A DNA stretch of 64,000 nt. It comes from Pseudoalteromonas spongiae UST010723-006. Its GTDB lineage: Bacteria > Pseudomonadota > Gammaproteobacteria > Enterobacterales > Alteromonadaceae. Position 1 is the first letter of the stretch. Each line of letters starts with the position of its first letter. Under the pieces are notes generated by a model that did not search any database, had not been told where the DNA came from, and worked only from the letters and a program-made list of their open reading frames with translations. The position numbers were made by a program, and so were the translations under genes. Where the stretch lies: positions 2,343,001 through 2,407,000 of the forward strand of contig NZ_CP011039.1 of the NCBI RefSeq assembly GCF_000238255.3. Reading direction: 5' to 3'. This document shows, one piece after another, positions 1-64,000 of this stretch.

Positions 1-994
1 CGAGAAAGTAAAAGCACTTGTGCCATCAATTGAAAAAGTGCGCATGGTAAGCTCAGGTACTGAAGCAACCATGAGTGCAATTCGTCTGGCGCGCGGCTTT
101 ACAGGCAAAGATAAAATCTTAAAGTTTGAAGGCTGTTACCACGGTCACGCTGACTCACTACTGGTAAAAGCGGGTTCTGGCGCTCTGACTATGGGCGTGC
201 CAAATTCACCGGGTATTCCTGAAGACTTTGCTAAGCACACACTGACTGTATCGTTTAACAAACTCGATGAAGTAAAAGAAATTTTCGCTAAATTTGGTGA
301 TGATATTGCGTGTATTATCGTTGAACCTGTTGCAGGTAACATGAACTGTATCCCACCAGTTGCTGGCTTCTTAGAAGGTTTACGCGCAGTGTGTGACGAA
401 TACAAATCAGTACTGATTTTTGATGAAGTAATGACAGGCTTCCGCGTTGCAAAAGGCGGTGCACAGGCGTATTACAATATCACACCAGATCTAACCTGTT
501 TAGGTAAGGTAATCGGCGGCGGTATGCCGGTAGGTGCATTTGGTGGTAAAACTGAAATCATGGATTACATCGCACCAGTAGGTCCGGTTTATCAAGCAGG
601 TACGCTTTCAGGTAACCCAATTGCCATGGCGGCAGGCTTAAAAGCCCTTGAGTTACTGGATGTTGATGGTCTTCATGACGAACTTGAAGCGAAAAGTAAG
701 CGTATTTGTGAAGGCTTTAAAGCTGCTGCTGAAAAAGCAGGTATTGAACTTACCACAAACTACGCAGGTGGCATGTATGGTTTCTTCTTCACATCTGAAG
801 AAAAAGTAACTACTTACCAGCAAGCAACAGAATGTGATTTAGAGCGCTTTAAAAAGTTCTTCCACTTAATGCTTGATGAAGGTGTTTATCTTGCACCAAG
901 TGCATTTGAGGCAGGCTTTGTTTCAACAGCACACGGTGATGCTGAAATTGAAGCAACCATTGCAGCTGCTGAGCGCTCTTTCGCTAAGCTTTAA
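1..994 (+). CDS. hemL: Glutamate-1-semialdehyde 2,1-aminomutase, 3' part
   Basis: This PLP enzyme converts glutamate-1-semialdehyde to 5-aminolevulinate in the C5 tetrapyrrole pathway. The reading frame is open from base 2, so the N-terminal part (about a quarter of a usual 425-430 residue protein) lies outside the window. Visible motifs are [16 protein letters not shown] (substrate/PLP phosphate region), the FDEVMTGFR aspartate motif and the PLP-lysine motif [13 protein letters not shown]. It ends at a TAA followed by a strong terminator. The first in-window ATG (position 20) is internal and is not the start. Identification is firm from these motifs. Confidence 0.95.
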
Positions 995-1020
995 GCAAAT
1001 AAGTTAGATTTAATTTATAA

Positions 1021-1046
1021 AACCACGCACTTGCGTGGTTTTTTTT
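1021..1046 (+). terminator. Rho-independent terminator of hemL
   Basis: An 8-9 bp perfect stem (AACCACGCA / TGCGTGGTT) is followed directly by eight T residues, 26 bases after the hemL stop. It lies upstream of the chosen start of the following receptor gene, which argues against that gene's longer GTG-start reading frame beginning inside this hairpin. Confidence 0.9.
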
Positions 1047-1118
1047 GAACGAAAAAAGGCAAAAACTCGTTCTTCTTATAAACTTGTACCACTGTGTCAC
1101 TTAACAGGATCAGAGTTT

Positions 1119-2948
1119 ATGCCAAAGCCCAATGCCTTTATTCTTCCCGCCATAACCTTAATGGCCAAGCTAAATTACTCTAAAAAGATCATCGTCGTGG
1201 TATGCGTGTTACTAATTCCCTTAGCGATCAGCTTAATTTTTTTAAACGTGCAGCTTAACCATCAAATTACACAGCACCAACGGGAACTCTCAGGACTAAA
1301 AAATTACAAGCCTTTGCTACAAGCGGTTGTTGACAACAACTTAAATCAGGTTGCCACCAATGACTTTAATGTTTCAGCTAGTAATGCGTTAGACTCTCTC
1401 AATAAAATATCGATAAAAAGCCAACTAGCAACCGATAACGATTTGGCGAGCAATTATTTAAATCGCGCCATAGTGGATGATTTCCCGCTGCTTGTTGCCA
1501 ATTTTTATGCGGTAAAAGAGGCCACAGACACAGTAATAAATAGCGGCAGTTTTACACCTGATACTTTTATACAGCTATCTAACCAAAATAAATCGCTACC
1601 GAGTTCAGTCAATAACCTTGAAAACAAATTAATGGTTGCAATGACGCATCATAAACCAACAAAAACCGCGCTACAAAGCGTCGTTCTTGATACCAAAAGC
1701 GTCTTGCTAAACTATCAAAGAACCATAAAACAGCAAGTGCTCGACCCCGATTCAATCAATTTATCACGCTCGCAGTTTTCTCAGCTAAATAAAAAAACAA
1801 TCGAAAGTTTAGAGCGTTTTACAGGCACCTTGCTGCCACACCTAACTCAAAAAGTACGCCAACAAATGGCAAACGCTCAGTACATTCGTAACAGCGTGCT
1901 AATTGCATCGATTCTGTTTACGGTAATCGCACTTTACTTGGTGACAGGTTTTTATTTTGCAGTTATACGCACACTATCGCGTTTATCTAACACCGTAAAC
2001 GAAGCAGCCAATGGCTCATTAAATATCAAAGTAAACCTTGAAAGTGACGACGAGTTAGCCGCTATCGGCCATCAAATTAATTTTATGTTAAAGCAGTTTG
2101 CTGAGCTTGTAGAACAATCTCAACACGCCGCACTTGAACTTAATCAAGCAACCTCTCTGCTTGCAGATACAAGTAACGCAAGCCGCCGAGATGCGATACA
2201 ACAAGAACAAAAAATTGCTGAAATTTCGGGTCAATTAAGTGAAATGAGCAGCTCAGCACAAGCGGTTGAGCAACAAGCAACCGATGCGCAAACTTTAGCA
2301 AAAGAAGCAAGTATTCATGTACAGCAAGGCAGTCAGAATACGCTTAACTTAAGCCAACATATGGCAGAACTACAATTGGATTTTAAACAAAGCCAAGCTG
2401 CGCTCAATAAGCTTGCAGAAGACACACAAAACATTAGTAACGTAAGCGTCGCCATCAGTGAAATTGCAGACCAAACTAACTTACTTGCGCTCAATGCCGC
2501 GATTGAAGCTGCTCGTGCGGGAGAACAAGGTAGAGGGTTTGCTGTGGTAGCTGATGAAGTACGAACACTGGCAGCACGCACTCAACAACAAACGCAAGAA
2601 ATTCATACCATTGTCAGCATGTTGCAGGTGGCTGCAAAAGATACCCAACAGAAAATGCAAAACAGTGTAGATAAAATGGAGCAAGGCGTTGAACAAGCCA
2701 ACCAAACTCGGGATATTTTGGCTAACGCAGAACACGATATGCAATCAATTGACCGCTCTGGCGCTGCAATTATGGAACAGGCCAGTTTACAGACCAGTAG
2801 CACATTAAATGTTGTTGCGCACAGCGATGAAATTAGCCAGCTTGCACAACACAGTTTAAGCTCTGCGCAAAGCACCGCTTCTGAAGCGAATCATATTCTG
2901 CAAATCGCCAACAAGCTGAAACAGTCTCTTGGCCAGTTTAAGCTGTAA
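1119..2948 (+). CDS. Methyl-accepting chemotaxis protein
   Basis: Inner-membrane chemoreceptor of about 609 residues. It has a short cytoplasmic N-terminus, a TM segment ([18 protein letters not shown]) and a periplasmic sensor region of roughly 240 residues that I do not recognise. A second TM ([20 protein letters not shown]), a HAMP domain and a long coiled-coil signalling domain follow. The signalling hairpin contains [20 protein letters not shown] and [13 protein letters not shown]. The frame is open from a GTG at 1035, but that codon is inside the hemL terminator. The ATG at 1119 has an AGGAT-type ribosome site and is preferred. It stands alone and the ligand is unknown. Chemotaxis signalling through CheW/CheA follows from the family. 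Confidence 0.92.
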
Positions 2949-2976
2949 GCTTATTGTTCAAACATCACGATACGCG

Positions 2977-5289
2977 CTAGTGACAGCGCGGTCGTGAGTT
3001 AAATAACTCTGCTGGTATTGGTAATTTAAGTACAGTGCCACACCCTGGCGGAGCTTGTCTGCCCGTTTGTGTATTAACAAATGCCCATTTAATTGACGGT
3101 GGTCTAGGTGTCGCGATTGACTCTGGGTTTAACTGTCGCAAATAGCGAATGTAAAGCTCTAAAGCACCAACGCTACCAGTTAACTTAGTCGGTTTATTAT
3201 CATCACGGCCAACCCAAGTAACGGTTACCGTATTTTGGTCAAACCCAGCAAACCAACTATCACGTAAATTGTTGGTTGAGCCCGTTTTACCTGCTAACTG
3301 AATGGTTGGGAAGTGTAATTTTAAGCGTTTCGCGGTGCCTTCACGTGTTACCTTTTGCATTGCGTATTTAGTCATATAACTAGTCGCTGGAGAAAAGCGC
3401 GTTTCAGGCGTACTGTGATGCTGATAAATAAGTTCGCCCACAGCATTGGTAATTGCCGCCACTGACGTTAACTTGCGATAATCGCCATCAAAGGCAATGG
3501 TTGAATACATTTGCGCAACATCAATCGGTGCGAGTTCCTGCGCACCTAACAGTAGTGACGGGTACTGATTAATTGACTCATCAACCCCTAGTCGCTTAAT
3601 TGACTCAGTTACAGCAGGTAAACCTAAATCTAGTCCAACCGCCACAGCTGGCATATTGATACTTTTACTAAAAGCTTGATAAAGCGGCATTTTGCCGCGG
3701 AATTTCTGGTCGAAATTAGACGGTGACCAAGTATGTCCGGCTTCATCGCTAATCTCCATTGGCTCATCATCAACTAAGCTACCTAAGGTGTATTTACCCG
3801 ATTCAAATGCCGTCATGTAAATGGCTGGCTTAACCAATGAGCCGATATTACGTTTGGTATCGAGCGCTCGGTTAAAGCCATTAAAATCGCTATCGCGTGC
3901 ACCTACCAAGGCAGACACACCGCCGTATTTTACATTAACCGACAACATTGCCGCCTCAAGCTTAGAAGTCGATTTTAAACGCTCTAAATATGGCAACCCA
4001 GTTTCAAACGACTTTTCCATCGCCGCTTGTTTTTGTAAATCGAAATAAGTAAATACGCGTACACCTGCGTCAATTGTATCTTTTGAATTTAAAATTGTTT
4101 TCAGCTCGCGGCGAACCAAGTCCATATAGCCCGGGTGCTGATTAATATCAAAGCGTGATAGTGGTTCTATTTTGATATCGCGTGCTAACGCCAGTTTATA
4201 GCTCTTAGTCGAAATTAAACCATTCTCAACCATTAAGCGCAGCACCAAGTCGCGTCTTTCCATCGTGCGCTCTTTAAAACGCCTTGGATTATAAAAACTA
4301 GGCCCTTTAACCATCGCCACTAATAGCGCAACTTGGTCGTATTCAATTTCATTCAGCGGTTTACCAAAATAAAACTCACTGGCTAAACCAAAGCCGTGTA
4401 CACCTTGCGAGCGCGATTGACCTAAATACACTTCATTTAAGTACGCTTCTAAAATTTCGTCTTTGCTGTATCTAAAATCTAAAATCAGCGCGATTAATGC
4501 TTCATTGATTTTACGTGTTAGGGTGCGATCTCGGGTTAAATAAAAGTTTTTCGCTAACTGCTGAGTTAAAGTACTGCCCCCTTGCACTGTGCGACCTGCG
4601 CGAATATTTGCAACCAAGGCACGTACAATAGACCAAACTGATACCCCATGGTGCTCGTAAAAATTGCGGTCTTCTACCAACAGCAAGGTATCTTGTACTA
4701 CTTGCGGAATATGACTAAGTGGCACAAACTCGCGGTCTTGCTTACTTTCGTTGGCAAGGCGCGCCAACTGTAATGGCTCTAAGCGCGCCATTGATAAATT
4801 TGCCCCTTGCTCATCTTTAATTGCAGCAAGCTTTTTCGGGCCAAACACTAAATCGAACCCAACTTGCTGTTCTGCTCCATCATAAAATTCAAAAGCACGG
4901 CGATAAATACGAATAGTATTGCCTTTAATAACGTACTGACCAGTATTATTGATGCGATTAACTTCAGAATAGTTAAGGCGTTGTAGTTCCCACACCACTT
5001 CATCTTTTGATAAGTATTGGCCGGGATAAAAGGTCATTGCGCGGGCATAAATTTGCGCTGGTAACTGCCACTTATTACCCTCAAATTTATGGCTAATTTT
5101 GCTATCTAAATAGATTAAATAAAGTGCTAGTGCAACCAGCAAACCAGCACCTAGCTTTAACGCGAGTATTGAAAAGCGTTTTAATTTGCTCGGTTTGGTT
5201 TTAGCTTGAGTGGCTTTTTTAGCGCGCGACTTACGCGTTGTAGATGTCTTTTTCGTTGCCGCTTTTGGCGTTTTCTTTTTATCTGTCAT
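2977..5289 (-). CDS. mrcB: Penicillin-binding protein 1b (bifunctional transglycosylase/transpeptidase)
   Basis: Class A PBP of 770 residues that polymerises and cross-links peptidoglycan in the periplasm. The N-terminus is very Lys/Thr/Ala rich (cytoplasmic tail), followed by one TM segment (LGAGLLVALALYLIYLD). A UB2H-like region and the GT51 glycosyltransferase (VEDRNFYEHHGVSVWSIVRA, GGSTLTQQLAKNFYLT) come next. The transpeptidase has SLVK (SxxK), SIN (SxN) and KTGSTNNLRDSWF (KTG). The UB2H region separates PBP1b from PBP1a, and length agrees with MrcB. It stands alone and converges with the chemoreceptor gene, with 28 bases between the stops. Confidence 0.93.
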   Translation of the reverse strand: MTDKKKTPKAATKKTSTTRKSRAKKATQAKTKPSKLKRFSILALKLGAGLLVALALYLIYLDSKISHKFEGNKWQLPAQIYARAMTFYPGQYLSKDEVVWELQRLNYSEVNRINNTGQYVIKGNTIRIYRRAFEFYDGAEQQVGFDLVFGPKKLAAIKDEQGANLSMARLEPLQLARLANESKQDREFVPLSHIPQVVQDTLLLVEDRNFYEHHGVSVWSIVRALVANIRAGRTVQGGSTLTQQLAKNFYLTRDRTLTRKINEALIALILDFRYSKDEILEAYLNEVYLGQSRSQGVHGFGLASEFYFGKPLNEIEYDQVALLVAMVKGPSFYNPRRFKERTMERRDLVLRLMVENGLISTKSYKLALARDIKIEPLSRFDINQHPGYMDLVRRELKTILNSKDTIDAGVRVFTYFDLQKQAAMEKSFETGLPYLERLKSTSKLEAAMLSVNVKYGGVSALVGARDSDFNGFNRALDTKRNIGSLVKPAIYMTAFESGKYTLGSLVDDEPMEISDEAGHTWSPSNFDQKFRGKMPLYQAFSKSINMPAVAVGLDLGLPAVTESIKRLGVDESINQYPSLLLGAQELAPIDVAQMYSTIAFDGDYRKLTSVAAITNAVGELIYQHHSTPETRFSPATSYMTKYAMQKVTREGTAKRLKLHFPTIQLAGKTGSTNNLRDSWFAGFDQNTVTVTWVGRDDNKPTKLTGSVGALELYIRYLRQLNPESIATPRPPSIKWAFVNTQTGRQAPPGCGTVLKLPIPAELFNSRPRCH

Positions 5290-5472
5290 TGCACTTAGAA
5301 TTGAGAAAAATCCTGTTTATCATACCGATTTTTGTATCGCATTTCATTGCCAATACCTATTAAAACCCCCATTATAATTGCCTGATGTTGTTGTTTGTAT
5401 TTTTAATCAGCATGGCTGAATATTGTTCTCATAAAAAAGCATCAAATTGCAACGTCATATTTTCACTAAACC
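5290..5472. other. mrcB upstream region, no gene seen
   Basis: This AT-rich stretch between mrcB and the following repeat must hold the mrcB promoter. I see no coding frame and no clear promoter that I would defend. Confidence 0.4.
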
Positions 5473-5739
5473 TAGGGTCTGTTGACCTTTCAAGTTCGTT
5501 TTTGCAGCAGTTTGATTGGGTTTTATACAAGGCAGAGGCTGCGTGGCATAGTTATTCTATGTGAGTCAGCCGATAACACAGTAGAAAAGCCAATCAAGCG
5601 CTGCCGAACGGTTCTTTTAAGCGCACTTTTCTCATTGTTGCTCGATATTCGCTTAGATTACTAGGCCACACATCGAGCGCCGCGATAAAAGCACGCTCAA
5701 ACAGAACAAAAATAGAACAGCAAAGATCAACAGACCCTA
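5473..5739 (+). repeat. MITE-like element, family A copy 1
   Basis: A roughly 267-base element is bounded by 13-base perfect terminal inverted repeats, TAGGGTCTGTTGA at the left and its complement TCAACAGACCCTA at the right. The TIR similarity decays inward. A divergent, inverted copy lies at 22025-22307. The two share long internal blocks, for example GTGAGTCAGCCGATAACAC and TTGCTCGATATTCGCTTAG. No transposase frame is present and short open frames inside it are not gene-like. It sits 26 bases upstream of the Tas-like gene and may contribute its promoter or an mRNA leader. Confidence 0.75.
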
Positions 5740-5765
5740 ATAACTTTAAGACCAGAAGGTTCGCT

Positions 5766-6818
5766 ATGAAATACGCAAAATTAGGAAGTTCAAACATTGA
5801 TGTTTCACGTATTTGTTTAGGCACCATGACCTGGGGTGTGCAAAACAATCAACTTGATGCCAATCAACAAATTGAGTTAGCCGCCGAGCAGGGTATCAAC
5901 TTTATGGATACAGCCGAAATGTACGCTGTACCGCCAACCCCCGAAACCTACGGTAAAACAGAAGAAATTATTGGTAACTACTTTGCCAAAAATAAACAAA
6001 AGCGTGATGATTGGGTAGTTGCAACAAAGATAGCAGGCAATGGCCTGCCTTGGATCAGAAATGCTTCAGACATCACTGGGCAAGCGGTAATCAATGCGGT
6101 TGATGCGTCATTAAAACGCCTACAAATCGACACCATTGATGTTTACCAACTACATTGGCCTAACCGCACTTCTCCGCATTTTGCAAAACATAGACCGAAC
6201 CAAATTAGTTTTACAAATGTTGATACTAAAGCTCATAAAGCGCAAATGTTAGATATTTTACAAGGGCTAGATCACTGTATTAAAGCAGGTAAGATTCGCC
6301 ACTATGGCCTTTCAGATGATACGACTTGGGGCATTCATACGTTTATTGAATTAGCCAAGGCGCATAACTTGCCTCGCCCGGTGTCTATTCAAAATGAATT
6401 CAATTTACTGCACGCTAAAGATTGGCCTTATTTAATAGAGCACTGTGTACATGAAGAAATTGCCTATTTACCTTGGTCGCCGCTAGCAACCGGAATGTTA
6501 AGTGGAAAATACCTAAACGATGCCAGACCACAAGGTAGTCGCTGGACATTAATGCAGCGCAATGGGTTATTTAGAAATACCGAAATCGCACAGCAGGCGG
6601 TTGCTGAATATTGTCAGCTTGCGGCGAAATTAGGGATCACACCAAGCCAACTTGCACTGGCATGGTGCGATAAAGTTGATGGTGTAACTTCAACTATTAT
6701 TGGTGCAACCACACAGCAACAGCTAGCTGAAAACATTGCCGCATTTGAACTTAACCTACCAGATGACTTTATGGCGCAAGTAGATGCTATTTGGCGTAAA
6801 TACCCACTGCCGTATTAG
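5766..6818 (+). CDS. tas: Aldo/keto reductase, Tas-like
   Basis: NADP(H)-dependent aldo/keto reductase of 350 residues, close to E. coli Tas (about 346). It opens with MKYAKLGSSNIDVSRICLGTMTWG. Catalytic residues of the AKR fold are visible: Asp and Tyr in MDTAEMYAVPP, Lys in VVATKIAG, and His in VYQLHWPNR. The TYGKTEEIIGNYF segment is typical of the Tas subgroup. The start has an AGAAGG ribosome site seven bases upstream. The physiological substrate of Tas proteins is unsettled. The gene lies just downstream of a MITE-like element, and I see no operon partner. Confidence 0.9.
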   Translation: MKYAKLGSSNIDVSRICLGTMTWGVQNNQLDANQQIELAAEQGINFMDTAEMYAVPPTPETYGKTEEIIGNYFAKNKQKRDDWVVATKIAGNGLPWIRNASDITGQAVINAVDASLKRLQIDTIDVYQLHWPNRTSPHFAKHRPNQISFTNVDTKAHKAQMLDILQGLDHCIKAGKIRHYGLSDDTTWGIHTFIELAKAHNLPRPVSIQNEFNLLHAKDWPYLIEHCVHEEIAYLPWSPLATGMLSGKYLNDARPQGSRWTLMQRNGLFRNTEIAQQAVAEYCQLAAKLGITPSQLALAWCDKVDGVTSTIIGATTQQQLAENIAAFELNLPDDFMAQVDAIWRKYPLPY

Positions 6819-6835
6819 CGCGGGCAGTTAACATA

Positions 6836-7531
6836 CTACCGCTTAAATAATGTGTGTACTAACTGCTTTAAATTAATCGGCATAATCACAAATAAGGCAA
6901 CACCCGATGCAAAATGCGGGTTTGCCTTACAATAAAATGCAATCTCTCGTTTTTCGCTGTTAAAAAACGCCTTTAAATCATCGTCACTATAAGCACTACT
7001 ACGTCCTGTTTCCACTAAACAACGGGTATCTGTCACTGAGCTAACAATGCCAGCCTTATTAAATGCGTCAAACAAATCGCGTTTATGATGTAAAAACTGC
7101 GAGCTAGGATACGTGATTGCAACGCGCTTACTAATAGCGCGATACATCGCAGGGCTTAACATGGTATCGGCATAGTAAATATCTTGCCAAGGATGCATTA
7201 GCCAATACTTAAACGCTTGTTGAATAGAAAACGATAAAGTATGACCACCTTGTCGAAATTCAGGATAAAAGCCAGCGGATGCTCTTAACAGCACTTTTTT
7301 ATTTGCACGCTCAAACGTAAGTAAACAATAACCAACAATATTTCCATCAGCAAAATAAAGCCTTAAAACACGTTTAAACGCCGCGCTACAATTGAAGTAT
7401 TTTTCAAAATATTCGTCACTGGAAATACCGTTAAAACAAGCAGTAAAAATACCTTTGAGCGCTGAAATATGTGATGTGTCTAACCAATTATTTGGCCAAC
7501 TAAAATCTTGTGTCTGTTGAATAGCCCCCAC
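6836..7531 (-). CDS. Hypothetical protein, possible GNAT-like fold
   Basis: A 231-residue soluble protein that I do not recognise. The stretch VLLRASAGFYPEFRQGGHTL then SFSIQQAFKYWLMHP resembles the beta4 / R-x-x-G / alpha3 region of GNAT acetyltransferases. It is preceded by a beta-strand-rich segment (LRLYFADGNIVGYCLLTFER) such as GNATs have before motif A. The match is only suggestive. No signal peptide or TM segment is seen. It converges with the Tas-like gene, separated by 17 bases, and is divergent from the small membrane protein at 7663. Confidence 0.55.
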   Translation of the reverse strand: MGAIQQTQDFSWPNNWLDTSHISALKGIFTACFNGISSDEYFEKYFNCSAAFKRVLRLYFADGNIVGYCLLTFERANKKVLLRASAGFYPEFRQGGHTLSFSIQQAFKYWLMHPWQDIYYADTMLSPAMYRAISKRVAITYPSSQFLHHKRDLFDAFNKAGIVSSVTDTRCLVETGRSSAYSDDDLKAFFNSEKREIAFYCKANPHFASGVALFVIMPINLKQLVHTLFKR

Positions 7532-7662
7532 TTAACCACCTTAAATAGAGCGATAACTCTAAACAGAATATCAGAGCCTGTTTATCTAAATCCATAATAA
7601 ACTAAACAAATTTGATGATTCTCGCGTACAATCACTATCAATTGAAATTGTGAATTGTACTT

Positions 7663-8082
7663 ATGTCAAAATATAGCAATCAAACATTATTAGGTTACCT
7701 TGGTCTTATTCCATTTTTATTATTAGTAGGTGCTCACTTTCTTTTTGAGCATGTTTTATTAAGCCAAGCATTTATGTTTTATAGCATTAGTATTATGAGT
7801 TTCGTTGCTGGTACATTATGGCACGAATCAAACAGTAACAAGCTAAATTGGCTAGTTGTATTACCAACAATCCCAACGCTAGCGCTCGCACTATTTGATA
7901 TAAAGCTGGCCCTACTCTACCTCGGCGCATCGTATGTTTTTGTGTTGGCAGTGCAAAAACGTACCGAAACATGGAGTAAATTAACCCCAGATTATCAACG
8001 CATGCGCGAGCGTATTACGGGTGTCGTGTTGGTTTGTCATTTATTTTTTGCCGCACAACTGCACCATGGTGTGGTGCAGTAA
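7663..8082 (+). CDS. Small integral membrane protein, DUF3429-like
   Basis: A 139-residue protein with four or five predicted TM helices (LLGYLGLIPFLLLVGAHFLF, FMFYSISIMSFVAGTLWHES, LVVLPTIPTLALALFD, LALLYLGASYVFVLAVQ, ITGVVLVCHLFFAAQL). The GYLGLIPF opening and the SFVAGTLWHES segment resemble the DUF3429 pattern of small inner-membrane proteins of unknown function. Its stop is 13 bases from the end of the convergent hrpB gene. Function is unknown. Confidence 0.7.
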   Translation: MSKYSNQTLLGYLGLIPFLLLVGAHFLFEHVLLSQAFMFYSISIMSFVAGTLWHESNSNKLNWLVVLPTIPTLALALFDIKLALLYLGASYVFVLAVQKRTETWSKLTPDYQRMRERITGVVLVCHLFFAAQLHHGVVQ

Positions 8083-8094
8083 AAAGCAGTGTGA

Positions 8095-10536
8095 TTACAT
8101 TCTGCTTTTAACTTTGTTAGTTGCCTTAGCATTGGCCGGATCGTCTGGCCAAAAATGCTTAGGGTAGCGTCCTTTCATTTCTTTTTGCACTTCTCGGTAA
8201 CTCGACGCCCAAAACCCAGCTAAATCCTGCGTGATCTGGAGCGGTCGCATTGCCGGTGACAGTAATTCAATGGCTAACGATAGCTCACCATTCGCAAGCT
8301 TAGGTGTGGTTGCAACGCCATACATTTCTTGCATTTTTACCGAGAGCTTTGCAGGGCCATCAACTTGGTAATGAATTTTTAGTTTTGAACCAGTAGGCAC
8401 AACTAATCGCTCTGGCAATAACTCATCTAATAACGTTTGTTGCTGCCAATCAAGCAACCCTTTAAGTGGCGCTAATAATTCCAGCTTTTTAAGCGCCGCC
8501 AAACTATTTACGTCGGTTAAATAAGGCGAAAGCCACGTATCAAGATGATCAAATAAGTGCTGTTTTGATAACTGCGGAAACTCATTTGGTAAAAATTGAT
8601 GGGCTAACGTTAAACGCACTATGTATTGCTCAACGTCAAACGTTAGATTTAACAGCTGCCACCCTTTTCTTGCGATAATATGACACCAAGCAGCAGCTTT
8701 TTCATCACCACTAAGCGCCTTATTACTCGGTTTACGTGACAGTATCAGTTGCCCTAAACAATATTGTGTTTCGGCAATAAAACGCCCAACATTCTCATCA
8801 AACTGTGCAACGTCTTTATTTTCAAATAAGTACGGCAACGCCCTTTCAACTTGTGCTAAGTCACACTTACACGCATTAAATACGTGTTGCCCTGTCGCAC
8901 CGCCCATATCACCAATACACAATAGGTCATCATAAATTGGAAAGTCATCATAAAGCGTTGCGCCAGCGCCATTAGCCAAGCGCAATCCGTTACCGCGTTT
9001 TTGCGCAATGCGGTCGGGAAAAGCCAACGCCATTACAATCGATAAATATTCAAGAGGTAAATGATTAACTGCCGTTAATTTTAAGCGTTTAAGCCACAGG
9101 CGTAGTTCTTTATCAAAGTTTGGCTGCGGTGATTTAAGCTGAAAATTAAGCCCAGTTGCAAGGTCATTACTGCGATTTACCTGACTGGTGAAAAGCGCAA
9201 CCAGATACACCGCCAAATGATAAATACCGGTATAATCTGCTTCAAGTTGCTTTGCTTTTATCAGCATATGAGCAAAACGTAGCTCTGTACCATAACTCAA
9301 CATTTGTTGACCTAATGAGGTAATCTTGCCATCAGCCGTGATAGCTTCAAGCATCAACAGTAGACTTTTCGCCGCATCAATCTGTTTGATTGATGGCTTA
9401 TCAAGTAACACCAAATCGTCAATTGACGTTCCCCAATTAGCACACTCTAAAACAAGCTGACTAATATCGCTGCGCAATATTTCAGGTATTGCATGGCTTG
9501 CTCGTCGCTCGAAATGTTCTTTACTGCCTAAGCGATACACCACACCCGCTTCGATGCGCCCGGCACGACCCGCGCGCTGAATCGCCGATGACTTAGCCAC
9601 ATTAACAGTAAGTAATTGGCTAATGCCATTTTTAACATTGTATTGGGTTATTTTCTCTTTACCTGAATCAACAACAATGCGAATTCCATCAATGGTTAAG
9701 CTGGTTTCTGCCACATTGGTGGTGAGTACTATTTTCCGTTGCCCTTCGGAGCATGGTTGAAGCGCCGCTTGCTGTGTTTTTTTGTCTTGCTTGCCAAACA
9801 GTGCGTAAATTGCAGTATCTTGCGCGATGCTTCCTGTGTTTTTGGCTGCAATAAGCTCAGACTCTATCGCTTTTATTTCTTTTACGCCGGGTAAGAACAC
9901 CAGTGCGCTGCCGCTTTGTTCTGCCATTGCTTGAATGGTTAACGGCGCAATTTGCGCGAGCCAATCAGCTTCATTTTTAACTGCAGTATAATGTTCAGCA
10001 ATAGGAAATTGACGCCCTTCACTTTGCACCAGCGGTGCATCGAAGTGACAACTTAAACGTTCCCCATCAAGCGTTGCCGACATAATCAGTAATTTAAGAT
10101 CATCACGATAAGCCATTTGCGCTTCAAATGAGAGTGCAAGTGCTGTTTCAGCTTGAATTGAACGCTCGTGAAACTCATCAAAAATCACCAAGTCTACGCC
10201 GTCTAACTCAGGGTCATCTTGCAGCATACGTGTCAGCATGCCTTCAGTTACAATTTCTAAACGGGTGTGTTGGCTGGTAAAATTTTCACCACGAATGCGC
10301 AAACCGATTGTGTGCCCTAGCGGCTCATCTAAACAGTCGGCCAGAAAGCTTGCGATATTGCGTGCAGCAAGCCTACGCGGCTCTAACATAATAATACGTT
10401 TGAAGTGATTATCTTTAATTAATTGCAGTGGCAACCAAGTTGATTTACCCGCCCCTGGTGGCGCTTGCAGCACCACGCGCTCATGTTGCGATAATCTAGA
10501 AACCAGAGTTTGATAAACACTTTTTATCGGCAGCAA
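8095..10536 (-). CDS. hrpB: ATP-dependent RNA helicase HrpB
   Basis: DEAH-box helicase of 813 residues, the usual HrpB length. Motif I is APPGAGKSTWLP, motif II is FDEFHERS, motif III is MSATLDG, and the C-terminal helicase lobe has TNVAETSLTIDGI and IQRAGRAGR. The HrpB-specific C-terminal region with GRYPKHFWPDDP is present. Translation seems to begin at a TTG, which has a GGA ribosome site eight bases upstream. An in-frame TAG just upstream rules out a longer start. Its cellular role in most bacteria is poorly defined. Confidence 0.93.
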   Translation of the reverse strand: MLPIKSVYQTLVSRLSQHERVVLQAPPGAGKSTWLPLQLIKDNHFKRIIMLEPRRLAARNIASFLADCLDEPLGHTIGLRIRGENFTSQHTRLEIVTEGMLTRMLQDDPELDGVDLVIFDEFHERSIQAETALALSFEAQMAYRDDLKLLIMSATLDGERLSCHFDAPLVQSEGRQFPIAEHYTAVKNEADWLAQIAPLTIQAMAEQSGSALVFLPGVKEIKAIESELIAAKNTGSIAQDTAIYALFGKQDKKTQQAALQPCSEGQRKIVLTTNVAETSLTIDGIRIVVDSGKEKITQYNVKNGISQLLTVNVAKSSAIQRAGRAGRIEAGVVYRLGSKEHFERRASHAIPEILRSDISQLVLECANWGTSIDDLVLLDKPSIKQIDAAKSLLLMLEAITADGKITSLGQQMLSYGTELRFAHMLIKAKQLEADYTGIYHLAVYLVALFTSQVNRSNDLATGLNFQLKSPQPNFDKELRLWLKRLKLTAVNHLPLEYLSIVMALAFPDRIAQKRGNGLRLANGAGATLYDDFPIYDDLLCIGDMGGATGQHVFNACKCDLAQVERALPYLFENKDVAQFDENVGRFIAETQYCLGQLILSRKPSNKALSGDEKAAAWCHIIARKGWQLLNLTFDVEQYIVRLTLAHQFLPNEFPQLSKQHLFDHLDTWLSPYLTDVNSLAALKKLELLAPLKGLLDWQQQTLLDELLPERLVVPTGSKLKIHYQVDGPAKLSVKMQEMYGVATTPKLANGELSLAIELLSPAMRPLQITQDLAGFWASSYREVQKEMKGRYPKHFWPDDPANAKATNKVKSRM

Positions 10537-10566
10537 AACAACTATCCATTCATTTTTTGCTGAATT

Positions 10567-11775
10567 TTAACTGTTTTGCGTTAACTTCGCAGTAATTGGA
10601 ATGCAAATCGCTACAAATAATGCGCTCGCGATTAAACATGCTGTTAACCCATATTGCTGAAACAATAATCCGGACAACACAGTGCCAAATAAACGCCCAC
10701 AGGCATTTGCCATGTAATAAAGGCCAACATCCATCGAGGCACCTTCATCACGGGCGTAATGCACAATCAAAAATGAGTGAATGGCAGAGTTAATAGCAAA
10801 AATTACGGCAAATAAAATTAGCCCAAGTATCGCTACATTAACCAATGATAGGCCGTAAGAAATCGCCACCAGCATAATCACCAAAACAGCCAACAATGCA
10901 AGCGCACTGAACACCGCTGACTGCGCATTGGCCTGTTTATTAAACGCCTTAAATACTTTTGGCGTAGTTGATTGAAAAACCCCATAAATAATCACCCACA
11001 ACGCCATCATAGTACCTACTGCTGTACTCGACCATCCCGCTTGCATGGTTAAAAACACCGGCAAGGCAACCACAAACCACACATCGCGACTGGCAAATAA
11101 AAAGCAACGCGCAAACGAGAGTAGGTTTACTTTTTTGCTTGATGAAAATACTTGGCTAAATTTCGGCTTAAATGATTTGGCCTCTAAACTTTGCTTTAAC
11201 TGAGACGCAACCAATAAAGTGATGAATCCAAGTCCGCCAGCAAGTAAATACAAACTGTTTTGATAGCCAAATAGCGCCAGTAAAAAACCACCTAAAAAGA
11301 AACCACACCCTTTTAGTGTATTTTTCGACCCTGTAAGCAGTGCCACCCATTTAAATAGAGTGCTACTTTCATCGCTTGGCACAAGCTGTTTAATCGCTGT
11401 TTTAGCACTCATTTTATTGAGATCTTTGGCGATGCCCGATGCTGCTTGCAATATCATTACATAAACAACACTTAGCCACTGAGTTTGCGCCAGCAAAATC
11501 AGCGCGCTAATTTGCAGCAGCAAGCCACTAAACAGCGTGACTTTTAAACCAAAACGGGCGCCCAACCAGCCACCAAACAAATTGGTAACAATGCCAAAAA
11601 ATTCGTAAAACAAAAATAGCATTGCCACTTCAATTGGCGAATAACCGAGTTTATGAAAATACAGCACCACTAGCATACGCAGTGCGCCGTCAGTTAAGGT
11701 AAATCCCCAGTAAGCTAGGGTAATTTGTATGTAGTCTTTAATTCCCTGACTGACTGTGTTTGATGCTGCTAACAT
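10567..11775 (-). CDS. arsJ: Organoarsenical efflux permease ArsJ (MFS)
   Basis: Major facilitator protein of 402 residues with about 12 hydrophobic segments. The N-terminal region (KDYIQITLAYWGFTLTDGAL then RMLVVLYFHKLGYSP) is characteristic of ArsJ. Known function: ArsJ exports 1-arseno-3-phosphoglycerate, the unstable product made when the adjacent GAPDH uses arsenate in place of phosphate. This gives arsenate resistance without arsenate reduction. The gene is last in an arsR-GAPDH-arsJ order, downstream of a hairpin at 11809-11838. The neighbours make the ArsJ call much firmer than the sequence alone. Confidence 0.9.
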   Translation of the reverse strand: MLAASNTVSQGIKDYIQITLAYWGFTLTDGALRMLVVLYFHKLGYSPIEVAMLFLFYEFFGIVTNLFGGWLGARFGLKVTLFSGLLLQISALILLAQTQWLSVVYVMILQAASGIAKDLNKMSAKTAIKQLVPSDESSTLFKWVALLTGSKNTLKGCGFFLGGFLLALFGYQNSLYLLAGGLGFITLLVASQLKQSLEAKSFKPKFSQVFSSSKKVNLLSFARCFLFASRDVWFVVALPVFLTMQAGWSSTAVGTMMALWVIIYGVFQSTTPKVFKAFNKQANAQSAVFSALALLAVLVIMLVAISYGLSLVNVAILGLILFAVIFAINSAIHSFLIVHYARDEGASMDVGLYYMANACGRLFGTVLSGLLFQQYGLTACLIASALFVAICIPITAKLTQNS

Positions 11776-11808
11776 AATTTAACGCTACGTGACGTGATAA
11801 ACAAAACC

Positions 11809-11838
11809 TAAACCAAGGCGTTGCAACACCTTGGTTTA
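11809..11838 (-). terminator. Intra-operon hairpin between GAPDH and arsJ
   Basis: Perfect 10-base arms (TAAACCAAGG / CCTTGGTTTA) separated by 10 bases lie between the GAPDH stop and the arsJ start. On the minus strand the hairpin is followed by a short GGTTTTGTTT tract and not a full T run. It could act as a weak terminator or an mRNA-stability element that lowers arsJ expression relative to GAPDH. Confidence 0.5.
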
Positions 11839-11853
11839 AGAAGAAAAGGTAAG

Positions 11854-12852
11854 TTAAGACGCGGCAATCATATTAACAATGTCATTCATGCGTGAGACAT
11901 AGTTAATTTCGTTGTCGTACCAAGCCAACACTTTCACTAAATGCTTGTCAATTACTTGAGTCGACAACCCATCAACAATGGCACTGTGCGTATCGCCAAC
12001 AAAATCAACCGAAACCAACGGACGCATTTCAATATCTAAAATACCCTTTAATTCACCTGATTTAGCGCACTCAAACGCATTGTTAATGTCTTCAACGCTG
12101 GTTGGTTTTTCAGTTTCAATTACTAAGTCCACCAAAGAGCCGCTTAACAGCGGTACACGCACAGCTAAGCCATCAAGTTTGCCTTTCAGCTCAGGGAAAA
12201 TCGTCATAATGGCTGTTGTTGACCCCGAGCTTGTTGGAATTAACGATTCACCACAAGCGCGCGCACGACGTAAGTCTTTATGGGCTTTATCAACAATCGT
12301 TTGAGTATTGGTAATATCGTGAATGGTGGTCATTGAACCACGTTTTATGCCGACTGTTTCTTTTAGTACCTTTACAACAGGCGCTAGGCAGTTGGTTGTG
12401 CACGACGCTGCCGTAACCACTTTATGTTTATCTGCTTGGTATAAATCATGATTTACGCCATAGACTAAATTAATCGCGCCTTCGTCTTTTACTGGGCAAG
12501 AAACAAGAACACGCGCTAATCCTTTATCTAACAAAGGTTGAAATAGCTCCGATTTACGGTAAAGCCCCGAACAGTCAATCAATAAGTCAATATTATCAAC
12601 AGGCAGATCAGTTAACTTTGACTCATGCAATAAGCTAATTTTCTGCTCAGCGACATATAAATGACTGTCATCAGCATGAATTTCATTGTCTTTAAAACGT
12701 CCTTGAACTGAGTCAAACGCTAGCAAGTGGGCAATCGCTTCGTTTGTTGCTGCGGGATCATTAATATACACCAACTGATGGTTTGCCTCAGCTAACACGA
12801 TACGTGCTAATAATTTACCCATACGACCGAAGCCATTAATCGCAATTTTCAT
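11854..12852 (-). CDS. ArsJ-associated glyceraldehyde-3-phosphate dehydrogenase
   Basis: A 332-residue GAPDH with the NAD-binding start KIAINGFGRMGKLLARI, the catalytic cysteine in AASCTTNCLAPV, the catalytic histidine region (MTTIHDITNTQ) and the C-terminal WYDNEINYVSRM. In arsR-GAPDH-arsJ operons this enzyme uses arsenate to form 1-arseno-3-phosphoglycerate, which ArsJ then exports. That role is taken from the known system. From the sequence alone it is a type I GAPDH. Its ATG is only 10 bases after the arsR stop, so the two are surely co-transcribed. Confidence 0.92.
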   Translation of the reverse strand: MKIAINGFGRMGKLLARIVLAEANHQLVYINDPAATNEAIAHLLAFDSVQGRFKDNEIHADDSHLYVAEQKISLLHESKLTDLPVDNIDLLIDCSGLYRKSELFQPLLDKGLARVLVSCPVKDEGAINLVYGVNHDLYQADKHKVVTAASCTTNCLAPVVKVLKETVGIKRGSMTTIHDITNTQTIVDKAHKDLRRARACGESLIPTSSGSTTAIMTIFPELKGKLDGLAVRVPLLSGSLVDLVIETEKPTSVEDINNAFECAKSGELKGILDIEMRPLVSVDFVGDTHSAIVDGLSTQVIDKHLVKVLAWYDNEINYVSRMNDIVNMIAAS

Positions 12853-12862
12853 AATAAACAGC

Positions 12863-13186
12863 CTAACAATTTGAAGGTTTGAAAGAAGTTAAATCACGTT
12901 GCACTTGGCAATCGCTATTTAGTGTGTCGAGTGTTAGTTTCAATATCGCTAACAGCGGCTGGCTGAGCGATTCACTTAATTGATAAAAGCGCCATGTACC
13001 GCGAGTAACAGACTGCACAAGCCCTGACTTTTTTAAATAACTTAAATGGCGACTAACCGTACCTTGTGGCATATCTAAAACGGCAACGAGATCACAGACA
13101 CATACCTCTTTATGCTCTAAAATAAGAGCCATAATTCGAAGGCGGGTCTGCTCACTGAGTGCTTTGTGAAATTGTGCTACAACCAT
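12863..13186 (-). CDS. arsR: ArsR-family arsenical-responsive repressor
   Basis: Winged-helix repressor of about 107 residues. The metalloid site is HKEVCVCDL, matching the CVCDL arsenite-binding motif of ArsR. The recognition helix is in PQGTVSRHLSYLKKSGLV. A longer frame starts at 13246, but its extra 20 residues run through the probable operator, so the ATG at 13186 (MVVAQFHKALSEQTRLRIM) is chosen. It is first gene of the operon with GAPDH and arsJ, and expected to repress that operon and release on arsenite binding. Confidence 0.9.
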   Translation of the reverse strand: MVVAQFHKALSEQTRLRIMALILEHKEVCVCDLVAVLDMPQGTVSRHLSYLKKSGLVQSVTRGTWRFYQLSESLSQPLLAILKLTLDTLNSDCQVQRDLTSFKPSNC

Positions 13187-13188
13187 AA

Positions 13189-13220
13189 ATTCGCTTAAAC
13201 ATATATACGCATAAGCAAAT
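13189..13220. promoter_or_regulatory. Probable ArsR operator between arsR and thpR
   Basis: An imperfect inverted repeat has arms ATTCGCTTA (13189-13197) and TAAGCAAAT (13212-13220), eight of nine positions matching, around an AT-rich centre containing ATATAT. It fills most of the 42-base gap between the arsR ATG and the divergent thpR ATG, as expected for an autoregulated ArsR/SmtB-type operator. The assignment rests on position and symmetry. Confidence 0.6.
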
Positions 13221-13228
13221 ATTAAAAG

Positions 13229-13771
13229 ATGACAGATAAAAATCAAGAAAATAAACGGCTATTTTTTGGCTTAGATTTTAGTGAAGAAGATAAATATAGA
13301 ATATTCAGATGGTTAACATCAAAAATTGAAAGCAAACGAAAGCCTGTATTAAAAAGTAATTTGCACTTAACCTTAGCTTTTTTACCGAATGTGCCAATAA
13401 AAACACAAAAAGCTTTAATTGAATTTGCGCACAGCTTAACGGTGTCCCCATTTAGCTTGCGCTTTGAAGAGACAAGCTTTTGGCAAAATAGTGGAATTTT
13501 TTATTTAAAACCAACAAGCCAACCCAGCTCATTAACACAGCTTGCCAATACATTACGCGATAAAGGTGAAAAACTGCAACTTTACACTAACCCGTTTGCC
13601 TATCACCCGCACGTTACACTAATACGAAACTGCAAACAGCCCCCTCAAACAATACAAAAAATCACGCCGTTTGACGTGACCTATAGTGAATTTAAACTCT
13701 TTCACTCGACGCGCATTAATAACCAGTTACGCTATATACCAATCGAAACATTTCCGCTAAAAACCGGCTAA
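13229..13771 (+). CDS. thpR: RNA 2',3'-cyclic phosphodiesterase (2H family)
   Basis: A 180-residue 2H phosphoesterase with the two diagnostic H-x-T-x motifs, HLTLAF near residue 47 and HVTLIR near residue 131, and the KRLFFGLDFSEE opening. The family hydrolyses 2',3'-cyclic phosphate ends and has 2'-5' RNA ligase activity in vitro. The start is 42 bases from arsR, so its promoter must overlap the probable ArsR operator. It has no good Shine-Dalgarno. Its stop overlaps the end of the convergent response-regulator gene. Confidence 0.88.
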   Translation: MTDKNQENKRLFFGLDFSEEDKYRIFRWLTSKIESKRKPVLKSNLHLTLAFLPNVPIKTQKALIEFAHSLTVSPFSLRFEETSFWQNSGIFYLKPTSQPSSLTQLANTLRDKGEKLQLYTNPFAYHPHVTLIRNCKQPPQTIQKITPFDVTYSEFKLFHSTRINNQLRYIPIETFPLKTG

Positions 13772-14865
13772 GATAATTGGCGTTTAAAATCTTTAATCAC
13801 GTTATTTAAGCTATTAATAATTTTTACATGACTATAGGCGAGTTCTTCAAACTTCATTAACGTGTCATCGGTGACTTCAGTTAACTTGCTTTCTTCGTCG
13901 TTGGTGAGTTCAAGTTGGCTAAAGATTTCAAAAAACTTAAGTGATTGGTGACTTTGAATTTGCTGGGTTTGTTCTGTAAAAAGCCCCATTTTTTGCTGTA
14001 AGTCATCTAGTTCGTATGCAATTTTTTTAAAATACAGTTGTTTTACATATTCTTGATTAAGCATATTAACTTGATGATTTGCACATTCAATATAGGCCGC
14101 TACCACATCTAAAATTTGCCCTTTTCGCACTTCGTCTTCAGGCATATTTTTAATTAAAATACAGATATAACTGTCTTTGAAAAAATATCGACGCCCAGCG
14201 TTAATAATACGCTCGTCTTTTTGCATTACTAATTTAAAAAGATCTTCTTCCATACCACATGCACGTGCATAAGGACTATCCCAGTAACTTATCTGACTAT
14301 TTTCACTGTAAGCAATCGACGCCGTAAGCTCTAAGCTCTGTAAATACGAAAAAATATGAACTAAAAACTCGCTGTAGTTAGTGCAAGAAAGGCAGCCTTG
14401 AATCGCTCTTGCCGTATTACCCCACATAAAAGAATCAGACATTGCAGAAAATACCGCTGTGTTTGCCTGTTGCTCAGCCTCTTTTAGGGCATCAAACTCT
14501 TGCCGGTTAGCGAGCGCTTTTTTAATTTTAATTAATAGTAAAGGGGGAATAAATGCGCGTTTATCAATCCAATCGGCGGCACCTGCATTGAATGCATTCA
14601 TTTTGACATCAAGCTCTTCAGATGCGCTGAGAAAAATTATAATTGGGGTTTTACCTTGTTTTTTAATATGATGAATAAGCTCAACCCCTTCGCCATCGGG
14701 AAAGTAGTAATCCAATACTATGACACTAAATTGAGACTTATCGCACAAGGCTTTCGCTTGCTCCAAGTTATACGCTTGTGACACTAGGTATTCATCGGTC
14801 AAGCTTGAGGCAACAAGATCATTTAAACAAATATCGTCTTCCGCAATTAGTAAGTCTATTTTCAT
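13768..14865 (-). CDS. Response regulator with uncharacterised C-terminal region
   Basis: A 365-residue protein. The N-terminal REC domain has the acidic pair in IAEDD, the phosphoacceptor Asp in VIVLDYYFPDGEG and the conserved Lys in WIDKRAF, so it should be phosphorylatable. The remaining 240 residues carry no DNA-binding or GGDEF motif that I recognise. They contain a possible sensor-like segment and a Gln-rich, probably coiled-coil stretch (DLQQKMGLFTEQTQQIQSHQ). No kinase gene is adjacent. It could regulate through protein-protein contact. Convergent stop overlap with thpR. Confidence 0.8.
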   Translation of the reverse strand: MKIDLLIAEDDICLNDLVASSLTDEYLVSQAYNLEQAKALCDKSQFSVIVLDYYFPDGEGVELIHHIKKQGKTPIIIFLSASEELDVKMNAFNAGAADWIDKRAFIPPLLLIKIKKALANRQEFDALKEAEQQANTAVFSAMSDSFMWGNTARAIQGCLSCTNYSEFLVHIFSYLQSLELTASIAYSENSQISYWDSPYARACGMEEDLFKLVMQKDERIINAGRRYFFKDSYICILIKNMPEDEVRKGQILDVVAAYIECANHQVNMLNQEYVKQLYFKKIAYELDDLQQKMGLFTEQTQQIQSHQSLKFFEIFSQLELTNDEESKLTEVTDDTLMKFEELAYSHVKIINSLNNVIKDFKRQLS

Positions 14866-14916
14866 AGTTTAAACACGTTAATAGCACCAGTACTAAGCAT
14901 AGAATAATATTACAAA

Positions 14917-14951
14917 TAAAAAAGCCCAACGCCATTAGGCATTGGGCTTTT
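14917..14951 (-). terminator. Terminator downstream of amtB
   Basis: Ten-base perfect arms (AAAAGCCCAA at 14920-14929 and TTGGGCTTTT at 14942-14951) give a GC-centred hairpin followed on the minus strand by a T run. It is placed 31 bases after the amtB stop and ends the glnK-amtB transcript. Confidence 0.88.
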
Positions 14952-14982
14952 GCGTGTTTGCAACTTAAACCAAACTAGCTGG

Positions 14983-16215
14983 TTAGATATTACCTCGTAC
15001 GGTAACAAACTCAGGGTACGCATCTACACCACAATCGTGTTGGTCCATACCGTTAATTTCTTCTTCTTCGCCAACCCGAATCCCCATGGTTTTCTTAAGT
15101 ACTGCCCAAACAATAAATGAGCTCACAAACACAAAGGCAAAGATTACTACTGCGCCAATTAGTTGATTTACAAAAGTCGCATCACTATTTGATAACGGCA
15201 CTAACATAAGACCTAAGAAGCCGCATACACCGTGAACTGAAATCGCACCCACTGGGTCATCAATTTTAGCTTTGTCTAATGCCACAATGCTGAACACAAC
15301 TAAGCTGCCACCTAGCGCGCCACCCAGCACCGCAAGTAACGGGCTTGGCGATGCAGGTTCTGCAGTAATTACAACAAGACCTGCAAGTGCGCCATTCAAT
15401 ACCATAGTTAAATCAGCTTTACGCCATAACACTTTACAAAGTAATAGTGCTGAGATTGCGCCAGCAGCCGCTGCCGCATTCGTGTTAAGTAAGATTTGAC
15501 TCACTGCTGTGGCATTTTCTTTATCTGATAGCAGCAATTGCGAACCACCATTAAAACCAAACCAACCCATCCAAAGAATAAATGTACCTAGTGTTGCAAG
15601 CGGCAAATTAGAGCCCGGAATTGGGTAGATTTCACCATTTTTACCATACTTCCCTTTACGTGCACCCAATAATAATACACCGGCAAGCGCAGCCGCTGCC
15701 CCCGCCATATGTACGATACCTGAACCTGCAAAATCAACAAACCCCATCTCAGATAAGAAGCCACCGCCCCAAGTCCAGTAACCTTCTAATGGGTATATAA
15801 AACCAGTTAACACCACACAAAAAACTAGGAAAGACCATAACTTCATGCGCTCAGCAACTGCACCTGAAACAATCGACATTGCCGTTGCAACAAACACAAC
15901 TTGGAAGAAGAAGTCTGATTGCAGTGCATGATCAGCATCTGCCGCTTCAGTACCAATCAGCATGCCCAATGACGGTAAAAAACCACCCTCGGCATTATCA
16001 ACATACATAATGTTGTAACCAACAATCAGATAAACCGTACATGCTATCGCGTAAAGCGCGACATTTTTAGTTAAAATTTCAGTGGTGTTTTTAGAGCGTA
16101 CTAGGCCCGCTTCTAACATTGCGAAACCCGCAGCCATCCACATTACTAAGATGCCAGACATTAAAAAGTAAAATGTGTCGAGCGCAAACTTTAATTCAAC
16201 TACTGTGTTTTCCAT
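14983..16215 (-). CDS. amtB: Ammonium transporter AmtB
   Basis: Inner-membrane ammonium channel of 410 residues with about 11 TM helices. Typical motifs are FYFLMSGILVMWMAAGFAML, DFAGSGIVHMAGAAAALAG (with the first pore histidine) and DDPVGAISVHGVCGFLG (second pore histidine), plus WMGWFGFNGGS. The N-terminus shows no cleaved signal sequence. It lies 10 bases after glnK, the standard partner whose T-loop blocks the channel when nitrogen is plentiful. The terminator at 14917-14951 ends the unit. Confidence 0.95.
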   Translation of the reverse strand: MENTVVELKFALDTFYFLMSGILVMWMAAGFAMLEAGLVRSKNTTEILTKNVALYAIACTVYLIVGYNIMYVDNAEGGFLPSLGMLIGTEAADADHALQSDFFFQVVFVATAMSIVSGAVAERMKLWSFLVFCVVLTGFIYPLEGYWTWGGGFLSEMGFVDFAGSGIVHMAGAAAALAGVLLLGARKGKYGKNGEIYPIPGSNLPLATLGTFILWMGWFGFNGGSQLLLSDKENATAVSQILLNTNAAAAAGAISALLLCKVLWRKADLTMVLNGALAGLVVITAEPASPSPLLAVLGGALGGSLVVFSIVALDKAKIDDPVGAISVHGVCGFLGLMLVPLSNSDATFVNQLIGAVVIFAFVFVSSFIVWAVLKKTMGIRVGEEEEINGMDQHDCGVDAYPEFVTVRGNI

Positions 16216-16225
16216 GACATTCCCC

Positions 16226-16564
16226 TTAAATTGCCGCTTCGTCTAACTCGCCCGTACGAATACGAACAATTTGCTCTAGGTCATAGACAAAAATTTTGCC
16301 GTCACCGATTTTGCCGGTTTGTGCCACATTGGTAATTGCCTCAACCACACGGTCAACATTGTCGCTTTGCGTTGCAATTTCGACTTTAATTTTTGGAATA
16401 AAATCAACTTGGTACTCTGCGCCTCGATATAGCTCAGTGTGCCCGCGTTGACGTCCAAAACCTTTTACATCGACTACTGTCATGCCCTCAATGCCAAGAT
16501 CTGACATCGCTTCTCTAACATCATCAAGCTTAAATGGCTTAATAATGGCGCTGATCATTTTCAT
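16226..16564 (-). CDS. glnK: Nitrogen regulatory P-II protein
   Basis: A 112-residue P-II trimer subunit beginning MKMISAIIKPFKLDDVREAM. The uridylylation site is Tyr51 in the T-loop (TELYRGAEYQVDF), and the C-terminal signature GKIGDGKIFVYDLEQIVRIR is intact. A longer frame from 16609 adds 15 residues without family support. The ATG at 16564 has an ACAGG ribosome site. Its link to amtB identifies it as the GlnK type. An NtrC-like site and possible sigma-54 promoter lie upstream. Confidence 0.95.
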   Translation of the reverse strand: MKMISAIIKPFKLDDVREAMSDLGIEGMTVVDVKGFGRQRGHTELYRGAEYQVDFIPKIKVEIATQSDNVDRVVEAITNVAQTGKIGDGKIFVYDLEQIVRIRTGELDEAAI

Positions 16565-16605
16565 AACGTGTACCTGTTGTTGTTTTTTATTTGTACTTAC
16601 TAAAT

Positions 16606-16620
16606 CCAACCTTTATGCCA
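16606..16620 (-). promoter_or_regulatory. Possible sigma-54 promoter of glnK-amtB
   Basis: The minus strand reads TGGCATAAAGGTTGG, close to the -24/-12 consensus TGGCAC-N5-TTGC with mismatches at the sixth base and the last -12 base. A start here would lie about 30 bases before the glnK ATG. The NtrC-like box lies about 70 bases farther upstream, a normal enhancer distance. Confidence 0.4.
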
Positions 16621-16682
16621 ATAATATTTTTTTATCTAATTCATAAAGTTATGTAATTTACAATGTGTTACAACAAAGTTAA

Positions 16683-16699
16683 CGCACCACAAAGGTGCA
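16683..16699. promoter_or_regulatory. NtrC-like binding site upstream of glnK
   Basis: The perfect dyad GCACC-N5-GGTGC matches the NtrC consensus (TGCACC-N5-GGTGCA). Further half-sites (TTGGTGCA around 16733-16740) follow. With glnK-amtB being a classic NtrC target, this is a good candidate enhancer. Confidence 0.6.
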
Positions 16700-16859
16700 G
16701 CAATAGTGGGTTTGTGAACGTTTTGGTGCAAAAAATGAAACAGCAAAAACTTGCTTTGGTGACCGTTTTTGACACAATATGCTATGTCTGAGTTAGCTGT
16801 TATGCTGAGCCGTACTAACTCAATGGAATAAAAAACAATAACAAAGGATATATAAGCAA

Positions 16860-18068
16860 ATGGCTTATTGGGTTATCCAAGCTTTAATTGCTCTCATATT
16901 ATTACTTGGCGGAATGTCAAATATAGACACCGACAAGGAAATGCATGGCCTTGCAAACACATTCGCGTATGCAGGCATACGCACTTTAAGCTTCTTTCTT
17001 ATTACTCACTTTTTGATTCGCGCCCCCATTAATTTCTTACGCAACAAAGAAGTCGGATTTATGAAAGTCTTCATCTGTGGCTTAGTCTTTGTTACTGTTG
17101 GCTCATTTATAGGCAAGAGCATTCGCGATATAAGCAGAGACATGTTTGTGCCTATTGATAACGAAATTGCCTATTATCGAGCAAACCCCGATAAAGATCC
17201 GCTTAATCAGGTTAAAACAAACAGCGAAGTTGAAAAAAGCAAAGACATTCAAGATGAAACACCAACTAATGCGACAGCTAAATCTGAATTTAAAAGAGGT
17301 TTTAAAGAAGGGTTTGACCAAGCACAACTAAAAGCGCGAGAGGAACTTGAGAAAATTAATAGTGGAGACCAAGAAGCGATTGATCGTGCCTCTTCGAAAC
17401 AATTAAAGTCTCAATTCGGTGCATTCCTTTTTTGGTTGTTTTGCTATCTACCGTTGTCAGCATTAAAACGTCGCTTCCAAGTTAAAACACAACTTAAGCA
17501 AAGTCAGATCGCATTACTAATGAGTCAGCTTAATCCGCATTTTTTGTTTAATTCATTAAACAGTATTCGCGGTATGATTTTCGAAGATAAACAGCTTGCT
17601 AAAGAGTTAATCGATAAACTAAATGAGCTTTTTCGCTACAACTTAACAGCAAATAAGCACCCTACGGTAAAATTAAAAGAAGAATTACGCATTTGTGAAT
17701 TCTATCTTGATATTGAGCATATTCGCCTTGAAGAGCGCTTGTTAATTGAAATGCATGTAGATGAAACCTGCTTAAATATCAAAGTCCCCACTATGGGCAT
17801 TCTTACGTTAATTGAAAACTCAATTAAGCACGGTATCGCTCCAAGGCAAGATCAAAGCCTGCTGATTGTTGATATTGCTAAACAAAAAAACCAACTTGTG
17901 GTGACCGTAAGTAATCCAATTTACACAGGCACCTATAAAGTCGAAAGCACAGGTACAGGGCAAGAAAACCTAATTAAACGCTTACAGCTAATGTATAACG
18001 AAAACGCCTCGTTAAACGCTGAGTTTAAAGACGATAAATATATCGCATGTTTAACATTGCCAATTTAA
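16860..18068 (+). CDS. LytS-family sensor histidine kinase (intact)
   Basis: A 402-residue membrane kinase of the His_kinase (LytS/YehU) type. Two TM segments come early, then a charged linker (residues about 115-175) and another hydrophobic segment (FGAFLFWLFCYLPLSAL). The H-box NPHFLFNSLNSIRGMI has the phospho-histidine at residue 227. The ATP-binding N-box LIENSIKHGI and a G-box region (ESTGTGQENLIKRL) are intact. An AAAGGA ribosome site precedes the ATG. It is first of a cluster with two related but degenerate genes and a LytTR regulator, and is the only member expected to autophosphorylate. Confidence 0.9.
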   Translation: MAYWVIQALIALILLLGGMSNIDTDKEMHGLANTFAYAGIRTLSFFLITHFLIRAPINFLRNKEVGFMKVFICGLVFVTVGSFIGKSIRDISRDMFVPIDNEIAYYRANPDKDPLNQVKTNSEVEKSKDIQDETPTNATAKSEFKRGFKEGFDQAQLKAREELEKINSGDQEAIDRASSKQLKSQFGAFLFWLFCYLPLSALKRRFQVKTQLKQSQIALLMSQLNPHFLFNSLNSIRGMIFEDKQLAKELIDKLNELFRYNLTANKHPTVKLKEELRICEFYLDIEHIRLEERLLIEMHVDETCLNIKVPTMGILTLIENSIKHGIAPRQDQSLLIVDIAKQKNQLVVTVSNPIYTGTYKVESTGTGQENLIKRLQLMYNENASLNAEFKDDKYIACLTLPI

Positions 18069-18086
18069 AAAGGTCAAAATCCGGTT

Positions 18087-19190
18087 ATGAATTTCAGTTA
18101 CATTCGAAATACCAGTCCTAACTATTGGCGATACCAAGGGCCGATCTTATTTGTATCAGCCTTAGTAACTCTCTTAGGTGTCTGGGGGATTTTTCAAGAA
18201 CCTGACGGCCAAGAAATACCCATATTTCAACTTGGTTGGTACGGGGCATTAGCTCTCAGCACTTACCAGCTCATAATGATATTTGCGGCATTTCATATCG
18301 TGCTGCGCGGCGTTTATAAACACTATAAAACCTATGCTAAAACTAAGTGGAAACTGTTTTTACTGCTATTAGCTAGTTCCACCATCACTTCGTTAGTGAT
18401 TATTGGTTTAGATTTTTTACCTATATTTCTCACATTAGTACCTTACTCTCTTGAAGAGTACTTAAACAGTATCATGCATTTGGATGGCTTAGGCGAGTCA
18501 CTCGTAGCCTATGTTATTTATAATATTGTGTTTAATTTAGTGTGGGCTTACTGTTACGTACTTGCAGCTAGTATTTCAAATTATAAGCAGCTCGCATTAT
18601 TGCTTAAAAAGCAAAAACTACAAATTTTAACCAACCGTGTTAACCCTGAGTTTTTATTCGATACCATGGAAGCGATTAAGCATCAAATTGATATTGATGA
18701 AGAAAAAGCGGCAGATCTTGTAACCAAAGCATCGGACCTTTTTCGTTACAACTTGATGTCGAGTAAAACAGCCGATGCAAAGCTCAATGATGAACTGGCC
18801 AGTTTAGCCAATTACCTAGAGTTACTTGAAGAACAAAAGCGTGCGCCAAGTAGTTACAGCTTAAAGCTTCATGACGCTGAGATATCACCTAATATCCCAA
18901 GTATGTCGCTTATTTTTATCTGTTCGTTTTTACTCAATACTGCACGTAACCGCAACGGCGAACTGACGATAGCAAGCTTTATAAAACACCAAAAATATCG
19001 TATCGAAATTGCGCATCAAAGCCACGGTAAGTTCTTTTTAGATACTGAACATTTCGATAATGTAAAAAGCCGTTTAGAGCACCAGTATAGTAACGATGCC
19101 AGCATCGTTTTAGTTAAAAGCGGTAAGCGAAGAAAAGTAGTGATTGAACTGCCAATTGACTGGCAACAACAACTAGAAAAAACAGCCTAA
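18087..19190 (+). CDS. LytS-like pseudokinase lacking the phospho-histidine
   Basis: A 367-residue membrane protein with four TM segments in the first 180 residues and a C-terminal domain clearly related to the preceding kinase. The H-box reads NPEFLFDTMEAI, so glutamate (residue 188) replaces the phosphoacceptor histidine. The position of the N-box (MSLIFICSFLLNTARNRNGE) has no ENxxKHG motif, and no glycine-rich G-box is seen. It can hardly be a kinase. A sensor or adaptor subunit that dimerises with its neighbours is my inference. The frame is intact. It starts 18 bases after the kinase gene. Confidence 0.8.
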   Translation: MNFSYIRNTSPNYWRYQGPILFVSALVTLLGVWGIFQEPDGQEIPIFQLGWYGALALSTYQLIMIFAAFHIVLRGVYKHYKTYAKTKWKLFLLLLASSTITSLVIIGLDFLPIFLTLVPYSLEEYLNSIMHLDGLGESLVAYVIYNIVFNLVWAYCYVLAASISNYKQLALLLKKQKLQILTNRVNPEFLFDTMEAIKHQIDIDEEKAADLVTKASDLFRYNLMSSKTADAKLNDELASLANYLELLEEQKRAPSSYSLKLHDAEISPNIPSMSLIFICSFLLNTARNRNGELTIASFIKHQKYRIEIAHQSHGKFFLDTEHFDNVKSRLEHQYSNDASIVLVKSGKRRKVVIELPIDWQQQLEKTA

Positions 19191-19292
19191 CCATTCATCT
19201 CACTTTTTTGCCGTTTATCATTTTAATTGGCGAGATAATTTTAAAATCGATAGACTCAGAATAGTCTGTCAAAAAAGAGACTTTCTTTTTAT

Positions 19293-19847
19293 ATGTTTGA
19301 AAAAAATGCGGAAGCACCATTAAATCCACACTTCTTGTTTAATAGCATGAATGCTATCCGCTATATGATTTTCGAAAATCAAGATTTAGCGAGCGACTTA
19401 CTTGGCAAACTTGCCGAGTTAATTCGCTACCAACTAAACGACGGTGTAGGTAATACCAGCGTTAGCGACGACTTAACTCAATTAGCACACTTGCTTGATT
19501 TAGAAGCGCTACGCCTTGAAGAACGAATTACAATAACAAAACAGTTCACTAAGCTTTCCAGCCCATATCCTTTAGCATGCTCTTTGCTACTGCCTATAGT
19601 TGAGTATGTATTCATCAAAAAAGATATTTACAGCGTTAGCCACAATGAACTACTTGTAAGCACCAATGAAACTGGCGGTGCGCTTACTTTTACACTTAAA
19701 TTAACGCAAACACCAAAAATAAAGTCAGGTGACTTGCCATTAAACGAGCTAATTGCGAAGCTCGGCCTTGGTAATGTTTGCAGTGCAACACAAACCTGTG
19801 ATGCGACCACTTACACGATGGAGTTAACTTTTAACAATGAGTATTAG
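19293..19847 (+). CDS. Truncated soluble LytS-like protein with H-box only
   Basis: A 184-residue protein starting just before the H-box (NPHFLFNSMNAIRYMI, His13). There is no membrane part, and an in-frame TAG at 19251 with no good start after it excludes a longer N-terminus. The ATP-binding part lacks the N-box (SLLLPIVEYVFIKKD in its place) and a clear G-box. It thus keeps the phosphoacceptor histidine but probably cannot bind ATP. It overlaps the response-regulator gene by 11 bases. It may be phosphorylated in trans or act as a dimerisation partner. Inference only. Confidence 0.78.
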   Translation: MFEKNAEAPLNPHFLFNSMNAIRYMIFENQDLASDLLGKLAELIRYQLNDGVGNTSVSDDLTQLAHLLDLEALRLEERITITKQFTKLSSPYPLACSLLLPIVEYVFIKKDIYSVSHNELLVSTNETGGALTFTLKLTQTPKIKSGDLPLNELIAKLGLGNVCSATQTCDATTYTMELTFNNEY

Positions 19848-20559
19848 AATAATAATTGTTGATGACGAACGTCTTGCTCGCAGTGAATTAAAACGCCTAC
19901 TATCAAAACATAGCCAAATTGAAATTGTTGATGAGGCTAAAAATGCCGAAGAAGCGAGTGAAAAGATCGCTGAGCACAAACCGGATGCAATCTTCTTAGA
20001 TATTCATATGCCTGGCGCAACCGGTTTAGAGCTTGCAGAATCACTCGGTGATGACGTGAATATTATCTTCTGTACTGCTTACGACCAGTTTGCCGTAGAA
20101 GCGTTTTCACTAAACGCGATGGACTATCTAGTAAAACCAGTAAACCCTGCTCGTTTAGCCGAAAGCATTGAAAAGTTAGAAAAACGTCTTGAACAAAGCG
20201 CATCGGCAAGTGGCCTACCGGATGATCACAAACTAATGGTGAAATACGGCGAAACTATGCGCATTATTGAGCTGAAAGAGATCATTCGTTTTGAGTCAAT
20301 TGGTAACCATGCAGCGATTTATACACCGCACGGTAAAGCGTACTTGCACAGCTCGCTTAATAAAATTGAAGCAAAATTAGACGAAAGGCATTATTTCCGT
20401 GCCAGTCGCTCAGACATTATTCGTCTAGATGCAATTGAAAGCATGGAACAGGCAATTAGCTATGGCTTAACAGCGACGCTAAGCAATGGTCAAACGGTTG
20501 AAATCTCTCGCAGACAAGCAACCAAATTAAGACAACTACTTGAGTTTACGCAGCTGTAA
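19837..20559 (+). CDS. LytR/AlgR-type response regulator (REC-LytTR)
   Basis: A 240-residue regulator. The REC domain has acidic residues in IIVDDE, the phosphoacceptor Asp55 in AIFLDIHMPG and the Lys in DYLVKPVNP. The C-terminal LytTR DNA-binding domain includes IIRFESIGNHAAIYT and YFRASRSDIIRLDAIE. It is translationally coupled to the truncated kinase-like gene and is the obvious output of the cluster. Targets are unknown. The stop codon is followed immediately by an eight-copy heptamer repeat. Confidence 0.93.
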   Translation: MSIRIIIVDDERLARSELKRLLSKHSQIEIVDEAKNAEEASEKIAEHKPDAIFLDIHMPGATGLELAESLGDDVNIIFCTAYDQFAVEAFSLNAMDYLVKPVNPARLAESIEKLEKRLEQSASASGLPDDHKLMVKYGETMRIIELKEIIRFESIGNHAAIYTPHGKAYLHSSLNKIEAKLDERHYFRASRSDIIRLDAIESMEQAISYGLTATLSNGQTVEISRRQATKLRQLLEFTQL

Positions 20560-20615
20560 GATTTCAGATTTCAGATTTCAGATTTCAGATTTCAGATTTC
20601 AGATTTCAGATTTCA
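20560..20615 (+). repeat. Tandem repeat, eight copies of GATTTCA
   Basis: Eight perfect head-to-tail copies of the heptamer GATTTCA begin at the base after the LytTR regulator stop codon, with one further G after the last copy. It lies in the 3' untranslated region before the shared terminator. Perfect 7-base arrays of this kind are prone to slippage, so copy number may vary between isolates. Confidence 0.95.
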
Positions 20616-20625
20616 GCAATATTAA

Positions 20626-20658
20626 AAGCTAAGAGTGTCAGTAGAGCACTCTTAGCTT
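20626..20658. terminator. Bidirectional terminator between convergent genes
   Basis: A 12-base perfect stem (core GCTAAGAGTG at 20628-20637, CACTCTTAGC at 20647-20656) with a nine-base loop lies between the LytTR regulator and the convergent diguanylate cyclase gene. It has A's on the left and T's on the right, so could serve both strands. Confidence 0.75.
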
Positions 20659-20676
20659 ACTCTTCAAAGGTTGGCT

Positions 20677-21909
20677 TTATTGGTGGATCACCACCTGATT
20701 TCGGCCACCACCTTTCGCATCATAAAGTGCCACATCGGCGCGATTAATTAGCTCTGTCAGTTCTTCGTCTTGCTGTAATTGAGCAACCCCCACACTGATA
20801 GACAAGCTAATAAATTGACCCGCAGCTTCAACTTGCATATTCGCGAGTGAAAAACGTAATTCATCAAGTTTTTCAAATGCTGCATCCTGATCTTCACCTC
20901 TAAACAGCACGGCAAATTCTTCCCCGCCGAGACGTGCCATCAGTGCATCACCAAATTGCTCTGTTAACTTATTTGATAAAAAGCTTAAAACTTCATCGCC
21001 CGCTTGATGTCCGTAACTATCATTTATTTGCTTGAAGTGATCGATATCAATGACGGCAATACTTAATAACGGTTGCTCTGCAATGATTTTCTCTGACGTT
21101 TGATAGAAGTAACGACGGTTATAAAGCCCTGTTAGATAATCTTTGTTCGCCGAATCTTTAATGGTCTCTATTAGGTTAAGCTGTTCCATTGTCATCATTA
21201 CACGACAATGGAACTCCTCTGGTGCGAAAGGCTTTGTTAAAAAGTCATTTGCGCCATGCTTAATAAACTTGGCAGATAAACTATGATTGCCAGAACCTGA
21301 AATACCAATAATACCTAAACTATCACGCCCTCGTTTTGAGCGAATACTTTTAACTAACTCAAAACCATCTTTTTTCGGCATCGCAAAGTCGGTGAGTAGC
21401 AACTTAATGCTCTCATCAGCTAATAGCTTTTGATACGCTTGTTCACCATCTTCGGCTTCCTCAACATGGTACAACAAGCGCTCTAAGTTTTGACGCATCA
21501 TAGTACGGCTAGTTTGCGAATCGTCGGCAATTAATACTTTAGTTCCTTGGTTACCTAATAGTTGCCCCAACTGCTTTACTGCATAGATATATGAATCGCG
21601 GTTTTCTTTTAGTACGTAATCCACCACACCCATTTCCAGCATTTGCTGACGCTTGAACTCATCAATACTGCCAGTTAAAACAAGTGTTGGAATACCACAA
21701 CGTAAAGTCAGTGTGGCTACTTCACCATTACTCGCATCAGGTAAGTTCAAATCCACCAGCGCTAGGGTATACTTATTATTTTTGATAAGTCCTGCCGACT
21801 CTCTCAGCGATGCGGCAAAATCAACGGGAACAGATAAATACTGCGCGACTAGATGGCGCAACACTTGCTGCACCATTTTACTATCTTCAACGATTAGAAT
21901 TCGTTGCAT
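20677..21909 (-). CDS. Two-REC response regulator with diguanylate cyclase domain
   Basis: A 410-residue cytoplasmic protein. The first REC domain has IVEDS and LALVDLNLPD. The second has IADDS, LLLTDFAMPKKDG and the Lys in DFLTKPFAP. A GGDEF domain follows with the active-site signature RLGGEEFAVLF. The position of the inhibitory site reads QFGD and not RxxD, so product inhibition by c-di-GMP through the I-site is not expected. A GGAG ribosome site precedes the ATG. Predicted to make c-di-GMP in response to phosphorylation. The kinase is not identified. Confidence 0.92.
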   Translation of the reverse strand: MQRILIVEDSKMVQQVLRHLVAQYLSVPVDFAASLRESAGLIKNNKYTLALVDLNLPDASNGEVATLTLRCGIPTLVLTGSIDEFKRQQMLEMGVVDYVLKENRDSYIYAVKQLGQLLGNQGTKVLIADDSQTSRTMMRQNLERLLYHVEEAEDGEQAYQKLLADESIKLLLTDFAMPKKDGFELVKSIRSKRGRDSLGIIGISGSGNHSLSAKFIKHGANDFLTKPFAPEEFHCRVMMTMEQLNLIETIKDSANKDYLTGLYNRRYFYQTSEKIIAEQPLLSIAVIDIDHFKQINDSYGHQAGDEVLSFLSNKLTEQFGDALMARLGGEEFAVLFRGEDQDAAFEKLDELRFSLANMQVEAAGQFISLSISVGVAQLQQDEELTELINRADVALYDAKGGGRNQVVIHQ

Positions 21910-22024
21910 AGTTACACTCCAACTAAGCTTTTGTTACCTGCACGCAGGCTTGTTATTGTGCTCCCGTTATACCACATAACCATGAAAAAAAGGGAAACAA
22001 ACGTTCCCCTTTTTTAAAATACAC

Positions 22025-22307
22025 TAGGCTCTGTTGTTCTTTTCAGTTCTATTTTTGTTCTCTCTGAGCGCGTTTTTATCACGACGCTCGACGTGTAGCC
22101 TAGTAATCTAAGCGAATATCGAGCAACGCTTGCGAGTCTTGCTCACACCCCTTACCTCTATCCATGTAGGCAACAATGAAAAAATGCGCTCAATTAGCTT
22201 TTTACGGTGTTATCGGCTGACTCACATGTATAGCTATGTCACGCAGCCTCTACCTTGTATAAAATCCAATCACTGCAAAAACGAACGCAAAAAGATAACC
22301 GCCCCTT
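22025..22307 (-). repeat. MITE-like element, family A copy 2 (inverted, degenerate)
   Basis: In inverse orientation this matches the element at 5473-5739 over several blocks, including TAGTAATCTAAGCGAATATCGAGCAA and GTGTTATCGGCTGACTCACAT parts. The terminus at 22025 (TAGGCTCTGTTG) is near-consensus, whereas the other end near 22300 is decayed. An extra segment around 22126-22180 is absent from copy 1. It abuts the stop codon of the DUF2189 gene and separates it from the diguanylate cyclase gene. Confidence 0.7.
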
Positions 22308-22308
22308 A

Positions 22309-23088
22309 TTACTCGTAACCACGAGGGCCTTTGTGTTTTATGATGGCGATATAACCATGCCAGCTTGCATAGCTAAGCAGTGGCATGATTACAATAAACC
22401 CTGTTGCGCCAGTCAAAAAGCCTAATGCCACCAAAGCAACAATGCAAAATGCCCAAACAATCATGGCACCAATATTTTCTTTTACTGCATGTATCGATGA
22501 CACCACAGCAGTCATAATATCCACTCGACGCTCCATCATGATTTGCGGTGTAAACGCTGAAATAGCAAATACACTACCGAGCATCACTGCACCAATTAAC
22601 GACCCTAAGGTTAAAAACGCCGAGAGCTCGTCGAATGTTGGATTAACACTATTTGGGTATAACGCATGCACCAGTGCCGCTAAACGCATCCAAATAATCA
22701 TAATCACCATTAACAGTACCGCAAAACCCCACTCGCCAACTGGGTTTCGAAACATTGACCTTAAACTATGACTTAGTGTGGGTTTGTGCTGCTTTTCCAG
22801 TTCCCACGCAATATCGTATAAGCCAACAGCAAAAGCCGGCCCAATTAGGGCAAATGCCACGGTGGCGGGTAAAATAACGAGATGGGTACCTGATTGATAG
22901 ACAAAATATAAAATCGCGACAGGGATAATACTAAACACAACACCATAAAATAGGCTCAAAATTGGCGCACTCGCCATATCTTTAAAACCAAGGGCAAGCC
23001 AATGCAGAGGGGCAAATAGTCCAACCTTATTGCACTCTAAACATCTGGCAAAAGTCGCGTGCTTATCTGCTACTGGAGTTTGAGGCAT
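22309..23088 (-). CDS. DUF2189 integral membrane protein
   Basis: A 259-residue protein with about six TM helices. The order of segments (WLALGFKDMASAPILSLFYG, IGPAFAVGLYDIAWELEK, FRNPVGEWGFAVLLMVIM, SLIGAVMLGSVFAISAFTPQ, MIVWAFCIVALVALGFLTG) matches the DUF2189 family, often found near respiratory genes but of unknown function. The ATG at 23088 has a perfect AAGGAG site eight bases upstream, so the longer frame from 23124 is rejected. Confidence 0.8.
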   Translation of the reverse strand: MPQTPVADKHATFARCLECNKVGLFAPLHWLALGFKDMASAPILSLFYGVVFSIIPVAILYFVYQSGTHLVILPATVAFALIGPAFAVGLYDIAWELEKQHKPTLSHSLRSMFRNPVGEWGFAVLLMVIMIIWMRLAALVHALYPNSVNPTFDELSAFLTLGSLIGAVMLGSVFAISAFTPQIMMERRVDIMTAVVSSIHAVKENIGAMIVWAFCIVALVALGFLTGATGFIVIMPLLSYASWHGYIAIIKHKGPRGYE

Positions 23089-23409
23089 AACTTTCTCCTT
23101 AATTGAATCAGTTAGCGGTGACAATATCGCTCATAGTTACTGTACGTATCAATACAAACAATGGGTTTGTTTTTTTGCTTTAACCATTTAATAGCGTTTT
23201 AAATACAATGCTTGTTGCGCTGTAAAAACGGCTTATATGTAAAAAGTCAAAGTGCATCATTGTTTTATATACGTCATTAATCAGTATAGGGTAGATTTAG
23301 TAATTCAACGAAAAAATGCCTATATTGGTCTCACTCTCTTTGACCGCACAAGCAAAAATTAAGTAGTCTGCTTGCTAACCTAATCCACATGTTTAACGAC
23401 AGGGCCAAC
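23089..23409. other. Intergenic region between divergent genes
   Basis: About 320 bases between the DUF2189 gene and the S10 peptidase gene. AT-rich with several short T runs. It must carry both divergent promoters. I see no RNA gene, repeat or clear operator. Confidence 0.4.
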
Positions 23410-24909
23410 ATGAAAAAGCTTATTCAGTTAGTCGTTTTTTCAGCGCTTGCGATATCAAACCAATCACAAGCCACTGATAGAAAAATAACAATCGACAGTA
23501 AACAAACCTCTAATCACCAAGTAAAAATCTTAGGTAACAAGGTTAAGTACAGTGCAACAATTGGCACGCAACCGGTATGGGATGAGCAAGGTAACGCGAT
23601 TGCCAGTTTGCATTACACGTATTATAAAAAGTCAGGTGTGAAAGACTTTAGCAAACGCCCATTACTTATTTCGTTTAACGGTGGACCTGGTTCGGCTTCG
23701 GTTTGGATGCACCTTGCTTACACAGGCCCTAAAATCTTAAATATTGATGACGAAGGCTACCCAGTTCAGCCTTATGGCGTTAAAAGTAACCCTTACTCTG
23801 TGCTTGATGTCGCTGATATTGTCTACGTTAATCCAGTAAACACAGGCTATTCTCGTGTTCTTGAAAATGACAAAGGTGAACTGCCAAGTAAAGATAAACA
23901 AAAAGAGTTATTTTTTGGTGTTAATGCCGATATTAAATACCTAGCTGATTGGATTAATACCTTTGTAACACGTAATAACCGCTGGTTATCACCAAAATTT
24001 CTAATTGGTGAAAGTTACGGTACAACACGTGTTTCTGGTCTTGCACTTGAATTGCAAAATCGCCAATGGATGTACCTAAATGGCGTAATCTTAGTATCAC
24101 CTACTGAAATTGGTATTAAACGCGAAGGCCCAGTTGAAGCCGCTAATCGCATTCCTTACTTTGCCGCAACGGCTTGGTATCACAACAAGTTAGATGCTAA
24201 CTACCAAAACATGCCACTAACAACGTTTTTAGCCGAAGTTGAAGACTTTACAATCAATAAAGCGATCCCTGCAATTAGCAAAGGTGGCTTTATTAATATT
24301 GATGAAAAACAACAAATTGCCGCAACCATCGCTAAATACACGGCACTGAGCGAAACCTTTGTACTACGCAATAATCTTGATATTCCTAATGCCGCGTTTT
24401 GGAAAGAATTGCTGCGTGAAGATGGCTTTACTGTGGGTCGTTTAGATTCACGCTATAAAGGTATCGATAAGCGTGATGCAGGCAGTCGCCCTGATTATTG
24501 GGCTGAACTAACCTCATGGTTGCACTCATTTACACCAGCAATTAATTACTACCTGCAACAAGAGCTCGGCTACAAAACCGATTTAAAATACAACATGTTT
24601 GGTTCGGTTCACCCGTGGGACCGTAGCAATAATAAAACCGGCGAGAATCTGCGCTTAGCAATGGCGCAAAACCCCTATTTGAATGTAATGGTGCAATCTG
24701 GTTATTTTGATGGTGCAACAAACTACTTTGATGCCAAGTACACTATGTGGCAACTTGATCCGAGTGGCAAAATGCGCGAACGCTTAAGCTTTAAAGGTTA
24801 CGAAAGCGGGCACATGATGTATCTTCGCCGCGCCGATTTAGAAACATCAAACCAAGATGTACGCGAGTTTATTTTAAACTCCTTGCCTTCAGGTCCAGCT
24901 AAGTACTAA
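23410..24909 (+). CDS. Secreted S10-family serine carboxypeptidase
   Basis: A protein of about 499 residues with a signal peptide (MKKLIQLVVFSALAISNQSQA). The S10 catalytic set is visible: oxyanion/N-terminal motif SFNGGPGSASVWMH, nucleophile in LIGESYGTTR, aspartate in SGYFDGATNYFD and histidine in GYESGHMMY. The family cleaves C-terminal residues at acidic to neutral pH. Export to the periplasm or outside is expected. The start at 23410 is preferred over an upstream ATG at 23389 because it has an AGG ribosome site and directly begins the signal peptide. It stands alone. Confidence 0.92.
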   Translation: MKKLIQLVVFSALAISNQSQATDRKITIDSKQTSNHQVKILGNKVKYSATIGTQPVWDEQGNAIASLHYTYYKKSGVKDFSKRPLLISFNGGPGSASVWMHLAYTGPKILNIDDEGYPVQPYGVKSNPYSVLDVADIVYVNPVNTGYSRVLENDKGELPSKDKQKELFFGVNADIKYLADWINTFVTRNNRWLSPKFLIGESYGTTRVSGLALELQNRQWMYLNGVILVSPTEIGIKREGPVEAANRIPYFAATAWYHNKLDANYQNMPLTTFLAEVEDFTINKAIPAISKGGFINIDEKQQIAATIAKYTALSETFVLRNNLDIPNAAFWKELLREDGFTVGRLDSRYKGIDKRDAGSRPDYWAELTSWLHSFTPAINYYLQQELGYKTDLKYNMFGSVHPWDRSNNKTGENLRLAMAQNPYLNVMVQSGYFDGATNYFDAKYTMWQLDPSGKMRERLSFKGYESGHMMYLRRADLETSNQDVREFILNSLPSGPAKY

Positions 24910-24917
24910 TCACATTT

Positions 24918-24943
24918 AAAAGCAGCAGTTCTTGCTGCTTTTT
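24918..24943 (+). terminator. Terminator after the S10 peptidase gene
   Basis: Ten-base arms (AAAAGCAGCA / TGCTGCTTTT) with a five-base loop and a T run, nine bases after the stop. Confidence 0.88.
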
Positions 24944-25005
24944 AACTTTGCAAAAAAGCTTTTAACAACTATATACTTAGCAAAACAATTAATTTTGCTA
25001 AGTAT

Positions 25006-25530
25006 ATGAGCTATCGCATTCAATTCGCCCAATTAAGTAACAATGTCACCACTGAACAGGCGAAAACAATCTTAACAACAAAATTAAAACTGTCTGATGC
25101 AAAAGCTACACAGTTTCTTGCGGGCAAGCTCATTTTTAGTCCTATCTCGCAAGACAAAGCAATAAAACAGCAAAAAACCTTCTCTGCGCTCGGCATTAAA
25201 GTCAAAATAGTCAATGCAAACAAAGCGCAAACACAAGAACCTGAGCACGATGTCGACCAGCGTATTTTGGCTGCGCTTGACTATATAACCACATCAATTA
25301 TTCGCCTTGAAGAAAAAGTCGATGACTTAGCTCGCCTGCAACAAGAACAAAATGGCGAAATCGACTTAGAGCTCGAAAATAACAGTTGGGGCGAAGAGCT
25401 TGAGTTTGATGAAACCGCTGAATCAAATAACAAACCAAAAAATATCAATTGGTTGTTCTTTGCTTTAATTGCCATTTTGCTGTCTTTACTTGGTGTAATT
25501 GTCGCATTTCCTAATCTACTGCCCTTTTAA
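25006..25530 (+). CDS. C-terminally anchored membrane protein, unknown function
   Basis: A 174-residue protein. The N-terminal 68 residues (MSYRIQFAQLSNNVTTEQAK to ALGIKVKIV) resemble a small alpha/beta module seen at the N-terminus of several proteobacterial membrane proteins, with the pattern RI-x-F, LF/FL-x-GK and a final V-x-I strand. A short coiled-coil segment with acidic residues follows (RLEEKVDDLARLQQEQ). A C-terminal TM helix (LFFALIAILLSLLGVIVAF) would anchor it in the inner membrane with the bulk in the cytoplasm. It lies 15 bases before ygfA, perhaps co-transcribed. Confidence 0.75.
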   Translation: MSYRIQFAQLSNNVTTEQAKTILTTKLKLSDAKATQFLAGKLIFSPISQDKAIKQQKTFSALGIKVKIVNANKAQTQEPEHDVDQRILAALDYITTSIIRLEEKVDDLARLQQEQNGEIDLELENNSWGEELEFDETAESNNKPKNINWLFFALIAILLSLLGVIVAFPNLLPF

Positions 25531-25545
25531 TATTTAAATATTGCT

Positions 25546-26127
25546 ATGGAACGTCAAAATATTCGCAAGTTAATGCGAGAACGTCGCGCTCAACTTTCAG
25601 AAATTGAACAACTTGAAGCCGCGAAAAAAATTAACGTGAACATTTTTCAACACTTTAAAAACGCCAGTATACGCCGAGTTGGGATCTACTTATCAAACGA
25701 TAGCGAAATTGATACCTCATTGATAATTGAGGAATTATGGCGTAAAAGCATCGAAGTTTACCTGCCTGTACTACACCCCTTTTGCCACGGTTACTTACTC
25801 TTTCAAAGGTATGAGAAAAATTCACCCATGACGCCAAATCGCTATGGTATCTTGGAACCCAAGTTAAATTGTAGTCAGGTTTGTTTGGTTGAAGACTTAG
25901 ATGTGCTTTGCACACCACTTGTCGCTTTTGACCAACAAGGTAACCGCCTTGGTATGGGTGGCGGCTATTATGATCGTACGCTCGCTAAATATTATCGCGA
26001 ACAACGCACCAAGCCCGAAATTATCGGCCTTGCCCATGATTGCCAACACATTGACCAATTACCGATTGAAAGTTGGGATGTACCACTTAAAACCATAGTA
26101 ACGCCAAAAAAGTGTTATTTATGGTAA
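25546..26127 (+). CDS. ygfA: 5-formyltetrahydrofolate cyclo-ligase
   Basis: A 193-residue ATP-dependent enzyme that converts 5-formyl-THF to 5,10-methenyl-THF. Diagnostic are the RNIRKLMRERRAQLS opening, GIYLSNDSEIDT (substrate/ATP region) and the C-terminal GNRLGMGGGYYDRTL. In many gammaproteobacteria the 6S RNA gene lies just upstream of ygfA. Here only 15 bases separate ygfA from the preceding gene, so no 6S RNA is in that place. Confidence 0.93.
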   Translation: MERQNIRKLMRERRAQLSEIEQLEAAKKINVNIFQHFKNASIRRVGIYLSNDSEIDTSLIIEELWRKSIEVYLPVLHPFCHGYLLFQRYEKNSPMTPNRYGILEPKLNCSQVCLVEDLDVLCTPLVAFDQQGNRLGMGGGYYDRTLAKYYREQRTKPEIIGLAHDCQHIDQLPIESWDVPLKTIVTPKKCYLW

Positions 26128-26195
26128 GCATGTAAGGTGCAACTAGGTATAATACTTACAACTCTAAAATCCGTTCAAACATTAGGCCTTTACCT

Positions 26196-26852
26196 ATGAC
26201 TCAAGATGAAATGAAAAAAGCAGCTGCATGGGCAGCACTGGAATACGTTGAAAAAGACAGCATCGTTGGTGTTGGCACAGGTTCAACGGTTAACCACTTT
26301 ATTGATGCACTTGCGAGCATTAAAGATGACATTCGCGGTGCCGTTTCAAGTTCAGAAGCCTCAACTGAAAAGCTAAAAGCACTCGGTATTGAGATTTTCG
26401 AATTGAACGATGTTGATAGTTTAAGTGTGTATGTTGATGGCGCAGATGAAATCAACTCACTTAACGAAATGATCAAAGGTGGCGGTGCTGCGTTAACACG
26501 TGAAAAAATCGTGGCAGCAGTTGCTAAACAGTTTGTTTGTATTGTTGATGAAACAAAGCTTGTTGATGTACTTGGCAACTTCCCATTACCGGTTGAAGTG
26601 ATTCCAATGGCACGCAGCTATGTAGCACGAGAATTAGTACACCTTGGTGGTGACCCAGTTTATCGCGAAGGCGTTATCACAGATAACGGTAATGTCATTT
26701 TAGACGTGCACAATATGCATATCGACAACGCCAAACAAACTGAACAAAAAATAAATCAAATTGTTGGTGTAGTAACCAATGGTTTATTTGCCGAGCGCGG
26801 CGCAAACACAGTGATTGTAGGTACACCACAAGGACCTAAAACGCTGAAGTAA
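26196..26852 (+). CDS. rpiA: Ribose-5-phosphate isomerase A
   Basis: A 218-residue enzyme of the non-oxidative pentose phosphate pathway interconverting ribose-5- and ribulose-5-phosphate. Motifs [27 protein letters not shown] and [14 protein letters not shown] are intact. Length equals the E. coli protein (219). It precedes serA by 15 bases, as in other gammaproteobacteria. Confidence 0.96.
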
Positions 26853-26867
26853 TATTTAGGAAAGGTT

Positions 26868-28097
26868 ATGAGCAAGGTATCGTTAGCAAAAGACAAAATT
26901 AAAATTTTACTGCTTGAAGGCGTGCACCAAAGTGCCGTTGAAACACTAAAGCGTAATGGTTACACCAATATTGATTATGTTAAAACGTCCTTGCCTGAGC
27001 CTGAACTGATTGAGCGTTTACGCGACGCACATTTCGTTGGTATTCGCTCACGTACTCACTTAACTGAAGCTGTACTTGAACAAGCAGATAAACTGGTTGC
27101 TATCGGCTGTTTTTGCATTGGTACCAATCAAGTATCACTAGATGCAGCGCAGAAATTTGGCATTCCAGTATTCAATGCTCCGTTCTCAAATACACGTTCA
27201 GTAGCTGAACTCGTACTCGGTGAAATTCTACTGCTATTACGCGGTATTCCTGAGAAGAACGCCAAAGCACATCGCGGTGAATGGCAAAAATCAGCTGCAG
27301 GTTCATTTGAAGCACGTGGTAAAACCTTAGGTATTATCGGTTACGGCCACATTGGTACGCAGCTAAGTATTATGGCTGAAAACATCGGCATGAAAGTACA
27401 GTTCTTCGATATCGAAGATAAGCTGGTACTTGGTAATGCGACGCAAGTACAAAATTTAACGCAGTTATTACAAACATCCGATGTAATTAGCCTACACGTA
27501 CCTGAAACAGCGCAAACCAAAAACCTAATTGGTGCTGCAGAACTAGAAGTTATGAAGCAGGGCGCCATTTTAATCAACGCGTCACGCGGTACGGTAGTGG
27601 ACATTGATGCACTTGCCAGCAGCTTGCAAGAAAAGAAAATCGCCGGTGCAGCTATTGATGTATTCCCAGTAGAGCCAAAAGGTAACGACGAAGAGTTTGT
27701 TTCGCCACTGCGCGAATTTGATAACGTGATTCTAACGCCACACATTGGTGGTTCAACACAAGAAGCGCAAGAAAACATTGGTGTTGAAGTAGCAGGTAAA
27801 CTCGCCAAGTACTCAGACAACGGTTCAACGGTATCGGCTGTTAACTTCCCTGAAGTATCGTTGCCAGAGCTGGCTAATCGCAGCCGCCTATTGCACATTC
27901 ACCACAACCAACCGGGCGTACTAACACAAATTAACCAAGCGTTTACCCAACACGGTATTAATATCGCAGCGCAATACCTGCAAACAAACGAAACCATTGG
28001 TTACGTGGTCATTGATGTAGAAACAGATCATTCAGAAGTGGCATTAAAAGAGCTACGCGCCATCGACGGTACGATTCGCGCGCGTATTCTTCACTAA
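26868..28097 (+). CDS. serA: D-3-phosphoglycerate dehydrogenase
   Basis: A 409-residue enzyme of the first step of serine biosynthesis, NAD-dependent oxidation of 3-phosphoglycerate. The NAD-binding motif is GIIGYGHIGTQLS, and the active-site Arg/Glu/His are within NASRGTVVDID, DVFPVEP and LTPHIGGSTQEAQENIG. A C-terminal ACT domain (LLHIHHNQPGVLTQINQAFT) suggests serine feedback as in E. coli. An AGGAAAGG ribosome site precedes it. The end is marked by a strong terminator. Confidence 0.96.
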   Translation: MSKVSLAKDKIKILLLEGVHQSAVETLKRNGYTNIDYVKTSLPEPELIERLRDAHFVGIRSRTHLTEAVLEQADKLVAIGCFCIGTNQVSLDAAQKFGIPVFNAPFSNTRSVAELVLGEILLLLRGIPEKNAKAHRGEWQKSAAGSFEARGKTLGIIGYGHIGTQLSIMAENIGMKVQFFDIEDKLVLGNATQVQNLTQLLQTSDVISLHVPETAQTKNLIGAAELEVMKQGAILINASRGTVVDIDALASSLQEKKIAGAAIDVFPVEPKGNDEEFVSPLREFDNVILTPHIGGSTQEAQENIGVEVAGKLAKYSDNGSTVSAVNFPEVSLPELANRSRLLHIHHNQPGVLTQINQAFTQHGINIAAQYLQTNETIGYVVIDVETDHSEVALKELRAIDGTIRARILH

Positions 28098-28118
28098 TAA
28101 CCACGTCAAAACAGCATA

Positions 28119-28147
28119 AAAAAAGCAGCGTTACGCTGCTTTTTTTA
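28119..28147 (+). terminator. Terminator after serA
   Basis: A 13-base perfect stem with central GCAGCG / CGCTGC, a three-base loop TTA and flanking A and T runs. Confidence 0.92.
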
Positions 28148-28175
28148 TAAATAAGTCATAAGATAAAAAGAGATT

Positions 28176-28337
28176 ATACCAATTCTGTTAAGTATGTGAT
28201 CAGGGATAGCGCTGGATAAATGAAATGCTAACAAGGCGGAATTTTTCTTATGTAGTTGTTCTACATTGATAAATTCTAACGCAGTTAGCATGATATTTAG
28301 CCCGCTAGGATGATCAGCTATTTAAGTGAATTGGTAT
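28176..28337. repeat. MITE-like element, family B
   Basis: A roughly 160-base element bounded by inverted ATACCAATTC / GAATTGGTAT termini. Inside are further partly complementary blocks (GCTAACAAGGCGGAATTTTTC against GAATTCTAACGCAGTTAGC types), so the transcript could fold. It fits snugly between the serA terminator and the radA stop codon, and its right end overlaps the first base of that codon. No coding frame. I believe similar elements recur in Pseudoalteromonas genomes, but only one copy is in this window. Confidence 0.6.
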
Positions 28338-29710
28338 TAAAACAGCGCTTCCAACGCTTGTGACAGCGAACTCACCCCTATCACTTCCATACCTTCAATT
28401 TGCTCTTTTGGTTTATTAGCTATCGGCACAATAGCGCGTTTAAAGCCATGCTTTGCCGCTTCTTTTAATCGTTCAACACCACTTGGCACAGGACGAATTT
28501 CACCGCCTAGGCCTACTTCACCAAATACCACTAATTCGCGTGCCAGTGAGGCATTTTTAAAACTTGAAACAAGCGCTGTAATGAGGGCTAAGTCGGCGCT
28601 GGTTTCAGTAACCTTTACACCACCCACCACATTTACAAATACATCTTGATCAGATACTTGCAGGCCACCATGACGGTGCAATACCGCTAGTAACATTGCC
28701 AAGCGGTTCTGTTCAAGGCCCACAGTAACGCGCCTTGGGTTACCAAGCTGCGAATAATCTACCAATGCTTGCACCTCAACCAGCAGTGGTCGTGTGCCTT
28801 CCCAAATCACCATAACTAGCGAACCTGGTGTTTGCTCGTCTGAACGATTTAAGAAAATAGCCGATGGGTTACTGACTTCTTTTAAGCCTTGCCCTGTCAT
28901 GGCAAATACGCCTAACTCATTTACCGCTCCAAAACGGTTTTTGTTGCCACGCAGCGTTCTAAAGCGGCTATCGCTGCTACCTTCAAGTAAAATAGAACAG
29001 TCAATACAATGCTCTAGCACTTTCGGACCAGCCAAAGAACCATCCTTAGTAACATGGCCAACCATAATAATCGCCACTTGGTTTTGCTTGGCAAAACGCG
29101 TCAAATAAGCAGCACCTTCTCGAACTTGCGATACACTGCCCGGCGCCGACTGAATATCGGCCATATGCATTACCTGAATTGAGTCAATAACCATAATTTG
29201 CGGCTTTTCTCTAAGCGCTAATTGGCAAATCGTTTCTACATTGGTTTCAGCGAGGGTTTTCAGTTTATCGGTGGGTAAACCAAGGCGTTTCGCTCGCATT
29301 GCCACCTGCTGCAGCGATTCCTCACCAGTAACGTACAAGGTATTCATATTTTGTGCGAGCAAACACATGGTTTGTAGCAGTAAGGTACTTTTACCTGCAC
29401 CTGGAGAACCACCAATTAAAATTGCACTACCCGGCACCACACCGCCACCCAGTACGCGGTCAAATTCAGCAAAGCCTGTTGTAAAACGTGGCAATTGTTC
29501 AAGATTAACCTCATCTAAGGTTTGCACCTTAGCTTCAATCGCGCCCGCATAACCGGCTGTTGCGCCACCACTTCTTGGTGTTTGCTTAATTGATGGCACA
29601 CGAAATTCAGTCACCGTATTCCACGCTTTACATTCACCACATTGACCTTGCCAACGGGCGAATTCTGCGCCACACTCACTGCAAACAAATGCAGTTTTAT
29701 TTTTAGCCAT
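28337..29710 (-). CDS. radA: DNA repair protein RadA
   Basis: A 457-residue RecA-like branch-migration helicase that processes recombination intermediates. It has the N-terminal C4 zinc finger (FVCSECGAEFARWQGQCGEC), Walker A GGSPGAGKSTLLLQ, the RadA-specific KNRFG motif (RGNKNRFGAVNELG) and a C-terminal Lon-protease-like domain (FVNVVGGVKVTETSADLAL). The ATG at 29710 (MAKNKTAFVC) is the family start. A frame from 29740 adds ten unsupported residues. Confidence 0.95.
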   Translation of the reverse strand: MAKNKTAFVCSECGAEFARWQGQCGECKAWNTVTEFRVPSIKQTPRSGGATAGYAGAIEAKVQTLDEVNLEQLPRFTTGFAEFDRVLGGGVVPGSAILIGGSPGAGKSTLLLQTMCLLAQNMNTLYVTGEESLQQVAMRAKRLGLPTDKLKTLAETNVETICQLALREKPQIMVIDSIQVMHMADIQSAPGSVSQVREGAAYLTRFAKQNQVAIIMVGHVTKDGSLAGPKVLEHCIDCSILLEGSSDSRFRTLRGNKNRFGAVNELGVFAMTGQGLKEVSNPSAIFLNRSDEQTPGSLVMVIWEGTRPLLVEVQALVDYSQLGNPRRVTVGLEQNRLAMLLAVLHRHGGLQVSDQDVFVNVVGGVKVTETSADLALITALVSSFKNASLARELVVFGEVGLGGEIRPVPSGVERLKEAAKHGFKRAIVPIANKPKEQIEGMEVIGVSSLSQALEALF

Positions 29711-29915
29711 AAAAACCGACTCTTTTAAATTTGTACGCAATATGCACCTAACACTCGTTAAATCAATGTTTCTTGCTAGGATACTGGTATAGTAATTGCT
29801 TCAGTTAATAAATCACGCTTCACCGCTAAATGCGACAAGCTAAAATCAAAATTGTTTGATATCTTAACCTATTCAAGCAAGTAGAATAATAAAAATTAAG
29901 GAACAATCCGTTTTT

Positions 29916-32447
29916 ATGGCTGAAGATGTATTGATAAAGTATCAATCGCTTATTGAAGAGCTCAAGCGCGACTTGGGACGCCCTAATTTTGATGCGATTT
30001 TTACTAAAAAAACCAAAACATTAAGCAGTTCGGAACGGTTCCTTATAAAAATGGAAATGAACCGTCTACTTCAGCCAATCAATCGCTTTATTGATTTACG
30101 CGGACAAGTAACCGGTGATGTGCGCGCCTACAGCTATAACGGTAAGCAGCACTTTATGGATGAAATTGCCATCAATGTATTTGAGGCAGGAATTCGCCGC
30201 TATAAACGTTACACCCTTGCCGTTTATGAAGCGGTAATGAATACCGAAAACAATCACAAAGTAATGCAGCGCAAAGCGCAAGAGCGTGGCGAGCTTGCCC
30301 CTCAACCAGTTGGCAGTAGCGAGCAAAAAGAAGAAAAGCCCAGCGTCAATTGGGTATCTTTTGCCTCATACGAGTCGCGCTCGGAAGAGCGCATGAATTA
30401 CTCAATTAAAGTAAAACTGTTTTTACCCTCTGGCAGCGAAATTGAAGCATCTACGTCGGATATTTCCGTCAGCGGTTGTAAAGTTAAACTCTATTCGCGC
30501 TACCAAGTACGTAAAGGCGAAACCATTCGCATGCGCCTAATGGGTTTAGAGCAAGACTTTGAGCTAGGGCTTAAAAACGGTTTGGAATACGAAGTGGTTG
30601 CCGTTGAGTCGGTCAATGCAGAGCTGAATCATGTGCGTATGAAACGCACCTTCAGCGATGACAACAAAACCATAGATGAATTTTTAAAAAGCTTTATTCA
30701 CGGCAACAAGCGCCGTTATAAAGTGAATTTAGATAACACCCTTGATGCCGTTGTTGTAAAAGGTTATGAGCAATATTACTTGCCACGTGTTGCCTCACTG
30801 TTTGTATTTTTAAGCGTAAAAGACGCGCGCGTTATTCCGAATATAGTGCTGTCTAACGAAAATAATTTAAATGTTGCACGCTATTTTAACGATGAAAATC
30901 GCAACTCAGTACTGCCACAAATATTAAATTCAGCCCGTATTAACCAATTACAAAACACCCCAGGTGATGTTAAGCAAATAAATTTATACTGCTTCACACA
31001 TACTAATAACGGTAAGATTTTCTATTATTCAGCAAGCGAGAGCGAGCTAAATAACACTCCGAATTTACGTAATTTATTTTGGGGCTTTGCCAGCCAAAAG
31101 CCGAGCTTTAGAGTGTTCAATGTACAGCTTATGCCGTGCTCAAGTGAAGACAGTTATATTCCTTTATCCTTGCCAGACAGTGCTAGCAGCGAAATTGCTA
31201 AACTCAATAAACCACCTTCTCCGCGCGTGCAAGGCATTTTAAAAGATACCAAGTATTTATTGTTGTTAACTGACATCACTAGTGCATCGTCAAGCGATAC
31301 GTTAAAGAAAATTACATTTGATAAAAGCCATGTTAATCACTTAAAACAATATGGTCATCAAAAACTGCGCAGCTACCCAGATGTTGAGTTTGTAGCACTT
31401 GATTATATTAACTTGCGCAACGAAACACGTTATTTATACAAAACCCCCATTCAATTAGAACAAGAAGAAAAAGGTGAGCTAACAGGTCACACATTGGACT
31501 TCTCGGTGAATGGCTTACAGCTTGAACTTGCCGCCCCCACCGATTATGAAAAAGGCGATTTACTGCTGGTCGCGTTACCTGAGTTACAAAAACTAACCAA
31601 GAAATACCAGCTGAGTAAATTAGCCTATGAAGTAATGGCGGTTAGTAAAACCAAAACAGTTGTAAATTTACGCACCTATAAACCAACTACCGATATGGAG
31701 CATCAAGGCTCACGCTTTTTTAATCAGTTAATTGAAAACAATAAATCAAAGCTTGTTGCTTCAGAAGAGTCACCCAAAACACCGGGGCTTTCGACCGCTC
31801 TGCGTAATATGGTGACGAAAAATGTCTGCCAATTTCCGTTTTATTTGCACAAACGAGGATCTCAAATCAAAGTTGGCGCCATTGCAAAAGGCCTTTATCC
31901 AAGCAGCTGCCACTTATTGCTAAGTCATATGGCCAGCTTAACTAAGAACTTTGAATTTAAGCATTTAATTAAGCATAACGCGTTTGATAATTTAATTGGC
32001 GCACCTCTTAAAGATATGGCGCGTCATGATGCGCCGCTGCAATTTGATTTATTTGTTCGCTTACAGCCAAAAGAACGCGATCCCGATAAAGCACTGGTGA
32101 CTGAATTACTTGACTGCAAACAAGTTAATAACCGTAAAACCTTTGTTGCAGCAAGTGTTAGAGAAGATCTGTTCTTTGCCTTTCGTTTATATATTTCGCG
32201 TACTGGCCGACCAGATACCGATTATATCGCCAAAGAGTTAGGTTATATCAGCCAATATGCGCAGCACAAAGCAAAAGATTTAGAAGAAGAATTGTGGTCG
32301 GTTATTGGTGTAGGTGATGCACTTGATATCACACAGGAAGTTTTAACCCGTTATGCCATTGCGCCAGACGTGCAAAGCAACCTTAATAAACGCAAAGTGC
32401 TTTGGTCTAAAACAGCGCAATACCAATTAAGCAATTTATTTGAGTAA
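29916..32447 (+). CDS. Large protein with two PilZ domains
   Basis: An 843-residue soluble protein. Two PilZ c-di-GMP-binding signatures are complete: RSEER (residues 155-159) with DISVSG (about 182-187), and RNETR (about 501-505) with DFSVNG (about 529-534). The flanking regions of about 300 residues each resemble nothing I can name, though the C-terminal part (RLYISRTGRPDTDYIAKELG) looks like a folded domain. Tandem intact sites suggest cooperative c-di-GMP binding. Gene order next to radA and serB is like that in other Alteromonadales. Role unknown. Confidence 0.85.
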   Translation: MAEDVLIKYQSLIEELKRDLGRPNFDAIFTKKTKTLSSSERFLIKMEMNRLLQPINRFIDLRGQVTGDVRAYSYNGKQHFMDEIAINVFEAGIRRYKRYTLAVYEAVMNTENNHKVMQRKAQERGELAPQPVGSSEQKEEKPSVNWVSFASYESRSEERMNYSIKVKLFLPSGSEIEASTSDISVSGCKVKLYSRYQVRKGETIRMRLMGLEQDFELGLKNGLEYEVVAVESVNAELNHVRMKRTFSDDNKTIDEFLKSFIHGNKRRYKVNLDNTLDAVVVKGYEQYYLPRVASLFVFLSVKDARVIPNIVLSNENNLNVARYFNDENRNSVLPQILNSARINQLQNTPGDVKQINLYCFTHTNNGKIFYYSASESELNNTPNLRNLFWGFASQKPSFRVFNVQLMPCSSEDSYIPLSLPDSASSEIAKLNKPPSPRVQGILKDTKYLLLLTDITSASSSDTLKKITFDKSHVNHLKQYGHQKLRSYPDVEFVALDYINLRNETRYLYKTPIQLEQEEKGELTGHTLDFSVNGLQLELAAPTDYEKGDLLLVALPELQKLTKKYQLSKLAYEVMAVSKTKTVVNLRTYKPTTDMEHQGSRFFNQLIENNKSKLVASEESPKTPGLSTALRNMVTKNVCQFPFYLHKRGSQIKVGAIAKGLYPSSCHLLLSHMASLTKNFEFKHLIKHNAFDNLIGAPLKDMARHDAPLQFDLFVRLQPKERDPDKALVTELLDCKQVNNRKTFVAASVREDLFFAFRLYISRTGRPDTDYIAKELGYISQYAQHKAKDLEEELWSVIGVGDALDITQEVLTRYAIAPDVQSNLNKRKVLWSKTAQYQLSNLFE

Positions 32448-32459
32448 TCGTTATCTTTA

Positions 32460-32486
32460 GCCTGAATTAGTAACACTAAATCAGGC
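32460..32486. terminator. Hairpin between convergent PilZ gene and serB
   Basis: Arms GCCTGAATTAG and CTAAATCAGGC, with one mismatch, flank a five-base loop between the two stop codons. T tracts are weak, so it may act mostly as an mRNA 3' end. Confidence 0.6.
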
Positions 32487-32500
32487 CGTGTTTCGCTTAT

Positions 32501-33472
32501 TTATTCAGGCAAACTAATGAAATAAAGCACCTGTAACAAGCTGCCAAAATTAACGGCCACATCTGCCGTCTCAGCAACAAGAGGCTTACCATGAACCGCA
32601 ACCCCAAGGCCACTTGCCGCCATCATCACTAAGTCATTTGCACCATCGCCCATTGCCATCGTTTGCGACTTATCAATATTAAGCTCTTTGGCATATTGCG
32701 TTAAAAAACGTGCTTTTTCGTCGGCATCAACAATTGTGCCCAACACCTTACCGGTAAGCGCTTTGCCATTATCTTCTAGGGTATTAGCGTGAACTGCATC
32801 AAGCTCAAGTAATGTTTGCACACGCTCAGCAAATGGAATAAAACCGCCTGATGCAATGGCAAGCGTCCATCCGTTCGCTTTTAAATGCTGACACAGTGCT
32901 TTTACGCCCGGCATTAACGGTAGGTTATCTTTAAGCTCTGCCATTAACTCGAGCGACACACCTTCTAATTTTGCAACGCGTTTTCGCAGGCTTTCAGAGA
33001 AGGGTAATGCCCCTTGCATTGCTTGGCGCGTAACACTGGCCACTTCGTCATACACATTGGCTAAACGGGCAATTTCATCGATGCATTCAATTTGAATAGC
33101 GGTTGAGTCCATGTCCATAACTAACAAACCAGGTTGGTTAATTGTTGGTGCATTTGCAAATACATTAACTTCTAACGCTTGATTTGGCGCCAAAAAGTCA
33201 CTCAGCTGTTTTTTTACAGCTGCTACATTTGCGCTAACTTTTAAGCCCAACGCACTGGGTAAGTCTGGGTGAGGTGCAACTTTTGCAACCGCTGCCACAG
33301 GCAACGCTGAAAGCGAGGTTAATAACGCGCTGCTTGGTTCAAGCTGTGGTTGCAATGTAGAAAGCAAAACAAAACATGTTTCACTTGGCTCATTGGGCTC
33401 TGCAACTGAATGCCATTTATTATTCTCTAAGTTTGAGAAAAACTGCTCAAACTCCACCATACTTTCAAACAT
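32501..33472 (-). CDS. serB: Phosphoserine phosphatase
   Basis: HAD-family enzyme, last step of serine biosynthesis, about 323 residues, matching E. coli SerB (322). The nucleophile motif is VMDMDSTAIQ, motif II is ASGGF, and motif III with the second acidic pair is AMGDGANDLVMM. The N-terminal third is the ACT-like extension. The frame stays open to 33598, but the ATG at 33472 fits the family. The divergent ytjB starts 84 bases away, so both promoters share that gap. Confidence 0.94.
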   Translation of the reverse strand: MFESMVEFEQFFSNLENNKWHSVAEPNEPSETCFVLLSTLQPQLEPSSALLTSLSALPVAAVAKVAPHPDLPSALGLKVSANVAAVKKQLSDFLAPNQALEVNVFANAPTINQPGLLVMDMDSTAIQIECIDEIARLANVYDEVASVTRQAMQGALPFSESLRKRVAKLEGVSLELMAELKDNLPLMPGVKALCQHLKANGWTLAIASGGFIPFAERVQTLLELDAVHANTLEDNGKALTGKVLGTIVDADEKARFLTQYAKELNIDKSQTMAMGDGANDLVMMAASGLGVAVHGKPLVAETADVAVNFGSLLQVLYFISLPE

Positions 33473-33555
33473 ATGTGACACGCTCACTACTCGACTTATG
33501 TGTTGTTGCAATTTAACCAAGAAAAAAGCACACTGTCCAAAAGGCATTGAGCAAA

Positions 33556-34173
33556 ATGAAAAAAAACCAAGACCGCAATCCGGCTTTCGCCTCAACATAC
33601 CAAAGAATATCGCGCTTAATGATTGCTGCGATATGCTTTATTGCGCTTACCCATATTGGTTTTAATACTAGCTTTAAAGGCCACCAAATACTTAACAATC
33701 AAAGCCAAACCACAGCGCAAGGGCTAGCTCAGCAGTTGGCATTAAGTGCACGATTTGCCATCAAAGATCAAGATACCCAAGCGTTAACGCGCTTAGTTAA
33801 CAACTTTGCACAAGATGAATTTATTCAAACTGCCGCTGTGTTTGATAAGTTTGGTAATTTACTGTCGCAAAGCGATTTTGCCGCGTCTTATCAAGATTTA
33901 TTAAAAACCCCAAATGCCTTACCCGGTTTATCTAAACTAGCGACACCGATTATTGATGATGTGTTTGTTGAGGGTGAACGTGTTGGCTTTGTTAGACTTA
34001 CCTATACTTTTCCGGCCGCCATCCGCGACGGTCATGATTACCTGCATGAAGTAAGCAAGCAAATTGCCCTTATGTTGATTTTAAGTGTGGTATTAACTTG
34101 GGTATTAGCGCGTAAAATCAAGCGCTGGCAGGTTAAACGCTATATTCGCAATACTGAGCAAGACGAAGAGTAA
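33556..34173 (+). CDS. ytjB: YtjB/Smp-type membrane protein
   Basis: A protein of about 205 residues with an N-terminal TM (LMIAAICFIALTHIGFNTSF), a periplasmic segment of about 115 residues (GLAQQLALSARFAIKDQDTQ) and a second TM (IALMLILSVVLTWVLARKIK). This is the architecture of YtjB (AhpA/SmpA-like), conserved next to serB in gammaproteobacteria. An in-frame TTG at 33547 is possible, but the ATG at 33556 is preferred. Its 3' end overlaps the convergent yjjV gene by 34 bases. Function is poorly known. Confidence 0.85.
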   Translation: MKKNQDRNPAFASTYQRISRLMIAAICFIALTHIGFNTSFKGHQILNNQSQTTAQGLAQQLALSARFAIKDQDTQALTRLVNNFAQDEFIQTAAVFDKFGNLLSQSDFAASYQDLLKTPNALPGLSKLATPIIDDVFVEGERVGFVRLTYTFPAAIRDGHDYLHEVSKQIALMLILSVVLTWVLARKIKRWQVKRYIRNTEQDEE

Positions 34174-34919
34174 AGCTGTTCGGCAAGCATTATTCGGGCG
34201 CTTTGCGTCTCGATACCTTTTAATTCACACAATTCATCAAATACCCGCGTTATCTGCGACGGTGTATTGCGCTCCCCTTGAAAACCATAAAGCGGCATTG
34301 AAGGTGCGTCGGTTTCTAGCACTAAGTTTTCAATCGGCATACTAGCAATCACATCACGTGTTTTTTGTGCACGCGCGTAGGTAATTGTGCCACCAACGCC
34401 TAACTTAAAGCCTTGCTCAACATAGTAATTAGCAACCTGCGCTGAGCCACTAAACGCGTGAATAATACCGCCACATTTTGGTTTTAGTATTTTAAACGCC
34501 TCTGCAATTAAGTCATGACTTTTACGATGATGCACCACCAGCGGCAGTGACAACTGATTCGCAAGCTCAATATGCTGTATAAAAAGTTGCTGTTGGTAAT
34601 CGAGCTTTTCGATACTGCGATCGATACCGCACTCGCCTATTGCTACCAAAAATTCGCGATGACTTTTGGCAAGCGTTGCAAGGCGTTCGAAATCACCCTC
34701 TTGATGCTCATATAAAAAATACGGGTGCAACCCAAGGGCTTTGTAAAAAGTAATATCTTGGGTATTTTCAAGGCAAAGTAACTTGGCGCTTTGTGCAAGC
34801 GTTACGCCCGGTACCAGCATGTGCGACACATTAAAGTGTGCCGAATCTGCTAACACCTTGTCACGGTCATTTTCAAACTCATCAAAGTCGATATGACAGT
34901 GTGTATCAAAAAACGCCAT
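34140..34919 (-). CDS. yjjV: TatD-family metal-dependent hydrolase YjjV
   Basis: A 259-residue TIM-barrel hydrolase of the TatD DNase family. Metal ligands are visible: FFDTHCHID (HxH), AIGECGID (Glu), PLVVHHRKS (His), GIIHAFSGS (His) and LVLETDAPSMP (Asp). The location near serB/ytjB supports YjjV and not TatD or YcfH. It overlaps the convergent ytjB gene by 34 bases and follows pdxH by one base. Confidence 0.88.
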   Translation of the reverse strand: MAFFDTHCHIDFDEFENDRDKVLADSAHFNVSHMLVPGVTLAQSAKLLCLENTQDITFYKALGLHPYFLYEHQEGDFERLATLAKSHREFLVAIGECGIDRSIEKLDYQQQLFIQHIELANQLSLPLVVHHRKSHDLIAEAFKILKPKCGGIIHAFSGSAQVANYYVEQGFKLGVGGTITYARAQKTRDVIASMPIENLVLETDAPSMPLYGFQGERNTPSQITRVFDELCELKGIETQSARIMLAEQLYSSSCSVLRI

Positions 34920-34920
34920 A

Positions 34921-35559
34921 TTATGGATTTAAGCGCTGTTTAGTCCACACGCCATCTTCAAGTTTATACATAAAGCGGTCGTGCAAACGGTTTGCACCGC
35001 CTTGCCAAAACTCAATTTGATGCGGCTCAATGCAGTAGCCACCCCAAAATGACGGCAATGGCACTTCGCCTTCACTAAACTTATTTTTAATTTGCTGGAA
35101 TTTTTCCATTAGCACTTTACGCGATGAAACAGGGCGACTTTGCGCCGATGCCCATGCAGCTAGCTGACTCTCTTTTGGGCGCGATAAAAAGTACTTAGTC
35201 ACCGCCAAATTTGATAATGGCTTTGCCGTTCCATAAACAATTACCTGGCGCTCCAAGCTGTGCCACGGGAAATGCAAGCTCACCTTATTATTGCCCGCAA
35301 TTTCCTGCGCCTTGCGCGACTCGGTATTGGTAAAAAAGACAAAACCATTTGGATTTACATCTTTTAATAACACAATGCGCTGCGACGGCTGACCATTGCG
35401 ATCTACCGTTGCTACAACCATAGCTGTTGGGTCATCCAACTTGGCGTCTACCGCTAATTGCAACCAAGCTTCAAACTGCTCAATTGGATTGTCTAACAGC
35501 TTCTCTTCAGACAAACCATCCTTTAAATACTCACGGCGAATATCATCAATTTTCATCAT
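34921..35559 (-). CDS. pdxH: Pyridoxine/pyridoxamine 5'-phosphate oxidase
   Basis: An FMN enzyme making pyridoxal 5'-phosphate, about 212 residues. Family motifs include [13 protein letters not shown] at the N-terminus, [29 protein letters not shown], the [20 protein letters not shown] segment and the C-terminal [13 protein letters not shown]. Translation could start at either of two adjacent ATGs (35559 or 35556) behind a GGA ribosome site. The frame extends to a TTG at 35568, which I reject. One base separates it from yjjV, so they are probably co-transcribed. Confidence 0.95.
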
Positions 35560-35704
35560 CTTTTCCAAAAGATATTGTATAAGCTTATGGTAAACAGATA
35601 CGTGTGAAATACCAATAAAGATTGGTTATATAGTTGATTTAAAATAAAGGGTTGGGGTTAGATTGTTGCCAACGTGTTTAACATCTTCATCTCAACAGAA
35701 GTGT

Positions 35705-35930
35705 AGTTTGACAGCATATTTGTCGCGCTGGCGACGACAGCCAAAGGGCGGCATGCGCCGGCCTCCCTTTGGAATCCCTCGGCGCCCCAAAATCAAACTA
35801 ATTCTTCAAATACAATTTAAGAGTGAACATAAACGCCATGAAGCAACGTCCCTGTTGTACATGGCTTGCTCGACCGCTCCGCTCCCTGTCTCGCATTATT
35901 CATTTAAATTGTATTTTCAGGTTTGATTAA
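35705..35930 (-). repeat. Long inverted repeat, left arm
   Basis: Read on the minus strand, this region matches 37261-37660 over many blocks in the same order: TAATCAAACCTGAAA, ATTTAAATGAATAATGCGAG, ACAGGGAGCG, GCGGTCGAGCAAG, TGGCGTTTATGTTCAC, AGTTTGATTTT, GATTCCAAAGGG and GTCGCCAGCGCGACAA. It faces the other arm about 1.3 kb away. Short open frames in it are not gene-like, because the matching copy does not preserve them. The two arms bound the attC cassette. Confidence 0.7.
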
Positions 35931-35992
35931 TGGGTGAAGGAGTAAAGCTTAACACTGTCTGTTTTGGGCTGTTATGTGCCATAAGCGGCCAG

Positions 35993-36118
35993 TCGTAACG
36001 CCTAATTAAGGTGTGAGGCACACCATACCGATGTTTCCACATGCCACCTTAATCACTAAAACCACCGCATAGTAAAAAAGTCACGCGTGCCGAATCGCTC
36101 TTAAATTGTTTGTTATGT
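35993..36118 (-). repeat. Integron attC-like recombination site (VCR type)
   Basis: On the minus strand the 126-base segment begins ACATAAC (R''-like) followed by AAACAATTTAAGAG and ends CTTAATTAGGCGTTACGA (R'-like GTTACGA). The two ends are complementary as TAAC-N4-AATTTAAG against its partner with a short unpaired spacer, the layout of attC. Internal blocks ACGCGTG and GCGGTGGTTTT are those I remember from Vibrio cholerae repeats, and the length is right. An inner perfect pair ATTAAGGTG / CACCTTAAT is also present. It lies 17 bases after the stop of the gene at 36135. No integrase gene is in the window. Confidence 0.65.
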
Positions 36119-36134
36119 TTTACGAGCTCAGAAA

Positions 36135-36788
36135 CTAATTCTCATGTCTAACTTCTCCCGTAACTTTTGTCAGCCTCAAAGCTAAAGCAATTGCAATAAA
36201 AAATGGGGATAGGAGATACAATATTTGCTCAAACGTATTCTTAAACGAGTTACTTTTTATTTCTAACCATGATTCTCTGTGTAAATTGTATATAGGTATC
36301 TCACGCTGTAACCACTCGTAATCCCCTAAAAGCTCTGAACTATCAAGTTTTGGTATAGGCAAATCATCAATTTTCACTTCAGGATAACTTTCTTGATTTA
36401 AATCAGAAAAAAATAACTCAGTCTCTTTCCTCCATTCACACGCTGAAGAGAATCGGTCTTTATTTAGTGCATAATCCTTCTTATCTGAGTCGTTATCAAA
36501 CATCTTAAATACATTGCATTCGTAAGTACTTGCAGCATCTTTAGAAAGTCTATCAGCCACATTCCAGAATGTTTCCATGTGTGACTCTTGAATTAATTTA
36601 TCTTGAGAAACTTGGCTTATACGCACATCAGAAGCTAAAGATATTAAACCAATGAATGACATACAAAACCAGATGTAATCGACTTGCTTCCATTGTTTTT
36701 TACTTAGGTTTTTTTTAAAAACTAAGAAATAATGAAATAAGCCAAGGAATACTATAAACACCAAAAGCAACTGAAAAATATTATACAC
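36135..36788 (-). CDS. Hypothetical membrane protein, probable integron cassette gene
   Basis: A 217-residue protein I do not recognise, starting at a GTG with a poor ribosome site. Two TM helices lie at the N-terminus (IFQLLLVFIVFLGLFHYFLV and YIWFCMSFIGLISLA), then about 120 mostly acidic residues with three cysteines, and a last TM (ILYLLSPFFIAIALALRLTK) ending KVTGEVRHEN. The central part would lie on one side of the membrane. It is more AT-rich than its neighbours. It is followed closely by an attC-like site and flanked by inverted repeats, both pointing to acquisition. Confidence 0.7.
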   Translation of the reverse strand: MYNIFQLLLVFIVFLGLFHYFLVFKKNLSKKQWKQVDYIWFCMSFIGLISLASDVRISQVSQDKLIQESHMETFWNVADRLSKDAASTYECNVFKMFDNDSDKKDYALNKDRFSSACEWRKETELFFSDLNQESYPEVKIDDLPIPKLDSSELLGDYEWLQREIPIYNLHRESWLEIKSNSFKNTFEQILYLLSPFFIAIALALRLTKVTGEVRHEN

Positions 36789-37260
36789 AATTTATTTTCT
36801 CGATTATTACTTCATAATAAGTAACAGGAAACATGACAGTGTATTAGTGAGAATTCTCGGTTATCCCAAATTGAATACAGTCAAAAATTCTGAACACTAA
36901 TACTTTTTATTTAAATATATTAATAGGTTATCAACTTTAATTTAAACACTCAATGGCTCTTTGACTTGGAGAAAACGAGAATTGGCATAACCGAGAAATT
37001 TTATGACTCGCTATGTAAAAAATGAGCATAATTAAAAGATTTAAATTCAACTCGTTATAATTTCATAAATGAGATAGACGAGAATGTTTATAATTTACAT
37101 AGCGAGCCGATTGATAAAATGATTGCCGCATTCACTTATAACTGTGTCGATATACATAAAATTTAAAATAGTTATCGTGAGTGGATTACAAAAACTTCCA
37201 ACGACCTTCCTCACTCAAATCTGATATTGAAAAGCGTTGCTAAGATTTATCCCCCCCCCT
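36789..37260. other. AT-rich non-coding region with small inverted repeats
   Basis: I see no gene here. Two pairs of inverted repeats are present: TTCTCGGTTATCCCAAATT (36854-36872) against the complement of 36979-36997, with two mismatches, and CTCGCTATGTAAA (37007-37019) against TTTACATAGCGAG (37094-37106), perfect. The sequence resembles remnants of mobile or cassette DNA. A possible 5' cassette boundary (GTTACTT on the minus strand, 36819-36825) is not convincing. Confidence 0.5.
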
Positions 37261-37660
37261 TTAATCAAACCTGAAAGTAAAATTTAAATGAATAATGCGA
37301 GACAGGGAGCGAAGCGGTCGAGCAAGACATGTAGGCATGGGTGAATAGCGTCTTGAGACGAACGAAGTTCGGCTAGCTATGAACACGAGAAAAGGACCTC
37401 GAGCTGGAAAGCGTACAGGGACGTTTAGCGTGGTGATTTATGGCGTTTATGTTCACATTTAAATTATGTTTGAAGAATCAGTTTGATTTTAGGGCGTCGG
37501 GGGAATCCAAAGGGGGGCCGGCGTATTTAAATTTGATATTAAAATTCATCCATGAAGCTGGGGACATCGGTCATCCCGGACCTCATTTCAAAGTGCTGCG
37601 AAACTGCGTTTCGATCACTTTTCATCTTTTGGCTGCTGTCGCCAGCGCGACAACCATGTT
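37261..37660 (+). repeat. Long inverted repeat, right arm
   Basis: Counterpart of the arm at 35705-35930, in the opposite orientation. It has two insertions relative to that arm: about 70 bases around 37337-37410 (GGGTGAATAGCGTCTTGAGA onward) and about 100 bases around 37525-37625. Either this copy is the fuller version or it has gained sequence. No transposase is encoded. It lies between the cassette and argS. Confidence 0.65.
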
Positions 37661-37770
37661 TCAAAATAACTTTAGAGCCAATGGTAAGCTCCAAAGCTAA
37701 AGCGAAGCAAAATCCTACAAATAGGCGAGCAAATAATTCGGATATTGAAAAGAGAAATATCAATGCCATT

Positions 37771-37859
37771 TGCAAACTAGTTTGCATTTAGACAAGGAAG
37801 GTTTTTAATCTAGCCCCATGAGCATAGTGCGCTATGTGATTAGGGTAGATTAAAAACCT
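37771..37859. repeat. Hairpin element downstream of argS
   Basis: A perfect 16-base palindrome TGCAAACTAGTTTGCA (37771-37786) is followed by a large hairpin with 14-base perfect arms AGGTTTTTAATCTA (37799-37812) and TAGATTAAAAACCT (37846-37859). Short GC pairs sit in the loop. It lies 32 bases from the argS stop. It could help end argS transcription, but the lack of a T run and the layered symmetry look more like a dispersed palindromic element. Confidence 0.6.
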
Positions 37860-37890
37860 GACGCAGTATTAATGCGAAATAAGAAGCAAA

Positions 37891-39633
37891 TTACATTTGC
37901 TCCATTACTTCGATACCTAGAAGATCCAAACCTTTAGCTAACGTCTTCGCCACTAAATTACACAGCATTAAGCGGCTTTCTTTAGTTGCTGGCTCAACAC
38001 CGTCTTTTAGTACCGGACATGTTTCATAGAAGCTCATGTATAGGCTTGCAAGCTCATATAAGTAGCTACATAGAACGTGCGGCGTCGCGTCACCAATCAT
38101 TTGGTCTAGCACTTCTTCAAACTGGATTAGTTTGATTGCTAACGCCTTTTCTTGCGCTTCAACAATTGAAATTGGTGCATTTAAGCTTGCAGCGTCAATA
38201 CCTGCTTTACGGAAGATACTGCGCACACGCGTGTATGCATACTGTAAGTAAGGCGCTGTTGCACCTTCAAAGCTCAGCATAGTATCCCAGTTGAAGATAT
38301 AGTCGCTGGTACGGTTCTTAGAAAGATCCGCGTATTTCACTGCACCAATACCTACTTTACGTGCGATTTCAGCGCGTTCTTCAGCGCTTAGGTCTGATTC
38401 GCGCTCTGCTAGCTTGTCAGTTGCACGGCTTACGGCTTCTTCTAATAGTTCAGCTAGTTTAACTGTGCCACCAGTACGGGTTTTAAATGGTTTACCATCC
38501 TCACCCATCATGGTGCCGAATGGGCAGAACTCATACGTTGTTTCGTCACGTAACAGGCCAGCTTTACGTGCTGTTAATTCAACTTGATTGAAGTGCAGAC
38601 TTTGACGCGCATCTACAAAGATTAAAATACGATCTGCGCCGAGTTTGTTAGAACGGTAATCACACGCTGCTAAGTCGGTAGTTGCATATAAGAAGCCACC
38701 ACCTGATTTTTGCACGATAAATACAGATGGCTCACCGTCTTTATTTGCAAGCTCATCAAGGAATACTACTTGTGCACCTTGGTCTTCAACAGCAATGCCT
38801 TTTTCTTTAAGCAGTGTAATAACACCTTGCAGCGCATCGTTATATGCACTTTCAGCTTTAATATCTTCAGGCTTAAGGGTAACGTTTAGCTTTGCGTACA
38901 CTTCTTCAGAGTGTTTTACTGACGTATCAATAAACAGTTTCCACAGCTTTTCACAGTGAGCATCGCCACCTTGTAGCTTAACTACGTAGTCACGTGCTTT
39001 ATCGGCAAAACCGTCTTCATCGTCAAAACGTTTTTTCGCATCGCGGTAGAAGGTTTCTAAATCAGCTAAAGCAACTGATTCAAGATCAACACCTTGGTTA
39101 AGTAAGTCTTCTAGGTGCGCAATCAACATACCAAATTGCGTACCCCAATCACCTACATGATTTTGACGGGTAACGGAGTCGCCGCGGAACTCAAGTGCAC
39201 GTACTACCGCATCACCTATAATGGTTGAACGTAAATGACCGACGTGCATTTCTTTTGCAAGGTTAGGCGATGAGTAATCTACTACCACGTTTTGTGCGCT
39301 AGCATGCTCAGCAACACCCAGTTTTTCATCTTGGTTTGCAGATGAAAGCGTGTCTGCTAAAAACTCTGGCTTTAAGTGAATATTAATAAAACCTGGGCCG
39401 GCAATTTCAGTTTGCGAAGCAATATCGCTAACATCTAGATTGTCGATAATTTTTTGTGCAAGTTCTCGCGGATTCGTTTTTAACTTTTTCGCAGCGCCCA
39501 TTGCACCATTAATTTGGTAATCACCAAACTGCGGGCGCGTACTTTGCGTTACCGCTGGGTTGGTATCTTCTGGTAAACCTGCTGCAACCATAGCTGCAAC
39601 GGCTTTTTCTACTAATATCTGACGAATATTCAT
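37891..39633 (-). CDS. argS: Arginyl-tRNA synthetase
   Basis: Class I synthetase of 580 residues charging tRNA-Arg. The HIGH motif is [12 protein letters not shown], preceded by SSPNLAKEM, and the KMSK region has the degenerate form [13 protein letters not shown] that is common in ArgS. An N-terminal Add-1 domain and a C-terminal DALR anticodon-binding domain ([19 protein letters not shown]) are present. Single gene, flanked on both sides by palindromic elements. Confidence 0.96.
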
Positions 39634-39790
39634 TCTCTATTTCCTGTTACACACCGCTTAGGAGTAATCTCAACCAAGCCATGTCATTTTTATTCGTTTT
39701 TAAAACTGACAACATCACACAACACGTTATCAATGTAACTTAACTTTTTGACTAAATAAATGCTGCGAGAGCTGAGTACTTAACTTATCC

Positions 39791-39915
39791 ATCGGCAATT
39801 TATCAATTGTTGTAACGCAGCCGCCGAAGTTTTGGGCGTTAGGAGTTTAGTCCGCTAAATGACTAATGCCGAAACTGAAGGCAATAAAGTTACAACACTT
39901 TGATAATAAGCCGAT
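39791..39915. repeat. Imperfect palindromic element, family C
   Basis: Outer arms ATCGGC..TTATCAA..TGTTGTAAC (39791-39816) and their complement (39889-39915) enclose a GC-richer interior with its own partial symmetry (TTTGGGCGTTAG / GACTAATGCCGAAACT). The total is about 125 bases. Its right end reaches the first base of the prfC stop codon. The tight fit against a stop codon is like that of the family B element at 28176-28337. Confidence 0.55.
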
Positions 39916-41498
39916 TAGTGTTCACGCGTCTGGTGGAACACAACTTCTGGATAACGCTCTTGCGACAAGTTTAAGTTAACGCGTGTTGGCGCGATGTACG
40001 TTAGGTTATCACCACCATCAAGCGCTAAGTTGACTTCGCACTTACGGCGGAATTCTTCTAGCTTTTTCGCATCGTCACAAGTTACCCAGCGCGCTGTTGC
40101 AACGCTTACGCTTTCGTACATGGCATCTACGTTGTATTCGGCTTTTAAGCGCGCCACAACTACATCGAACTGAAGTACACCTACCGCACCTACGATAAGG
40201 TCATTGTTTTGCAGTGGTCTAAATACCTGTACTGCACCTTCTTCCGAAAGCTGGATAAGGCCTTTAAGTAACTGTTTTTGCTTAAGCGGATCGCGTAAGC
40301 GAATGCGACGGAATAATTCTGGCGCAAAGTTTGGAATACCGCTGAACTTAATTTTTTCACCTTGCGTGAAGGTGTCACCAATTTGAATCGTACCATGGTT
40401 ATGAAGACCAATAATATCCCCTGCGTACGCTTCTGCTGCACGTTCACGGTCGCCAGCCATAAAGGTTACCGCATCAGATATGCTGACCTTTTTACCAATA
40501 CGCACATGGTCCATTTTCATACCTTGCTCATACTTACCCGATACAATACGCATAAAGGCAATACGGTCACGGTGTTTCGGGTCCATGTTTGCTTGGATTT
40601 TAAATACGAAGCCTGAGAACTTTTCTTCGTCAGCAGTAACGAGGCGGTCATCTGTTTGACGCGGCTGTGGCGCTGGTGCCCACTTAGTTAAACCGTCAAG
40701 CATATGGTCAACACCAAAGTTACCAAGTGCGGTACCAAAGAATACCGGTGTTAATTCACCTGCAAGGAAAAGCTCTTGGTCAAATTCGTGCGATGCACCT
40801 ACCACTAGTTCAAGTTCTTCACGTAGTAATTCAGCCAGTTCTTCACCTACTGCTGCGTCAAGCTCTGGGTTATCTAACCCTTTAACAATACGCACGTCTT
40901 GAATTGTGTGACCTTGACCTGTTTGGTACAAAATCGTTTCATCGCGATGAATATGGTAAACACCTTTAAACTCTTTACCACAACCAATTGGCCACGTAAC
41001 CGGAGCACACGCGATGTTTAGTTCACTTTCAACTTCGTCCATTACTTCCATTGGGTCACGGATATCACGGTCGAGTTTGTTCATAAAGGTAACAATTGGC
41101 GTATCACGAAGACGCGTTACTTCCATTAGCTTACGGGTACGGTCTTCTACACCTTTCGCAGCGTCAATTACCATTAGGCACGAGTCAACCGCGGTGAGTG
41201 TACGGTAAGTATCTTCCGAGAAGTCTTCGTGTCCTGGGGTATCGAGTAGGTTTACCAAACAGTCGTTGTACGGGAATTGCATTACAGAGGTAGTAACTGA
41301 GATACCACGCTCTTTTTCCATTTCCATCCAGTCTGATTTAGCATGTTGATTCGAACCACGACCTTTTACTGTACCTGCTTTTTGCAGAGCTTGTCCGAAA
41401 AGAAGTACCTTTTCAGTAATGGTTGTTTTACCCGCATCCGGGTGGGAGATAATCGCAAAGGTGCGACGTTTGCCAACTTCAGTTGAAATACTGGACAT
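39915..41498 (-). CDS. prfC: Peptide chain release factor 3
   Basis: GTPase of 527 residues that recycles RF1/RF2 from the ribosome after termination. G-domain motifs are SHPDAGKTT (G1), RGISVT (G2), DTPGHEDF (G3) and FMNKLDRD (G4). The rest of the length and the EQERGIS-like [17 protein letters not shown] segment fit RF3 and exclude EF-G, which is longer. Single gene. Confidence 0.96.
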
Positions 41499-41755
41499 GA
41501 ATACCCGCCAATCGCTTAAAATTCAAGGTTAAAAATGGGGCGAAATTATACCTGTTTCACCACTTTAATAGCAATTAAAGCAGCGTGAATAAATAGGATT
41601 TTTTCGTTTGCGTGCATCACTGTGCCATTAAAAAATTACTGTCTTCGCAAGAAATCCTCATGTTAGAATGTTCAACTATGTCTAATATGTTGGTTTTCTT
41701 TGAATTTAACCACGCATATTGAATTGATATCCATATATGGCAAGGGAGAACGTAA
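41499..41755. other. Divergent promoter region before the biosynthetic cluster
   Basis: Between prfC and the first ABC-transporter gene. AT-rich; it should contain the promoter of prfC and that of the cluster. An AGGGAG ribosome site for the GTG at 41756 is seen at 41743-41748. No operator could be named. Confidence 0.4.
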
Positions 41756-42661
41756 GTGCCAGATCACGACTTCATTATTAAACTGCAGCAACTCAGTTTT
41801 CGATACAAAAGTAATGATGTCGATACGCTTAATAATCTTTCTCTTGTGATAAAGCCAGGTGAATGCGTTGGTTTAATTGGGCCAAATGGTGCGGGTAAAT
41901 CGACCTTAATCTCGATTATTACTGGCTTACTCAGTGCGCAAACAGGCTCTGTTTGCTATGGTGATAACGCTACACCACGACAATTTATCAAACAACAGCT
42001 GGCACTTGTGCCGCAAGAATACGCTTTTTATGAGCGTCTTACGGTTCAGCAAAACCTAGCGTATTTTGCCAGTTTACTCAAAACGAATAACTGCGATGAG
42101 TTAGTTACAAACACCTTAGCCCAATGCCAACTTAGTCACGTAAGCAGCAAAAAAGCCGATAATTTATCAGGTGGCTATAAACGCCGTTTAAACTTGGCAA
42201 TTGCGCTGTTAAAACAGCCTAGCGTATTGATTTTAGATGAGCCAACGGTAGGAATTGACCCGGTTTCTCGTGAGCTAATTATGCAGCTACTTGCCACATT
42301 AAAACAGCAAGGCACAACCATTATTTACACCTCGCATTTACTTACCGAAGTAGAGCAAATTTGCGATACGATTTATGGTTTAAAACGCGGTGAACTTATT
42401 CATATAACAGCTCACAGCGAAAACGCGCCACTGCAAATTAGCTTTGAAAGTGCATTGTGCGACGATGCCATCGCGGGCATTACTGCGTTATTACCAAATA
42501 CACAATTAAACTCACCAAGCCAAATTGAAATAAGCTCGTGCAAAGAGCCACTTGCTTTGCTCGCACAGCTTACCCAGGTTTCATTACCACCTATTAGTGA
42601 AATCAATTATTCAACACTGCACCTCGAAAACTACTATAAAGAGCTGTTTACAGAACTATGA
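41756..42661 (+). CDS. ABC transporter ATP-binding subunit (biosynthetic cluster)
   Basis: A 301-residue ABC ATPase: Walker A GPNGAGKST, Q-loop LVPQEYAFYE, signature LSGGYKRRL, Walker B VLILDEPTVG and H-loop TSHLL. About 90 further residues follow the ATPase core, as in drug/polyketide exporters of the ABC-2 class. The start is a GTG with an AGGGAG site. It overlaps the permease gene by four bases. Its position as first gene of a cluster with acyl-chain synthesis enzymes suggests export of the product. Confidence 0.92.
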   Translation: MPDHDFIIKLQQLSFRYKSNDVDTLNNLSLVIKPGECVGLIGPNGAGKSTLISIITGLLSAQTGSVCYGDNATPRQFIKQQLALVPQEYAFYERLTVQQNLAYFASLLKTNNCDELVTNTLAQCQLSHVSSKKADNLSGGYKRRLNLAIALLKQPSVLILDEPTVGIDPVSRELIMQLLATLKQQGTTIIYTSHLLTEVEQICDTIYGLKRGELIHITAHSENAPLQISFESALCDDAIAGITALLPNTQLNSPSQIEISSCKEPLALLAQLTQVSLPPISEINYSTLHLENYYKELFTEL

Positions 42662-43809
42662 TTAAAGCGAGTATCATTAAAGAATTCCGGCTTATTTTTA
42701 GCGACTTACACAGCCTAGCTGTGCTCTTTTTAATGCCGATTAGCTTTATGTTGATTATGACATTTGCACTGAGTAATAAAGCGGAAGATTTAACTAAATC
42801 AATTAATTTAAACATCACCCAGCAGGATAGCAATTTGGCTGAATCGCTGCTCAAAGCCTATTTAAGTGATGTGGGATTTAGCCAAGATATAAACCAACAA
42901 GCCGATGTTACGCTTGAGCTTGCCAGTGGCTTTGAAAATGCCCTATTTGCTGATCAGGCAAATTCAGTGATCACTTTTAGTCATGTAGCTAGTTTATCGC
43001 CTCAGATGACCAGTTTAGCAAAGCAGCATTTGCAAATTGCTTTGGCGAAAGTAAAGCTCCATATTTACTTACTCGATGCCGGGCAATTATCTGAGTCCAT
43101 GCCGCTTGCAGAGCAAATGTCACGAGTGAGCGAGCAAACCAACCAATTAAAGTTAGTGTCGTTTAAGCGCGAAGAAAACTACCAAGCAGTACAGCACAGT
43201 ATTCCATCTTGGTTAGTATTTGGTGTGTTTTTTATTGTTTTGCCGATTTCAATTACGCTTATTAGTGAAAGCCAAAACGGTACGTTATTGCGCGTTACCA
43301 CCTTTCCAATTTCAAATACCGCATATTTTTCGGCCAAACTATTGGCGTTTTATTTAGTCAGTTTCACGCAAGCGATTGTGCTGATGATTATTGGCTTTAC
43401 GGTTATACCTAAATTGGTCGATGCGCCTAGCCTTAATATAGTGCAGCTCGTGCCCGCCCTTCCTTTATTAGCCGTAACCTGTGCCACCGCCGTGACCTTT
43501 GGCGCGGTTATCGCAAGCCAAATAAAAAGCCATGAACAAGCGATTGTAATAGGCGGCGGCACTAACATTTTACTTGCGGCGATTAGTGGCTTAATGGTGC
43601 CTCTAGACATCATGCCCAAGGCGATGCAAACTATAGCGCAACTTTCGCCTATGCACTGGGCGCAATCAGGACTTAAAAATTTATTTATCTCAGACTCGGA
43701 CGTACTCAGCTTAACCACTGCCCTACCTTTAATAATCTTTTCAGTGATTTGTGGTGTATTGGCACTGTGGCTATTCGAGTTAAAAGTTAGGAAATTACAA
43801 TGGAAATAG
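42658..43809 (+). CDS. ABC-2 type transporter permease (biosynthetic cluster)
   Basis: A 383-residue inner-membrane protein with one TM near the N-terminus (LAVLFLMPISFMLIMTFAL), a large extracytoplasmic segment of about 150 residues and five or six TM helices at the C-terminus (WLVFGVFFIVLPISITLI, LLAFYLVSFTQAIVLMIIG, IVIGGGTNILLAAISGLMV and others). This is the ABC2_membrane_3 arrangement. It partners with the preceding ATPase (four-base overlap) and overlaps the ACP gene by ten bases, showing tight translational coupling across the cluster. Confidence 0.9.
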   Translation: MIKASIIKEFRLIFSDLHSLAVLFLMPISFMLIMTFALSNKAEDLTKSINLNITQQDSNLAESLLKAYLSDVGFSQDINQQADVTLELASGFENALFADQANSVITFSHVASLSPQMTSLAKQHLQIALAKVKLHIYLLDAGQLSESMPLAEQMSRVSEQTNQLKLVSFKREENYQAVQHSIPSWLVFGVFFIVLPISITLISESQNGTLLRVTTFPISNTAYFSAKLLAFYLVSFTQAIVLMIIGFTVIPKLVDAPSLNIVQLVPALPLLAVTCATAVTFGAVIASQIKSHEQAIVIGGGTNILLAAISGLMVPLDIMPKAMQTIAQLSPMHWAQSGLKNLFISDSDVLSLTTALPLIIFSVICGVLALWLFELKVRKLQWK

Positions 43810-44081
43810 AAGAATTAAAAAACAAACTTAAACAACTTATTGTTGAAGAGTGTGACAAGGAAGATGAGATAGAATGGCACGAAATCGAAGACGATGCGCC
43901 GCTGTTTGGCAATGACTCTAAAGTCGGTTTAGATTCACTTGATGCCCTACAACTTGCTTTAATTATCAAACAAAACTTTGGTATTCGTGTTGAAAGTTCA
44001 AAAGAAAGTCGTAAAGACCTTTACTCAATAAACACCATAGTTGCACTTATTGAACGCGAAAAAAGTAAAGACCTTGCCTAG
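43800..44081 (+). CDS. Acyl carrier protein (biosynthetic cluster)
   Basis: A 93-residue acidic carrier protein. The phosphopantetheine attachment serine is Ser46 in VGLDSLDALQ. The surrounding four-helix pattern is preserved. It is not the housekeeping acpP, which is usually beside fabF/fabD and of about 78 residues. It is bracketed by exporter and ketosynthase genes, so it should carry the growing chain of the cluster's product. Confidence 0.9.
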   Translation: MEIEELKNKLKQLIVEECDKEDEIEWHEIEDDAPLFGNDSKVGLDSLDALQLALIIKQNFGIRVESSKESRKDLYSINTIVALIEREKSKDLA

Positions 44082-45159
44082 TTATATTATTGCTTCTGAT
44101 TCATGGTCGGCCTGTGGCCGCGGCAATGAATTACAGTTTTCCACAACGCAGTTTCAAACAGTAAAAACGGCAGAGCAAATTGACGTGCCGTTTTTTGCAA
44201 TGCAAGATTTACCTGTTGATACCAGCGAAAAGCGTATTCTTTCATCGCTCTCAAGTGTTGTAGGTAATGCTGTAAAAAAAGCAGGACTAACTGCTGAACA
44301 ACTTGCAAATACAGCGATTATTCTCGGTTCAACCAGCTTAGATGTCAGTGCGGTAGAAGCCAAACCTGAGCAAACTATTTGGCTTACAAATACCGACCGT
44401 TTAAGTGGTTATTTAAAGCAGCAGTTTGCGACCTCTGACTTACACCTAACCATCAACACAGCATGCACTGCGGGCACTAACGCGGTTATTTTAGCCGACC
44501 AGTTGCTAAACCAAAATAAAGCGCAGTATGTCATTGTTGTTGGCTGTGAGTTTTACAACCCACTAACGGTAGAAGGCTTTTATTCACTCGATTTACAAAG
44601 TAGCCAAGGGCTACGTACCTTTAGTGAGTCTCGCTCAGGGTTGGTACTTGGTGAAGGCGTTGCTGCGTTAGTTATGGCAAAACACACCACCTCACCATCT
44701 CAGTTAAAATTGATTGGTTATGGTTCAGGCTGTGATCACTACAGTTTAACCATGACACAAGAATCTGGCGTACATATTCAAGCCATTATTGAAATGGCGC
44801 TTAAAAAAGCCAATCTTGATGCTAAGCAAATTGATTTGATAAAAGTACACGGCACGGCCACCTTAAATAACGACCAGGCTGAGCTAAACGCATTTAATCA
44901 ATGGCTTGAACATGCGCCTATTTTTGCCTTTAAACCTTTTACTGGTCACACCTTAGGGGCTTGTGGCGTATTAGAATTAGCATTAATGGACTACTTGCAT
45001 CAGCAACAGCTGGTTATACCAAGGCCAGAATACCTAAAGACAGATGCGATTTTAAGGCCGTTTAGTGACGCAAAACCACTATCAAGTTACCAACATATAT
45101 TACTTAATCACTGTGGTTTTGGTGGTAATAACGCGGCATTAATTATTGAGGTGGCTTGA
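44074..45159 (+). CDS. Beta-ketoacyl-ACP synthase (KAS I/II type)
   Basis: A ketosynthase of about 361 residues with a complete Cys-His-His triad: NTACTAGTNAV (Cys), KVHGTATLNND (His) and FKPFTGHTLGACG (His). It is somewhat shorter than FabF (about 410). No ATG is available at the N-terminus. The frame opens at a TTG at 44041 and has another TTG at 44074, just ahead of PSYIIASDSWSACG, which I choose because it overlaps the ACP end by only eight bases. The start is uncertain. It overlaps the next gene by four bases. Confidence 0.87.
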   Translation: MPSYIIASDSWSACGRGNELQFSTTQFQTVKTAEQIDVPFFAMQDLPVDTSEKRILSSLSSVVGNAVKKAGLTAEQLANTAIILGSTSLDVSAVEAKPEQTIWLTNTDRLSGYLKQQFATSDLHLTINTACTAGTNAVILADQLLNQNKAQYVIVVGCEFYNPLTVEGFYSLDLQSSQGLRTFSESRSGLVLGEGVAALVMAKHTTSPSQLKLIGYGSGCDHYSLTMTQESGVHIQAIIEMALKKANLDAKQIDLIKVHGTATLNNDQAELNAFNQWLEHAPIFAFKPFTGHTLGACGVLELALMDYLHQQQLVIPRPEYLKTDAILRPFSDAKPLSSYQHILLNHCGFGGNNAALIIEVA

Positions 45160-45740
45160 TGACATTAAACGTACTGAACTACGCGATTGTTGACGAACCA
45201 CGCGACAAAACCAATAAGCAACTGCGCCAAGAATTAAAACACGATTTTGCAATTAATGGACGCAGACTCGATAATTTTACGTTAACCGCAATGAAAGCGG
45301 TTGCCAAAATTGCACCGAGCTTAAATAGTGAAAACCGTTACGCACTGTTTAGCGCTGCACAGTATTTTTCATTGGAATTATTGCAAAGTTTACTGCTCGA
45401 TTTAGCACAAAATACACCGCTTAAACCGCTCGATTTTGTTGCAACCGTAGGCAATGCAGCAAATTACTATTTGGCAAAACAGTTCAACCTAGAAGCAACC
45501 AATTTGTTCTTAGGGTGCACCGACAACAAACTAAGTAAAACGTTGTTAGTGGCAGAACTGGATTTATCTGAGCAAAACTCCGACGCTGCAATTATTGTAA
45601 TTTGGCAAGAAAGTGAAAAAACGCGCCGCTGTTACGCGCTTTTAGTTGAATTAGCACCGCAGCAAGCAACAGACGTATATGCACACGAACTAATCGCTCA
45701 ATTGGATGCTGGTGCAAAAACACCATTTGTGGTGAACTAA
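45156..45740 (+). CDS. Ketosynthase-like / chain-length-factor-like protein
   Basis: A 194-residue protein resembling only the N-terminal half of a ketosynthase. The pattern ALFSAAQYFSLELLQSLLLD, then PLDFVATVGNAANYYLAKQF and a later LLVAELDL strand follows the Ketoacyl-synt_2 type proteins found beside ketosynthases in aryl-polyene clusters. The active-site Cys-His-His set is absent. A chain-length factor or ketosynthase partner is my inference. It overlaps the ketosynthase gene by four bases. Confidence 0.65.
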   Translation: MMTLNVLNYAIVDEPRDKTNKQLRQELKHDFAINGRRLDNFTLTAMKAVAKIAPSLNSENRYALFSAAQYFSLELLQSLLLDLAQNTPLKPLDFVATVGNAANYYLAKQFNLEATNLFLGCTDNKLSKTLLVAELDLSEQNSDAAIIVIWQESEKTRRCYALLVELAPQQATDVYAHELIAQLDAGAKTPFVVN

Positions 45741-45751
45741 CTCATTCTATT

Positions 45752-45785
45752 TGAAAGATAAACGATTATTTTCGTTTATCTTTCA
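45752..45785. terminator. Bidirectional terminator inside the biosynthetic cluster
   Basis: Perfect 13-base arms TGAAAGATAAACG and CGTTTATCTTTCA around an eight-base loop. It separates the forward ABC-ACP-KS unit from the reverse DUF2141 gene, whose last codons form the right arm. Confidence 0.75.
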
Positions 45786-46218
45786 TTAATTTTATTTGGC
45801 TTTTACTGTTTTCAGATAATTTAAAGCTGGTTTTGGCAATTTTAGGTTTGCCGCCAAATAACATAGGGTTATTGGAAAAACCTACCGCTTCTTTAGGAAT
45901 ACCTGCGCGAGATAAATCGAGCTTTTGATTGGCGTTTTCGTCAACATATAAACGAACTGCGTACCAAGCCGTTGGCAAGTCGTTAAAATCAACCAAGACA
46001 TTTTGACCATTAATCGCAATATGCTGCTCTTGATAAGGCGTAAGCGACTGCCAATCTTTTGAATCTTGCGAAAAACCGAGTTCTGACTGAAAAAGCTGAA
46101 CATGCAAAGTACCCAAAGCAGCCACATCATTTTCAACCTCGAGTGATAAGCTATTAGCGTTGGAGACAGCGCTAAATAAGGCAATCGACAAAATAATACT
46201 TCGCTTAAACATTAACAT
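45766..46218 (-). CDS. Exported DUF2141 protein
   Basis: A protein of about 150 residues with a signal peptide (FKRSIILSIALFSAVSNANS). The DUF2141 signature is visible: an amphipathic beta region, LPTAWYAVRLYVDENANQKL, then GIPKEAVGFSNNPMLFGG. Function is unknown; the family is periplasmic. Several starts are possible (46245 GTG, 46227, 46218, 46212); I favour 46218 or 46212. It lies between the two halves of the biosynthetic cluster but on the opposite strand. Confidence 0.8.
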   Translation of the reverse strand: MLMFKRSIILSIALFSAVSNANSLSLEVENDVAALGTLHVQLFQSELGFSQDSKDWQSLTPYQEQHIAINGQNVLVDFNDLPTAWYAVRLYVDENANQKLDLSRAGIPKEAVGFSNNPMLFGGKPKIAKTSFKLSENSKSQIKLMKDKRK

Positions 46219-46304
46219 ACAAAACATTGTCCAATTAAGATTCACTTAGATATTAATGTTTTATATAATAACTTCTTTTTAATGGAATAAATACTGTCTT
46301 AATA

Positions 46305-47219
46305 ATGCGCAAAGTTCTAACTGTTAACTATTCACAAACTGGGCAACTATCAAGCATTTTGGACTCAGTTGTTGGTCCTCTCAAGGAAAATAAAGAGATC
46401 ACAGTTGATCACTTAGTGATCAAACCTAAGGTAGATTTCCCCTTTCCTTGGCCGTTCGGTCAGTTCTTTCGTGTATTTCCTGAAACCGTCGCAATGGATC
46501 CAATTGAGCTAGAACCGTTTGAAACTCAATTTGAAAAATACGACTTAATTATCCTTAGTTATCAAGTGTGGTTTTTAACCCCTTCGTTACCAATTTCATC
46601 TTTCTTGCAATTACCGCAAACAAAACAGCTTTTTAAAGACACCCCTGTTGTTACGTTGATCGGTTGTCGTGGCATGTGGTTATCAGCGCAAGAAAAAATG
46701 AAAAAGCTATTGGCCGATGCCGATGCGAGCTTGGTCGATAACGTCGTGCTTAGCGATGACTGCGGGGCTGCATTTAGCTTTTTAGCGACACCTCTTTGGA
46801 TGATGACAGGAAAGAAAAAGCCACTTAGTTGGGTGCCTGCGGCAGGTGTATCACAAACAGATATCGCTGATGCAAAACGCTTTGGTTATGCTATCAGACA
46901 ACGCTTGTTATTGAATGATACCCCGATTACCCGCCCAATGTTTTTTGGCATGAAGGCAGTTAAGATAAATGAAAAATTGATTGCGAGTGAACGCGTTGGC
47001 AACCATAGCTTCTCTATTTGGTCGAAAATTCTTAAAAAATTCGGCTCACAGCAAAGTTTTGGCCGTGCCGTTGGATTAAGTGTGTATGTTGTATTCTTAG
47101 TGACTTTAATCCTCACCGTCGTGCCGATTACCGCAATTATTAAAAAGCTAATAGCGCCGTTAACACGCAAAAAAATTGCAAAACAAAAAGCCTATTACGC
47201 TGAACCATCTGGAGAGTAG
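46305..47219 (+). CDS. DarA-like dialkylresorcinol condensing enzyme
   Basis: A 304-residue protein with a flavodoxin-like start (MRKVLTVNYSQTGQLSSILD) in which SQTGQ would hold the FMN phosphate. The second half contains AFSFLATPLWMMTGKKKPLSW, and a C-terminal hydrophobic segment (AVGLSVYVVFLVTLILTVVP) suggests membrane attachment. Proteins of this shape are commonly annotated as dialkylresorcinol condensing enzyme DarA and sit beside a KAS III-like DarB. In that system two beta-ketoacyl units are joined to a cyclic precursor. The exact role here is inferred. It ends six bases before the KAS III gene. Confidence 0.78.
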   Translation: MRKVLTVNYSQTGQLSSILDSVVGPLKENKEITVDHLVIKPKVDFPFPWPFGQFFRVFPETVAMDPIELEPFETQFEKYDLIILSYQVWFLTPSLPISSFLQLPQTKQLFKDTPVVTLIGCRGMWLSAQEKMKKLLADADASLVDNVVLSDDCGAAFSFLATPLWMMTGKKKPLSWVPAAGVSQTDIADAKRFGYAIRQRLLLNDTPITRPMFFGMKAVKINEKLIASERVGNHSFSIWSKILKKFGSQQSFGRAVGLSVYVVFLVTLILTVVPITAIIKKLIAPLTRKKIAKQKAYYAEPSGE

Positions 47220-47224
47220 TACAT

Positions 47225-48373
47225 ATGGGAAGTCCTGTTTATATTACAGCGATGGCTGACGCTTTACCGAACCAGCCTGTATCAAACAAAGAAATGGAAA
47301 ATCTGCTCGGAATGGCTGGCAATAAACCATCTCGAGCGCGCGCTGTAATTTTGCGAAGCAACAAAATTAAGCAACGTTATTACGCAATCGATCCAGAAAC
47401 CAAAGAAATGACGCACACAAATGCGTCGCTTGCAGCACAAGCAGTAAAAGGCCTTTTTACTGATCCAACTGAACTTAATCAGATTCAAAGTTTAATTGCG
47501 AGTACCAGCCAAGCAGACCAAACATTACCTAACCATGGCGTAATGGTGCATGGTGAATTAAACAATCCGCCCTGCGAGGTGGTTTCAACATCAGGCATTT
47601 GTTTATGTGGTGTTACCGCACTTAAGTATGCCTACCTGAATATTAAAGCTGAAGAAGTTGAGAACAGCGTGGTGGTTGCCAGTGAAATTGCTTCTAGCAT
47701 GATGACTGCTAAAAATTTCGATAAAGAATGCCAGCACAAAGTTGAAACACTTGAACAAAACCCTGAAGTAGCCTTTGAAAAAGACTTCTTACGTTGGATG
47801 CTGTCTGACGGTGCAGGTGCCGCATTTTTACAAAACAAACCCGTGGCGGGACAACTCAATCTGAGAATTGATTGGATTGATATTATTTCGTACGCCAATG
47901 AATTAGAAACCTGTATGTACGCCGGTGCAGTAAAACAAGAAGACGGCCAACTTAAAAGCTGGACCCGTTTTTCTGCAGAAGAAGTGACACAACAGTCGAT
48001 TATGACGGTCAAGCAAGATGTGCGTTTACTGAACGAAAACATTGTAAAATATACCGTAGAAGACGCACTAAGCCGCATCATTGAAAAACGTAAACTCGTT
48101 GCCAGTGATTACGCCTTATTTGTACCTCACTACTCATCGGGTTATTTCAGAGAACGTTTATATGCAGGACTTGAAAACATCGACTTTACGATTCCATACG
48201 AAAAGTGGTACACCAATTTAACTGAGCGCGGCAACACAGGGTCGGCCTCTATTTTCATTATGTTATCGGAGCTACTGCGCTCGAATACCCTTGAAAAAGG
48301 TCAGCAGTTACTTTGTTACATTCCTGAAAGTGGTCGTTTCTCAAGTGGCTTTATGCAGTTAACGGTTGAATAA
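47225..48373 (+). CDS. Ketoacyl-ACP synthase III, DarB-like
   Basis: A 382-residue FabH-type thiolase-fold enzyme. Catalytic positions are the cysteines in TSGICLCGVTAL (residues 126/128), a histidine in LFVPHYSSGYF and an asparagine in ERGNTGSAS. It is larger than housekeeping FabH (about 317). The ATG is preceded by a GGAGAG ribosome site. Together with the preceding flavodoxin-like protein it forms a DarA-DarB-like pair. The aromatising DarC oxidoreductase is not seen in the window. Confidence 0.87.
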   Translation: MGSPVYITAMADALPNQPVSNKEMENLLGMAGNKPSRARAVILRSNKIKQRYYAIDPETKEMTHTNASLAAQAVKGLFTDPTELNQIQSLIASTSQADQTLPNHGVMVHGELNNPPCEVVSTSGICLCGVTALKYAYLNIKAEEVENSVVVASEIASSMMTAKNFDKECQHKVETLEQNPEVAFEKDFLRWMLSDGAGAAFLQNKPVAGQLNLRIDWIDIISYANELETCMYAGAVKQEDGQLKSWTRFSAEEVTQQSIMTVKQDVRLLNENIVKYTVEDALSRIIEKRKLVASDYALFVPHYSSGYFRERLYAGLENIDFTIPYEKWYTNLTERGNTGSASIFIMLSELLRSNTLEKGQQLLCYIPESGRFSSGFMQLTVE

Positions 48374-48375
48374 CG

Positions 48376-48807
48376 GTGAAAAAAGATCAAGTCCCTCAGG
48401 ACAATTCAAAAATTTACCAAGGGCAATCAAAGCTGGTATATGCCGTTGATGAAACGGGTCATTATGCCGGTGTAAAGTCGTCTGGCTGGGATGTCGAATC
48501 ATTTGCCACCCAGTATGCTGTTGACGATCTTAATCAACAAGCCGAAGATACGTTAGCCGAGGTCCAGCAAGGCAAGGTTTCTGCACTTAAGTACCATATG
48601 CTTTGCGCACGTCACGATGTGTTATCCCTATCTCAAGTTACGGGCTTTTTTCAGTGGCAAATAAAACGCCATTTTAAGCCGCGCGTATTTAACACACTTT
48701 CAGCCAAAGCCCTCGCCCGTTACTGCGAGGCACTTGCCATTACCGAACAACAATTAAAGGAAATACCAGAGCAACATGACGCCAGTTTTAAACAACCTAG
48801 TGCATAA
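48376..48807 (+). CDS. Hypothetical protein of the biosynthetic cluster
   Basis: A 143-residue soluble protein with a GTG start, two bases after the KAS III stop. Not recognised. It has a helical C-terminal half (VSALKYHMLCARHDVLSLSQ then TGFFQWQIKRHFKP and ALARYCEALAITEQQLKEIP) that resembles a helix-turn-helix fold, but I cannot assign it. Tight coupling (overlap of 32 bases with the BtrH-like gene) implies a role in the same pathway. Confidence 0.75.
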   Translation: MKKDQVPQDNSKIYQGQSKLVYAVDETGHYAGVKSSGWDVESFATQYAVDDLNQQAEDTLAEVQQGKVSALKYHMLCARHDVLSLSQVTGFFQWQIKRHFKPRVFNTLSAKALARYCEALAITEQQLKEIPEQHDASFKQPSA

Positions 48808-49786
48808 CCAATCTTCACATTGCGAAAGTGGCGTTGTATCAAATATGCTATCAACCAATGGCTTCAACATTTCTGAGCCAATGGCGTTTGGTATTTCATC
48901 GGCAATGAGCTTTGCCTATTTGCCATTCGTTAAAGTAGCCGGTATGCCACTGATTGCTTATCGCATGCCACCAAAAACCATTATTAATACAGTGACTAAA
49001 AAGCTTGGCATTACCTTGCACCGAGAAAAATTCTCAAGTGCTGACAAAGGTATGGCAAAACTAGATGAGGTTTTAGCCGAAGGCAAAGTAGTTGGTTTAC
49101 AAACCTCAGTTTATTGGCTGCCCTACTTCCCTGATGAAATGCGCTTTCACTTTAACGCACACAATTTAATGGTTTACGGAATTGATGCTAACGATCACTA
49201 CCAAATTAGTGACCCTGTTTTTGAACATACTGTAACCTGCCCTAAACGTGATTTAGAAAAAGCACGCTTTAGTAAAGGTGCACTTGCACCAAAAGGCTTA
49301 ATGTATTGGGTTGATAATGTGCCAAAAGAAGTCGATTTAACACCACATATTTATTCTGGCATAAAGAAAACAGCAAAAATGATGGCTGGTTTACCAGTTC
49401 CGGGCATTAACTTGTTTGGCACCCAAGGTATGGAAAAGTTAGCGAAAGATATTGAAAGACTCGATCGCAAACCAAAGAAATGCCGTCATTTATTCTTGGC
49501 GCATATTGTACGAATGCAAGAAGAAATCGGCACAGGTGGCGCTGGTTTTCGCTTTATGTTTGCCAGCTTTTTAGATGAAGCTGCAAACTATACAAACAAT
49601 CAAGCAATGTTTGAAGCATCGCAAATGGCAACTGAAATCGGTGATAACTGGCGTAACCTTGCGTCGCTTGCTGTTAATCACTGCCGCAGTAAGACACCTG
49701 TACCACTTAGCGATATCGCGGCGCAGTTACGTGATTGCGCTAAGCAAGAAACAGAACTTAGAGCCCGCTTACTGGCAATTAAATAA
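48776..49786 (+). CDS. BtrH-like acyltransferase (BtrH_N-DUF4872)
   Basis: A 336-residue protein. The N-terminal BtrH_N domain has a papain-like set: Cys16 in NQSSHCESGVVSNML, a histidine in FNAHNLMVYGID and an aspartate in QISDPVFEH. The C-terminal half, from KKTAKMMAGLPVPGINLFG on, matches the DUF4872 arrangement. In butirosin biosynthesis BtrH transfers an acyl chain from an ACP to an amine. A similar transfer from the cluster's ACP is a fair inference. It is the last gene of the cluster. Confidence 0.82.
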   Translation: MTPVLNNLVHNQSSHCESGVVSNMLSTNGFNISEPMAFGISSAMSFAYLPFVKVAGMPLIAYRMPPKTIINTVTKKLGITLHREKFSSADKGMAKLDEVLAEGKVVGLQTSVYWLPYFPDEMRFHFNAHNLMVYGIDANDHYQISDPVFEHTVTCPKRDLEKARFSKGALAPKGLMYWVDNVPKEVDLTPHIYSGIKKTAKMMAGLPVPGINLFGTQGMEKLAKDIERLDRKPKKCRHLFLAHIVRMQEEIGTGGAGFRFMFASFLDEAANYTNNQAMFEASQMATEIGDNWRNLASLAVNHCRSKTPVPLSDIAAQLRDCAKQETELRARLLAIK

Positions 49787-49953
49787 CCCAGATATTAGTA
49801 AGTAATTTCTTTATTACTGCCAACCTTAAGCCTATGTGTCGAGTTGTTTACAACCACTGCCATAGGCTTTTAGCATAAATACCTATTGCAACTAAACTGT
49901 GCTATCGTTGACCTATAAATCTAATAATATTCGATATTGAATGTGTAACAGCT

Positions 49954-52242
49954 ATGGCGAGCCGAATTAATTTTCTCAGTGTTGCGATACTTTTAGCTAT
50001 TTCAGCTCAAGCAAATCATGCTGACGCTATTGATTACGATTTAGAATCTCTACAAGCACTTAGCTTAAAAGACTTGCTCAATGTGCAAGTGCAAACTGCT
50101 AGCCGCAAAAAGCGCTCACTTCTTGATGCCCCCGCAAATATTAAAATAGTCACCGCAGAGCAAATAAAGCAACGTGGATACCAAAACCTGATTGATATCT
50201 TACGTGATGTACCCGGTTTTGATTTTAGCAATCACTATGATGGTGCTGGGGAATACACTAGCCACAGTATCAATCGTGGGATCGGTGGCACCCCAGGTAA
50301 TGTGCAATTGCTCATTATGATTGACGGCATTGTACAAAACCATATCGCATTTAATTGGTCGCAGCCTTGGGGCAATCAGCAAATTCTCGCTGATATTGAA
50401 CGCATTGAAATAGTACAAGGCCCAGGCTCTGCAAGTTATGGTGCCAATGCGTATTCGGGCGTTGTTCACTTTATTACAAAAAGTGCCGCAAACACATCAG
50501 GGCAGCGCATGAGCTTACTTGCCGGAGAGCACGGCACACAGTCTGCGCAGTTTATGCTTAACCATCAACTTTCAGAATTGCGCTTGCAACTTGCTGGTCG
50601 TTATTTTAAACGCGATGGAGATTCAGGGCTTGAAAGCTACGACCCTGCAGGCTACTTTGCCAATCATTTATTTCCGAATTATCAACTACAGAGTTATAAC
50701 GCCAACGGCTACACCACAAATACGCCACACCCATTTGCTAACCAATATCAAGGCGCGGGATTTAATAACCAAAGCGATGATTCAGCATTAAGAGGTAAAC
50801 TAGTTTGGCAAAATCCACATCAGTATAAGCGTGGCATTCAACTCATTAAGGTAGGCTTTAATACTTGGCAGCAGGAACAAGGTCTCGGCAGCTATGTAAC
50901 AGGTTTTGAATACCAAACACGCGATGCATCGTATAAAAAGCACCAAAGCGCACAGCACTATTACTTAGATTTTGACTATCAATATTCGCCCGAGCTGATA
51001 TTGCAAACGCGGATATGGCAAAGAGAAAACGAACAAAAACCCGATACCGGCTTTAAGTACAGCTATCGCTTTGTAGATTTAATAAAAAGTTATCATAGCG
51101 TGAGTGAGCAACGCGCATTTGAACAACAACTCAATATCTCAAAGCTATACGATATAGACTGGCAAATTGGTTATCGCTTAATGCGCTCAAAGAAAATGGG
51201 CCAAGTGGTTTCGCTCGGCGATTATCAAATAGGTCAACAAGCTTCAACATCATCTGATTGGTTAGCGGCAGAGGCTGGATTAGGACTCAATGTATACAGC
51301 GAATACCCTCTTGAGCATGTTGATGAACAAGCGGTGTATGTAGAAGCCCAAGGCTACCTAAATGATCGTCTAAATTACACCTTAGGAATGCGCTATGACC
51401 ACAGTGATGCCTACGGCGGAACAACGAACCCAAGAGCTGCAATTAACTATAACGCCAGCCAGAGCTTAGTGTTTAAACTGCTCTATGGACAAGCCTTCCG
51501 CGAGCCAAGTATTTTTGAGCTCAATGATGAGTTTCGTGGCAATCCAAACCTAAAACCAGAACAAGTCAGAACCACTGAGCTTGTTAGCCATTATTTTTAC
51601 GAACAGCAAAAACACCAGTTAGATATAAAGACAGCATTCTACTACAGCCAAGAAGATAACCGTATTAGGCTAGATATTAGTGATGAGAATAATAATTTCC
51701 GCTACGACACTAGCAGAACAGTGAGCTATGAAAACGCAAAACACAGCGACTATTGGGGCATCACGTTAGATACGAGTTATACCTACAATCAAAGTATATC
51801 GGCGTACTTTAATTATCATTACTCCGATGGCGACCAAGATTTAACAGCGAATGCGCTTAATCACACCACAGATCACAAAATTAATTGGGGCATTAATTAC
51901 CGCGTTATGCCAAACCTTACAATTGACTTACGCGCAAATCACCTAATCAATCGCAATGCACCAACCAGTAACGCTTATTTTGATAAGCATGCACCTAGTT
52001 TATCGCTATATAACTTAGTGCTATCAGCACCAAATTTAACAATTTCGGGCATAAACCTTACACCACAACTCATTGTTAAAAACCTATTTGATAAAAAATA
52101 CACCTTGGTTGGTAGGCAAGATGGCGCCAGCGACATTAATGAGTATGATATTGAGCGAAATGCCGATCCTCAGGGTTTCACACCAGCCTATCACCCGCAA
52201 ATGGGACGCACCCTAGCGTTACAAGTATTGGTAAGCTTTTAA
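49954..52242 (+). CDS. TonB-dependent outer-membrane receptor
   Basis: A 762-residue receptor with a signal peptide (MASRINFLSVAILLAISAQA), then SLKDLLNVQVQTASRKKRSL, a plug domain (VTAEQIKQRGYQNLIDILRD, PGSASYGANAYSGVVHFITK) and a long beta-barrel ending in aromatic LALQVLVSF. The SL-x-DLL-N-V-x-V-x-T-A-S-R opening is shared with a subgroup found next to signalling proteins. It is followed by a YfiR-like protein (opposite strand) and a hybrid kinase. The ligand is unknown. It may belong to that module or serve the neighbouring biosynthetic cluster. Confidence 0.9.
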   Translation: MASRINFLSVAILLAISAQANHADAIDYDLESLQALSLKDLLNVQVQTASRKKRSLLDAPANIKIVTAEQIKQRGYQNLIDILRDVPGFDFSNHYDGAGEYTSHSINRGIGGTPGNVQLLIMIDGIVQNHIAFNWSQPWGNQQILADIERIEIVQGPGSASYGANAYSGVVHFITKSAANTSGQRMSLLAGEHGTQSAQFMLNHQLSELRLQLAGRYFKRDGDSGLESYDPAGYFANHLFPNYQLQSYNANGYTTNTPHPFANQYQGAGFNNQSDDSALRGKLVWQNPHQYKRGIQLIKVGFNTWQQEQGLGSYVTGFEYQTRDASYKKHQSAQHYYLDFDYQYSPELILQTRIWQRENEQKPDTGFKYSYRFVDLIKSYHSVSEQRAFEQQLNISKLYDIDWQIGYRLMRSKKMGQVVSLGDYQIGQQASTSSDWLAAEAGLGLNVYSEYPLEHVDEQAVYVEAQGYLNDRLNYTLGMRYDHSDAYGGTTNPRAAINYNASQSLVFKLLYGQAFREPSIFELNDEFRGNPNLKPEQVRTTELVSHYFYEQQKHQLDIKTAFYYSQEDNRIRLDISDENNNFRYDTSRTVSYENAKHSDYWGITLDTSYTYNQSISAYFNYHYSDGDQDLTANALNHTTDHKINWGINYRVMPNLTIDLRANHLINRNAPTSNAYFDKHAPSLSLYNLVLSAPNLTISGINLTPQLIVKNLFDKKYTLVGRQDGASDINEYDIERNADPQGFTPAYHPQMGRTLALQVLVSF

Positions 52243-52339
52243 TCGACTATTTAAATGAAATTGAAAAGGTAGTTAAGCACGTTAGTACTTATTAAGAGGC
52301 GTGTGAAATAAAAGGGTTAATTGTTTAACCTAATAGCGG

Positions 52340-52885
52340 TTAGTTATAAAGCGTTGCAATATCGAGCACAGTTTTATCCCAGCTAAGTCCTGTTGCATCA
52401 CTGCTCTTTTTATTAAGAAAGAACATTGGGCGGCCATTTTTAACACTTAGCCCCAATGTAATGCCCTGCTTTACCAAATCAATTTCATTAGTCACCAGCA
52501 AGCTATTAAACTTCAAACTATAAATAAGTGCATCACTTAAATTTACTTGGCTATCAAGGTAAATAATATCGTAAGCTTTGTTTGGCAGTGTGTTACCAAA
52601 CTTAATATCACCTAGCTGCTCGTTGCGCTGTTTGGCCTTTAGTAAATTAAACGCCTGGAACACTGCTTGGTCATTAATAACAAAAATAGAAAGCTTAGGC
52701 TTAACTGACAATGCCTTTTCATATGGCATTAACTTGGAAAGTAATACAACCTGCAAATTTGCCGGCAATTCACTGGCCATGCAAAATGTTGATACGCTGA
52801 AAAGCACTAACGATAGTACGAATAGCCGTTTTAACTTATTAACTGAGTTTAGCAACACTGTTCGACTATCATCTTGCAGTAACAC
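52340..52885 (-). CDS. YfiR/DUF4154-like periplasmic protein
   Basis: A 181-residue exported protein; the hydrophobic segment LKRLFVLSLVLFSVSTFCMA is the signal peptide, so the true N-terminus may be one of the later starts, though no other ATG is convincing. The fold order (LQVVLLSKLMPYEKAL, LSIFVINDQAVF, DIIYLDSQV, SLLVTNEIDLVKQGITLGL) follows YfiR/HmsC proteins, periplasmic regulators of c-di-GMP or kinase partners. Identity is inferred from pattern only. Confidence 0.65.
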   Translation of the reverse strand: MLLQDDSRTVLLNSVNKLKRLFVLSLVLFSVSTFCMASELPANLQVVLLSKLMPYEKALSVKPKLSIFVINDQAVFQAFNLLKAKQRNEQLGDIKFGNTLPNKAYDIIYLDSQVNLSDALIYSLKFNSLLVTNEIDLVKQGITLGLSVKNGRPMFFLNKKSSDATGLSWDKTVLDIATLYN

Positions 52886-52965
52886 TTACACATAATGCTT
52901 ATTTGATACTCCTTTTCGATAAGCTATCGTATTCCAAAACGACAATGCAACATACATGCAAATTA

Positions 52966-52995
52966 TTGTACTGATTGTAATTATATTCTTATACT
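52966..52995 (+). promoter_or_regulatory. Candidate sigma-70 promoter of the hybrid kinase gene
   Basis: TTGTAC (52966-52971) and TATACT (52990-52995) with 18-base spacing lie 54 bases before the chosen ATG at 53049. Confidence 0.4.
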
Positions 52996-53048
52996 AGTAC
53001 AAAAATATGCTAGATTATAGAAGAACTTTTGCTGAAAAATGGAAAACG

Positions 53049-55721
53049 ATGAATAACAACAAGTTGAGTGTAAGACTGCTGTGGTATATTACTCCCCTTG
53101 TGATTATTCCTATGGCAATTCAAGGGGTGTTCTCCCTTTCCAACGTTACCAGTTCTTCTGAAAAACAAGCCGAAGCAATTGTTACACGCTTTGTCGAACA
53201 GCAAGTATCAAAAAGCCAAAATTACACACAGCTATACAGTTCCATTATTGAGTTACTTTCCGCCTCGCCCGACCTCAGCCAGTATTTAATTTACAGTTAC
53301 GATGAGCGCAATCGTCCATCAAAACAGCGAACACAATTAGTCTCGGCACTGGTGGATGAATTTGGTAACTACGTCGATTCATTTTCTCATATACTCAGCA
53401 TTGGTGTAATTAACCCGCAAGGCGAAGTACTAAGTTACTATCCCAAAGCGGTGCTTGAAACACGGGAAAGTTACCCGTTTAGCGAACAGCTGAAAAATAG
53501 CCGCAAACAACAAAATTTGTTTTTCGTTACAGAGAACGACAACACCTCGATTTACCTAACCTATCGCTTATTTGATTCACGATTTACGCTCGACTCACCC
53601 AAAGTCTTGGGATATTTAATTTTTCATATCAATAACAGTGAAATTGCGAAAAGTGTTGCCAATAACTACTTTTCTGACACGGTCAATTTCATTATGGATA
53701 GTTCAGGTAAAATCCTATTCTGCAATCAAGTTGATATTAATAACCGCTATGTATCTGAATTTGAGCTGCAATTACTGAAAAAAACAGCCAATACTGGCCT
53801 TTTTAGTCAAGTGGCACTGCGTACGTTAGCTGATGAGAAGCGTATGATCTTAGCGCATTCAATGGGCAATGATTTATACTTTGTGACCGCGCTAAATAAG
53901 GAGTCTCTCTATAAAGCAGGTAAAACCATAACCATGTACACCGCATTATTAATTCTTGCGACTGCGGTATTTTTACCTGGCATTATTTTCTTAGTTGTAC
54001 GTCGCATGCTTTTAAAGCCGATTGAGTCACTTGCCGAAGCTAGCCACAAAGTGGGAGACGGTAACCTCAACGTCAAACTACCAATCGACCGCAGTGACGA
54101 ATTAGGTATGTTATTTCAAGATTTTAACCATATGGTTAATCAAATTAAGCAATACCAAAATGAATTACTCGACTACCGTGAGCACTTAGAAGAAAAAGTT
54201 GTTACGCGTACTCAAGCCATCGCAAAAATTAACAAAAAGCTCGAAAAAGCAATAATTGAAGCTGAGCAAGCTAACCATTTGAAAAGCCGTTTCCTTGCCA
54301 ATATGAGCCATGAAATTCGCACGCCACTTACGGCAATTATGGGCTTTACCGAAACCATCTTAACGCAAGAATCAAATAACAAAAAAGCCAAGTATTTAAG
54401 TACCGTATTGCGCAACTCTAAGCACTTGCTTGAGCTTATTAATAACATTCTCGACCTTTCTAAAATTGAAGCCGATAAACTCGAAGTTGAAACACGTGCA
54501 TTGGAGCTTATTCCGTTTATTAACGATATTAAAAGCGTGATTGAGCCAATGGCGACGGATAAGAAGCTTACTTTAAGCCTAAATATCGAATACCCGTTAC
54601 CAAGCATTATTCATAGCGATGAAACGCGTCTTAAACAAATACTGCTCAATATTTGTAGCAACGCCGTTAAGTTTACCGAAAAAGGCGAAGTGGCATTAAA
54701 CGTTCGTTATTCACCTTCAACTGAGAAACTAATCTTTACCGTGATTGATAGTGGTATCGGTATGTCACAACAAGAACAAGAACGCGCCTTTAAACCATTT
54801 GAGCAAGCCGACATCAGTACTACTCGTAAGTTTGGTGGTACAGGGCTAGGTTTATGTATCGCTAAAAACTTAGCACAGATATTGGGTGGCGATATCACTG
54901 TAAACAGCAAGCTAAGCGAAGGCAGTACCTTTGAAATAATCGTGGCAACAAACAATCAAAATCAACAAATTACCATGATTAACAGCGCCGATTCAGCTCA
55001 AGCAATGTTAAAAGAAGAAGACACAACCCATGCCCAGCAATTTGAAGGAAACATTTTGGTCGCGGAAGATAATAAAGACAACCAAGACCTGATCCGCTTA
55101 TTGCTCAGTCAATGGGGCATCTCACCTGACTTTGCCAATAATGGCGCAGAAGCAGTAGAGCAAGCATTAACCAATGATTACGACCTCATCCTAATGGATA
55201 TGCAAATGCCGGTAATGGGTGGCTTAGAAGCGACGGAAATGCTGCGTAATGCAGCCTTTGATGGGCCAATTGTTGCGCTAACGGCAAACGTAATGAAAAA
55301 CGATGTTGACGCTTACCTAGAAGCAGGGTGTAACAAGGCGCTTGCAAAGCCAATTGATAAATCACAGCTTGAACAAACATTACAACAATTTTTGGCACTT
55401 GATCGCAGCAGTCAGCAAAACTGGGAAGAGTTATTCCAAGGCGAGCGTTTTAAACAAATCAGTAGCAATTACAAAGCTAAACTACCTAATTTATTAGAAC
55501 AAATCGCTCATTTAAATGAGCAACAAGATCTCAATGAATTACTCGCATTAGCCCACAGCATCAAAGGCAGCGCGGGTTGTTTTGGCTTTAATCATATTAG
55601 TGATGCCGCCGCGGAATTAGAATCTTGTATTCGCGACCATAATGAAGATGGCCTTGATTATCATATTCTCAAACTTGAGCAAGCAATTATATTTATTCTT
55701 AATCTAAAAGAGGAAGATTAG
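53049..55721 (+). CDS. Hybrid sensor histidine kinase with HPt domain
   Basis: A membrane kinase of about 890 residues. It has a TM (LLWYITPLVIIPMAIQGVF), a periplasmic Cache-like sensor, a second TM (LLILATAVFLPGIIFLVV), HAMP and HisKA (RFLANMSHEIRTPLTAIMGF, His about 420). HATPase_c follows (N-box LLNICSNAVKFTEKG, G-box GGTGLGLCI), then REC (VAEDNKDN about 670, LILMDMQMP about 714, ALAKPIDKS) and a C-terminal HPt (LAHSIKGSAGCFGF about 833). The ATG at 53049 has a GGA ribosome site; the upstream ATG at 53007 does not. No output regulator is adjacent. Confidence 0.92.
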   Translation: MNNNKLSVRLLWYITPLVIIPMAIQGVFSLSNVTSSSEKQAEAIVTRFVEQQVSKSQNYTQLYSSIIELLSASPDLSQYLIYSYDERNRPSKQRTQLVSALVDEFGNYVDSFSHILSIGVINPQGEVLSYYPKAVLETRESYPFSEQLKNSRKQQNLFFVTENDNTSIYLTYRLFDSRFTLDSPKVLGYLIFHINNSEIAKSVANNYFSDTVNFIMDSSGKILFCNQVDINNRYVSEFELQLLKKTANTGLFSQVALRTLADEKRMILAHSMGNDLYFVTALNKESLYKAGKTITMYTALLILATAVFLPGIIFLVVRRMLLKPIESLAEASHKVGDGNLNVKLPIDRSDELGMLFQDFNHMVNQIKQYQNELLDYREHLEEKVVTRTQAIAKINKKLEKAIIEAEQANHLKSRFLANMSHEIRTPLTAIMGFTETILTQESNNKKAKYLSTVLRNSKHLLELINNILDLSKIEADKLEVETRALELIPFINDIKSVIEPMATDKKLTLSLNIEYPLPSIIHSDETRLKQILLNICSNAVKFTEKGEVALNVRYSPSTEKLIFTVIDSGIGMSQQEQERAFKPFEQADISTTRKFGGTGLGLCIAKNLAQILGGDITVNSKLSEGSTFEIIVATNNQNQQITMINSADSAQAMLKEEDTTHAQQFEGNILVAEDNKDNQDLIRLLLSQWGISPDFANNGAEAVEQALTNDYDLILMDMQMPVMGGLEATEMLRNAAFDGPIVALTANVMKNDVDAYLEAGCNKALAKPIDKSQLEQTLQQFLALDRSSQQNWEELFQGERFKQISSNYKAKLPNLLEQIAHLNEQQDLNELLALAHSIKGSAGCFGFNHISDAAAELESCIRDHNEDGLDYHILKLEQAIIFILNLKEED

Positions 55722-55824
55722 GGCTAGCTAAATATGTGGTTAGGTATAGCGTTGTAAGGGGAATGCTTAACCCAAAATAATGATTCGTTATCTAGATGAA
55801 TTAATGAAGCAGCTGTTTTTATAA

Positions 55825-56271
55825 CTAAAAACTAAGCGCCATTAATATCGCGTCTTCACGACCAAACTCGCTCGGATAGTAATTTTTACGCACACCTGTT
55901 TCAACAAAATCAAATGCAGTGTAAAGATGAATAGCGGCTAGATTCGACTGTCGCACTTCTAAAAATACATTCTCGCCATTTGCCGCTTTTACAACACCCA
56001 ACAAATGAGTAAGCATAGCTTTAGCAAGCCCTTTACCTTGATATTCAGGGTTAACACAAATATCCATCAGGGTATAATCAGGGCCTACTTGCTCTAAAAT
56101 GTAAAAGCCTTTCAGAGCATTATTATCAAAGTATCCATACGCGCTGTAACGCCCCAACAAACACGATGCCATTAGTTTTTCAGACATAGGAAAAGCATGG
56201 CATTGCTGTTCAATAGCCATTAAATTCTGCAAATAGGTTTGGTCTAATTTTACGATTAAATCTGTTGCCAT
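55825..56271 (-). CDS. rimI: Ribosomal-protein-alanine N-acetyltransferase
   Basis: GNAT of about 148 residues that acetylates the N-terminal alanine of ribosomal protein S18. Motif A has DICVNPEYQGKGLAKAMLTH, and VFLEVRQSNLAAIHLYTAFDF and the NYYPSEFGREDAILM end are typical RimI features. The ATG at 56271 overlaps holD by 16 bases. A GTG at 56283 would lengthen it by four residues. The holD-rimI pairing is as in E. coli. Confidence 0.92.
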   Translation of the reverse strand: MATDLIVKLDQTYLQNLMAIEQQCHAFPMSEKLMASCLLGRYSAYGYFDNNALKGFYILEQVGPDYTLMDICVNPEYQGKGLAKAMLTHLLGVVKAANGENVFLEVRQSNLAAIHLYTAFDFVETGVRKNYYPSEFGREDAILMALSF

Positions 56272-56513
56272 AACGTGTGCCACAATGCTTTTTTTTGTTC
56301 GCCGGTTAATCCCAAATTATTTACTTTTACTAATCCTGCGCTTATTTCAAAAGGCACATTAAGATCAGTAAACACTAGCTTAAATCCGGCTGATTCTAGC
56401 ATCAAATTAAGGTCAATTTGTAACTGAGCGTTGTTTTGCTGGATTAAATTGTCGCTTTGTTTGAGCTGAAGCAATTCTATATCAAAAATTGTAGCTAACC
56501 AGTTTGTAACCAT
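56256..56513 (-). CDS. holD: DNA polymerase III psi subunit-like protein
   Basis: An 85-residue protein upstream of and overlapping rimI, the normal place of holD. Sequence support is modest: MVTNWLATIFDIELLQLK at the start and the C-terminal LTGEQKKALWHTLWQQI. It is much shorter than E. coli psi (137), lacking most of the later residues. It may be a minimal psi or a fast-evolving one. The assignment is chiefly by context. Confidence 0.65.
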   Translation of the reverse strand: MVTNWLATIFDIELLQLKQSDNLIQQNNAQLQIDLNLMLESAGFKLVFTDLNVPFEISAGLVKVNNLGLTGEQKKALWHTLWQQI

Positions 56514-56562
56514 AATGACAAAAAGATTATAAATTTAGAAAGTAAGAAGGTAATAAAAGAAG

Positions 56563-56639
56563 TGGCAGGGGCGACAGGACTCGAACCCGTAACCGTCGGT
56601 TTTGGAGACCGCTGTTCTACCAATTGGAACTACGCCCCT
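56563..56639 (-). tRNA. tRNA-Trp (anticodon CCA)
   Basis: A full cloverleaf: acceptor AGGGGCG / CGCCCCT with encoded G-CCA, D arm GTTC-GAAC around AATTGGTA, anticodon loop CTCCAAA with CCA, and T arm with TTCGAGT. It is 77 bases, with a nine-base D loop, one longer than that of the E. coli tRNA-Trp, and a G-A mismatch at the top of the anticodon stem (27/43). CCA is encoded. Confidence 0.97.
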
Positions 56640-56652
56640 GCAATGACGTCGC

Positions 56653-56680
56653 ATTATAAGGACTCTTTGCTAAAGGTAAA
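56653..56680 (-). promoter_or_regulatory. Promoter of tRNA-Trp
   Basis: On the minus strand TTTACC and a perfect TATAAT are spaced by 16 bases; the -10 box ends 14 bases before the mature tRNA 5' end. Confidence 0.65.
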
Positions 56681-56821
56681 GAAAAAAATAACATAATTCA
56701 GTTTGGATGCTTAAAATAACAGCAAAATCAAATTTTACGATTGACCAATAATTATATTTGTTCGAAAATTAATAATTAATTATGAAAAAAATACAGAACG
56801 GAGTCTGGAGCAGAGGTAATT

Positions 56822-57841
56822 TTGCAAAAAGATCTCTTAAACTCGGTCGTAAAAATTACACGACACCGCGATGTAGACTCACTCGAATTAAGCTTATTGT
56901 CGACAATTAGTGAATTTCTGCAACCAACAGAAGCTGCACTTTACAAAGACCTTTCACGTTTTAATGGCAAGGGCATAGAGTCGAGTGCCTCCTTGTTATG
57001 TGACGAACAGGGAAAAATTCACTGGCGTTCACGCGAGATTATTGAAGAGCCAACAAAAGAGCTGCAATGCTGCCTTGAGTCTGCCTGCACAATCAGCTTG
57101 CAAGACAAATCAGGCAACGAAACACGCTGGATCCCCGTCGTGATTGACGACCAAGTATCAGGCGCTGTGTATATTGTTGCTAAACACCTTAGCTCCAGTG
57201 AGCAAGTCACGCTAAATGCGCTCTGTCGCATTTATGAAAACTACTTAACCATTCTTAACGAAAGTGAACGCGATAAATTAACCGGCTTACTCAACAGACA
57301 AACGTTTGAACGCAAGATAAAACAACTGCTGGAAGACCAGCTACACTCGCATAATACGCCACAATTACAGGGCAACCGTAACAAACGTTATGACGAGTCA
57401 TCTTGGCTAGCTATTCTTGATATTGACCACTTTAAACAAGTTAATGATACCTACGGACATGTATGCGGTGATGAAGTACTGTTGACGCTTGCGCAAAAAA
57501 TGCAGCTCTTTTTCCGCTCCAGCGATTTAATTTTCCGCTTTGGTGGTGAAGAGTTTGTCGTAGTATTTGAACCGACAACACTTGAGCATATCACAGCAAA
57601 ACTGGCAGAATTTCAGCAATATGTGCGAGACAACAAATTTCCATTTGTCGAACAGTTAACATTGAGTATTGGCTTTTCGAGAATGAGTCCTTACGACTTC
57701 CCTATTTCGGTGATTGAGAACGCCGACAAAGCGCTTTATGTAGCAAAAAATAGCGGGCGAAACCAATGTGTCTATTACGGCAATATTCTCGATGAAGATA
57801 GCCAAGAACACCCTTCCGCTGATGACGTCGAATTATTCTAA
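56822..57841 (+). CDS. Diguanylate cyclase with N-terminal sensory region
   Basis: A 339-residue soluble protein. The first 150 residues have a GAF-like arrangement (RWIPVVIDDQVSGAVYIVAK). The GGDEF domain begins at DKLTGLLNRQTFE and has the signature RFGGEEFVVVF. An RSSD sequence five residues before it is a complete inhibitory I-site, so product inhibition is expected. Translation starts at a TTG behind a good AGAGG site six bases upstream; no ATG fits. Single gene ending in a strong terminator. Confidence 0.92.
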   Translation: MQKDLLNSVVKITRHRDVDSLELSLLSTISEFLQPTEAALYKDLSRFNGKGIESSASLLCDEQGKIHWRSREIIEEPTKELQCCLESACTISLQDKSGNETRWIPVVIDDQVSGAVYIVAKHLSSSEQVTLNALCRIYENYLTILNESERDKLTGLLNRQTFERKIKQLLEDQLHSHNTPQLQGNRNKRYDESSWLAILDIDHFKQVNDTYGHVCGDEVLLTLAQKMQLFFRSSDLIFRFGGEEFVVVFEPTTLEHITAKLAEFQQYVRDNKFPFVEQLTLSIGFSRMSPYDFPISVIENADKALYVAKNSGRNQCVYYGNILDEDSQEHPSADDVELF

Positions 57842-57847
57842 AACATA

Positions 57848-57876
57848 AAAAATGCCAGCTACTAGCTGGCATTTTT
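57848..57876. terminator. Bidirectional terminator between GGDEF gene and guaA
   Basis: Perfect 13-base arms (AAAAATGCCAGCT / AGCTGGCATTTTT) with a three-base loop and A/T runs on both sides. Confidence 0.92.
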
Positions 57877-57896
57877 ATATCTCAAACTAAGTAGGA

Positions 57897-59471
57897 TTAT
57901 TCCCACTCAATCGTCGCTGGCGGCTTACCAGAAATATCGTAAACCACGCGCGAAATACCATCGATTTCATTGATAATACGGTTTGATACTAAACCTAAGA
58001 AATCATACGGTAAGTGTGACCAACGCGCTGTCATAAAGTCGATTGTTTCAACACAACGAAGTGATACAACCCAATCATATTTACGCGCATCACCCATTAC
58101 ACCTACAGACTTAACCGGTAGGAAAACCGTGAATGCTTGTGACACTTTATGGTAAAGATCCGCTTTGTGTAGCTCTTCAATAAAGATCGCGTCAGCACGA
58201 CGTAGTAAGTCACAGTATTCTTTCTTAATTTCACCAAGAACACGAACACCTAAGCCTGGACCTGGGAATGGGTGACGGTAAAGCATGTCGTATGGCAGAC
58301 CCAATTCAAGACCAATTTTACGTACTTCGTCTTTAAATAGTTCACGCAGTGGCTCAACAAGGCCCATTTCCATATCTTCAGGTAAACCACCTACGTTATG
58401 GTGAGATTTGATTACGTGCGCTTTACCCGTAGCTGATGCCGCAGATTCAATTACGTCTGGGTAAATTGTACCTTGCGCTAACCATTTAGCATTTTGACGT
58501 TTGCCAGCTTCTTCATCGAATACTTCAATGAACGTGTGGCCAATTGACTTGCGCTTAGCTTCTGGCTCATCAATTCCTGCAAGGTTCGCTAAGAAACGGT
58601 CTTCAGCGTCTACTTTGATAATGTTAAGGCCAAATTTATCGCCAAACATATCCATTACTTGCTGACCTTCATTTAAACGAAGTAAACCGTTATCAACAAA
58701 TACACAAGTGAGTTTATCACCAATTGCACGGTGAATAAGCATCGCCACAACTGATGAATCAACACCACCTGATAGGCCAAGAATAACTTCGTCATCGCCT
58801 ACTTTTTCTTTAATACGCGCAACCGCATCTTCAATAATTGATGCTGGTGTCCATAATTTTTCACAGCCACAAATATCAATTACGAAACGCTCTAATAAAC
58901 GTAAACCTTGGTGCGTGTGAGTTACTTCTGGGTGGAATTGTACACCATAGAATTTTTTCTCTTCCCAAGACATAGCTGCATGTGGGCAAGTATCTGTTTT
59001 AGCTGATGTTAAAAACGTTTCAGGAATTTCAATAACCTTGTCGCCATGGCTCATCCAAACGTCAAGTTTGCCAATGCCATCTTCGATGTGATCTTCAATT
59101 GCATCAAATAGCGCACAGTTACCTACTTTTTCAACTTTCGCGTAACCAAACTCTTTTTTATCTGAGCTGTGTACTTGACCACCAAGTTGCATTGCCATTG
59201 TTTGCATGCCGTAACAAATACCAAGTACCGGTACGCCAGCATTAAATACATACTCTGGAGCACGTGGGCTATTTTCTTCGGTCGTTGACTCAGGGCCACC
59301 CGATAAAATAATACCTTGCGGGTTAAATTCGCGAATTTGCTCTTCGGTTACATCCCATGCCCATAGTTCACAGTAAACACCGATTTCACGGATGCGGCGG
59401 GCGATAAGCTGAGTGTATTGCGAACCGAAATCTAAAATCAGTACGCGAGAATCATGAATATTTTTGCTCAT
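57897..59471 (-). CDS. guaA: GMP synthase (glutamine-hydrolysing)
   Basis: A 524-residue enzyme converting XMP to GMP. The class I glutamine amidotransferase domain has Cys in [13 protein letters not shown] and His-x-Glu in [11 protein letters not shown]. The ATP pyrophosphatase loop is [14 protein letters not shown], and the C-terminal end is the usual [10 protein letters not shown]. It lies downstream of guaB with a 113-base gap containing a hairpin, forming the guaBA unit. Confidence 0.97.
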
Positions 59472-59539
59472 TAGTTGTCTCTTTCTAAAAATCCAACAAC
59501 TCGATTGAAAACGGCAATTTCAATCGGGATACAATTAAC

Positions 59540-59564
59540 TAAGGCTAGCAAAAAGCTAGCCTTA
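59540..59564 (-). terminator. Hairpin in the guaB-guaA gap
   Basis: Ten-base perfect arms (TAAGGCTAGC / GCTAGCCTTA) around five A's. There is no T run after it on the minus strand, so it is more likely an mRNA processing or stability structure than a full terminator. Confidence 0.5.
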
Positions 59565-59584
59565 TCGATAAATAAAAGCGCGAA

Positions 59585-61054
59585 TTAACCTAAACGGTAG
59601 TTAGGAGCTTCTTTTGTGATTTGTACATCGTGAACGTGCGATTCACCCATACCTGCAGCGGTAACACGTACAAATTGCGGCTTAGTGTTAAGCTCTTCAA
59701 TTGTTGCACAGCCAGTAAGACCCATAGCGCTGCGAATACCACCAACCTGTTGGTGAATAATGTTAGCAATAGGACCTTTATACGCTACGCGACCTTCGAT
59801 ACCTTCTGGAACCAGCTTCTCTTCTGATTTAGCATCTTGGAAGTAACGGTCAGATGAACCTTCTTTTTGGTTCATTGCACCTAAGCTACCCATACCACGG
59901 TAAGATTTGTAGTAACGGCCTTGATAAAGCTCAACTTCACCTGGTGCTTCTTCCGTACCAGCTAGCATAGAACCAACCATCACCAGTGATGCCCCCGCAA
60001 CAAGTGCTTTCGCAATATCACCAGAGAAACGAATACCACCATCAGCAATAACCGGAATATCACGGCCTTTTAAGCCTTCAACGGCATCTGAAATTGCAGT
60101 AATTTGTGGCACACCACAACCTGTTACGATTCGCGTAGTACAAATTGAACCTGGACCAATACCTACTTTAACAGCGTTTGCACCAGCATCAGCAAGAGCT
60201 ACTGCGCCTTCAGCTGTTGCTACGTTACCTGCAACGATTTGTAAATCTGGGAATGCTTCACGGGTTGCTTTTACGCGGTCGATAACACCTTGTGAGTGAC
60301 CGTGAGAAGTATCGATAAGCAGAATATCAACACCCGCTTCAACTAACGCAGCAATACGCTCATCTGTGCCTGCGCCAACACCAACAGCCGCACCTACACG
60401 TAAACGACCTTGTTCGTCTTTACATGCATTTGGTTTATCTTGTGCTTTTTGGTAATCCTTAACAGTAATCATGCCTTTAAGTTTAAAGTCATCATTAACA
60501 ACTAAGATTTTTTCGATACGGTGCTCGTGCATTAGGCCTAAAATCGTTTCACGATCTGCGCCTTCTTTTACTGTTACCAGCTGCTCTTTCTTAGTCATTA
60601 CTGTTGAAACAGGTTGGTCTAGTTTTGTTTCAAAACGCATATCGCGGCTTGTAACAATACCAACTAGGTTGTTTTCAGCATCAACAACAGGGAAACCTGA
60701 GAAACCTTTATCGTGTGCTAATTGAAGTGCACCGGCAATTGTCAGGTCTGCAGTAACAGTAACTGGGTGAGAAACAATGCCCGCCTCATACGTTTTAACT
60801 TTACGTACATTGGCAGCTTGCTCTGCAATTGTCATGTTCTTGTGAATGAAACCAAGACCACCTTCTTGCGCTAACGCAATCGCTAAACGCGCTTCAGTAA
60901 CTGTATCCATAGATGCAGAAACGATTGGCAGATTTAGTTCAATTGTTTTCGTTAGACGAGTTTTAAGGTTAGCTGTATGTGGTAATACAGTTGAGTGGCC
61001 TGGTACTAATAGTACGTCATCAAAGGTTAAAGCTTCTTTAGCGATCCTAAGCAT
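59585..61054 (-). CDS. guaB: IMP dehydrogenase
   Basis: Enzyme of the first committed step of guanine nucleotide synthesis, about 489 residues. It starts [20 protein letters not shown], has two CBS domains (near [20 protein letters not shown] and [20 protein letters not shown]) and the catalytic Cys loop GPGSICTTR, with the mobile flap near [17 protein letters not shown] frame from a TTG at 61060 adds two residues and is rejected; the ATG at 61054 has a GAGAAG site. Confidence 0.97.
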
Positions 61055-61185
61055 TTGCAACTTCTCATGATATCTGTGGGTGTAGGGAGTTGCGGGTGGA
61101 TTTTATCAGCGAATTTCATTCTAGTAAAATAAAATTTAATGTTTTGTGGTAGAATATTTTCCATTCAGCGCTAAATCATACTGTT

Positions 61186-62538
61186 ATGTTGCAAAATCAG
61201 ATACAAAAAGTTTATACCGTTTCCTTGCTCAATAAAGAGATACGCTACTTACTCGAACAAAATTTCTTTTCATTGCAACTCACAGGTGAAATATCTAATT
61301 TTATTTCGCCGAGTTCAGGCCATTGGTATTTCAGTTTAAAAGACGATAACGCACAAATTCGCGCAGCTATGTGGCGCGGTAATAATAGAAGTGCCACATT
61401 TAAACCAAAAAATGGCGACCAAGTACTGGTGCGTGCTCGCGTATCACTTTATGAACCTCGCGGCGATTATCAGCTTATTGTTGAGCACATCGAGCCTGCA
61501 GGTGAAGGTCAGTTAAAACAACAGTTTGACGCGCTTAAAATGCAACTTGCTGGCGAAGGCTTATTTGCCAGTGAATTTAAAAAGCCCTTGCCCAATAATA
61601 TTCGCCGTTTAGGGGTTATTACCTCACCTACTGGCGCTGCAATTAAAGATATTCTCACCGTACTGGAAAAGCGCGCGCCGCAACTAGAGGTAGTAATTTA
61701 CCCAGCATTGGTGCAAGGAAATGAAGCGCATCTACAACTTATTGAACAATTACAGCTTGCTAATCAGCGCAATGAAGTGGATGTCATTATTCTTGGACGC
61801 GGCGGCGGCTCAATGGAAGATTTATGGTGCTTTAACCACGAAATGCTCGCGCGCGCTATTTTCGCGTCTCAGCTGCCTGTAGTAAGTGCTGTTGGTCATG
61901 AAATTGATACCACTATTTCAGATTATGTTGCAGATTTGCGTGCGGCAACACCATCGCAAGCGGCCGAAATTGTCAGTCCAGATAAAAATCACTTAGTGCA
62001 AAACATCGATGTGCTACAAAATCGATTGCACCACTTTATGGCAAAGCGCCTGCAAAATGCGGCTCACAGCTACCAAGTATTAGAACAGCGTTTGCTGCGT
62101 TACCACCCTAGTAACCAATTAAATCAGCAGTCTCAGTTACGAGACGAGCTTGAAATACGCTTACTCAACAGTATTCAACGAAAATTAGAGCAAGCAAAAT
62201 ATGCGCAACATACATTGCAAAATAGACTCGAAAAAGCCACTCCCGAAAAGCGATTAAGTCACGCGCAGCAACAGTTGCATAATCTGGTTAGCAGGCTTCA
62301 AAGCAGTCAAGCAAAGCAATTAGAGTCTGCAGAAAAACAACTTGCGGTATTAGCGGCAAAACTCAATGCCACCAGCCCGCTTGCGGTATTAGCGCGGGGC
62401 TACTCAATGACGCAAAAAGATTCTAGCGTGGTCACCTCTGTCTCTCAAATTACTGAAGGCGACAACATTGTCACACAATTTGCCGATGGCACTGTTACCA
62501 GTAAAGTCTCACATGTGAGTGCTAACGATGATCAATAA
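61186..62538 (+). CDS. xseA: Exodeoxyribonuclease VII large subunit
   Basis: A 450-residue nuclease subunit. It has the N-terminal OB-fold (LTGEISNFISPSSGHWYFSL), the conserved GVITSPTGAAIKDIL, the DVIILGRGGGSMEDLW catalytic-region motif and a long coiled-coil C-terminal half. It diverges from guaB, as in E. coli, and overlaps the downstream gene by 11 bases. The small subunit xseB is not in the window. Confidence 0.95.
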   Translation: MLQNQIQKVYTVSLLNKEIRYLLEQNFFSLQLTGEISNFISPSSGHWYFSLKDDNAQIRAAMWRGNNRSATFKPKNGDQVLVRARVSLYEPRGDYQLIVEHIEPAGEGQLKQQFDALKMQLAGEGLFASEFKKPLPNNIRRLGVITSPTGAAIKDILTVLEKRAPQLEVVIYPALVQGNEAHLQLIEQLQLANQRNEVDVIILGRGGGSMEDLWCFNHEMLARAIFASQLPVVSAVGHEIDTTISDYVADLRAATPSQAAEIVSPDKNHLVQNIDVLQNRLHHFMAKRLQNAAHSYQVLEQRLLRYHPSNQLNQQSQLRDELEIRLLNSIQRKLEQAKYAQHTLQNRLEKATPEKRLSHAQQQLHNLVSRLQSSQAKQLESAEKQLAVLAAKLNATSPLAVLARGYSMTQKDSSVVTSVSQITEGDNIVTQFADGTVTSKVSHVSANDDQ

Positions 62539-63004
62539 ATCACTTATCAAACACGCTCTTATTGAGCAGCTTGAAGCGAGCTTGGCGGTTGCAGTGCAAT
62601 CGGCAAAACACGCACATCAAGATGCCACTCACGAGCAAAGTAAGGCCGAAACCCAATACGACAGCCTCGGCATCGAGATGGCTTATTTAGCTGAAGGGCA
62701 AAGTAAACGCATTGAAGCGCTTAGACAAGAAATTCAAGTACTTAAAGAATCGATAGAGCCAATTAGCAATCAGAAAATACAACTAGGCCATTTAATTAAG
62801 CTCGAAAATTGTGACGATGAAAGTGTGTTATGGGTTTATATTTTAGCCGTTGCAGGTGGTAATAAAGTCACTCTAAATAATGTTGATATTCAAATTGTTA
62901 CACCAAGTGCCCCCATAGCTAAAAAGCTACTAAAGCAATCCATTGACGATATTGTTAGCTTTGACTGGCAAGCAACTGAATATGAAATTATCGAAGTTGT
63001 TTGA
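62528..63004 (+). CDS. GreA/GreB-like protein
   Basis: A 158-residue protein. The N-terminal half is a predicted helical coiled coil with many Ala/Glu/Lys/Gln residues (TQYDSLGIEMAYLAEGQSKR, IEALRQEIQVLKE). The C-terminal half (VQIVTPSAPIAKKLLKQSID-like strand, then DFEYEIIEV-like end) follows the FKBP-like domain of Gre factors with their VTP-S-P-L-x-x-x-L-x-x-x-x-x-GD pattern, here less conserved. The acidic tip needed for RNA cleavage is not obvious. It could bind RNA polymerase's secondary channel. It is coupled to xseA by an 11-base overlap. Confidence 0.65.
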   Translation: MINKSLIKHALIEQLEASLAVAVQSAKHAHQDATHEQSKAETQYDSLGIEMAYLAEGQSKRIEALRQEIQVLKESIEPISNQKIQLGHLIKLENCDDESVLWVYILAVAGGNKVTLNNVDIQIVTPSAPIAKKLLKQSIDDIVSFDWQATEYEIIEVV

Positions 63005-63063
63005 GTCTTATCAATAAGTGTGTTTTGATTAAAACTATAAGTGTTATCGATTGGTGTAACCTG

Positions 63064-63915
63064 ATGTATCGCATATCCTTTTTCATTGTGTTGATGACTA
63101 TTTGCCTACCGGCGTTTAGCTGTGAAATAACCATGGGTTATCGCACAAGTGCACGATTACCACTTATCGCCGCAATGCCAACCAATCAAGGGCTGTACAA
63201 AGCCATATATCAACGAGCTGCACAAAATATTAACTGTAAGTTAGTCATAAAGCGCGCGCCAAAAAAACGCATTATTAAACTGCTTAACGAAGGTGCCATC
63301 GACTTTTATCCCGGTTATGGCTTTAATCAGACGCGTAGCGAATTTACTCACTTTTTCGAAAATGGCCTCACCAGTCATAGCGTGGTGATCACACACCGAA
63401 ATGTTGCCAAGATAGATAATTTAAAACAACTGGAAAACAAAGTACTGTTAAAGCCCTATGGTGGCAGAAAGTCGGCCATTGAAGAGCGAGATATAATGGT
63501 GCGATACGGGCAAGATTTAGGTATTGCCGATGCAATCAAAGTAATTGAAAAAAAGCAGGCTGACTTTTTTATTTACAACAAAGCGTCGATTGATTATTAC
63601 CTAGCGCAGCAGCCAAATGCACAGATTAAAATTCACGACTGCTGTTATTTAGCAAAACCAATGCATTTTGGGTTTTCAAGAAAGTCGAAGCACTATGAAT
63701 CGTCGCTCAACCCAAACTACTTGCCAGAGCAAGCTGTGTCGGTCAACAACGTACCTTATTTGGTAAATAAAGGAAGCGTTGCCAGCGCATTCGCTAACGC
63801 AGTGAAAGCACTGGCCGAAAATGGAGTAATTAAACAGTTAGAGCAGCAATATTACAGTGCAGCACTCGACAGTGAACAACCAGCCTCTTCAGACATATCA
63901 GCAACAAAACACTGA
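63064..63915 (+). CDS. Periplasmic solute-binding-like protein (SBP family 3)
   Basis: A protein of about 283 residues with a signal peptide (YRISFFIVLMTICLPAFS) and the fold order of ABC-type amino-acid binding proteins (ITMGYRTSARLPLIAAMPTN, IKLLNEGAIDFYPGYGF, and later QADFFIYNKASIDYYLAQ). Such lone proteins in marine bacteria are often of unknown ligand. The ATG at 63064 directly begins the signal peptide and has a GGTG site, so the longer frame from 63001 is rejected. The end overlaps the convergent cysE by 64 bases. Confidence 0.75.
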   Translation: MYRISFFIVLMTICLPAFSCEITMGYRTSARLPLIAAMPTNQGLYKAIYQRAAQNINCKLVIKRAPKKRIIKLLNEGAIDFYPGYGFNQTRSEFTHFFENGLTSHSVVITHRNVAKIDNLKQLENKVLLKPYGGRKSAIEERDIMVRYGQDLGIADAIKVIEKKQADFFIYNKASIDYYLAQQPNAQIKIHDCCYLAKPMHFGFSRKSKHYESSLNPNYLPEQAVSVNNVPYLVNKGSVASAFANAVKALAENGVIKQLEQQYYSAALDSEQPASSDISATKH

Positions 63916-64000
63916 TCCATAGTTTCTGCAGGGCAACCTGACGTGGTTTTGCCAACCACTTTAGCTGGCACACCAACGACAGTAGTATGCGCATCAACAT
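63852..64000 (-). CDS. cysE: Serine O-acetyltransferase, 3' end
   Basis: On the minus strand the frame entering at the window edge translates VDAHTTVVGVPAKVVGKT, followed by a segment with ETMDQCF, and ends at a TAA at 63852. This is the tail of a left-handed beta-helix acetyltransferase. The HTT-x-x-GVPA-x-x-VGK pattern with a later MDQ matches CysE of gammaproteobacteria. Only the last 48 residues are visible. Its end lies within the convergent solute-binding gene. Confidence 0.8.
   Translation of the reverse strand, partial: VDAHTTVVGVPAKVVGKTTSGCPAETMDQCFVADMSEEAGCSLSSAAL

Follow-up and report, generated by a model that had tools for sequence, protein, structure and literature searches.

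In Azoarcus sp. BH72 the dar locus azo0283-azo0293 is set out in a published gene table, which lists DarA as the aromatase and DarC as the acyl carrier protein (ACP), and the pigment arcuflavin contains both a resorcinol and a polyene part, joined in a proposed ester (PMC3949708, Table 1). We take this ester, the ester structure of flexirubin, the cyclase role of DarB and the aromatase role of DarA from the literature. In Chitinophaga, flexirubin-type clusters (PMC3992019, and the Chitinophaga loci that we examined) carry DarA, DarB, DarG, DarH, an ABC ATPase, a permease, an ACP and a ketosynthase (KS) in one row. Hybrid polyene-resorcinol clusters in Pseudoalteromonas distincta/arctica coincide with yellow-orange colonies, according to the consulted sections of PMC9966250, and a hybrid resorcinol-aryl polyene cluster of marine Pseudomonas has a polyene part like that of E. 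coli/V. fischeri, according to those of PMC10165715.

We analysed a 64,000-nt stretch of the genome of Pseudoalteromonas spongiae UST010723-006 (the window), in which the genes named by the original prediction proved to be real and correctly placed, as judged by open reading frames and profile matches. The features of the locus, in window coordinates, are as follows.

41756-42661, plus strand: ABC transporter ATPase (darF of Azoarcus), in operon 1, GTG start; PF00005, 115 bits
42658-43809, plus strand: ABC-2 permease (darI of Azoarcus); PF12698, 93 bits
43800-44081, plus strand: ACP (darC of Azoarcus); PF00550, 25.4 bits, cut-off 20.8
44041-45159, plus strand: beta-ketoacyl-ACP synthase (darJ of Azoarcus); PF00109/PF02801
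45156-45740, plus strand: short homologue of ketosynthases resembling a chain-length factor (CLF), 194 aa; hhalign and sub-cut-off PF13723
45752-45785, plus strand: hairpin resembling a terminator (14 pairs, T-rich tail), between operon 1 and the reverse gene
45766-46245, minus strand: DUF2141 protein, antisense, between the two forward operons; PF09912, 81.5 bits
46241-46269, plus strand: promoter-like site, 10/12, preceding darA
46305-47219, plus strand: DarA, putative dialkylresorcinol aromatase (role by homology); no Pfam or NCBIfam match
47225-48373, plus strand: DarB, StlD/DarB-type ketosynthase (cyclase); NF005293, 581 bits, cut-off 450
48376-48807, plus strand: DarG-family protein (darD position of Azoarcus); NF053536 DarG_fam, 180 bits, cut-off 70
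48776-49786, plus strand: DarH, BtrH-like cysteine acyltransferase (darE of Azoarcus), BtrH_N and DUF4872; NF053550, 478 bits, cut-off 300

Because the forward genes are divided by a 564-nt gap (45740 to 46305) that houses the reverse DUF2141 gene, the hairpin and the promoter-like site, we read the locus as a five-gene and a four-gene operon on the forward strand with a single reverse gene between them. The compact forward cluster originally described was thus partly borne out: spacing within the operons is tight (-4, -10, -41, -4, +5, +2 and -32 nt, in gene order), but the gap and its minus-strand gene had been overlooked. Terminator-like sites numbered 19 in the region against a mean of 9.6 in shuffles, the hairpin at 45752-45785 having the longest stem. 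Promoter-like sites were as frequent as in shuffles (19 versus 18.3, sd 4.3), and therefore the assignment of 46241-46269 as the darA promoter is suggestive only. A DUF2141 gene also adjoins darA in related Alteromonadales loci, the ABC ATPase gene recurs near dar genes elsewhere, and the majority of the gene set stays together in loci from several phyla, a recurrence that exceeds chance.

Comparison with the Azoarcus gene table showed that darA, darB, a small conserved protein, the BtrH-like protein, the ABC ATPase, the permease, the ACP, the KS and a further hypothetical protein are common to both loci. The order of the two gene blocks is reversed in Azoarcus, which has a PHD/PilT pair inside its dar locus, and its table contains no DUF2141 gene. 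The Azoarcus darK gene ('hypothetical') directly follows darJ, and we matched the 194-aa protein to it by gene position. The Chitinophaga proteins are distant; DarB there is about 45-48% identical to that of the window, and tblastn found no counterpart of the short CLF-like protein in the Chitinophaga loci.

The polyene genes of this strain lie on another contig of the same genome, contig 2 (positions 523015-540112); the two contigs are probably two chromosomes. This cluster encodes a PF13723 CLF, ApeP- and ApeI-type dehydratases, a ketoreductase, two KSs and ACPs, together with an aromatic ammonia lyase, an AMP ligase, an MMPL exporter, a LolA-like protein and a DUF3261 protein. Azoarcus likewise has its polyene genes at other, unlinked loci, but uses 3-hydroxybenzoate (XanB2 type) as the polyene starter, whereas an ammonia lyase is present here. 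The ApeP/ApeI-type dehydratases distinguish this polyene half from the Chitinophaga flexirubin type, and the hybrids of Pseudoalteromonas and Pseudomonas, likened here by the descriptions in the consulted sections, are reported at one place rather than on two contigs. Since the contig 2 proteins fell short of the cut-offs for FlxA (353 of 700 bits) and FlxB (288 of 340 bits), and the window DarG of that for flexirubin_DarG (NF053545, 135 of 170 bits), the pathway, as classified by these sequence models, is not filed as flexirubin proper (Bacteroidota). The original prediction had reasoned from a missing aromatising DarC and many missing polyene genes to a new product. In the Azoarcus table, however, the aromatase is DarA and DarC is the ACP, both of which are present here, and a similar gene set has been published whose pigment product, arcuflavin, is known (PMC3949708). 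Because aromatase, ACP and polyene genes are all present in the genome, the inference of a new product from missing genes fails.

The likening to DarA-DarB and flexirubin systems was, in contrast, correct, as shown by the Azoarcus table and by the NCBIfam dar models; curated NCBI models exist for the DarB, DarG and DarH types. DarB matched the PDB structures of StlD (5gk0/5gk1/5gk2) at E 3.5e-138 and passed the broader model NF005293, although it fell below the cut-off of resorcinol_DarB (NF053539, 488 versus 550 bits). Its residues C126, H302 and N337 were invariant in 101 sequences and match the Cys-His-Asn triad of KAS III enzymes. The flavodoxin fold proposed for DarA found no support: Pfam gave DarA no match even at E 10 and NCBIfam gave none, and among PDB sequences its single match, a beta-lactamase at E 0.47, was at chance level. 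A DarA-like ORF lies 5 nt upstream of darB here, and a DarA homologue was found within the DarB stretch (up to 21 kb) in 89 of 100 DarB loci. Solely by homology, with the role carried over from Azoarcus Table 1 rather than from a family model, DarA would be the dialkylresorcinol aromatase. The ORF at 48376-48807, previously a 'small unknown', is a member of DarG_fam. Its predicted structure (pLDDT 79 overall, 92-98 for residues 51-130; alignment from 26 of the 67 listed homologues) has a C-terminal part that may weakly resemble an XRE-type helix-turn-helix, the best fold matches in the PDB being NGO0477 (E 0.015) and, among XRE-type proteins, C.BclI (E 0.046). With fold matches no better than E 0.015, we did not adopt DarG as a regulator.

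In operon 1, the ACP is PRK09184-like (48 bits, cut-off 70), and its serine S46, which by position we take to be the phosphopantetheine site, was invariant in 53 aligned sequences. The KS may start at TTG 44041 or at a TTG further downstream in the same frame. Residues C142, K298 and H303 of the KS were invariant in 51 aligned sequences and H270 was conserved in 49 of the 51, in an alignment of the best KS match per locus, some rows of which may be polyene KSs. An hhalign comparison of the 194-aa protein with the PF13723 CLF encoded on contig 2 gave E 1.5e-5 (probability 79), and against PF13723 itself the protein scored 18.9 bits, under the cut-off of 25; the earlier label of a CLF-like 'half ketosynthase' holds weakly. 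The alignments were limited to lengths of 0.75-1.35 times the window protein and include close relatives and duplicates (at least one assembly twice, L054 and L081; G481/L067 and G515/L068 each seem to be a single genome). The locus ORF sets comprise ORFs closable in the locus (DarH 67 of 70, DarA 87 of 89).

The separation of the dar and polyene halves raises the alternative that the locus makes a free exported dialkylresorcinol (a signal or antioxidant) unlinked to the polyene, with contig 2 making a separate product and DarH acting elsewhere. Heterologous expression of C. pinensis darA and darB gave a resorcinol, as described in the consulted part of PMC3992019, and 7 of 7 cyanobacterial genomes have DarB and DarA without DarH or PF13723. 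Against this, the window retains DarG and DarH, Azoarcus makes a pigment with both parts from unlinked loci, and three congeners (G423, G476 and G508) carry the dar module near the polyene cluster; 2 loci of Catenovulum and 3 of Paraglaciecola also have the halves as neighbours. DarH, moreover, largely tracks polyene markers. In the class sample of 369 genomes, DarB exceeded its cut-off in 21 and DarH in 18, all 18 falling inside the DarB-positive set (Fisher P 8e-28), and ApeP exceeded its cut-off in 16 of the 21 but in 20 of the 348 others (P 3e-14); these counts and P values ignore kinship among genomes. PF13723, searched in the DarB-positive genomes, was present in all 21, including the five without ApeP above cut-off. 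In the genus sample of 108 genomes, 48 had PF13723 above its cut-off, and these included all 11 in which DarH passed its own, again in counts that ignore kinship. Four class genomes (G077, G302, G019 and G224) whose DarB-like matches, at 313-413 bits, fell short of the cut-off were not counted as DarB-positive. Taken together, we regard a free resorcinol as unlikely.

Outside the gammaproteobacteria, PF13723 was a weak polyene marker, many matches (E 1e-6 to 1e-16, long frames) being perhaps ordinary ketosynthases. A Sulfurimonas MAG had DarH without PF13723, and seven more DarH-positive genomes had weak PF13723 matches (E 8e-8 to 1e-13, frames of 358-821 aa) that may be of this ordinary kind. 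For Bacteroidota the marker was FlxB; of 14 control genomes, 1 exceeded its curated cut-off and 13 had a match at E <=0.001. The DarB model was likewise exceeded in 1 of 14 controls. The reading that Bacteroidota loci with DarB and DarA only mark resorcinol-only genomes was rejected: searched as whole genomes, 13 of those 15 carried DarH, and absence from the neighbourhood therefore does not equal absence from the genome.

We observed directly the gene identities, the intact residues, the presence of the polyene genes and the linkage and co-occurrence in relatives, and we consider it very likely that these genes form the dar module of a pathway to a dialkylresorcinol-aryl polyene ester, a yellow-orange pigment of the flexirubin/arcuflavin type. 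It is a further case of a known pathway type, and its distinctive feature is the split of the halves over two contigs. For strain UST010723-006 we infer the roles of the KS/CLF pair, the DarH reaction, the transport and all of the chemistry as follows. The module contains no ketoreductase, and we propose that its ACP and KS/CLF-like pair probably supply beta-ketoacyl-ACP from fatty-acid intermediates. DarB would condense the intermediates to a cyclohexanedione, which DarA would aromatise to a 2,5-dialkylresorcinol. The contig 2 cluster would assemble the aryl polyene on its own ACPs, starting from an aromatic amino acid by way of the ammonia lyase and AMP ligase. The polyene acyl group would load onto Cys16 of DarH and from there be transferred to a hydroxyl of the resorcinol, so that a flexirubin-like ester results. 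Its movement towards the outer membrane would fall to the ABC exporter together with the MMPL, LolA-like and DUF3261 proteins encoded on contig 2.

For the esterification of the resorcinol with the polyene, DarH is the strongest candidate enzyme, because its Cys-His-Asp set (Cys16 being the cysteine) was invariant among aligned homologues, its predicted model resembles CtaG, CcbD and AziU3, and it occurs almost only with polyene markers. The model (confident; alignment from 29 of 67 listed homologues) fits the BtrH/CtaG/CcbD class, with a papain-like N-terminal domain holding Cys-His-Asp and a helical C-terminal domain, and its fold matches the cysteine acyltransferases CtaG, CcbD and AziU3 at 11-14% identity, one of this group having been solved with a carrier-protein domain. 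Profile searches of PDB sequences gave mainly coiled-coil chance matches, with AziU3 and Azi29 at E 1.6-1.7, and tblastn against plasmids gave only BtrH-like proteins below 60% identity (24.7-29.3% among the 20 matches listed).

The enzymes CtaG, CcbD and BtrH form amides, in contrast to the ester proposed for DarH, and this would favour a new exported product of the originally predicted kind, a lipid or amine conjugate that DarH would form by ACP-to-amine transfer. However, no amine-building gene was seen within the module, the genome has a polyene pathway, and a similar gene set appears in the table for arcuflavin, whose proposed structure is an ester (PMC3949708), so that we hold an amine product to be very improbable. 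The BtrH-like identification stands, through BtrH_N/DUF4872, but we infer a phenol rather than an amine as the more likely acceptor, so that DarH would make an ester and not an amide.

Within the pigment pathway, a further alternative is that DarH serves as a helper or thioesterase while the ester is formed by another enzyme, such as a FlxW-like ligase or a polyene-cluster acyltransferase. The joining step in C. pinensis was ascribed in 2014 to the ligase-like protein FlxW (consulted part of PMC3992019), and three class genomes, G198, G221 and G104 (96, 82 and 85% complete), have DarB and polyene markers without DarH, so that DarH is not universal among such genomes. In the portions consulted of the open-access flexirubin, BtrH and dialkylresorcinol literature (including PMC9606717), we found no experimental assignment of the resorcinol-polyene joining step. 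The invariant Cys-His-Asp set, the fold relatives and the distribution of DarH, which follows resorcinol plus polyene, argue against a helper role, which we regard as possible but somewhat unlikely. We think it rather probable that DarH forms the resorcinol-polyene ester across the whole flexirubin/arcuflavin class, here with substrates from two contigs, probably two chromosomes.

These results remove a supposed orphan pathway and tie it to a known pigment class, in which related polyenes, the xanthomonadins, protect against light and oxidants and the role of flexirubin has been called unknown (PMC3949708). As the halves of the pathway are physically apart in one genome, each can be deleted separately, and DarH provides a concrete candidate for the joining step of flexirubin-type pigments. 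If this assignment is true, DarH would be an ester-forming member of a fold, that of the CtaG/CcbD cysteine acyltransferases, otherwise known, to our knowledge, for amide bonds.

Reading the ORFs of the window confirmed the cluster genes of the original prediction at the coordinates given there, and searches of Pfam and NCBIfam identified the ABC ATPase, ABC-2 permease, ACP and ketosynthase (KS). In NCBIfam, the StlD/DarB-type ketosynthase scored 581 bits (NF005293; cut-off 450), the DarG-family protein 180 bits (NF053536; cut-off 70) and the BtrH-like acyltransferase DarH 478 bits (NF053550; cut-off 300). DarH is a candidate for joining the resorcinol to a polyene. The 194-aa protein was below threshold for PF13723 (18.9 bits; cut-off 25) and, in a profile-profile comparison, resembled the chain-length factor (CLF) of the polyene cluster described below (E 1.5e-5, probability 79); we read it as a divergent CLF-like protein. 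DarA matched no Pfam or NCBIfam model; a DarA homologue shares a stretch with DarB in 89 of 100 DarB loci examined. The residues expected to be catalytic are intact in the ACP (S46), KS (C142/H270/K298/H303) and DarB (C126/H302/N337). The C-terminal part of DarG (48376-48807) is predicted to form a compact helical bundle that weakly resembles XRE-type helix-turn-helix proteins; the best match of this type had E 0.046. Elsewhere in the window (16860-20559), three neighbouring histidine-kinase-like ORFs precede a LytTR-like response regulator, as judged by eye from translations.

Three features between the ACP/KS genes and darA had been overlooked:

45766-46245, minus strand, DUF2141 gene (Pfam)
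45752-45785, terminator-like hairpin
before darA, promoter-like site

Because these lie between the two groups of genes, the cluster is probably two operons, 41756-45740 and 46305-49786. DUF2141 adjoins darA in all seven Alteromonadales loci among the named DarB loci (L067-L073), is beside darA in genome G162 and three congeners, and lies upstream of darA in three further named loci (L107, L122, L130); its product is a possible partner of the pathway. A TonB-dependent-receptor-like ORF (49954-52242) begins 167 nt downstream of darH. Among the relatives examined, only the two nearest Pseudoalteromonas loci (L067, L068) have it beside the module, so it is probably not a member.

The window covers positions 2343001-2407000 of contig 1 in a genome of two contigs (4.75 Mb). 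Many polyene genes had been thought missing; however, searches of this genome with the ketosynthase and the ApeP dehydratase family found a polyene cluster on the 1.6-Mb contig 2. In the 40 kb read for gene order, it runs: PF13723 CLF, acyltransferase-like protein, two ACP-like proteins, membrane protein, AMP ligase, ApeI dehydratase, glycosyltransferase, lipid A acyltransferase-like protein, aromatic ammonia lyase, thioesterase-like protein, LolA-like protein, MMPL exporter, DUF3261 protein, KS, ApeP dehydratase, FabG-type reductase, KS and MipA-like protein. Eight of ten proteins submitted had Pfam matches, the membrane and LolA-like proteins having none; the first ACP, both KSs and the reductase exceeded NCBIfam cut-offs. 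The first acyltransferase, second ACP, thioesterase-like, LolA-like, membrane and MipA-like proteins were labelled by eye. The flexirubin-specific FlxA and FlxB models scored below cut-off (353 of 700 and 288 of 340 bits), which sets this polyene half apart from flexirubin proper. Its ApeP/ApeI-type dehydratases and ammonia lyase make it look like the E. coli/Vibrio-like kind. This assignment rests partly on a report of hybrid resorcinol-polyene clusters in marine Pseudomonas, whose polyene part is E. coli/V. fischeri-like (PMC10165715).

In relatives the two halves can be close together. The closest DarB loci found, in Pseudoalteromonas sp. P1-9 (99%) and sp. G4 (92%), indicate the genus Pseudoalteromonas. 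Catenovulum agarivorans (two loci) and Paraglaciecola (three loci) share the row ATPase-permease-ACP-KS-CLF-DUF2141(minus)-DarA-DarB-DarG-DarH, with polyene genes 0.7 to 2.1 kb past it on the opposite strand, and in three congeners (G423, G476, G508) these dar genes form two blocks about 3 kb apart, directly adjoining the polyene cluster. Among 108 genus genomes, PF13723 was over cut-off in 48 (two barely) and DarH in 11, all 11 having PF13723; in eight of these a distance of about 11 kb on a shared contig separates the two, and in three (G000, G481, G515) they are on separate contigs. Only G000 is a two-contig assembly, and its split probably reflects two chromosomes.

Of 369 genomes sampled from the class, 21 had DarB over cut-off; DarH passed its own cut-off in 18, every one of them within the 21 (Fisher P 8e-28). 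ApeP exceeded its cut-off in 36 genomes, 16 of which belong to the 21 (P 3e-14). PF13723, searched for in these 21 genomes, was present in all of them. Three genomes with DarB and polyene markers but without DarH (G198, G221, G104) count against a DarH-polyene association. DarH was over cut-off in 68 of 80 named genomes with DarB loci (25/33 and 43/47 in two sets). In the set of 33, PF13723 was over cut-off in 24 of the 25 DarH-bearing genomes, clear in 17 and weak in seven (E 8e-8 to 1e-13, frames 358-821 aa); the exception was a Sulfurimonas MAG. The eight lacking DarH were seven cyanobacteria, in none of which PF13723 was found, and Brenneria, which has it. In the set of 47, FlxB was over cut-off in 45: all 43 with DarH and two of the four without DarH over cut-off, in one of which DarH is cut by a contig end. 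All of these co-occurrence counts leave relatedness out of account, and some of the genomes behind them are incomplete MAGs.

The Brenneria locus (L074) has a lone DarB, 56% identical, with no DarA, DarG or DarH within a 21-kb stretch; its genome has a polyene CLF and no DarH, and this DarB may differ in function. Four Bacteroidota loci (L115, L119, L126, L144) have two DarB copies near each other, perhaps two cyclase specificities. A DarH search of plasmid records found distant BtrH-like proteins, 45 of 56 matching records being from Acinetobacter (25.9% identical to DarH among the matches listed).

The dar gene set resembles that for arcuflavin in Azoarcus sp. BH72, where, according to PMC3949708, polyene genes are likewise at loci apart from the dar genes. 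Its Table 1 gives darA as aromatase, darB cyclase, darC ACP, darD conserved hypothetical, darE BtrH-like, darF and darI ABC transporter, darJ ketosynthase and darK hypothetical; the letters differ, NCBI DarG and DarH corresponding by kind and position to Azoarcus darD and darE. In that study, mass spectrometry found both parts in the pigment, their ester linkage is a prediction, and the mutants hit the polyene genes arcK and arcT, not dar genes (PMC3949708). We found no experimental assignment of the joining enzyme in the open-access literature searched. Hybrid resorcinol-polyene clusters in Pseudoalteromonas coincide with yellow-orange colonies (PMC9966250), and the window locus belongs to this already reported kind of hybrid pathway.
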